Source: a virus. Taken from it: DNA of 22,714 nucleotides. Position 1 is the stretch's first letter. The number at the start of each line of letters is the position of its first letter. Under the pieces are notes generated by a model. The model had not been told where the DNA came from. It ran no database searches and saw nothing but the letters and a program-made list of their open reading frames with translations. The stretch spans positions 1 through 22,714 of the IMG/VR virus record IMGVR_UViG_3300051212_001269; one strand, given 5' to 3'. Position numbers and translations under genes: made by a program. Below, in pieces: positions 1-22,714 of the stretch.

Positions 1-92
1 AGTTTCGGACTCTTTACATCAAGGTAGATTTCCCCGTTAGCAGCAAGACGAAGAGTGCTAACATCTTTCTTGAATTTTTGGATCAGAGACAT
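1..92 (-). CDS. Hypothetical protein, N-terminal part only
   Basis: The gene reads leftward off the window edge. The ATG at 90-92 opens a frame beginning MSLIQKFKKDVSTLRLAANG that stays open to base 1. Only about 30 residues are visible: a basic amphipathic start, then a possible beta segment. A well-formed sigma70 promoter lies 24-52 bases upstream, which supports the start. I do not recognise the family. Confidence 0.7.
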   Translation of the reverse strand, partial: MSLIQKFKKDVSTLRLAANGEIYLDVKSPK

Positions 93-115
93 TGTTTTGA
101 ATTGTTTGCTCTAGT

Positions 116-144
116 ATTATAATGGTTTGAGACTTTTAAGTCAA
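116..144 (-). promoter_or_regulatory. Sigma70-type promoter for the leftmost gene
   Basis: On the minus strand TTGACT (139-144) is followed after 17 bases by a perfect TATAAT (116-121). Spacing and hexamers match the host/E. coli-type early promoters known in T4-like cyanophages. It lies just after the hairpin that ends the tRNA-Pro unit and just before the ATG at 92. Confidence 0.75.
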
Positions 145-147
145 GTA

Positions 148-167
148 CGCCAGTTGAGAAACTGGCG
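148..167 (-). terminator. Hairpin after tRNA-Pro
   Basis: A perfect 8-bp inverted repeat (CGCCAGTT / AACTGGCG, 4-base loop) begins two bases after the 3' end of tRNA-Pro. No U-run follows, so it may be a 3' processing or stabilising hairpin rather than a strong terminator. Confidence 0.5.
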
Positions 168-168
168 A

Positions 169-240
169 TCGGGGTGGAGAGGATCGAACTCCCGTCTTCA
201 TCTTCCCAAAAGATGCCGTCTACCGCTGACTTACACCCCG
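169..240 (-). tRNA. tRNA-Pro (anticodon TGG)
   Basis: A full cloverleaf folds on the minus strand. The acceptor is CGGGGTG/CACCCCG with discriminator A. The anticodon stem is CATCT/AGATG around loop TTTGGGA, so the anticodon is TGG, reading CCA. The T-loop is TTCGATC. The length is 72 nt with no encoded CCA. A TTGACA-N17-TATAAT promoter lies 31-59 bases upstream. Confidence 0.93.
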
Positions 241-248
241 TTGTACCG

Positions 249-365
249 TTATTTATTTCGGTGTATAAACATTATACCCATAAAGGGTAAGATTGTCAAT
301 CCTGCTCCACAAAGTCCTAACCAGACTGGACTTGCTGCGAGTGTTTCTACAATGTGAAAAATCAT
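249..365 (-). CDS. Small membrane protein, 38 aa
   Basis: This short frame starts with ATG at 363-365, overlapping the TGA stop of the preceding gene (ATGA), which suggests translational coupling. It reads MIFHIVETLAASPVWLGLCG and continues with a hydrophobic stretch of about 20 residues ending in HRNK, so it looks like a single-pass membrane peptide. The promoter for tRNA-Pro lies inside this gene. No family is recognised. Confidence 0.55.
   Translation of the reverse strand: MIFHIVETLAASPVWLGLCGAGLTILPFMGIMFIHRNK
271..299 (-). promoter_or_regulatory. Sigma70-type promoter for tRNA-Pro
   Basis: TTGACA (294-299, minus strand), 17-base spacer, TATAAT (271-276): an exact consensus match. It lies within the coding sequence of the 38-aa membrane protein, 31 bases before the tRNA 5' end. 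Confidence 0.8.
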
Positions 366-559
366 CTTCCTCTCCAATTCTTATATTCATAGTAGAAGTA
401 TTGGTCTACCTCATTCAGTCCTGATAGAGGGGCATCTACACCCCACTCAGACCATTCTATACAAAACTGCTTGATATCATGATTATGAGTTACACTATGC
501 CCGTGAATTCTCACAAAAGAAGACATCGCAAACTGATACTTCTTATTGTGGGTAGGCAT
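362..559 (-). CDS. Hypothetical protein, 65 aa
   Basis: A small soluble protein rich in His, Tyr and Trp, starting MPTHNKKYQFAMSSFVRIHG. The midsection has HGHSVTHNHD and IEWSEWGVD, and the C-terminus is FYYEYKNWRGR. It resembles small conserved cyanophage proteins of unknown function, but I cannot name a family. It overlaps the upstream 30-aa membrane peptide by 17 bases and the downstream 38-aa one by 3 bases, inside a compact overlapping series at 249-1093. Confidence 0.65.
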   Translation of the reverse strand: MPTHNKKYQFAMSSFVRIHGHSVTHNHDIKQFCIEWSEWGVDAPLSGLNEVDQYFYYEYKNWRGR

Positions 560-635
560 GGGTCAATCCCCAATAAATCCACAATCCAATCGTAGAAAAG
601 TATATTAAGGATCCGATTAAAAGTGTTTTAGTCAT
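543..635 (-). CDS. Tiny membrane peptide, 30 aa
   Basis: The frame reads MTKTLLIGSLIYFSTIGLWI, then YWGLTHAYPQ, stop. It is almost entirely one hydrophobic helix. Its ATG lies inside the end of the preceding 37-aa ORF and its end overlaps the following 65-aa ORF by 17 bases, the packing seen in translationally coupled phage genes. It is too short for a family call. Confidence 0.5.
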   Translation of the reverse strand: MTKTLLIGSLIYFSTIGLWIYWGLTHAYPQ

Positions 636-741
636 CTTTTTCGTCCTCGTAAGTAGATGGCTCTTCAAATAATTCGTCTATCTTCTGTTGTAAAACTATT
701 CTTTGAAGTTCTTGTAAATCTTCTTCTGTTAAAGATACCAT
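628..741 (-). CDS. Acidic hypothetical protein, 37 aa
   Basis: It begins MVSLTEEDLQELQRIVLQQK and ends in an acidic tail (PSTYEDEKDD). The sequence predicts one amphipathic helix. The start ATG shares one base with the stop of the preceding gene (TAATG at 739-743), which indicates coupling. Function unknown. Confidence 0.6.
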   Translation of the reverse strand: MVSLTEEDLQELQRIVLQQKIDELFEEPSTYEDEKDD

Positions 742-947
742 TAGTTTAATGTAATTTTAAGAAAAGGAAGTAGTGGTGGAATCACACCTACAAGTCTTAG
801 AAGTCCCTCAGCAAATAAAGCAAGAACCACCCAACCAACGCACATGCTAATGATAGAAGCATTACGGTTGTGTCGTCGTATTGCTGCATCGATCATCTCC
901 TGAACTTCGGTGCGAGTTGCATAATCATCATCAAAAGGTTCCATCAT
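741..947 (-). CDS. Membrane protein with acidic N-terminus, 68 aa
   Basis: The N-terminal half is charged (EPFDDDYATRTEVQEMIDAA). The C-terminal half is a long hydrophobic segment, roughly residues 32-65, that could form one or two membrane helices. It starts ATGATG at 942-947, overlapping the TGA of the preceding ORF. It lies in the middle of the small-ORF series. No recognised family; possibly an accessory inner-membrane protein. Confidence 0.65.
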   Translation of the reverse strand: MMEPFDDDYATRTEVQEMIDAAIRRHNRNASIISMCVGWVVLALFAEGLLRLVGVIPPLLPFLKITLN

Positions 948-1093
948 TTTTCATCTCCAAGAAACTTTGCAAGAGGATCTCTTCGGGTTTTGACTATTTC
1001 AACCGCTCTCTTATAAAACATATTATCCATGTTCCCAGAGGCTTCAAAAGTCTCCTTGATCTTCACCCAATTATCGTAGGTGTGCTGATCCAT
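944..1093 (-). CDS. Hypothetical protein, 49 aa
   Basis: The frame runs from ATG at 1091-1093 (MDQHTYDNWVKIKETFEASG) to TGA at 944-946 and is mostly helical and charged (YKRAVEIVKTRRDPLAKFLG). It is the first gene of the overlapping small-ORF operon. A candidate promoter lies about 25-55 bases upstream. Function unknown. Confidence 0.6.
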   Translation of the reverse strand: MDQHTYDNWVKIKETFEASGNMDNMFYKRAVEIVKTRRDPLAKFLGDEK

Positions 1094-1116
1094 AGGTTTT
1101 AGGTTGAATACTACTA

Positions 1117-1147
1117 GTTATACTAGTGAGCATTTTCAACCTGTCAA
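1117..1147 (-). promoter_or_regulatory. Possible promoter of the small-ORF operon
   Basis: TTGACA at 1142-1147 (minus) is exact. The -10 is less clear: TAGTAT after 16 bases (1120-1125) or TATAAC after 19 bases (1117-1122). The position before the first small ORF makes sense. Confidence 0.5.
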
Positions 1148-1205
1148 CTATGTGTTGATTTCAAGAAAGTGCTTAAGACAATCTTAAATTTTGTAATATT
1201 CGTAA

Positions 1206-1291
1206 CAGAGAGAGAGGGATTCGAACCCCCGGAGGATATTAACCTCAAACGCTTTCAAGGCGTCCGCTTTCAACCACTCAGCCATCTCTCC
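1206..1291 (-). tRNA. tRNA-Ser (anticodon TGA)
   Basis: An 86-nt class II cloverleaf on the minus strand. The acceptor is GGAGAGA/TCTCTCT with discriminator G. Anticodon stem GACGC/GCGTT encloses CTTGAAA, so the anticodon is TGA, reading UCA. The long variable arm and T-loop TTCGAAT are typical of tRNA-Ser. No CCA is encoded. Confidence 0.93.
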
Positions 1292-1301
1292 AAAAAAGTC
1301 C

Positions 1302-1559
1302 TCAACGGACTTCAAAGTCTAGTCTTCTTACTTTTCTTTGACGCCTTGCTTCTTGAAAAGCAAGGTCTTCATTTGTAAGAACACCAGTCTTTGTTTTGTT
1401 ATGATAAGAGTTTAGCATAACAACATTAGATAAGTCAACTGCTGAAATCTTATCACCACGAATGGATGCCATATTCGGACAACCACATGTTATAGTTTTA
1501 CTAGGATGCCCCTCTAACTCCTTACCACAGGAGCGGCATCTGATTCTTAAGTTTTCCAT
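1302..1559 (-). CDS. Zinc-ribbon-like small protein, 85 aa
   Basis: Near the N-terminus are a CRSC pair (residues 8-11) and a CGC pair (about 25-27), separated by GKELEGHPSKTIT. This spacing suits a small zinc ribbon. The rest is polar, with a basic C-terminus (ARRQRKVRRLDFEVR). It follows the Dps-like gene with a 27-base gap and lies just upstream of tRNA-Ser. Small zinc-ribbon proteins of this size are common in T4-like cyanophages, but the role is unknown. Zinc binding is inferred from the cysteine pattern only. Confidence 0.75.
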   Translation of the reverse strand: MENLRIRCRSCGKELEGHPSKTITCGCPNMASIRGDKISAVDLSNVVMLNSYHNKTKTGVLTNEDLAFQEARRQRKVRRLDFEVR

Positions 1560-1586
1560 TTCTATTAAATCAATTAAATATCAGTA

Positions 1587-2135
1587 TTATTGAATTTGAG
1601 GTTGTACAGGTGTTTCGGTTGCAACATCCTCTATAGACATCTTTTGAGATTTTTCAGTTATTGATCTCAACATCCACACAAACTTACCGTGAGACTCCAT
1701 TAAGTCTTGAAGAATGTTTTCGGTTGAGTATGATCTTTGTGATCCTGCCATTTCAGATGCTTCAGTTAAAAGTTCCAAAAAAATTAAATTATCTGCAAGA
1801 AGTCTTTTAACCATATCTTCAGATTTCACAACTGGTTTACCTGGAACAATTTGTCTTTGTCCAAGTTGATCAATTTGAACAATATCAGAACCTTGTCCAA
1901 CTGTAGAAACTTCTACAATTCTTGTAAGAGTTCCAACTGGACGAATGTTCAGAAATCTCATATGTTCTGCAAGACGATCAATCTCTTCAAACATTGATTC
2001 ATACTGCTCCCCAAAGAGAGTATGAAGTTGCTGAAAATCAGAACCTATAACATTCCAGTGAAAAACCCAAGTCTTATGAAATAAAACAAAAAGATTTGAA
2101 TGAATATCACTCAATAATTTGTATAAACCTTCCAT
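1587..2135 (-). CDS. dps: Dps-like ferritin (DNA protection / iron oxidation)
   Basis: 182 aa with the Dps/ferritin-like four-helix signature. HWNV (His26) is followed by FQQLH (His38), then EEIDRLAEH (Asp53, Glu57), the four positions that build the inter-subunit ferroxidase centre in Dps. Dps dodecamers oxidise Fe(II) with hydrogen peroxide, store iron and protect DNA. The lysine-rich N-terminal DNA-binding tail of E. coli Dps is absent, so DNA binding is doubtful. The C-terminal tail after about residue 165 is a short polar extension. A TATAAATA late promoter 21-28 bases upstream suggests late expression, possibly protection of replicated or packaged DNA, or iron handling. The family call is firm; the biological role is inferred. 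Confidence 0.87.
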   Translation of the reverse strand: MEGLYKLLSDIHSNLFVLFHKTWVFHWNVIGSDFQQLHTLFGEQYESMFEEIDRLAEHMRFLNIRPVGTLTRIVEVSTVGQGSDIVQIDQLGQRQIVPGKPVVKSEDMVKRLLADNLIFLELLTEASEMAGSQRSYSTENILQDLMESHGKFVWMLRSITEKSQKMSIEDVATETPVQPQIQ

Positions 2136-2141
2136 CTAACC

Positions 2142-2163
2142 AAATACTTTTGAAGTATTTATA
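2142..2163 (-). promoter_or_regulatory. Late promoter with overlapping hairpin, upstream of the Dps-like gene
   Basis: Minus-strand TATAAATA (2156-2163) is the T4 late promoter consensus. An 8-bp inverted repeat (AAATACTT/AAGTATTT, 2142-2160) overlaps its downstream half. A similar arrangement occurs at 14108-14134. Confidence 0.65.
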
Positions 2164-2164
2164 A

Positions 2165-2236
2165 TGGGCGATACTGGATTCGAACCAGTGACTTCACACT
2201 TGTAAGGAGCGCACTCTACCTCTGAGTTAATCGCCC
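2165..2236 (-). tRNA. tRNA-Val (anticodon TAC)
   Basis: A 72-nt cloverleaf. Acceptor GGGCGAT/ATCGCCC, discriminator A, T-loop TTCGAAT. The anticodon arm CGCTC-CTTACAA-GTGTG gives anticodon TAC, reading GUA; its stem has one T-T mismatch and one G-T pair. Confidence 0.9.
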
Positions 2237-2242
2237 GAAAAG

Positions 2243-2377
2243 TCAGTATTGACTCATCAGATATTCGACTGTATTTGCTACATCATTCATAGCATCACGA
2301 AGATTTTCCCGTTGACCAGATTCTTGTTTAATGATAGATCTATGATCGTCAGTCAAAGTCCAACGCCATTGATTCAT
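2243..2377 (-). CDS. Hypothetical protein, 44 aa
   Basis: The frame from ATG at 2375-2377 is preceded by AAGGAT, a fair ribosome binding site. It begins MNQWRWTLTDDHRSIIKQES and continues as a helical, amidated sequence ending EYLMSQY. It lies between tRNA-Val and the 52-aa ORF, likely in one transcript with the latter. No family recognised. Confidence 0.6.
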   Translation of the reverse strand: MNQWRWTLTDDHRSIIKQESGQRENLRDAMNDVANTVEYLMSQY

Positions 2378-2396
2378 ATCCTTACAAAACCAAAGA

Positions 2397-2555
2397 TTAA
2401 TTTTCATTCTTAGAATATTCTAGTTTAATCCAATTAATAAGAGCATTAACTTCCATTCTATCTTGCTCAGACCAATCTAGAGTTTCTTTAACTCTAGCAT
2501 AACAAGTAAGTGCATCAATGGCAAGTTGCCTATCTCGTTGGGAAATAAGAGACAT
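2397..2555 (-). CDS. Hypothetical protein, 52 aa
   Basis: I place the start at ATG 2553-2555 (MSLISQRDRQLAIDALTCYA) rather than the in-frame ATG 30 bases upstream. A strong AGGAGG lies directly before it, and the upstream ATG would fall almost on the -10 box of the promoter at 2577-2605. The protein is a small helical polypeptide with a C-terminal segment containing DWSEQDRMEVNALINWIKLE. No known domain is recognised. Confidence 0.68.
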   Translation of the reverse strand: MSLISQRDRQLAIDALTCYARVKETLDWSEQDRMEVNALINWIKLEYSKNEN

Positions 2556-2576
2556 AAACCTCCTAACTCGTTTCTT

Positions 2577-2605
2577 ATAATACACTAAGAAGGGGGTTTT
2601 GTCAA
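2577..2605 (-). promoter_or_regulatory. Sigma70-type promoter overlapping a terminator
   Basis: TTGACA (2600-2605), 17 bases, TATTAT (2577-2582) on the minus strand. The -35 box lies in the hairpin that follows pstS. The expected start site leaves a leader of about 15 bases before the AGGAGG and ATG of the 52-aa gene. Confidence 0.75.
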
Positions 2606-2610
2606 CCCCC
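2592..2610 (-). terminator. Hairpin after pstS
   Basis: A perfect 7-bp stem GGGGGTT/AACCCCC with loop GACAA lies 11 bases past the pstS stop codon. It is followed by TTCTTAG rather than a pure U-run, so termination may be partial. Confidence 0.6.
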
Positions 2611-2620
2611 CATATGTATA

Positions 2621-3586
2621 TTAGTTACCGATACGTCCAACGGCAATCCTTGCACGGTTCAGAATAGAACCAGACAGAGGAACATATCCAAGGTCATCTG
2701 CAAGAGATTGTGCCTTAGAACTCAGAGCATAGTTCAGAGCAGCACGAATATCGGCAGTCTTAGCACCATTACCAGTGCGATATGCAAGAACCCAAGTCAG
2801 AGTAGAAATAGGATATGCATTTGCACCAGCAGGATTTGGGTTTTCACCAGCAAGGTTTGCATCCAGTTTGATGTTATTCAGAGCAGCAGCACCAGTTGCA
2901 GCGGTGGGAAGAACAAACTTACCTGCCTTATTTTGGATTGCTGCTGCCTGGAGTTTGTTTGCTTTTACAAATCCAGTGTTCACATATCCAATAGAACCAG
3001 GAGTTTGGCGAATAGTACCTGACACACCTTCATTACCTTTGGAACCAATGCCAGTAGGCCATTTAACTGCCTTACCTACACCTGCTGTCCACCCACCAAA
3101 GGCATCCAGAGAGTTAGTGAAAGCAAAGGTGGTTCCAGAACCATCGGAACGATAAACAGTACGAATTGGACCATTACCACAGTTAGGAAGTTGTTTCCAA
3201 TCCTTAATACGACCAGCAAAGATATCTACGGTCTGCTTCTGAGTGAGTTTCAGAGTACAACCAGGTTTGTTATAAGCAACAGCAATCGTTCCACCCACCA
3301 TAGGGATCTGAACGACACCACGATTTACTTTTGCCGCTTCTGAGGATTTGATTGGTTCATCGCTTGCTCCAAAGTCAACTGTGCCCGCAATAAATTGACG
3401 AACACCAGCACCAGAACCAACGGACTGATAATTAACCCTACTCCCAGAAGTTCGTGCATAATCTTGGAACCATCGTTGATAAATTGGTGCAGGGAAAGTG
3501 GCACCTGCACCATTCAAAGCAGGTCCAGCGAAAGAAGCAGCAGGAGCAACAACCAGACCAACAGCAATAAAGTTTTTGAGTTTCAT
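2621..3586 (-). CDS. pstS: Periplasmic phosphate-binding protein PstS
   Basis: 321 aa. A signal peptide (MKLKNFIAVGLVVAPAASFA, cleavage after SFA) is followed by the PstS fold. GAGATFPAPIYQRW (mature N-terminus), VGSGAGVRQFIAGTVDFGASD and YRSDGSGTTFAFT are the phosphate-binding loops of this family. There is no lipobox cysteine, so it should be soluble in the periplasm, where PstS delivers phosphate to the host PstCAB transporter. pstS is a well-known auxiliary metabolic gene of marine cyanophages, induced through host PhoB/PhoR in phosphate limitation. It follows the porin gene, separated by a strong terminator and its own PHO-box promoter. The gene is full length and intact. Confidence 0.96.
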   Translation of the reverse strand: MKLKNFIAVGLVVAPAASFAGPALNGAGATFPAPIYQRWFQDYARTSGSRVNYQSVGSGAGVRQFIAGTVDFGASDEPIKSSEAAKVNRGVVQIPMVGGTIAVAYNKPGCTLKLTQKQTVDIFAGRIKDWKQLPNCGNGPIRTVYRSDGSGTTFAFTNSLDAFGGWTAGVGKAVKWPTGIGSKGNEGVSGTIRQTPGSIGYVNTGFVKANKLQAAAIQNKAGKFVLPTAATGAAALNNIKLDANLAGENPNPAGANAYPISTLTWVLAYRTGNGAKTADIRAALNYALSSKAQSLADDLGYVPLSGSILNRARIAVGRIGN

Positions 3587-3621
3587 AAAAAGTTTTTAGA
3601 AGTAAATCGACTTCGTAAGTA

Positions 3622-3666
3622 ATAATACTGGAAGATAATCTTAAAGTCCACTAAGATTTGGTTAAG
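3622..3666 (-). promoter_or_regulatory. PHO-box promoter of pstS
   Basis: Three degenerate 8-base repeats with 3-base spacers lie on the minus strand: CTTAACCA (3659-3666), CTTAGTGG (3648-3655), TTAAGATT (3637-3644). This 11-bp periodic layout is that of cyanobacterial PHO boxes bound by PhoB/SphR. A TATTAT -10 (3622-3627) follows nine bases after the last repeat. It fits regulation by host phosphate starvation. Confidence 0.72.
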
Positions 3667-3682
3667 GTTTTCATTACCTAAC

Positions 3683-3706
3683 AAAAAAGCACCCCAAAGG
3701 GGTGCC
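3683..3706 (-). terminator. Intrinsic terminator after the porin gene
   Basis: Minus-strand stem GCACCCC/GGGGTGC with a 3-base loop followed by six T, 25 bases past the porin stop. A textbook rho-independent terminator separating porin from pstS. Confidence 0.92.
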
Positions 3707-3730
3707 TTCACTCATATTATGAGTATATTA

Positions 3731-5245
3731 TCAGAACTTGAAAGTGGTCTGAATCACACCACCAAAGTTAGAAGAGGTGTCTGCAAGTGCCTGATTATTA
3801 GACACATAGAATACTGCGGGAGTAATAGTAATGTTATCGCTTACACGATACTTATAGAACACTTCCCACATCGTTGCATCTTTCTCCAGACTTTCGGCAT
3901 TACCAGGAGCACCGATAGCAAAACCAGCGGAGTTACCCTTAGCAAACACATCAGACCACTGAAGACCAGCATACCAAGTCTGAGAATCAGTAGCACCATT
4001 AGGAGTTGCTTTTCCTTCTGCATCCAGACTTACGGTGTTCCAACCATAACCAGCACTCACAGAAGGAATAATACCAGACTTAGAGGGTTGCCAGTAACCA
4101 CTCACAGAGTAACCGTTTGAGGTTTGACCAGCAACAAGAGCACCAGACTTACCACCAACAGCATTGAAAGTACGAACACGAGTGCCTTCAGTACCATAAC
4201 GGTAACCGAATGCAATACCGTAGTTAGGAGCACGGTAACCCAGTTGAGCAAGAGCATTCAGAGCACCAGCTTCGTTGAACTCACCCTTAGTAGAATCAGA
4301 ACCACTTTGAGCAACATAGTTCACACCAGCAACGAAACCACCCTTACCTTTCTTGGTAGGTTGTGCCCATTGAGCACCAAAACCAGCACCAGTTGCCTTG
4401 TTATAAACACCAGGAGCACCAGCAAGTTGGAAGAAATCCAGAACATCAGACTTGTATGCAGTAGGCACCCAAGTCATTTCAGTATTACGAACCAAAGGAC
4501 CAGCAGTGAGAGTTACACCCTTAGCGAGTGCAGGGAACTGATAGTACAGACGGTCAATCTGAGCGTTGTTGGAAGTGTTCTCTGCCTTATCCAGTTTGAA
4601 CAGGGAGGAAGAAGAACCGAAGGGTTGACTGGAGAAATTACCAGAACGCAGACGAGTACGAAGCAGGTCTTTACCAGTGAATGAAGTATCAAAGTTCAGA
4701 CGAACATCGTAGTTGAATGCAGTGTTACCAACATTCGTGCTAGCAGGACTCTTAGAAGTACCAGGAGTCCAAGCATTATCCACACCACCAAGAACGAAAG
4801 ATGCTTCACCACGCAGTTTGGTAGTGGTGGAGAATTGAGTTGCTTCGAGAGAACTTACTTTTGCTTCCAGAGTTGATACGCGACCACGAATAACAGCAAG
4901 TTCATTAGAAAACTCATTAGCAAGACGCTTGAGTTCATCGGTAACTTCAGTCACGCGGTCAAGGCAAGCATCCAGGAGTGCTGCTGCCTCATAACGGGTC
5001 ATTGACGAACCACCAGCAAAAGTGCCGTTGGGGTAACCAGCAACGCAACCATAACGCTCTACGAGGTTGCTGAGTGCCTGATATGCCCAGTCGGTAGGAC
5101 GGACATCAGAGAATTGGGTGACGCTTGTGACCTGTTCCGAAGAATATTGGTTGACTGCTGCCATATTAAGATCTGCCGCATTCGCAGCAACAGGAGCAAC
5201 CATTCCCAGAGCAACAGGTGCAAGCATCAGTTGTTTGAGTTTCAT
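3731..5245 (-). CDS. SLH-domain outer-membrane porin (cyanobacterial OprB-like)
   Basis: 504 aa. A signal peptide (to about ANA, residues 21-23) leads to an SLH domain around residues 43-95 (FSDVRPTDWAYQALSNLVER, GYPNGTFAGGSSMTRYEAAA), which in cyanobacterial porins binds the cell wall. A short coiled coil follows (about 100-135, LANEFSNELAVIRGRVSTLE), then a long Gly/aromatic-rich beta-barrel with alternating strands, ending in TTFKF; a terminal Phe is typical of outer-membrane barrels. Cyanobacteria use such SLH porins for solute uptake. Here it precedes pstS and has its own PHO-box-like upstream region, so it is probably a phosphate-starvation porin taken from the host to raise phosphate entry. 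Substrate specificity is inferred from context only. Length is typical of the family and the gene is intact. Confidence 0.92.
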   Translation of the reverse strand: MKLKQLMLAPVALGMVAPVAANAADLNMAAVNQYSSEQVTSVTQFSDVRPTDWAYQALSNLVERYGCVAGYPNGTFAGGSSMTRYEAAALLDACLDRVTEVTDELKRLANEFSNELAVIRGRVSTLEAKVSSLEATQFSTTTKLRGEASFVLGGVDNAWTPGTSKSPASTNVGNTAFNYDVRLNFDTSFTGKDLLRTRLRSGNFSSQPFGSSSSLFKLDKAENTSNNAQIDRLYYQFPALAKGVTLTAGPLVRNTEMTWVPTAYKSDVLDFFQLAGAPGVYNKATGAGFGAQWAQPTKKGKGGFVAGVNYVAQSGSDSTKGEFNEAGALNALAQLGYRAPNYGIAFGYRYGTEGTRVRTFNAVGGKSGALVAGQTSNGYSVSGYWQPSKSGIIPSVSAGYGWNTVSLDAEGKATPNGATDSQTWYAGLQWSDVFAKGNSAGFAIGAPGNAESLEKDATMWEVFYKYRVSDNITITPAVFYVSNNQALADTSSNFGGVIQTTFKF

Positions 5246-5272
5246 AAAGATTTGTTTTTAGTACTAAACGAC

Positions 5273-5343
5273 ATTATACACTAAGGTCTATGAACCTCAG
5301 TGATTGATTCACAAGATTGATGCGAGTAGTTGAGGCATCAATC
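5273..5343 (-). promoter_or_regulatory. Leader and possible promoter of the porin gene, with two inverted repeats
   Basis: TATAAT (5273-5278, minus) lies 28 bases before the porin ATG without a good -35. Immediately upstream is a 9-bp inverted repeat with one mismatch (5279-5302). Further up is a perfect 9-bp repeat (GATTGATGC/GCATCAATC, 5315-5343). They could be operator-like sites or leader hairpins. Confidence 0.45.
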
Positions 5344-5351
5344 AAGTCTCA

Positions 5352-5381
5352 CTATTTAGAAGATCTTAAGGAAACCTTAAG
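5352..5381 (-). promoter_or_regulatory. PHO-box-like array upstream of the porin gene
   Basis: Three 8-base units with 3-base spacers on the minus strand: CTTAAGGT (5374-5381), CTTAAGAT (5363-5370), CTAAATAG (5352-5359). This matches cyanobacterial PHO-box periodicity, as before pstS. No convincing -10 follows at the usual distance. Confidence 0.6.
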
Positions 5382-5391
5382 ACTGGATAGT

Positions 5392-5436
5392 ATCTTAGAG
5401 TACTTTTGGTCTTTTGTCAACTAAGATTTGATTAAG
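5392..5436 (-). promoter_or_regulatory. Promoter with partial PHO box between tRNA-Gly and porin
   Basis: Minus strand: CTTAATCA (5429-5436), 3 bases, CTTAGTTG (5418-5425), a two-unit PHO-box-like motif. It overlaps TTGACA (5415-5420), which has a TAAGAT -10 (5392-5397) after 17 bases. It abuts the 5437 boundary of tRNA-Gly. Transcripts from here would carry a leader of about 140 bases to the porin start. Confidence 0.55.
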
Positions 5437-5508
5437 AGCGGCTGACCCGATTCGAACGGGCGACATCTAACTTGGAAGGATAGCGTTCTACCACTGAACT
5501 ACAACCGC
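5437..5508 (-). tRNA. tRNA-Gly (anticodon TCC)
   Basis: A 72-nt cloverleaf. Acceptor GCGGTTG/CAGCCGC, discriminator T, D-arm GTTC/GAAC, anticodon arm CTATC-CTTCCAA-GTTAG (anticodon TCC, reading GGA), T-loop TTCGAAT. One T-T mismatch in the anticodon stem. Confidence 0.92.
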
Positions 5509-5512
5509 AATG

Positions 5513-5582
5513 TGAGAGTGGAAGGTTTCGCATCCTTCTACTGTATCCCTTGTCGGGGTGCCTTACTTTTGGCATCACTCTC
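5513..5582 (-). other. tRNA-like RNA element with no usable anticodon
   Basis: A 70-base segment with tRNA architecture on the minus strand. The acceptor is GAGAGTG/CACTCTC plus A, the D-like arm TGCC/GGCA, and the T-like arm GAAGG/CCTTC with an 8-base loop ATGCGAAA. The middle arm (ACCCCGACAAGGGAT) does not form a normal 5-bp stem with a 7-base loop and lacks U33. It has its own TTGACA-N17-TACACT promoter. It may be a decayed tRNA or a non-decoding stable RNA. Confidence 0.5.
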
Positions 5583-5609
5583 AGCACTTCACTTCACACG
5601 GACATATGA

Positions 5610-5638
5610 AGTGTAAGACATAATAAGTATTATGTCAA
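5610..5638 (-). promoter_or_regulatory. Promoter before the tRNA-like element
   Basis: TTGACA (5633-5638, minus), 17 bases, TACACT (5610-5615). The -35 touches the 3' end of tRNA-Thr. It precedes the tRNA-like element and tRNA-Gly. Confidence 0.6.
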
Positions 5639-5711
5639 GCCCCCAGCGAGGATTTGCACCCGCGACTATCGCTTACAAGGCGATTATTTTAACTGCTATA
5701 ACTATGGGGGC
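5638..5711 (-). tRNA. tRNA-Thr (anticodon TGT), unusual T-loop
   Basis: A 74-base cloverleaf with a perfect acceptor GCCCCCA/TGGGGGC and discriminator T. Anticodon arm ATCGC-CTTGTAA-GCGAT gives anticodon TGT, reading ACA. The T stem GCGGG/CTCGC is paired but its loop, TGCAAATC, has eight bases instead of seven. The D stem is weak (TTA/TAA) and crowds the anticodon stem. Probably functional; partial decay cannot be excluded. Confidence 0.82.
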
Positions 5712-5720
5712 AGTAAAGAT

Positions 5721-5749
5721 ATTATAACGAAATAAAAACTACTTGTCAA
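5721..5749 (-). promoter_or_regulatory. Sigma70-type promoter for tRNA-Thr
   Basis: TTGACA (5744-5749), 17 bases, TATAAT (5721-5726), minus strand: an exact consensus. The -35 box is made of the last sense codons of the HNH gene (CTT GAC AAG). Confidence 0.8.
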
Positions 5750-6335
5750 GAGAACGGTGGTAATCTTTTTTTGCCCGTTCTCTTCTTTCTACTCTACCAT
5801 TTCCCATATTTTTTCCCTTATATGTGGGAGTTTGAGAATGGCAATTGGGACATAACAGAGAAAGATTAGTTTTAGAATTATTGTAAGCATTTCCATCAAT
5901 ATGCTCCAATTCCAAAACTATTGGTTTATTCATCCAATCAGTAATCCCACAATTCCAACATCCAGACTTTTGTTCGGACAAATATCTTTTTATCAAAGTT
6001 TTTCCTGGATATATTCCAGCATCTTCCCACATAGAAAGACTTACTTGATTTTTATTTTTAGATTGACATTTTGCTCCACAATATGTAGAGTTTTTTGATT
6101 TACATTCAACTCCACATACTATACATTTTGGTTTTGCCTTTGCCTTTTTTTTGTTATTATAAGAAGCAGAGCAACTAGAAGAGCAAAAAACATTTATATT
6201 TCTTTTTTCATATGGCACTACTCCATTACATTCTTTACAATATTTTGGAGAATTTAAATATTTTTCCAAATATTTTTGTTTATGTTTTTCTCCCCATTCC
6301 AACATTGCTTCTTTATGTTTATTAGAAGTGCCCAT
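5739..6335 (-). CDS. HNH homing endonuclease with zinc fingers
   Basis: 198 aa. The N-terminal half has three Cys-rich fingers (CKEC...CSSSC, CIVC...CGAKC, CWNC), the first followed by SASYNNKK. The C-terminal half has the HNH nuclease core: LELEHIDGNAYNNSKTNLSL, then LCPNCHSQTPTYKGKN, i.e. the catalytic His of EHID, the central Asn and the distal HxxxP-like segment, with a structural zinc pair. Such free-standing enzymes nick or cut near their insertion point and spread by homing. It lies between tRNA-Asn and tRNA-Thr and has its own late promoter. The N-terminal finger resembles that of the second HNH gene at 6871-7341, suggesting common origin. It is markedly A/T-rich. Confidence 0.92.
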   Translation of the reverse strand: MGTSNKHKEAMLEWGEKHKQKYLEKYLNSPKYCKECNGVVPYEKRNINVFCSSSCSASYNNKKKAKAKPKCIVCGVECKSKNSTYCGAKCQSKNKNQVSLSMWEDAGIYPGKTLIKRYLSEQKSGCWNCGITDWMNKPIVLELEHIDGNAYNNSKTNLSLLCPNCHSQTPTYKGKNMGNGRVERRERAKKDYHRSLDK

Positions 6336-6358
6336 AAACTATATCAAGTGCTCATTAC

Positions 6359-6366
6359 TATTTATA
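6359..6366 (-). promoter_or_regulatory. T4-type late promoter of the HNH gene
   Basis: TATAAATA on the minus strand, 24-31 bases before the HNH start and 10 bases after the 3' end of tRNA-Asn. Confidence 0.7.
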
Positions 6367-6375
6367 AAAAGGCAA

Positions 6376-6448
6376 CTCCCCCAGTCCGACTCGAACGAAC
6401 AACCCCAGTGTTAACAGCACCGTGCTCTGCCAATTGAGCTATAGGGGA
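6376..6448 (-). tRNA. tRNA-Asn (anticodon GTT)
   Basis: A 73-nt cloverleaf. Acceptor TCCCCTA/TGGGGGA, discriminator G, D-arm GCTC/GAGC, anticodon arm CGGTG-CTGTTAA-CACTG (anticodon GTT), T-loop TTCGAGT. A perfect fit. Confidence 0.93.
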
Positions 6449-6457
6449 ATACTAACG

Positions 6458-6473
6458 GGGGTGTTGCCACCCC
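6458..6473 (-). terminator. GCAA-tetraloop hairpin before tRNA-Asn
   Basis: Minus-strand GGGGTG-GCAA-CACCCC lies between the 65-aa gene stop (6480) and tRNA-Asn. There is no U-run after it, so a processing or mRNA 3'-stabilising hairpin is as likely as termination. Confidence 0.5.
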
Positions 6474-6479
6474 ACTATT

Positions 6480-6677
6480 TTACCTGGAACTTACAAAGTT
6501 ATTAATTTTTTCAGCAAGTTCTTCAATTTTTTCATAAGATGGAAATGGTGGATAATTCCATTTACTTCCAGTATTTTGATTATGACTATCAACTATATTA
6601 TATCGAGCAAGATATTCATCATTAGCATGAGCATATGCTTGCTTAAAAATTTCAAACCGTAATTCGTAAGGTGTCAT
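6480..6677 (-). CDS. Hypothetical protein, 65 aa
   Basis: Starts MTPYELRFEIFKQAYAHAND with AGGAG seven bases before the ATG. The rest is polar with YNIVDSHNQNTGSKWNYPPF, then FPSYEKIEELAEKINNFVSS. Predicted mostly helical, soluble. Proteins of this type are frequent small ORFs in T4-like cyanophages, but I know of no function. It lies between the unassigned tRNA and tRNA-Asn. Confidence 0.78.
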   Translation of the reverse strand: MTPYELRFEIFKQAYAHANDEYLARYNIVDSHNQNTGSKWNYPPFPSYEKIEELAEKINNFVSSR

Positions 6678-6707
6678 TTGTTTACTCCTGTGCTGTATGT
6701 TGTGTGT

Positions 6708-6779
6708 ACCGCTGGTCGGGAATCGAACCCGAACTCCAAGTGCATTGTCTGCCTGTCCTGACCACTAGACTACCAACGG
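6708..6779 (-). tRNA. tRNA, isotype undetermined (odd anticodon arm)
   Basis: The frame of a tRNA is clear on the minus strand. The acceptor is CCGTTGG/CCAGCGG, discriminator T; the D-arm is GTCT-AGTGGTCA-GGAC; the T-arm is TCGGG-TTCGATT-CCCGA; total 72 nt. The 17 bases where the anticodon arm should be (GGCAGACAATGCACTTG) do not pair as a 5-bp stem and give no U33. The D-arm looks most like Glu/Asp tRNAs. A shifted reading could expose GCA, but the stem would be only 2-3 bp. Confidence 0.65.
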
Positions 6780-6845
6780 TGTGATGGAGTAAGTGTGATA
6801 TATCTCATAAGGATATAACAGGGACTTACCCTCTATCAGTTTTAT

Positions 6846-6874
6846 ATATTACACCAGTTCTGAGATTATGTCAA
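6846..6874 (-). promoter_or_regulatory. Sigma70-type promoter for the undetermined tRNA
   Basis: TTGACA (6869-6874), 17 bases, TAATAT (6846-6851), minus strand. The -35 box contains the TGA stop codon of the upstream HNH gene. The stretch 6780-6845 holds no other feature that I see. Confidence 0.7.
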
Positions 6875-7341
6875 GTCCAAAGGTTATGGTCATATTCCCA
6901 ATGGCAATTTGGGCACAAAGGCATTATATTTTCACGGGCATTAATTACACTTATCATAACCTCATCACTAAAAGAAGATATTGGTTTAATATGTGCTATT
7001 TCTATGTGTTTATCATATCCACATTTAACACATTCGTTAAAATCAAGTTTTTTAGCAACTGCTCTTGCTCTTGTTCTCACTAAGGCGAATGCTGATGATT
7101 TGTGATGTTTTTCATATATTGCTTCTTTAAGAGTCATATCTTTTACTTCTCTATTCTTAGTCCATACCAAATAGTGTTCCATACAACGAGCGCGATTTGC
7201 TGTTATGGGTTTCCCACAATCAATACATTTATGTTCTGGTTTTCTTTTAGGAACCTTTTTATTATTATAAGAAGCAGCACAACTTCTACCGCAAAATTTT
7301 GGATTAGAAGTCTTCTCTCCACAAAATAAACATTTAACCAT
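6871..7341 (-). CDS. HNH homing endonuclease, 156 aa
   Basis: Two N-terminal Cys fingers (CLFC...CGRSC followed by AASYNNKK; CIDC...) precede a basic linker and a C-terminal HNH core. That core has CVKCGYDKHIEIAHIKPISS, then INARENIMPLCPNCHWEYDH, with the catalytic His of AHI, Asn of ENIMPL, and a terminal HWEYDH. It lies 49 bases after the intron-split tRNA-Arg, so it may promote transfer of the tRNA region, as SegB does in the T4 tRNA cluster. Its Shine-Dalgarno (AAAAGG) is buried in a 10-bp stem, with a CATAAATA late promoter in the loop, which predicts translation only from late transcripts. It shares the N-terminal finger type with the HNH at 5739-6335. Confidence 0.92.
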   Translation of the reverse strand: MVKCLFCGEKTSNPKFCGRSCAASYNNKKVPKRKPEHKCIDCGKPITANRARCMEHYLVWTKNREVKDMTLKEAIYEKHHKSSAFALVRTRARAVAKKLDFNECVKCGYDKHIEIAHIKPISSFSDEVMISVINARENIMPLCPNCHWEYDHNLWT

Positions 7342-7345
7342 AATG

Positions 7346-7384
7346 GAACCTTTTAGTTACTATTATTTATGCATTAAAAGGTTC
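7346..7384 (-). promoter_or_regulatory. Late promoter inside an RBS-sequestering stem-loop
   Basis: A perfect 10-bp inverted repeat (GAACCTTTTA at 7375-7384 and TAAAAGGTTC at 7346-7355, minus strand) encloses CATAAATA (7364-7371), a late promoter. The right arm contains the AAAAGG ribosome binding site, 7 bases from the ATG at 7341. Read-through RNA would hide the site; late RNA would lack the left arm and expose it. Confidence 0.7.
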
Positions 7385-7390
7385 AAAAAA

Positions 7391-7667
7391 CGTCTCAGGA
7401 GGGACTCGAACCCCCGACCAACTGCTTAGCTTACCACTACGGATTTCTCCGCCATTTCTGTTTGTGGTCTGGACTTTCTCTTTACCATATCCCAAAGGAC
7501 TTAGGCACTTCCCGTAAAGTCTCTACACCTTCATCTAACGATGCTTGGCTCGGGATTGCCATTTTAAAGGGTTCCCCGAATTTGAGAAGTTACATTCATA
7601 AAGTTTCCTTTATGACGCTCCATTTATGTTTAAGGCAGATGCTCTATTCCGACTGAGCTACTGAGAC
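7391..7667 (-). tRNA. tRNA-Arg (anticodon TCT) split by a group I intron
   Basis: Exon 1 is 7632-7667 and exon 2 is 7391-7429. Joined, they make a 75-nt cloverleaf: acceptor GTCTCAG/CTGAGAC with discriminator G, D-arm GCTC/GAGC, anticodon arm TCTGC-CTTCTAA-GCAGT (anticodon TCT, reading AGA; outermost pair T-T), T-arm GGGGG-TTCGAGT-CCCTC. The 202-nt intron interrupts the anticodon after its first base (U34). The exon ends in U and the intron ends in G, as in group I introns. A promoter lies at 7754-7783. Confidence 0.9.
7430..7631 (-). ncRNA. Group I intron (cyanobacterial tRNA-intron type, probably IC3), 202 nt
   Basis: The minus strand shows group I core motifs in order: an internal guide GAG that can pair with exon CTT (short P1, as in the Anabaena tRNA-Leu intron); P4-like GGCAATCCCGAGCCAAGC; the R-like AGAGACT followed by ACGGGAAGTGCC; then GGTAAAGAGAAAGTCCAGAC; and a final G. 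These closely match my memory of the cyanobacterial tRNA-Leu(UAA) intron. No ORF lies inside. It should self-splice. The nearby HNH gene at 6871 could serve as a mobility partner, which is inference. Confidence 0.9.
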
Positions 7668-7753
7668 AAGAGACCTCCAGGTTTGTGCATCGTTGAGAGG
7701 CATAGGAGGGGCAGGACTTACAAGAGGTTTGGACCCCCTTTGCCCATGAGAGT

Positions 7754-7783
7754 ATTATAAGGGATTAGACCCCAACTCGTCAA
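7754..7783 (-). promoter_or_regulatory. Promoter of the split tRNA-Arg
   Basis: TTGACG (7778-7783), 18 bases, TATAAT (7754-7759), minus strand. The -35 overlaps the stop codon of the 60-aa gene. The leader 7668-7753 is GC-richer with several short inverted repeats; I could not fold another tRNA there. Confidence 0.65.
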
Positions 7784-7962
7784 GCCGCCTTACGGGCGTT
7801 TTTTTCTTCAGTGATCTCAGTCCTACGGGCTTTGACCAGTTTAGCAATCTCTTGAAGTGCTTTGCGAGCACGGGTGCCTGCTGCGTTGTTTCCACTAGCA
7901 AACTTTTCGTCTTCTACTTTCCATGCTTCAACTGCATTAAGTAGTTCTTCTGATACGGACAT
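7780..7962 (-). CDS. Small charged protein, 60 aa
   Basis: I start it at ATG 7960-7962 (MSVSEELLNAVEAWKVEDEK), which has GGAG six bases upstream, rather than four codons earlier. It is a compact helical protein with a basic C-terminal half (RARKALQEIAKLVKARRTEI, ending NARKAA). The motif GNNAAGTRARKALQEI resembles a small protein widely kept in T4-like cyanophages; the basic helix could contact nucleic acid, but function is unknown. Codon use is richer in GC than in the neighbouring homing genes. Confidence 0.82.
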   Translation of the reverse strand: MSVSEELLNAVEAWKVEDEKFASGNNAAGTRARKALQEIAKLVKARRTEITEEKNARKAA

Positions 7963-8001
7963 AATAATCTCCAAAAAATAAGATATGTTTATATAGTAGT
8001 T

Positions 8002-8409
8002 TTAATTACAGGTTTCTATCCAAGGAGCACAGATTCTCATTGGTGGTGCAAGTTTCTTACATTCATCAGTATAGCACAAATTCTCATCATTCTTTTCATC
8101 AATGTATTTTGGTTTATACTTTTTATCTGCTTCTTGAATAATTCTATCATACTCTGGTGTAACTTGGTCTATTGCTCTAGTTACATCTCTTTCGACCCTG
8201 CGATTTATTTTGTCAGGATCTTTAAGTATAACATCATTAATGATAGTTTGTGGAAAAAATTCTCTTTGAATTTCGTCCAATAAGTCCCAAAGTGTATTTT
8301 CTGATATCTTAGTACATTGTGAGAGTGCTGCGATAATAGAGGATAATATAATTCCTACTATAATAAGTTGTTTTTTATCTGGTCTCTTTCCGAAGTTAAA
8401 ATTAAACAT
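8002..8409 (-). CDS. Hypothetical membrane-anchored protein, 135 aa
   Basis: I prefer the ATG at 8407-8409 (MFNFNFGKRPDKKQLIIVGI); the frame also opens 13 codons earlier with TTG overlapping an upstream remnant. One N-terminal hydrophobic segment (about residues 14-30, QLIIVGIILSSIIAALS) is followed by a polar domain (LWDLLDEIQREFFPQTIIND, and a DPDKINRRVERDVTRAIDQV helix) and a C-terminus with four cysteines (LCYTDEC, RICAPWIETC). Disulphides and a periplasmic location are plausible. The gene lies downstream of hydrolase genes, so a lysis role is possible, but I recognise no family. Confidence 0.72.
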   Translation of the reverse strand: MFNFNFGKRPDKKQLIIVGIILSSIIAALSQCTKISENTLWDLLDEIQREFFPQTIINDVILKDPDKINRRVERDVTRAIDQVTPEYDRIIQEADKKYKPKYIDEKNDENLCYTDECKKLAPPMRICAPWIETCN

Positions 8410-8444
8410 TAGAAAGGGGAGGTCTGCAGCACTCCCCTTATATA

Positions 8445-8516
8445 TCAAACTTCTACCGTGATCAGTTTGGAAGCATACTCATGAGCATATGATGTACGAG
8501 CACCATGATGCCCCCA
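8445..8516 (-). pseudogene. Displaced C-terminal remnant of the tail-lysozyme-like gene
   Basis: The minus strand encodes WGHHGARTSYAHEYASKL, then ITVEV and TGA, with no start. It matches the C-terminus of the intact protein at 9205-9870 (WGHHGARTQYAHDYAKRL...) in 15 of 23 residues. It begins two bases after the stop of the GIY-YIG gene. The simplest reading is that this is the original 3' end of the lysozyme-like gene, pushed downstream when a GIY-YIG gene and a replacement 3' end were inserted. Confidence 0.8.
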
Positions 8517-8518
8517 TA

Positions 8519-9097
8519 TTAAACTTCTATTTTAATTCTTTTAGAAGTATCTATTCCTCTTGCTTTTTGATATTGAGTAAGATTTCCTGGATTAGTAATA
8601 AACCCAGTTTCCAAACATTTCCACTTTTGTTGATTTGTTTTTATAGCACCTCTTTTACCAAGATTAGATTGTAATGAGGAATTCCAAAAACCTGCACTAT
8701 TTTCTTTGTTTAATTTTGCTGCCTTTATTCCTGCGTTTTTAGCAAGAACACTTTGCCCCGTTTCATTTTTATCTTGATTTAATTTTATCATATTATTACT
8801 CAATATTTTTCTAATATCTTCATTTAAGTTAGAAGAACCTTCACCGCCATCAGTTTTGTTCACCAATATTCCAGTGTTCAAATCCTTTCTACCAAACACA
8901 GAAATCATATAAATTTCGTGTTTGAATGCTTCTTCTTCGGTTAAATTTTTTTTCAACAATAAAATTTTATTTTTATCTTTTGGTGGTTTTACACCAACTC
9001 TATTTTTTCTATATGCTCTTACACCCTTACCTTTACCAATGTAGTAAGGTGTCCCATCCTCACGCAAATATGCATAAGTATAATAAATGTTAGTCAT
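8519..9097 (-). CDS. GIY-YIG homing endonuclease, 192 aa
   Basis: The N-terminal GIY-YIG module reads [20 protein letters not shown], then a basic helix (VRAYRKNR). The [20 protein letters not shown] segment carries the catalytic Glu and TDGGEGSSN is characteristic of the Seg-like phage subgroup. The C-terminal half is polar with NUMOD-like DNA-binding character ([38 protein letters not shown]). It sits in the 3' part of the tail-lysozyme-like gene, with a copy of that gene's C-terminus on each side. A TATAAATA late promoter and a long inverted repeat precede it. Homing activity is inferred from the family and the target-gene scar. Confidence 0.9.
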
Positions 9098-9109
9098 AGT
9101 TCTACTCTA

Positions 9110-9191
9110 ACTTGTGTGGTATTACTATTTATACAAGAAAAGGGGCATCTTGCGACACCCCAAATCTAACCTGAAAAGTTACCACACAAGT
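9110..9191 (-). promoter_or_regulatory. Late promoter and terminator within a 12-bp inverted repeat
   Basis: Perfect arms ACTTGTGTGGTA (9180-9191, minus) and TACCACACAAGT (9110-9121) enclose a terminator hairpin (9137-9161) and a late promoter TATAAATA (9126-9133). The right arm ends 12 bases before the GIY-YIG ATG. RNA from upstream could fold over the start region, while late RNA would begin after the left arm, as in the T4 I-TevI control. Confidence 0.62.
9137..9161 (-). terminator. Terminator after the tail-lysozyme-like gene
   Basis: Minus strand GGGGTGTC-GCAA-GATGCCCC (8 bp with two G-T pairs, GCAA tetraloop) followed by TTTTC. It lies 44 bases past the stop at 9205. Confidence 0.78.
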
Positions 9192-9204
9192 CAGGTAAAG
9201 TTAT

Positions 9205-9870
9205 TTAGACATCAGCAAGAACCAATCGTTTAGCATAGTCGTGAGCATATTGTGTTCTTGCTCCATGGTGTCCCCATCCTATCCACTGATATGCATAATT
9301 CATATACCTATCAATAGATTTTCCAGAAACTCTCATTCTGTTTTCAATACTCTTCCATTGTGGTTCAGTAGTAATATACCGAAGTTGAGTATCAGCAGTA
9401 GAAGGATTACCTCCTATTTTTTTAGCAAAAGCACCCAGTCCATAATAACGAGAAGCAGAAGTAAATTGTATCAAACCATAACCTCTTCCACAATTATAGT
9501 ATGAGGTTCTGCTACCACCTTCGCAAATATTAGGAACAAAAGTAGATTCCTGTTTAATATTGCCCATGATGGTAGCAAGGGCGTTTCTGTCTTTAATACC
9601 ACGATCCTGGAAAAATGCCAGGGTAACATTTTCGTGTTCATTACACCCTTTACAAATTAGCCTTTTTTCTTTTGGCTTTGGTGGTGCAACCTCGCGGATT
9701 GCTGTCTTCTTTTCATCTACAAGGTCAAACTCTTTAATAACTGAGAAAGGTGCTTGTCCAGGAACTGGAGGAGGCGGACCTTGCATCTTGTAGTTGACGA
9801 ATGGCAGTGATGCCGTACTGGTTGTAACCGTTGCCAAGAGAGGCAGGGCTACTGTAAAGATAGATTGCAT
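9205..9870 (-). CDS. Secreted phage tail-lysozyme-like peptidoglycan hydrolase
   Basis: 221 aa. A hydrophobic N-terminus (MQSIFTVALPLLATVTTSTA) looks like a signal or signal-anchor. A Pro-rich linker follows (QGPPPPVPGQAP, APPKPKEKR), then a catalytic domain from about residue 80: NALATIMGNIKQESTFVPNI (a glutamate in KQES), GRGYGLIQFTSASRYYGL and YAYQWIGWGHHGARTQ. This order matches the lysozyme-like fold of phage tail lysozymes (Phage_lysozyme2 type), which cleave glycan strands. It could open the cell wall at infection or at lysis. A GIY-YIG gene has inserted at its 3' end, and the last 23 codons appear replaced. Its promoter and a possible attenuator lie at 9969-10040. Confidence 0.8.
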   Translation of the reverse strand: MQSIFTVALPLLATVTTSTASLPFVNYKMQGPPPPVPGQAPFSVIKEFDLVDEKKTAIREVAPPKPKEKRLICKGCNEHENVTLAFFQDRGIKDRNALATIMGNIKQESTFVPNICEGGSRTSYYNCGRGYGLIQFTSASRYYGLGAFAKKIGGNPSTADTQLRYITTEPQWKSIENRMRVSGKSIDRYMNYAYQWIGWGHHGARTQYAHDYAKRLVLADV

Positions 9871-9968
9871 TAATTTTAATTGAACTCTACATCCGTATAG
9901 GCAAAGGAGAGGTTCCCCTTCTCAGGGGCAGCGCCCACGGCTCTAATTTCAAGTCAAAGACTCATTAT

Positions 9969-10001
9969 AAAAAAACCCTGCTCATAACAGGGATCCCTGT
10001 T
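9969..10001 (-). promoter_or_regulatory. Attenuator-like leader structure
   Basis: Minus strand, three segments: AACAGGG (9995-10001), CCCTGTT (9986-9992), CAGGG (9976-9980) followed by seven T (9969-9975). Segments 1+2 form a 16-base palindrome; segments 2+3 form an intrinsic terminator. They are mutually exclusive. The leader 9871-9968 has a further hairpin, GCCCCTGAGAAGGGG, but I recognise no riboswitch class. Confidence 0.55.
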
Positions 10002-10011
10002 GGGATTTTAC

Positions 10012-10040
10012 ATAATAAGTGAATATTTATAATTTGTCAA
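10012..10040 (-). promoter_or_regulatory. Promoter of the tail-lysozyme-like gene
   Basis: TTGACA (10035-10040), 17 bases, TATTAT (10012-10017), minus strand. Transcription would start near 10005, directly at the attenuator-like structure. Confidence 0.7.
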
Positions 10041-10096
10041 GAAAACCAATTTTTTAAGCGTCCTATACCTAAATAATGTGTTATTGTAACAGTCCA

Positions 10097-10210
10097 ATGT
10101 CTAAGTCACCAAATAAGGGTAAGAAGGGTTCTGCTGGTGGCAAGCAATCCAAACAAAATCAAGGTAATGCGACTGCGAAAAAGGCAAAGAATGGCGGCAA
10201 GAAAAAGTGA
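10097..10210 (+). CDS. Lysine/glycine-rich small basic protein, 37 aa
   Basis: Starts MSKSPNKGKKGSAGGKQSKQ and ends in AKKAKNGGKKK. About a third of its residues are Lys, with Gly, Asn, Gln and Ala; it is surely disordered and could coat nucleic acid or another polyanion. It is the first of three closely packed plus-strand genes (7- and 5-base gaps). Composition is typical of small cyanophage proteins of unknown role. There is no strong Shine-Dalgarno before the ATG. Confidence 0.6.
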   Translation: MSKSPNKGKKGSAGGKQSKQNQGNATAKKAKNGGKKK

Positions 10211-10216
10211 GGTATT

Positions 10217-10408
10217 ATGCCACGAGAGTGGAACACTCCAAAGCGTGAACCTTGGAACGCTCCGATTCATAATATTCTAAAAGCAATAGATAATCACACT
10301 CAAGAATACTTCAAGAGTGGTGATTTGTGGCACCTAGAAAAAGCAGATATGTTGAGGAAATATCTTCACGAACTTAAGACTTGGATACATAAACAAGAAG
10401 GCAAATAG
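10217..10408 (+). CDS. Hypothetical protein, 63 aa
   Basis: MPREWNTPKREPWNAPIHNI is followed by a helical segment (LKAIDNHTQEYFKSGDLWHL) and a C-terminal amphipathic helix (ADMLRKYLHELKTWIHKQEG). GAGGT lies before the ATG. Trp-rich, soluble. The second gene of the plus-strand run; I recognise no domain. It may act with the membrane protein downstream, since they overlap so closely in layout. Confidence 0.72.
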   Translation: MPREWNTPKREPWNAPIHNILKAIDNHTQEYFKSGDLWHLEKADMLRKYLHELKTWIHKQEGK

Positions 10409-10412
10409 CAAA

Positions 10413-10619
10413 ATGGAACTCAATATGGGAACTATAGCAACTTCAATTATTGGTGCTGCAATCATTGGAGGTTTCACCAGTTTTTGGGGACTGCAACAAA
10501 AAACTATGGTACAAGAACAAAAAATCTTGCAGATGGAAAAGACTCTGCAAGAAATAAAACAAGATTCCCAAAAACAAGAAGACTTAATGATTCAAATTTT
10601 AAGAGAGGTTAAGAAATAA
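10413..10619 (+). CDS. Membrane protein with coiled coil, 68 aa (holin- or spanin-like candidate)
   Basis: A single N-terminal membrane helix (about residues 6-25, GTIATSIIGAAIIGGFTSFW) is followed by a charged coiled coil (MVQEQKILQMEKTLQEIKQD to EVKK). This layout occurs in small phage lysis proteins and in XhlA-like membrane proteins, and the gene stands between cell-wall hydrolases, so a lysis accessory is plausible but unproven. Start uncertain: ATG 10413 or ATG 10425 (MGTIAT). It ends two bases before the convergent lysozyme gene. Confidence 0.72.
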   Translation: MELNMGTIATSIIGAAIIGGFTSFWGLQQKTMVQEQKILQMEKTLQEIKQDSQKQEDLMIQILREVKK

Positions 10620-10621
10620 CT

Positions 10622-11116
10622 TCAGGAAGACCAAAGTTTACCTTCTGCAACTCTTCTCCTCTTCAATCCCACTTCTACACTTGTTCCTGGATTATGGTAA
10701 AGATATAAAGCATCAGGAACTTTGGACCATTCCTTATTCCTAAGAACTCGGGTTATGGTATTAAAATTGGCAGACCCGTAGAAACGAGCACCAAGATTAT
10801 AAGCAAAAGATAGCAGAGCTCCTTGTTGATTTTCATTCATCTCACTCCAGTAGGGAATACTTTGAAGTGATGGAAGAAATCTATGTCTCAAATCAAACTC
10901 TAAGAGAGTATCAGCATATTTTTGAGTGATGACTCTTCCAAGTTTAAAGAAATTTCCATCAAAATCTCTAGTACTTCCCCATCCAATTGTAATCGGAAGT
11001 CCACCAGTTAGTGGGTCTGGATAAGCATTCAAATGACATCCTTCAAATTCTTTTATAAGTTCTACTCCTTTTACAGATACATCACTTTTGGTTGAACTGG
11101 GAGTAGAACTTTCTAC
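10622..11116 (-). CDS. GH24 lysozyme domain, probably made as a -1 frameshift fusion
   Basis: The frame encodes a T4-lysozyme-like (GH24) muramidase: VKGVELIKEFEGCHLNAYPD, then LTGGLPITIGWGST, with the catalytic Glu in EFEG and the Asp/Thr of the beta region, later MNENQQGALLSFAYNLGARF. No ATG, GTG or TTG precedes the catalytic Glu; the only canonical start in frame, TTG at 11030-11032, would delete it. The frame opens exactly at the A AAA AAG slippery site at the end of the upstream C39-like gene, one base back from its frame. A -1 shift gives 164 residues after ...DAKK, for a fusion of about 393 aa. An AGGAG followed by ATA is the weaker alternative start. Confidence 0.75.
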   Translation of the reverse strand, partial: VESSTPSSTKSDVSVKGVELIKEFEGCHLNAYPDPLTGGLPITIGWGSTRDFDGNFFKLGRVITQKYADTLLEFDLRHRFLPSLQSIPYWSEMNENQQGALLSFAYNLGARFYGSANFNTITRVLRNKEWSKVPDALYLYHNPGTSVEVGLKRRRVAEGKLWSS

Positions 11117-11122
11117 TTTTTT
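11057..11122 (-). promoter_or_regulatory. Programmed -1 frameshift cassette
   Basis: On the minus strand: slippery heptamer A AAA AAG (11116-11122), immediate TAG stop (11113-11115), then a perfect 12-bp stem AAGTTCTACTCC/GGAGTAGAACTT (11100-11111 and 11057-11068) with a 31-base loop. A GGGGAAG about 12 bases before the heptamer could act as an internal Shine-Dalgarno stimulator. These are the three elements of the E. coli dnaX frameshift signal. The -1 frame is the lysozyme frame. Confidence 0.7.
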
Positions 11123-11802
11123 GCATCAAAAATTCTTCCCCAACCAGTCTTATCCTTTCCTCTTTCTAACCAACGATAAGTCAAATCTGACTTCTTATAT
11201 ACTGCACCCTTGCCATTTGTTACAGGTCCAGTATAACCATCGTTCAGAGAACCATAAGGATCATTGACAACATAATCTTCACCCCTCTTACCAATAACTA
11301 CAACCATGTGCCCACCAGTAGGTGCAGATAAAGTACCCCTATGATAAATACCAATAACAACAGGCCTCCCAGCGGATAACTCACGATCAAGATCAGCAAA
11401 CCCAAGATTGTAACTAAATCGTGACTTAATACCATAATTCTCCAGAACTTTTGTCTGGACGGTGTGATCAGTTGAATCACCGATCGCAAATACTTTTTGA
11501 ACATAGGCATCATCGCCCTTTGCTCCTTGAAGAGTACCTGGTTTAAAATACTCTAAACACATTGCACAAGCAGATGAATTACATGTTCTTTGTGCATCTC
11601 TGTAATTATCTGTCTGTGGATAATAAGGAACAGGCAAAACTCCAGGAACAGTTGGTTTTGTTCTATAAATTTTTACCCAATTAGAACTATCATCAAGTAG
11701 AGGAGAATCCTTAAGATCTACTTCCAGTTGTTCAACTGCAGCAACATGTTTAGGATTCTTTGGATCATAATATTGAAAAAAGTTATGAAGATCAATTTTC
11801 AT
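11113..11802 (-). CDS. C39-like cysteine peptidase (cell-wall hydrolase candidate)
   Basis: 229 aa in the zero frame. VPYYPQTDNYRDAQRTCNSS starts the peptidase_C39_2-like fold, with Gln63 and Cys74 as the likely oxyanion and nucleophile positions. TGGHMVVVIGKRGEDYVVND supplies the catalytic His, then Asp (VNDPYG). In phages this fold occurs in endolysins that cut peptidoglycan peptides. The first 50 residues are a separate helical segment. The gene ends in GCA AAA AAG TAG, a -1 slippery stop leading into the lysozyme frame, so the full product may be a two-domain enzyme cutting both peptide and glycan bonds. A late-like AATAAATA lies upstream. Confidence 0.82.
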   Translation of the reverse strand: MKIDLHNFFQYYDPKNPKHVAAVEQLEVDLKDSPLLDDSSNWVKIYRTKPTVPGVLPVPYYPQTDNYRDAQRTCNSSACAMCLEYFKPGTLQGAKGDDAYVQKVFAIGDSTDHTVQTKVLENYGIKSRFSYNLGFADLDRELSAGRPVVIGIYHRGTLSAPTGGHMVVVIGKRGEDYVVNDPYGSLNDGYTGPVTNGKGAVYKKSDLTYRWLERGKDKTGWGRIFDAKK

Positions 11803-11838
11803 ATTTATTATCCTTATACATTTAACTTGAAATATTTA

Positions 11839-12063
11839 TTATTCTTCACCAATATATTCCAATGAAAATACATCATGCTCTGGAATATCCGGATTCAACC
11901 ATTCACTAAATTCAGATTGAATCGCATGAGCATTTTCAATATTTTTTTGTTCACACAGAAAATGCATCCTGTCAACTGCCCAATCATGAGAATCACGAAG
12001 AGTCTTTTCAAGTGTAGTCATAGTATTTAAAAAATCATCATCCTTGTCAAGTCTACCACTCAT
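11839..12063 (-). CDS. Hypothetical acidic protein, 74 aa
   Basis: I place the start at ATG 12061-12063 (MSGRLDKDDDFLNTMTTLEK), which has GGAG three bases before it. The longer open frame reaches 12234, but its first third lies antisense to the GIY-YIG gene at 12106-12531 and looks like its shadow. The protein is helical and acidic (SEFSEWLNPDIPEHDVFSLE), soluble, no family known. A possible promoter at 12559-12587 could reach it only through antisense RNA across the GIY-YIG gene. Confidence 0.62.
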   Translation of the reverse strand: MSGRLDKDDDFLNTMTTLEKTLRDSHDWAVDRMHFLCEQKNIENAHAIQSEFSEWLNPDIPEHDVFSLEYIGEE

Positions 12064-12105
12064 TGACTCCAAACGCAAATCTAAATAGTCAAATAAAGAA
12101 TTCTT

Positions 12106-12531
12106 ATGGATTGGCAATATAATGGATCGGTCTTTACCGATGTTCCCAAAGGAATGGAAGGGTTTGTTTACATAATTACGAATCTTACGAATAATAAAAA
12201 GTATATTGGTAAAAAACATTTCTGGACAAGACAAAAAAATAAAAAAACAGGACGAAGAAAGACAGAAGAATCTGATTGGAAAAATTACTTCGGTTCTTGT
12301 GATGAACTTAATGAAGATGTAAAAAAATTAGGTAAGGAACATTTTCTTCGTGAAATTCTTTACCTATGTCCTCATAAGAAATCTATGAGTTATTATGAAA
12401 CTTATGAACAATTCAATCGTAATGTCTTAATGAGTGAAGAATATTACAACACAAATATTGGTGGAACCTTTTATATGAGCGAATCTGAAAGAATTTATGG
12501 TGTGGTTCTTAAGTCTTCTAAGATTAGCTAA
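12106..12531 (+). CDS. GIY-YIG endonuclease-like protein, 141 aa
   Basis: The GIY-YIG module reads GFVYIITNLTNNKKYIGKKH (GIY as FVYI, YIG intact), then a basic stretch (WTRQKNKKTGRRKTEESD). YFGSCDELNEDVKKLGKEHF and the EILYLCPHKKSMSYYETYEQ glutamate follow. It is one of few plus-strand genes, overlapping nothing on its own strand and lying between minus-strand genes. It probably came in as a mobile homing endonuclease. The first 16 residues before MEGFVY may be additional N-terminus; MEGFVY is an alternative start at 12154. Confidence 0.86.
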   Translation: MDWQYNGSVFTDVPKGMEGFVYIITNLTNNKKYIGKKHFWTRQKNKKTGRRKTEESDWKNYFGSCDELNEDVKKLGKEHFLREILYLCPHKKSMSYYETYEQFNRNVLMSEEYYNTNIGGTFYMSESERIYGVVLKSSKIS

Positions 12532-12558
12532 AGCCTCATCTTCAACCGGGACAAAGGT

Positions 12559-12593
12559 AGTCTAGACAAAAAAAGGGGACTTGTCAAGCCCCC
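12559..12593 (-). terminator. Terminator with an overlapping promoter
   Basis: Minus strand GGGGGCTT-GAC-AAGTCCCC (12575-12593) followed by seven T (12568-12574) ends the 493-aa gene. TTGACA (12582-12587) forms the loop region and is followed after 17 bases by TAGACT (12559-12564), a possible promoter. Confidence 0.82.
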
Positions 12594-12614
12594 TTCGAAG
12601 ATGTTATAATAAGA

Positions 12615-14096
12615 TTAATTCTGAGTTACATAATACTCAACCATATCATCCCAAGTATATTGTGAAAGATCATAACCTTCGTCTACAAGATTATTCACCC
12701 ACTCTTGAATTTCTTCAGCAAGTAAATAGTCATTATACTGCTCAACAATTGTGCAAATTGCATTTTCATCCATTTCTAACATGATGTAATTTGCTTCTTC
12801 TAAGGTATCTGCGTGACCCTCAGACAGTAAGTAATTTAAAACAATATCATAAGGTTCATACGATTCTTTTGCAGTTACAGGGGTTTTATTTTGCTGTTCC
12901 AATTTTTTCTGTTGTCTTTCTTGTTCTGCCTTTAAAGCATCTTCTACTGCTTTAGTATCAATTTTTCCTGGACCTTCAGGTCCTCCCATTAAAGCACCTT
13001 GTCTCTGCTTAGATGTATTTTGCATCTTACGGAGTTCTTCAGCACTCTTTTCCATTTCACTTTCACCAGTACCTTTCTGAGAACCATCTGGTTTTAGATT
13101 TTTAGCAAGTTCTGGGAAATTTTTTGCCCACTGTTCTTTTCCTAATTTTTCTGCCTCTTTAGTCTTCCCTTTTTTAATTAATTCTCTATATTGTGCATTT
13201 CCCTGTGTTGGTTTTGGTTTTGCTGGTGTTCCGGGAGTTCTTGTACCTGCTCCTCCAGCACCGCCAGATCCAGAAGGTGCTGCAGGTGGTTTCGGCGCTA
13301 CAGGTGCTTCTGCTGGTCTTGATGTTTCGGTTGGTTTTGATCCAGAACCTGCTCCTGCAAGTTTTGCTCCCATATATCCACCAATACCTCCAGCAAGACC
13401 AGCAGCACCTAATCCAGCAGCACCTAATGCTATTTTCTTTGCAGTAGGACTTGTTAATGCTGCTTTTGCACCTTTAGCAATATCTTTTACTTTTTGAGTT
13501 GCTTGACTTAGTTTTGCCTTTGAAAGTAATTCTGCAGACTGCTTACCAGTCATTGGTTTTCCACCATCAATTGGTGATTTTGTTGGACTATATCCACCAA
13601 CATTTCCTTTTCTCGCTTCCCTTTGAGCAAGATTTTGTATTCTTCTTCTTGCTACTTCAGGTCTTTTGGAATTTTGAATTATATTTGCAACTTTTTTTCT
13701 TGCAGGTTTTGATGCTATTCTTCCCGCAAGTTTAATGGCACCACCTAACAATTTATCTGCCAAACCCTCATCAATTGCAACATCAAAAAGTTCTAATTGT
13801 TCTTGAATATAATCTTCAGAAACTACATTTTCGGTAAGAATACTTTCATCAAAACTCAAATACTTTTCAATAATTGTTTCTTCCGAAGAATCTGCAAGAA
13901 ATCCAATGATACCTTCAGCACTATACCCTTCATAAACCATTGAAGTTGAAATAGTAGAAAGAATATCCTCTACTATTTCTGCTGCTTCCGCATCATAATA
14001 TTGAGAATCTTCATTCAAAAAATCTTCCTGTTGGATATTGATTTCTTCATACAAATACCCAACAGAATTAATGAAGTCTTGCGAAATTCTAGACAT
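12615..14096 (-). CDS. Ala/Gly/Pro-rich virion-type protein with C-terminal helical motifs, 493 aa
   Basis: The N-terminus is acidic (MSRISQDFINSVGYLYEEIN to about residue 115). A basic region follows (ARKKVANIIQNSKRPEVARR), then a glycine-zipper stretch (about 220-250, ALGAAGLGAAGLAGGIGGYM), a Pro/Gly linker, a charged helical part and two short motifs at the C-terminus: motif A (YDIVLNYLLSEGHADTLEEA) and motif B (WVNNLVDEGYDLSQYTWDDM). Both motifs recur in the 359-aa protein at 15763, in another order. It has a TATAAATA late promoter and its own terminator, as expected of a structural or internal head protein. Exact role not recognised. Confidence 0.72.
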   Translation of the reverse strand: MSRISQDFINSVGYLYEEINIQQEDFLNEDSQYYDAEAAEIVEDILSTISTSMVYEGYSAEGIIGFLADSSEETIIEKYLSFDESILTENVVSEDYIQEQLELFDVAIDEGLADKLLGGAIKLAGRIASKPARKKVANIIQNSKRPEVARRRIQNLAQREARKGNVGGYSPTKSPIDGGKPMTGKQSAELLSKAKLSQATQKVKDIAKGAKAALTSPTAKKIALGAAGLGAAGLAGGIGGYMGAKLAGAGSGSKPTETSRPAEAPVAPKPPAAPSGSGGAGGAGTRTPGTPAKPKPTQGNAQYRELIKKGKTKEAEKLGKEQWAKNFPELAKNLKPDGSQKGTGESEMEKSAEELRKMQNTSKQRQGALMGGPEGPGKIDTKAVEDALKAEQERQQKKLEQQNKTPVTAKESYEPYDIVLNYLLSEGHADTLEEANYIMLEMDENAICTIVEQYNDYLLAEEIQEWVNNLVDEGYDLSQYTWDDMVEYYVTQN

Positions 14097-14107
14097 GGTT
14101 ATGAATT

Positions 14108-14134
14108 AAATACCTTTATATAAAGGTATTTATA
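14108..14134 (-). promoter_or_regulatory. Late promoter with a 24-base palindrome
   Basis: TATAAATA (14127-14134, minus) overlaps a perfect palindrome, AAATACCTTTAT and its complement (14108-14131), between two structural-type genes. It may end the upstream transcript as an AT-rich hairpin and start the next one. Confidence 0.7.
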
Positions 14135-14138
14135 AAAA

Positions 14139-15683
14139 TCACTTACCAGGAAGTGCCTTTACCCCAAGTTTTTTATTGCGAGCAGCATCATTTTGTCTTG
14201 CTTTTTGAAGTGCTTGCTGTGCTTTTGCAGCATCATGCTTCTTGTATGCACCTGCAAACATAGTTCTTCCAATTCTTTCTAATGGATTAGAAGAAGTTTT
14301 AGCAAGAGATTGAGCACTTGGCCCTGCCTTATAAACTGCTTTACCATCCTTAAACGCAAGATGTCCTGCTGTTGATTGCCCACCTCTTTGAACTACACCA
14401 GTTTTAGCAAGTTGAACAGTTTTTCTTTGTGATCCAGAACCAGTTGACATAAATGCAGGACCACCTGGTTTTTTCTGACTAAATGATGTTTGTCCACCAA
14501 TACCTTTAATAGCAGTTCCTGCTTGCTTTTGACGATTTGCTGTTGCCATTGCTTTTCTTTCAACCGCATTAGCACCAGCAGCAACATCAAATGCCTTAGA
14601 TGCTGCAATTGATCCTGCTGTTGCGCCACCAATTGATCCAACTGGACCAGCAATGCTACCAGCAGCACCACCTAAAGCGCCGCCAGCAGCGACTGTAGCA
14701 CCTTTGGCAAGTGATCTCAACAAACCAGAACCCTTCGCTCTTTCATCAGCAACATCAAGTGCTGCTGCTGCAGGTCCAAGAAGTTTTCCACCGATTCTTC
14801 CAGCTCGTTTAAGTCCTGATGGAATTTTAATTTTTGGTCCAGTAGGTGGTTTTCCTCCAGTTTGTCCAACCGCAGGAAGTGCTGGTGGTTTTCCTCCAGA
14901 ACCTCCAGAAGATGTTCTGGGTGTAGACGCTTTATCATATGCACCTCTCATCATAGCTTCTGGGGGTGCCTGTGGATTAGTTCCACGAGTTGCTAATTTG
15001 CCGGCAAGTTGCTTGGCATCGTATGCTGCTGCTCTTGCTTCTTTTGCTGCTGCTCTGTTTCTTCGCTCAGCTGCTTCAAGTTCTGGAGTAAATTCTCGCC
15101 TACCACGACTACTAGTTGATCCTGAAGCAGGTAAAGCAAGTCTTGAAGGAGTTCCAGAAAGTGTTCTGTTTCCATAAGGAACTCTACTTGAAGGTGGTTC
15201 TGGAGTTCCATATTTTTTTGGCGGGTTTCCAGGAAACTGTTGCCAAGCATCAGCAGCAGCTCCTGACGGTTTTCTTGCAGGACTTGCTACTGTAGTTGTT
15301 TTTCCTTGAGGACTTACTTCTGGTTGAGTTGTTTGAGATGCAATTTTATTAGTTTGCGAAACTTCTGGTGCTGCATTTGCCGATGCTCTTGCTCTTGCAC
15401 TTCTAATTGCAGGAGCTCCTGCAGATCCTCGCAATGGTTGTCTCTGTCTCCCTAAAGCAGAAGGACCACCTAATCTTTGCTTGCTTCTGTTTGGTAGACT
15501 ATTATATGTATCTCTATCTAATCTATCATCCAATCTTTTTAATGGATCATTATTACCTAAAGCAACTGATCCTGCAAGAGGGGTAGTTGCAGCTGCTAAT
15601 GCTGCTGCAGCTTCAAGATCTCTTTTCTTTTTTTCATCTTCATTCAAATATGACTCTTGCAAAAACTGACTAAAGGACTTCAT
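14139..15683 (-). CDS. Internal head protein candidate with a T4-like capsid-targeting N-terminus, 514 aa
   Basis: It begins MKSFSQFLQESYLNE, which follows the pattern of the T4 capsid-targeting sequence of internal proteins (MKTYQEFIAEA). In T4 that peptide directs proteins into the prohead and is cut by the gp21 protease. The remainder is Ala/Pro/Gly/Arg-rich and disordered, with a Gly-zipper hydrophobic patch around residues 325-370 (GGALGGAAGSIAGPVGSIGG) and a basic C-terminus (AQQALQKARQNDAARNKKLG). A late promoter lies upstream. It is probably packaged in the head and perhaps ejected with DNA; that is inference from the N-terminus and composition. Confidence 0.72.
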   Translation of the reverse strand: MKSFSQFLQESYLNEDEKKKRDLEAAAALAAATTPLAGSVALGNNDPLKRLDDRLDRDTYNSLPNRSKQRLGGPSALGRQRQPLRGSAGAPAIRSARARASANAAPEVSQTNKIASQTTQPEVSPQGKTTTVASPARKPSGAAADAWQQFPGNPPKKYGTPEPPSSRVPYGNRTLSGTPSRLALPASGSTSSRGRREFTPELEAAERRNRAAAKEARAAAYDAKQLAGKLATRGTNPQAPPEAMMRGAYDKASTPRTSSGGSGGKPPALPAVGQTGGKPPTGPKIKIPSGLKRAGRIGGKLLGPAAAALDVADERAKGSGLLRSLAKGATVAAGGALGGAAGSIAGPVGSIGGATAGSIAASKAFDVAAGANAVERKAMATANRQKQAGTAIKGIGGQTSFSQKKPGGPAFMSTGSGSQRKTVQLAKTGVVQRGGQSTAGHLAFKDGKAVYKAGPSAQSLAKTSSNPLERIGRTMFAGAYKKHDAAKAQQALQKARQNDAARNKKLGVKALPGK

Positions 15684-15704
15684 CTTCTTTCTTACTTTTT
15701 TAGT

Positions 15705-15712
15705 TATTTATA
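15705..15712 (-). promoter_or_regulatory. Late promoter of the 514-aa gene
   Basis: TATAAATA on the minus strand, 22-29 bases before the ATG at 15683, directly after the terminator U-run of the preceding gene. Confidence 0.8.
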
Positions 15713-15738
15713 AAAAAAGAGGGTTGGTTAGACCCTCT
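15712..15738 (-). terminator. Terminator of the 359-aa gene
   Basis: Minus strand AGAGGGT-CTAACCA-ACCCTCT followed by a run of seven T. Classic rho-independent shape; the T-run merges into the next late promoter. Confidence 0.9.
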
Positions 15739-15762
15739 GATAAACTATTTAAAAAATAGTAT

Positions 15763-16842
15763 TCAGACTCCCTTCACACCAGGAAATCCATTAGGGTACG
15801 CTTTCATTTTATCTAAAGCATCTCTTGTACCTTTAAGATCTTTATCTCTGGTAGATCCTCTTCTCTGATCATCAACAACCCCAGCAGTTTTTACTCCAAG
15901 AGGAGTTAATCCTTCAACAATACTTTGTCTCCACTCATCACTCATATTTGCCATAATGACTGCTGCTGCTTCTTCAGTTTCAGCATAACCTTCGTCAATT
16001 AGATAACCTTTTACAATATCAAAAAGGTCCAAATCCATATTCAATCTGCGTTGTCTGATTTGTTGCTGAGTATTTGGTTTTGGTGCAGATGCTGCAGGCG
16101 CAGGTGCAGGAGTTGCAGGTCTAGTTGCAAGTGCTCCAGTACCAGTCAAGTTGCTTGCAGCAGTAGTGGTTGCTGCTCTAGTTGAAGCAACTTGACTAGG
16201 TGCTTGTCCAGTTTGATAACCAAAAGTTCTCTGCATCAGAGGGTTTGGTGTTCTTGTTGCAGGAGCAGTAGCAGTAGGAGCAGGTGCAGGTGCAGAAACG
16301 GGTCTTGCAGATGTTTGTGCTACAGGTCTTGCAGGTGCAGGAGCAGTAGGTCTTGTAGGTGCAGGTGCTGCAACTCTTGGACCAACTACAGGAGATCCTT
16401 GGATTTGTCTTGCTCTATCAAAAGCAGCGTCACGGGCACCAGCAAATCTTGATTGGTATGGTGCATTCGTAGGTTGTACTCTAAGTGCTCCCGGAGAAGA
16501 ACTAGTTTGATAGGAAGTTCTATCTCTTCCACTACCTCGCATACCTCCCATTCCACCTCCACCAGGTCTATAGGTTGATGCTGCTGTTGGTTTTGGAGAT
16601 GCTGGTGGAGCATTACGAGGTGCGGTCAGTTGTCCTGTAGTAGGTCTGACGATCTCATTCAAATACTCTTCATACATATCTTCCCAAGTATACTCACTCA
16701 GGTCATGACCCTCTTCTACAAGCGAATTTACCCATGCTTCAACTTCTTCCCAAACTTGCTCTTCTGTGAGTTCTTGTGGAGCATAAACCGCATTGTATGC
16801 TTCCATCATGTTAAGAGCATCAGTGCCAGTAATTCTAGACAT
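15763..16842 (-). CDS. Pro/Ala-rich virion-type protein with shared helical motifs, 359 aa
   Basis: Begins MSRITGTDALNMMEAYNAVY. Motif B lies near the N-terminus (residues about 29-65, EAWVNSLVEEGHDLSEYTWE) and motif A near the C-terminus (about 272-310, LFDIVKGYLIDEGYAETEEA, then IMANMSDEWRQSIVEG). Between them is a low-complexity Pro/Ala/Thr/Gly region with an Arg-rich part. The motifs match those at the C-terminus of the 493-aa protein. It has a late promoter and a terminator of its own. Likely a structural or head-associated protein; function unknown. Confidence 0.72.
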   Translation of the reverse strand: MSRITGTDALNMMEAYNAVYAPQELTEEQVWEEVEAWVNSLVEEGHDLSEYTWEDMYEEYLNEIVRPTTGQLTAPRNAPPASPKPTAASTYRPGGGGMGGMRGSGRDRTSYQTSSSPGALRVQPTNAPYQSRFAGARDAAFDRARQIQGSPVVGPRVAAPAPTRPTAPAPARPVAQTSARPVSAPAPAPTATAPATRTPNPLMQRTFGYQTGQAPSQVASTRAATTTAASNLTGTGALATRPATPAPAPAASAPKPNTQQQIRQRRLNMDLDLFDIVKGYLIDEGYAETEEAAAVIMANMSDEWRQSIVEGLTPLGVKTAGVVDDQRRGSTRDKDLKGTRDALDKMKAYPNGFPGVKGV

Positions 16843-16870
16843 TTTTTCTTTTATGATTTTTCTATAATTT

Positions 16871-16878
16871 TATTTATA
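16871..16878 (-). promoter_or_regulatory. Late promoter of the 359-aa gene
   Basis: TATAAATA, minus strand, 29-36 bases before the ATG at 16842, overlapping the terminator T-run of the nrdB unit. Confidence 0.8.
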
Positions 16879-16904
16879 AAAAAAGAGGGTCTTAACGACC
16901 CTCT
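16878..16904 (-). terminator. Terminator of the nrdAB unit
   Basis: Minus strand AGAGGGTC-GTTAA-GACCCTCT followed by a T-run. The stem begins inside the last codons of the 48-aa gene, whose TAA stop lies in the loop. Confidence 0.92.
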
Positions 16905-17038
16905 AACCATTCTTTCTTAAAATCGTAATCACCAAACAGAAACTCGTCAGATTCTGCTGCTTCTCGATATGCGTTCAGGATTTCCTGCTCACACCATTCA
17001 TCATAGTTGGAATCATCTTTGAGTATTTTGGGATTCAC
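16892..17038 (-). CDS. Small acidic protein coupled to nrdB, 48 aa
   Basis: A GTG start at 17036-17038 overlaps the TGA stop of nrdB (GTGA), indicating coupling. It reads (M)NPKILKDDSNYDEWCEQEI, then helical LNAYREAAESDEFLFGDYDF, and ends KKEWLEGR inside the terminator hairpin. Conserved reading frame, acidic composition and tight packing argue for a real gene. It may assist the reductase, but no family is recognised. Confidence 0.62.
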   Translation of the reverse strand: MNPKILKDDSNYDEWCEQEILNAYREAAESDEFLFGDYDFKKEWLEGR

Positions 17039-18177
17039 AATTTAAATCCAGCAAAAGTATCATTTTTCATATCTTGTTTAATACCACCAATCAAATATTG
17101 CTCAACCTCCACTTCTTGAGGGGCTACTTGCAATCCCTTAGATTCAATCCAATGAGAAGTCCAGGGAAGTGGATTGTTCTTTGCTGGAATATCATAGAGT
17201 GGTTTGAGTCCAATTGCCTTCATTCTACGATTTGCAATCCATTCGACATACTGCTGTAACAGTTTGTCGTTCAGACCAATCATCGAACCATCCTTGAACA
17301 GATATTCTGCCCAAAGTTTTTCTTGATTTACAGCATTCTCGAAAGTCTTATAAACCCACTGCTCTTCCTCTTTAGAAATTCGTGCCATCTCTGGGTCATC
17401 ACCTTCCTTCCATTTGTTCATAATATTCTGGGTGATAACCAGATGCTGGTTCTCATCACGAGCAATCAGTGAGATGATTTTTGCACTTCCTTCCATAAGT
17501 TTGAGTTCGCCAAATGCAAAACTGCAAGCAAAACTGACATAAAAGCGAATACCTTCAAGAATATTAACGTTTGCAACTGCTCTGAACAGTTTACGTTTGA
17601 GTTCATACCTTGCCTCTTGTGCGTATGGGACTTGTTCTAATGCGTGAACCCATTCATTAGATATACCATAATGTTGAGCACTATTAATAAAGTCATTGTA
17701 CGCCTGAGTAACACTCACGGCACGTTCTAGAATTCTATCATCTCTGAGAATAGTATCAAAAACTTCAGATGGGTCTGAATATACGTTTTTGATGATATAG
17801 GTGTATGAGCGAGAATGAATCATCTCCATAAACTCCCACACTTTCATACATGCTTCCAGTTCGGGAAGGGAACAGTATGGTGCAAATGCCATACCAGGAC
17901 CTCTTCCTTGAACGGAATCTAGCATAATCTGATACTTCAGATTGCTAGTAAAAATATGCTTTTGTTCTGGACGAAGAGATTGATAATCTCCACGATCTTT
18001 CTGTAATGAAATTTCCTCAGGTCTCCAGAAGTACCCCAATTGTTGTTGAGTTAATTTATCGAAAACTGGATATTTGTAAGAATCATATCTTTGAATTCCT
18101 AGTGGTTGACCGAAAAACATGGGTTGCTTTTTGGTGTCTACTTCTTGAGAATTAAAAACGGTCATTGATTCGACCAT
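17035..18177 (-). CDS. nrdB: Ribonucleotide reductase small subunit (class I, R2)
   Basis: I start at ATG 18175-18177 (MVESMTVFNSQEVDTKKQPM), with GAGGAG six bases before it; an ATG 13 codons earlier has no ribosome site. The R2 fold carries the di-iron ligands in order: Asp in IMLDSVQG region, Glu of SLPELEACMKVWEFMEMIHS (E and H of the EMIHS motif), later ANVNILEGIRFYVSFACSFA (E) and ARDENQHLVITQ (E, H). The C-terminal NDTFAGFKL tail is the peptide that docks R2 on NrdA. It supplies the tyrosyl radical for dNTP synthesis during phage replication. It follows nrdA after 84 bases; full length. Confidence 0.96.
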   Translation of the reverse strand: MVESMTVFNSQEVDTKKQPMFFGQPLGIQRYDSYKYPVFDKLTQQQLGYFWRPEEISLQKDRGDYQSLRPEQKHIFTSNLKYQIMLDSVQGRGPGMAFAPYCSLPELEACMKVWEFMEMIHSRSYTYIIKNVYSDPSEVFDTILRDDRILERAVSVTQAYNDFINSAQHYGISNEWVHALEQVPYAQEARYELKRKLFRAVANVNILEGIRFYVSFACSFAFGELKLMEGSAKIISLIARDENQHLVITQNIMNKWKEGDDPEMARISKEEEQWVYKTFENAVNQEKLWAEYLFKDGSMIGLNDKLLQQYVEWIANRRMKAIGLKPLYDIPAKNNPLPWTSHWIESKGLQVAPQEVEVEQYLIGGIKQDMKNDTFAGFKL

Positions 18178-18261
18178 TGGTTTCTCCTCTGAATTTTTTT
18201 TGAAACTAAATGTCATGATTTTTTTCTTACTAAACTAACTCAACTGTTATATTTAACTTGA

Positions 18262-20562
18262 TTAAATTTTGCAACTCTCACAATCTTCCTCTTCAGTGTT
18301 CATAATATCATTAAGAAGAGATTCAAGTTTTTCTTTTTTATCTTCAAACATTTCATCATTCTTCATGTCATTGGTGTTTTGATAATAACTTGTTTTCCAA
18401 CCCATTTTGTAAGTCATCAAAAGATCTTGTGCCATTACAGAAACAGGAACTTCATTATCAGGGTAATTTTCTGGATTATAAGACCAGTTTCCAGAAATTG
18501 CTTGATCGAAAAACTTTTGCATCACAGCAACAATATTGATATAACCACGGTTGCTAGGCATATCCCAAAGAAGCGTATAGTTGTTCTTGAGAGTTTGATA
18601 TTGTGGGACAATCTGCTTAAGAGGCCCCTTCTTCGATTTCTTAATGGACAAGTATCCACGAGGAGGTTCGATTCCATTGGTTGCGTTTGACACAACGGAA
18701 CTGCTCTCCGATGGCATCTGTGCGGACAGTGTTGAGTTTCTAACCCCATACTGTTTAACCTGTACTCTAAGACTTTCCCAATCATACTTCAGTTCATTTG
18801 GAACGATTTCATCCACATCCTTCTTGTATGTATCAATTGGGAGAATACCTTGAGAATACTTAGTGCGATCTGAGTATTCACAAGCACCCCTTTCTTTTGC
18901 AAGATTTACTGTTGATTTAATCAAGTAATATTGAAATGCTTCAGTGAGGTCATGCACCAGTTTCCAGGCACCAGGATCATCGTAGTGCTCTCCGTGCTTG
19001 GCGAGATAGTGTGCTAAACCAATAAAACCTATACCAAGAGAACGACGCGCTCTAGTGGCGATTTCTGCTGCTCTGATGGGATATCCTTGAAAATCAATAA
19101 GTTCATCCAAAGAGCGCACAGAAAGATCACAGAGTACTTCAAGGTCTTCAAGGTCACGGATTTTCCCAACATTAATAGCACTCAAAATACAAAGAGCAAT
19201 TTCACCATCAGTGTCGTCAATATGTTGAAGAGGTTTAGTGGGAAGAGTAATTTCCTGGCAGAGATTACTCATCTCAACTTTATCCAAGAATGATGAGTGA
19301 GAGTTACAATGGTCAATATTCATAATGTAAATACGACCAGTTTCTGCTCGCTCTTTCAGGAGGTCCAAAAAGAGTTCTTGAGCACTGATAATTTTTCTTG
19401 GAATAGACTCATCTCGTTCATAACTAACATATAAGTCGTCAAATCCATCAGTGCCAAAAGCATCATACAGACCAGGAACGGAGTGAGGAGAGAAGAGGGA
19501 AATTTCTTCGTTACGGATGAATCGCTCATAGAAGAGTTTAGAGATTTGGATACTGTAGTCTAACTTACGAACACGGTTATCTTCGGTTCCTTTATTATTT
19601 TTTAGTACTAGGATGTCTTCGATTTCTTGGTGCCAGATTGGGAAGTGTACCGTCGCGCTTCCTCCTCGTATACCATTTTGCGTACAGCAACGGACAGTTG
19701 CTTCAAACTTTTTGAGAAACGGTACAACGCCAGTGTGCTGGACTTCCCCACCTCTAATTTTACTGTTGATACCACGGATTCGACCTGCGTTGATACCGAT
19801 ACCCGCCCTTTGTGCAACATATCTGCCAATAGCCATATCGCTAGTAAAGATACTATCGAGGGTGTCATCAACATCAACCAGAACACAACTAGCGTATTGT
19901 CTAAGTGGCGTTCGCACTCCCGCCATGATGGGAGTGGGGATGTTGATTTTGTGCTTTGAGATTGCGTCATAATACCTCTTAACGTAATCTAGACGGGTTT
20001 CCTTAGGATACTTGGAGAAAATAGTTGCCGCAATCAAGAGATACATGAATTGGGGAGTTTCATACAAAGCACCTGTGCTGCGGTCTTGTACCAGATACTT
20101 ATCAACTACCTGACGAAGACCAGCATAAGTGAAAAGATAGTCCCGACCATGATCGATGAAAGACTGAAGTTTTTCAAATTCTTCATCAGTGTAAAGATCA
20201 AGAATTTCTGGGTCATAAACTCCTTTTTCTACACAATTTAGAGTGTGCTCTTTTACGGTCGGTGCCTCATGCATACGACCAAAAATCTGTTTACGAATTG
20301 CAAACAGAAGCAAACGTGCTGCGACGAATTGATAATTGGGATGATCCAGGTCAATCAGGTCAGAGGCAGAACGAATCAGGATCTCTTGAATCTCTGCCGT
20401 TGTAATGCCATCATAGAATTGAATACCAGATTGCATCTCAACTTGACTTGCGGAGACCCCAGCAAGGTCCTTACATGCCTCTTCTACCATTACATGAAGT
20501 TTATTCAACTCCAACACTTCAGTGGCACCATTTCTTTTAACGACTTTTGTTCCGTTACTCAT
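18262..20562 (-). CDS. nrdA: Ribonucleotide reductase large subunit (class I, R1)
   Basis: 766 aa from ATG 20560-20562 (MSNGTKVVKRNGATEVLELN, GGAAG upstream); the open frame also has a TTG four codons earlier. An ATP-cone domain (about residues 1-95) is followed by the ten-stranded barrel. RQYASCVLVDVDDT has the first active-site Cys, MSNLCQEITLPTKP has the N-C-E catalytic triad, and the C-terminus EEDCESCKI holds the redox CxxC that is reduced by thioredoxin or glutaredoxin. It converts ribonucleotides to deoxyribonucleotides for phage DNA synthesis. Its ATG overlaps the TGA of the primase gene (ATGA), so the two are coupled. Typical length, intact. Confidence 0.97.
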   Translation of the reverse strand: MSNGTKVVKRNGATEVLELNKLHVMVEEACKDLAGVSASQVEMQSGIQFYDGITTAEIQEILIRSASDLIDLDHPNYQFVAARLLLFAIRKQIFGRMHEAPTVKEHTLNCVEKGVYDPEILDLYTDEEFEKLQSFIDHGRDYLFTYAGLRQVVDKYLVQDRSTGALYETPQFMYLLIAATIFSKYPKETRLDYVKRYYDAISKHKINIPTPIMAGVRTPLRQYASCVLVDVDDTLDSIFTSDMAIGRYVAQRAGIGINAGRIRGINSKIRGGEVQHTGVVPFLKKFEATVRCCTQNGIRGGSATVHFPIWHQEIEDILVLKNNKGTEDNRVRKLDYSIQISKLFYERFIRNEEISLFSPHSVPGLYDAFGTDGFDDLYVSYERDESIPRKIISAQELFLDLLKERAETGRIYIMNIDHCNSHSSFLDKVEMSNLCQEITLPTKPLQHIDDTDGEIALCILSAINVGKIRDLEDLEVLCDLSVRSLDELIDFQGYPIRAAEIATRARRSLGIGFIGLAHYLAKHGEHYDDPGAWKLVHDLTEAFQYYLIKSTVNLAKERGACEYSDRTKYSQGILPIDTYKKDVDEIVPNELKYDWESLRVQVKQYGVRNSTLSAQMPSESSSVVSNATNGIEPPRGYLSIKKSKKGPLKQIVPQYQTLKNNYTLLWDMPSNRGYINIVAVMQKFFDQAISGNWSYNPENYPDNEVPVSVMAQDLLMTYKMGWKTSYYQNTNDMKNDEMFEDKKEKLESLLNDIMNTEEEDCESCKI

Positions 20563-21530
20563 ATTTTCTTCCAATTGTTAAACTTGATTTTTGCTTCTAA
20601 ACCAGAGTAGGTATTTGATTTTAACACATCCATAACATTAAGTCCAGCAAGCACACAGTCATTAATATCCTTGTGCTGAATGGTTATGGGCCAAATTACT
20701 ACTTTGTCACCTCTGTCGATGGTTTTTGATATTCGGTTGACGATTTCTCGATTACGTGGTTCGTTATCAAAAACGTAAATATAATCGCACCAACCAAACG
20801 ACCCAATATCAAGGTCGGACCCACACATAGCAACAGAATTTTGTATAAATGTGGAATCGAAGGGTCCTTCAACGATGTAAATGGGTTTCGTAGAATCGAT
20901 TTTCTCCATCCCATAGATTTTTGGTGCGTCATCAGAAAGCATCACAGTGATATATTTAACAGGGTTTGGACCGAGTGCTCTTCCCTGAAAACCGATGAGA
21001 TTACTCTCACTATCATACATTGGTATAATAATGCGACTCTCATCCCTACCAATGGTGCTAAAAGTGACCTTTTGAGTATTCACCCACTCCTTGAATTTGT
21101 CAGCATAATAAAACTTTTCAGGATTCAGTTTCCTTTTTTCCAGATATTCTCTGGCAACAAGATTCTCTGATGCCTTTGGTAAGTCCAGTTTCTTTTTGAA
21201 GACAGGTTTAGAAAACTCAAACTTTGGTTCTTCAACCACGAAGTTTTTGCCAGTATATCCTTCCTTAAACTTCTCAAGTGTGTATTGCTTATGAAGCATC
21301 GGGTCCAACTCCTTCAAGAAGTTATTGAAGGACATACTGGCACCACAATTATGGCACTTGAAGTTAGTGTTACTCTTTACAGGGTATAAGTATCCCCTAG
21401 TCTTGCTTTTATTGCGTTTAGAGTCTCCGCAAAAACAACACCTAAAATTATACAAATTTTGTTTAACCTTTTTAAATTTTTGTAATCTAGAAGAAATTAG
21501 ATTTATATATTTCGAATCAATAAAGTCCAA
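20559..21530 (-). CDS. 61: DNA primase, T4 gp61-like
   Basis: 323 aa. The N-terminal zinc finger (FRCCFCGDSKRNKSKTRGYL, then FKCHNCGASMSFNNFLKELD) has the layout of the T4 gp61 primase (RCPVCGDSK...CYNC). A TOPRIM-like catalytic part follows (IIPMYDSESNLIGFQGRALG; PIYIVEGPFDSTFIQN with the Glu; FDNEPRNREIVNR with acidic DNEP). It makes RNA primers for lagging-strand synthesis with the gp41 helicase. Its stop codon overlaps the nrdA start, and a GIY-YIG gene ends one base before its ATG. Length fits the family (T4 gp61 is about 340 aa). Confidence 0.93.
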   Translation of the reverse strand: MDFIDSKYINLISSRLQKFKKVKQNLYNFRCCFCGDSKRNKSKTRGYLYPVKSNTNFKCHNCGASMSFNNFLKELDPMLHKQYTLEKFKEGYTGKNFVVEEPKFEFSKPVFKKKLDLPKASENLVAREYLEKRKLNPEKFYYADKFKEWVNTQKVTFSTIGRDESRIIIPMYDSESNLIGFQGRALGPNPVKYITVMLSDDAPKIYGMEKIDSTKPIYIVEGPFDSTFIQNSVAMCGSDLDIGSFGWCDYIYVFDNEPRNREIVNRISKTIDRGDKVVIWPITIQHKDINDCVLAGLNVMDVLKSNTYSGLEAKIKFNNWKKI

Positions 21531-21531
21531 A

Positions 21532-22056
21532 TCAACCTCTTCTACAGTTTTTTCCGTGCCATCTGGAGTAGTTTCCAGGAGATACCATTATGCCACACTT
21601 TTCACATTCCATCAACCTGTGATTAATATGATCAAAACATCCTTTTTTACCATAATTTGGATTTTTTTCTCCCATCTTTGATTGACTTACTTTTTTATTT
21701 CTTTCCTCAGTAATTTTTGGTTTGTTTCCTTTTTTGAAACTTCCTCTATTAGTCATCCCAGGTTTCATAGGATTATTATTTTTCATATACTCAGATATTT
21801 TTTCCCTAACCTCAGGCATGTCACAATTATTGTGTATAACTTTATTTTCTCCATTATTGAGAGTATTAAGTTGATTTATCCAATACCTTTCTCTTTCATA
21901 AAGAGTATCATTAGTAGTCTCTTCTAATATCCGATATTCGCAATCTAGAAACCTACCAAGATACTTATGTTGATTTTTTCGCCTTTCAAGGTCTATGCTA
22001 CATCCAACATAGATTGGATTCCCATCTCTATAATAACAATATACCCCTACCATCAC
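21532..22056 (-). CDS. GIY-YIG homing endonuclease, 174 aa
   Basis: The GIY-YIG module begins GVYCYYRDGNPIYVGCSIDL, followed by ERRKNQHKYLGRF and the catalytic glutamate in YERERYWINQLNTLN. The second half has NUMOD3-like DNA-binding signatures (NNNPMKPGMTNRGSFKKGNK, GEKNPNYGKKG) and a C-terminal zinc-finger-like Cys/His set (MECEKCGIMVSPGNYSRWHG, then C). It is wedged between a coiled-coil protein and the primase, only one base from the latter, a usual place for an insertion that leaves its target intact. It starts MMVGV; the second ATG is an alternative. No late promoter consensus is visible upstream. Confidence 0.9.
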   Translation of the reverse strand: MMVGVYCYYRDGNPIYVGCSIDLERRKNQHKYLGRFLDCEYRILEETTNDTLYERERYWINQLNTLNNGENKVIHNNCDMPEVREKISEYMKNNNPMKPGMTNRGSFKKGNKPKITEERNKKVSQSKMGEKNPNYGKKGCFDHINHRLMECEKCGIMVSPGNYSRWHGKNCRRG

Positions 22057-22067
22057 ATAAAAGGTTA

Positions 22068-22481
22068 TTACTTCGTACTCTGTACTCTAACAGGTGCTTG
22101 GTCTGGTGTCAAGATGTCCACAACCATATGAGATTGAGAGACGACAAAAGATAAAAGAATTGCTGCTCCTGCGATTATCCAACGAAACTTACCAAGTTCT
22201 TCTACTTTTGTTTCTAATGATTGAATTTTCTCAGATACTTTTTTATGCTGCTCCTTATTTTCTTCCTTCATCTCATGAATCATGTTTGATATCATATCAT
22301 CAGTCTTACCACAATGCTCTATCTTTTCCTCATGAACTGCCAGCATCTTACTGATGTTTTGACTGGTTTTCCCCATTATTTGAATTGCTTCGTCTATTTT
22401 TCTCATCATAACTTCATAGGATGAGAGTCTCTCTTCTAAGACGGCAATTTTAGTGTCGGATGAGGTGTTTTGATTAAACAT
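22068..22481 (-). CDS. Coiled-coil protein with a C-terminal membrane helix, 137 aa
   Basis: The N-terminal two-thirds is a long coiled coil (KIAVLEERLSSYEVMMRKID to KIQSLETKVEELGKFR). One membrane segment follows (about residues 99-117, RWIIAGAAILLSFVVSQSH) and a short periplasmic tail. This is the organisation of XhlA-like and similar phage membrane proteins; in cyanophages such genes are common but unstudied. A late-like AATAAATA lies upstream at 22531-22538. Function unknown; a lysis or membrane-scaffold role is a guess. Confidence 0.8.
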   Translation of the reverse strand: MFNQNTSSDTKIAVLEERLSSYEVMMRKIDEAIQIMGKTSQNISKMLAVHEEKIEHCGKTDDMISNMIHEMKEENKEQHKKVSEKIQSLETKVEELGKFRWIIAGAAILLSFVVSQSHMVVDILTPDQAPVRVQSTK

Positions 22482-22530
22482 TGACGGAGGATATGAGATT
22501 TATTACATTTAATCATAACAAATCTACTAA

Positions 22531-22538
22531 TATTTATT
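22531..22538 (-). promoter_or_regulatory. Probable late promoter
   Basis: AATAAATA on the minus strand (one base from TATAAATA), 50-57 bases before the coiled-coil protein gene, right after the stop of the partial gene at the window edge. Confidence 0.5.
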
Positions 22539-22542
22539 TTTC

Positions 22543-22714
22543 TTATTTTTGCTTAAGATATTGCAACCACCACTTACGGGACCCTTTTCCACCTTTAGCA
22601 TATTTCTTTTTACCTTTCCAGACAGGAGGAGTCCCAGTCTCAATATTATATCCAAGAGACTTTTCTCCATTACCAACTACATTGGCGATTGATCCTTCAC
22701 CTTCTTCTTTGATA
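22543..22714 (-). CDS. Hypothetical protein, C-terminal part only
   Basis: The frame is open from the right edge to TAA at 22543-22545. The visible 56 residues include GEGSIANVVGNGEKSLGYNI and a basic, aromatic end (KKYAKGGKGSRKWWLQYLKQ). It looks like the end of a conserved phage protein, but with only the tail visible I cannot name it. Confidence 0.72.
   Translation of the reverse strand, partial: IKEEGEGSIANVVGNGEKSLGYNIETGTPPVWKGKKKYAKGGKGSRKWWLQYLKQK

Follow-up and report, generated by a model that had tools for sequence, protein, structure and literature searches.

A peptidase and a lysozyme in overlapping frames

The window analyzed here, a stretch of 22,714 nucleotides of viral DNA (IMG/VR record IMGVR_UViG_3300051212_001269), encodes on its minus strand a C39-like cysteine peptidase and a GH24 (T4-type) lysozyme whose frame is -1 relative to that of the peptidase (Table 1). 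The peptidase open reading frame ends with GAT GCA AAA AAG TAG, which includes the slippery heptamer A AAA AAG. A -1-frame TGA directly upstream of the heptamer and the 0-frame TAG confine any shift between the frames to 10 nt, and the heptamer lies inside this interval. According to the open reading frame lists, the lysozyme frame of the window has no ATG, GTG, or TTG upstream of the codon for the catalytic glutamate, and a restart codon is thus absent. The earliest such codon is a TTG at 11032; because it lies past the FEG glutamate, an ORF caller yields only a 136-amino-acid lysozyme remnant. All of the measurable details in the preliminary description were confirmed, including the peptidase end, the -1 lysozyme frame, the stretch without start codons, the phased heptamer, and a perfect stem downstream. 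Its statements that ORF calling would report a lysozyme truncated of its catalytic residue and that the products would be a 229-amino-acid peptidase and a fusion of about 393 amino acids also held, the latter as a predicted -1 translation of 229 plus 164 residues.

Table 1. Features of the peptidase-lysozyme locus in the window
Feature	Position	Strand	Remarks
C39-like cysteine peptidase, 0 frame, 229 aa	11113..11802	-	stop TAG 11115-11113
GH24 (T4-type) lysozyme, -1 frame	10622..11125	-	open from 11125, stop 10624-10622
-1 fusion (inferred), 393 aa (229 + 164)	10622..11802	-	stop included
Slippery heptamer A AAA AAG, phase X XXY YYZ	11116..11122	-	
5' arm of 12-bp stem, 4 nt past heptamer	11100..11111	-	covariation
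3' arm of 12-bp stem, coding Gly-Val-Glu-Leu at the start of the lysozyme domain	11057..11068	-	covariation
-1-frame TGA immediately 5' of heptamer	11126..11128	-	ORF list, junction comparison
GGGGAAG, Shine-Dalgarno-like, 12 nt 5' of heptamer	11135..11141	-	

The sequence A AAA AAG occurs in the 0 frame three times in the about 5,700 codons of the main open reading frames of the window. The two other instances, at codon 63 of 5739-6335 (-) and codon 18 of 14139-15683 (-), are not at gene ends. A second wall-enzyme-like gene lies close by at 9205-9870 (-); it belongs to the Phage_lysozyme2 tail-lysozyme family (PHROG 512) and has a hydrophobic N terminus. A tRNA-His is predicted at 6706-6780 (-) with the anticodon ATG, where GTG is usual.

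Both halves of the locus have recognizable domains. Pfam identified Peptidase_C39_2 (4.5e-12) in the peptidase frame and Phage_lysozyme (1.9e-20) in the lysozyme frame, and the PHROG 3617 profile is matched by the peptidase over positions 1-235 and by the lysozyme over positions 241-405. The two frames are therefore consecutive parts of one profile, which indicates that a family of such fused proteins occurs elsewhere. The motifs RTCNSS and GGH are present in nearly all of the peptidase homologs. The peptidase has the catalytic cysteine and histidine and the predicted fold expected of a C39-like (papain-fold) enzyme; a search of its sequence against the PDB gave no match, and the assignment rests on Pfam, the motifs, and a fold search in which its predicted structure matched the C39-like peptidase 3erv. 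The lysozyme half has the Glu-Asp-Thr catalytic arrangement of GH24 enzymes, and its predicted fold matched those of solved phage muramidases. For a related single-frame fusion (L127), the structure model contained two confident domains and a putatively disordered linker (residues 236-247) that includes the junction. Three rows from annotated records were left out of the input to structure prediction.

A family of 171 junctions

Scans of viral contigs and protein searches of isolate genomes recovered about 400 loci, which reduced to 171 distinct peptidase-lysozyme junctions (Table 2). A slippery heptamer is present in every adjacent -1 junction that lacks a restart at ATG or GTG; it is A AAA AAG in 112 cases and T TTT TTT in 3. 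Membership in the set of 112 presupposes the heptamer, and the fair figure is 115 of 115 among -1 junctions without an ATGA or GTGA-only explanation. The bin without ATG holds just two junctions that are free of a heptamer, one with a GTGA overlap (L214) and one in which a separate lysozyme gene begins at an ATG of its own (L162). The -1 frame contains an ATG elsewhere in 4 of the 112 and GTG or TTG codons in some. Loss of the heptamer with both frames kept and no start codon, which the preliminary description had named as a refuting observation, was not found; heptamer-free -1 neighbors begin with ATG or GTG. The single-ORF homologs that it had suggested looking for do exist, in ACG-2014f, in L127 and L128, and in 12 more junctions. 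The reference annotations of both S-PM2 and S-CAM7 give a 72-amino-acid lysin without an active site.

Table 2. Classes of the 171 distinct peptidase-lysozyme junctions
Class	Number	Members
-1, A AAA AAG, no ATGA restart	112	
-1, T TTT TTT	3	S-CAM7 and two contigs
-1, heptamer and ATGA restart	10	nine A AAA AAG, including S-SRM01; one A AAA AAA (L207)
ATG start, no heptamer	22	
GTGA, no heptamer	1	
Separate genes	3	
In-frame fusion, no heptamer	12	
In-frame fusion and A AAA AAG	6	
In-frame fusion and A AAA AAA	2	

Sequence signals at the proposed frameshift site

Sites of the X XXY YYZ class are expected to have a heptamer phased to the 0 frame near its end, a -1 frame that is open across the site and encodes a conserved domain, and a 3' RNA structure at short spacing, and all three are met in the family, the last with covariation but with some clusters lacking a clear stem. 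In the 112 frameshift junctions, AAA AAG is present without exception, and the codon preceding it is GCA, GTA, ACA, ATA, or GAA, always with a final A. Elsewhere in the same genes, A-ending codons make up 39% of those for alanine and 29% of those for valine, and Lys-Lys is encoded by AAA AAG in 14 of 100 instances. Over codons -40 to +1 of the 112 sequences, the other degenerate positions use two to six codons, while the three heptamer codons use one per residue. The overlap between the 0 and -1 frames is usually 10-13 nt (100 of the 112 junctions have exactly 10 or 13 nt) and in every case encloses the heptamer.

The window stem is a perfect 12-bp helix with a 31-nt loop, and its score exceeds that of dinucleotide shuffles of the downstream 90 nt (z = 9.8). 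The fold of the whole region is only modestly above that of shuffled sequence (z = -1.6), too weak to serve as proof of a stem, and arm-swap and covariation tests were used instead. When the best stem beginning within 14 nt of the heptamer was compared with dinucleotide shuffles in 58 sequence clusters, the median z was 2.9, with p <= 0.05 in 38 clusters and a spacer of mostly 5-8 nt, compared with a median z of -0.95 for ATGA control loci. No significant stem was found by the same test in clusters having both the heptamer and ATGA, and the stem is weak or undetectable in some others (e.g., L147 and L325). Stems of unrelated sequence occupy the same place, including the GTTCTACTCC, GCCAACTAA, CAACACCAC, and CCCACTAC types. 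Pairing of each 5' arm with its own 3' region scored a mean of 23.4, versus 15.2 when the 3' region was taken from another cluster (z = 12.8). The 3' arm is also under protein constraint, as it encodes the conserved lysozyme start, and the swap test preserves that constraint. Within the GTTCTACTCC family, 92.5% of cells are paired, versus 35-50% with slid partners, and doubly changed cells number 20 versus 8.6 expected. Slippery site and stem are thus both kept across the family while the sequence of the stem varies with compensation, which answers the question of co-variation raised in the preliminary description.

That description had also set the GGGGAAG upstream of the heptamer beside the internal Shine-Dalgarno sequence of E. 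coli dnaX. The run is present, but the comparison does not support it as a specifically selected stimulator, since conserved Trp-Gly-Arg codons account for it; the GGGG 15 nt upstream of the heptamer is dictated by Trp-Gly. Runs of this kind occur in non-frameshift classes as well, and the next codon is AGA or AGG in 84 of 112 frameshift junctions, 20 of 22 ATGA junctions, and 0 of 18 in-frame fusions without A7.

In Escherichia coli, A AAA AAG is shift prone because the sole lysine tRNA reads both codons (PMC5009743). The genome of Synechococcus SynAce01 encodes 44 tRNAs, of which one is a tRNA-Lys, with the anticodon TTT; phage S-PM2 encodes a further tRNA-Lys with the same anticodon, and no tRNA-Lys was found in the window. 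The dependence of dnaX-type cassettes on tRNA-Lys(UUU) as the only lysine tRNA is therefore satisfied in SynAce01 and likewise in S-PM2. The tRNA-Lys complement was checked fully in this one host genome only, and the host of the window's virus is inferred from relatives.

These signals bear on the possibility that RNA polymerase, rather than the ribosome, slips on the A run, so that mRNAs gain or lose bases and ordinary translation yields the fusion, as in Thermus dnaX. A run is present to slip on, S-CAM7 has eight T residues, and two in-frame fusions (L189 and L200) carry one more A, so the length of the run does change in evolution. However, the run is mostly just six A and is always terminated by G, whereas bacterial cases have been described on runs of about nine (PMC5009743). 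Polymerase slippage would need no covarying 3' stem and no exact phase relative to the ribosome, and with its single lysine tRNA the host meets the condition for efficient ribosomal slipping at A AAA AAG. We consider transcriptional slippage very improbable, though it is the strongest of the competing explanations.

Natural variants of the junction

Relatives in which the junction is built differently retain both enzymes and act as natural controls. At ATGA-restart junctions, the heptamer is absent in 22 of 32 and the stem is mostly absent; a restart (ATGA or GTGA) and the heptamer are negatively associated (Fisher p = 2e-19, kinship ignored). A tree-aware test of whether a start replaces the heptamer was consistent in direction, with 0 contrary pairs, but underpowered. 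A second explanation, translational coupling, would have ribosomes stop at the peptidase end and restart in the lysozyme frame, giving separate enzymes and no fusion. In its favor is the ATGA overlap of a minority of relatives, among them S-SRM01, which retains the heptamer. Coupling does not account for the window, which has no start codon upstream of the catalytic glutamate, or for a heptamer that is invariant where ATGA is missing and a stem that is gone where ATGA is present, as a restart requires no heptamer; coupling is accordingly rated slightly below polymerase slippage and very unlikely. Decay of the lysozyme after a one-base deletion, or a sequencing error, is refuted as an explanation: a one-base gain in the A run would indeed join the frames, as L189 and L200 illustrate, but there are 112 distinct junctions with large synonymous divergence, the isolate S-PM2 has the junction in two records (AJ630128 and LN828717), and the lysozyme frame is under purifying selection (pN/pS about 0.34) with the catalytic glutamate in 112 of 112.

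In L127 and L128, the heptamer and stem are kept and one extra base lies behind the heptamer, so that the 0 frame reads the fusion and a -1 slip would meet TGA TAG two codons on. Their polarity is, as judged from the sequence, reversed and like that of dnaX tau/gamma. ACG-2014f (L159 and L165-167) shares this reversed layout, with a GGAGGG/CCCTCC hairpin; as it falls in the in-frame clade, this could be coincidence. L189 and L200, whose A run has seven residues, are in-frame fusions, and the L200 junction recurs in several contigs. The T TTT TTT pair of S-CAM7 is nested in the in-frame clade (SH-aLRT of the enclosing branch, 95), from which frameshifting between the two enzymes appears to have arisen twice, using different slippery sites, with S-CAM7 apparently having gained a putative U-type site of its own.

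The separate lysozyme gene of DSL-LC03 (L162 3774-4442) opens with a second copy of the N-terminal segment of the peptidase (MARIDLHNFFKFYDERNPNH..), which suggests that this module is useful to the lysozyme too; by inference, frameshifting would supply it without a second copy. Another separate lysozyme gene (L163 4031-4702) likewise starts with a second copy (IDLHNFFKFYDE.. in both genes). ATGA-type lysozymes (L012 5680-5850, L140, L155, and similar) have a different N-terminal helical module (MSIKFIDAVKNH..QASVHKEILDEFARRYR), and the gene there therefore looks replaced, not merely restarted. S-CREM1 (L161 2506-3687) has a single open reading frame with the domain order reversed, lysozyme then peptidase (compare PHROG 10051). 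In Synechococcus phage S-CRM01 (L578 1421-1511), the lysozyme g113/g112 is divided between different frames midway through its GH24 domain, close to GAAAAAGATGG, and a transpeptidase-like HGCIRMHN domain lies at the end of the second part; either another frameshift or an error in the sequence could explain the break.

Proposed mechanism and comparison with known systems

The preliminary description had proposed a dnaX-like -1 frameshift, and the comparison of junctions strongly supports this reading through the heptamer, the covarying stem, and the natural controls. We therefore favor dnaX-type programmed -1 ribosomal frameshifting within the endolysin gene, with a probability of about 0.92, although there are no protein, ribosome-profiling, or reporter data. 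Ribosomes translating the peptidase would in part be slowed at A AAA AAG by the stem just ahead and would slip back one base onto AAA AAA, since the sole lysine tRNA (UUU) re-pairs there at least as well. Ribosomes that do not slip would terminate at TAG and release the 229-amino-acid peptidase, and those that do would continue through the GH24 lysozyme, giving a 393-amino-acid fusion. The outcome would be two wall-cleaving proteins with a common N terminus. The signal, its conservation, and its covariation are observed; slippage, its rate, and the action of both proteins in lysis are inferred, as are the two proteins themselves and the set ratio at which they were proposed to be made. It is conceivable, but remains a tentative idea that we would not favor on present evidence, that selection acts on a constant, roughly equal proportion of peptidase and fusion, probably serving a mixed complex or sequential action; the switch of polarity in L127/L128, and perhaps ACG-2014f, would fit about 50% slipping, and S-CAM7 would have reached its U-type site by convergence.

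The best-known cases of programmed frameshifting in tailed phages are in tail-assembly and capsid genes, and in tail-assembly chaperones of the lambda G/GT type a -1 slip near the gene end appends a second domain. In contrast, the gene here is not a tail gene, and the appended part is the second catalytic domain of an endolysin. The closest parallel is E. coli dnaX (tau/gamma), which shares with the cyanophage lysin A AAA AAG, a 3' stem a few nucleotides on, a sole tRNA-Lys(UUU), and two products with the same N terminus, the longer having an extra C-terminal domain. The gene and its function differ, an internal Shine-Dalgarno sequence is not supported in the lysin, and the main polarity is opposite, as the shift yields the long product in the cyanophage and the short one in E. 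coli dnaX; the latter polarity is found in L127/L128 and ACG-2014f. Bacterial dnaX genes of either polarity have been described (PMC5009743). Two-polypeptide endolysins of phages with Gram-positive hosts likewise produce a long and a short polypeptide from one gene, but there an internal start gives a short C-terminal product (PMC9430671), whereas the proposed short product of the cyanophages is the enzyme at the N terminus and would arise from ordinary termination. That internal-start type is not met here, as the window has no start before the catalytic glutamate and the frames differ.

The PRFect paper (PMC10885494) names lysins among genes with known frameshifts, citing a 1994 lactococcal paper on a lysin gene said to involve overlapping frames. 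We found no description of frameshifting in the endolysins of cyanophages in the literature searched. Although -1 frameshifting itself is already known, that literature yielded no example of it in a two-enzyme endolysin, of a family with both polarities, or of a second slippery site.

A lysis gene of myoviruses infecting Synechococcus, a common aquatic cyanobacterium, thus appears to use frameshifting, on the basis of more than 100 distinct environmental sequences and the reference isolate S-PM2. Existing annotation splits the gene, often truncating the lysozyme, and surveys of phage lytic enzymes miss the architecture. Because in-frame fusion, restart, reversed polarity, and another slippery site supply natural controls both ways, the family is well suited to studying why a phage would fix the proportion of its two products.
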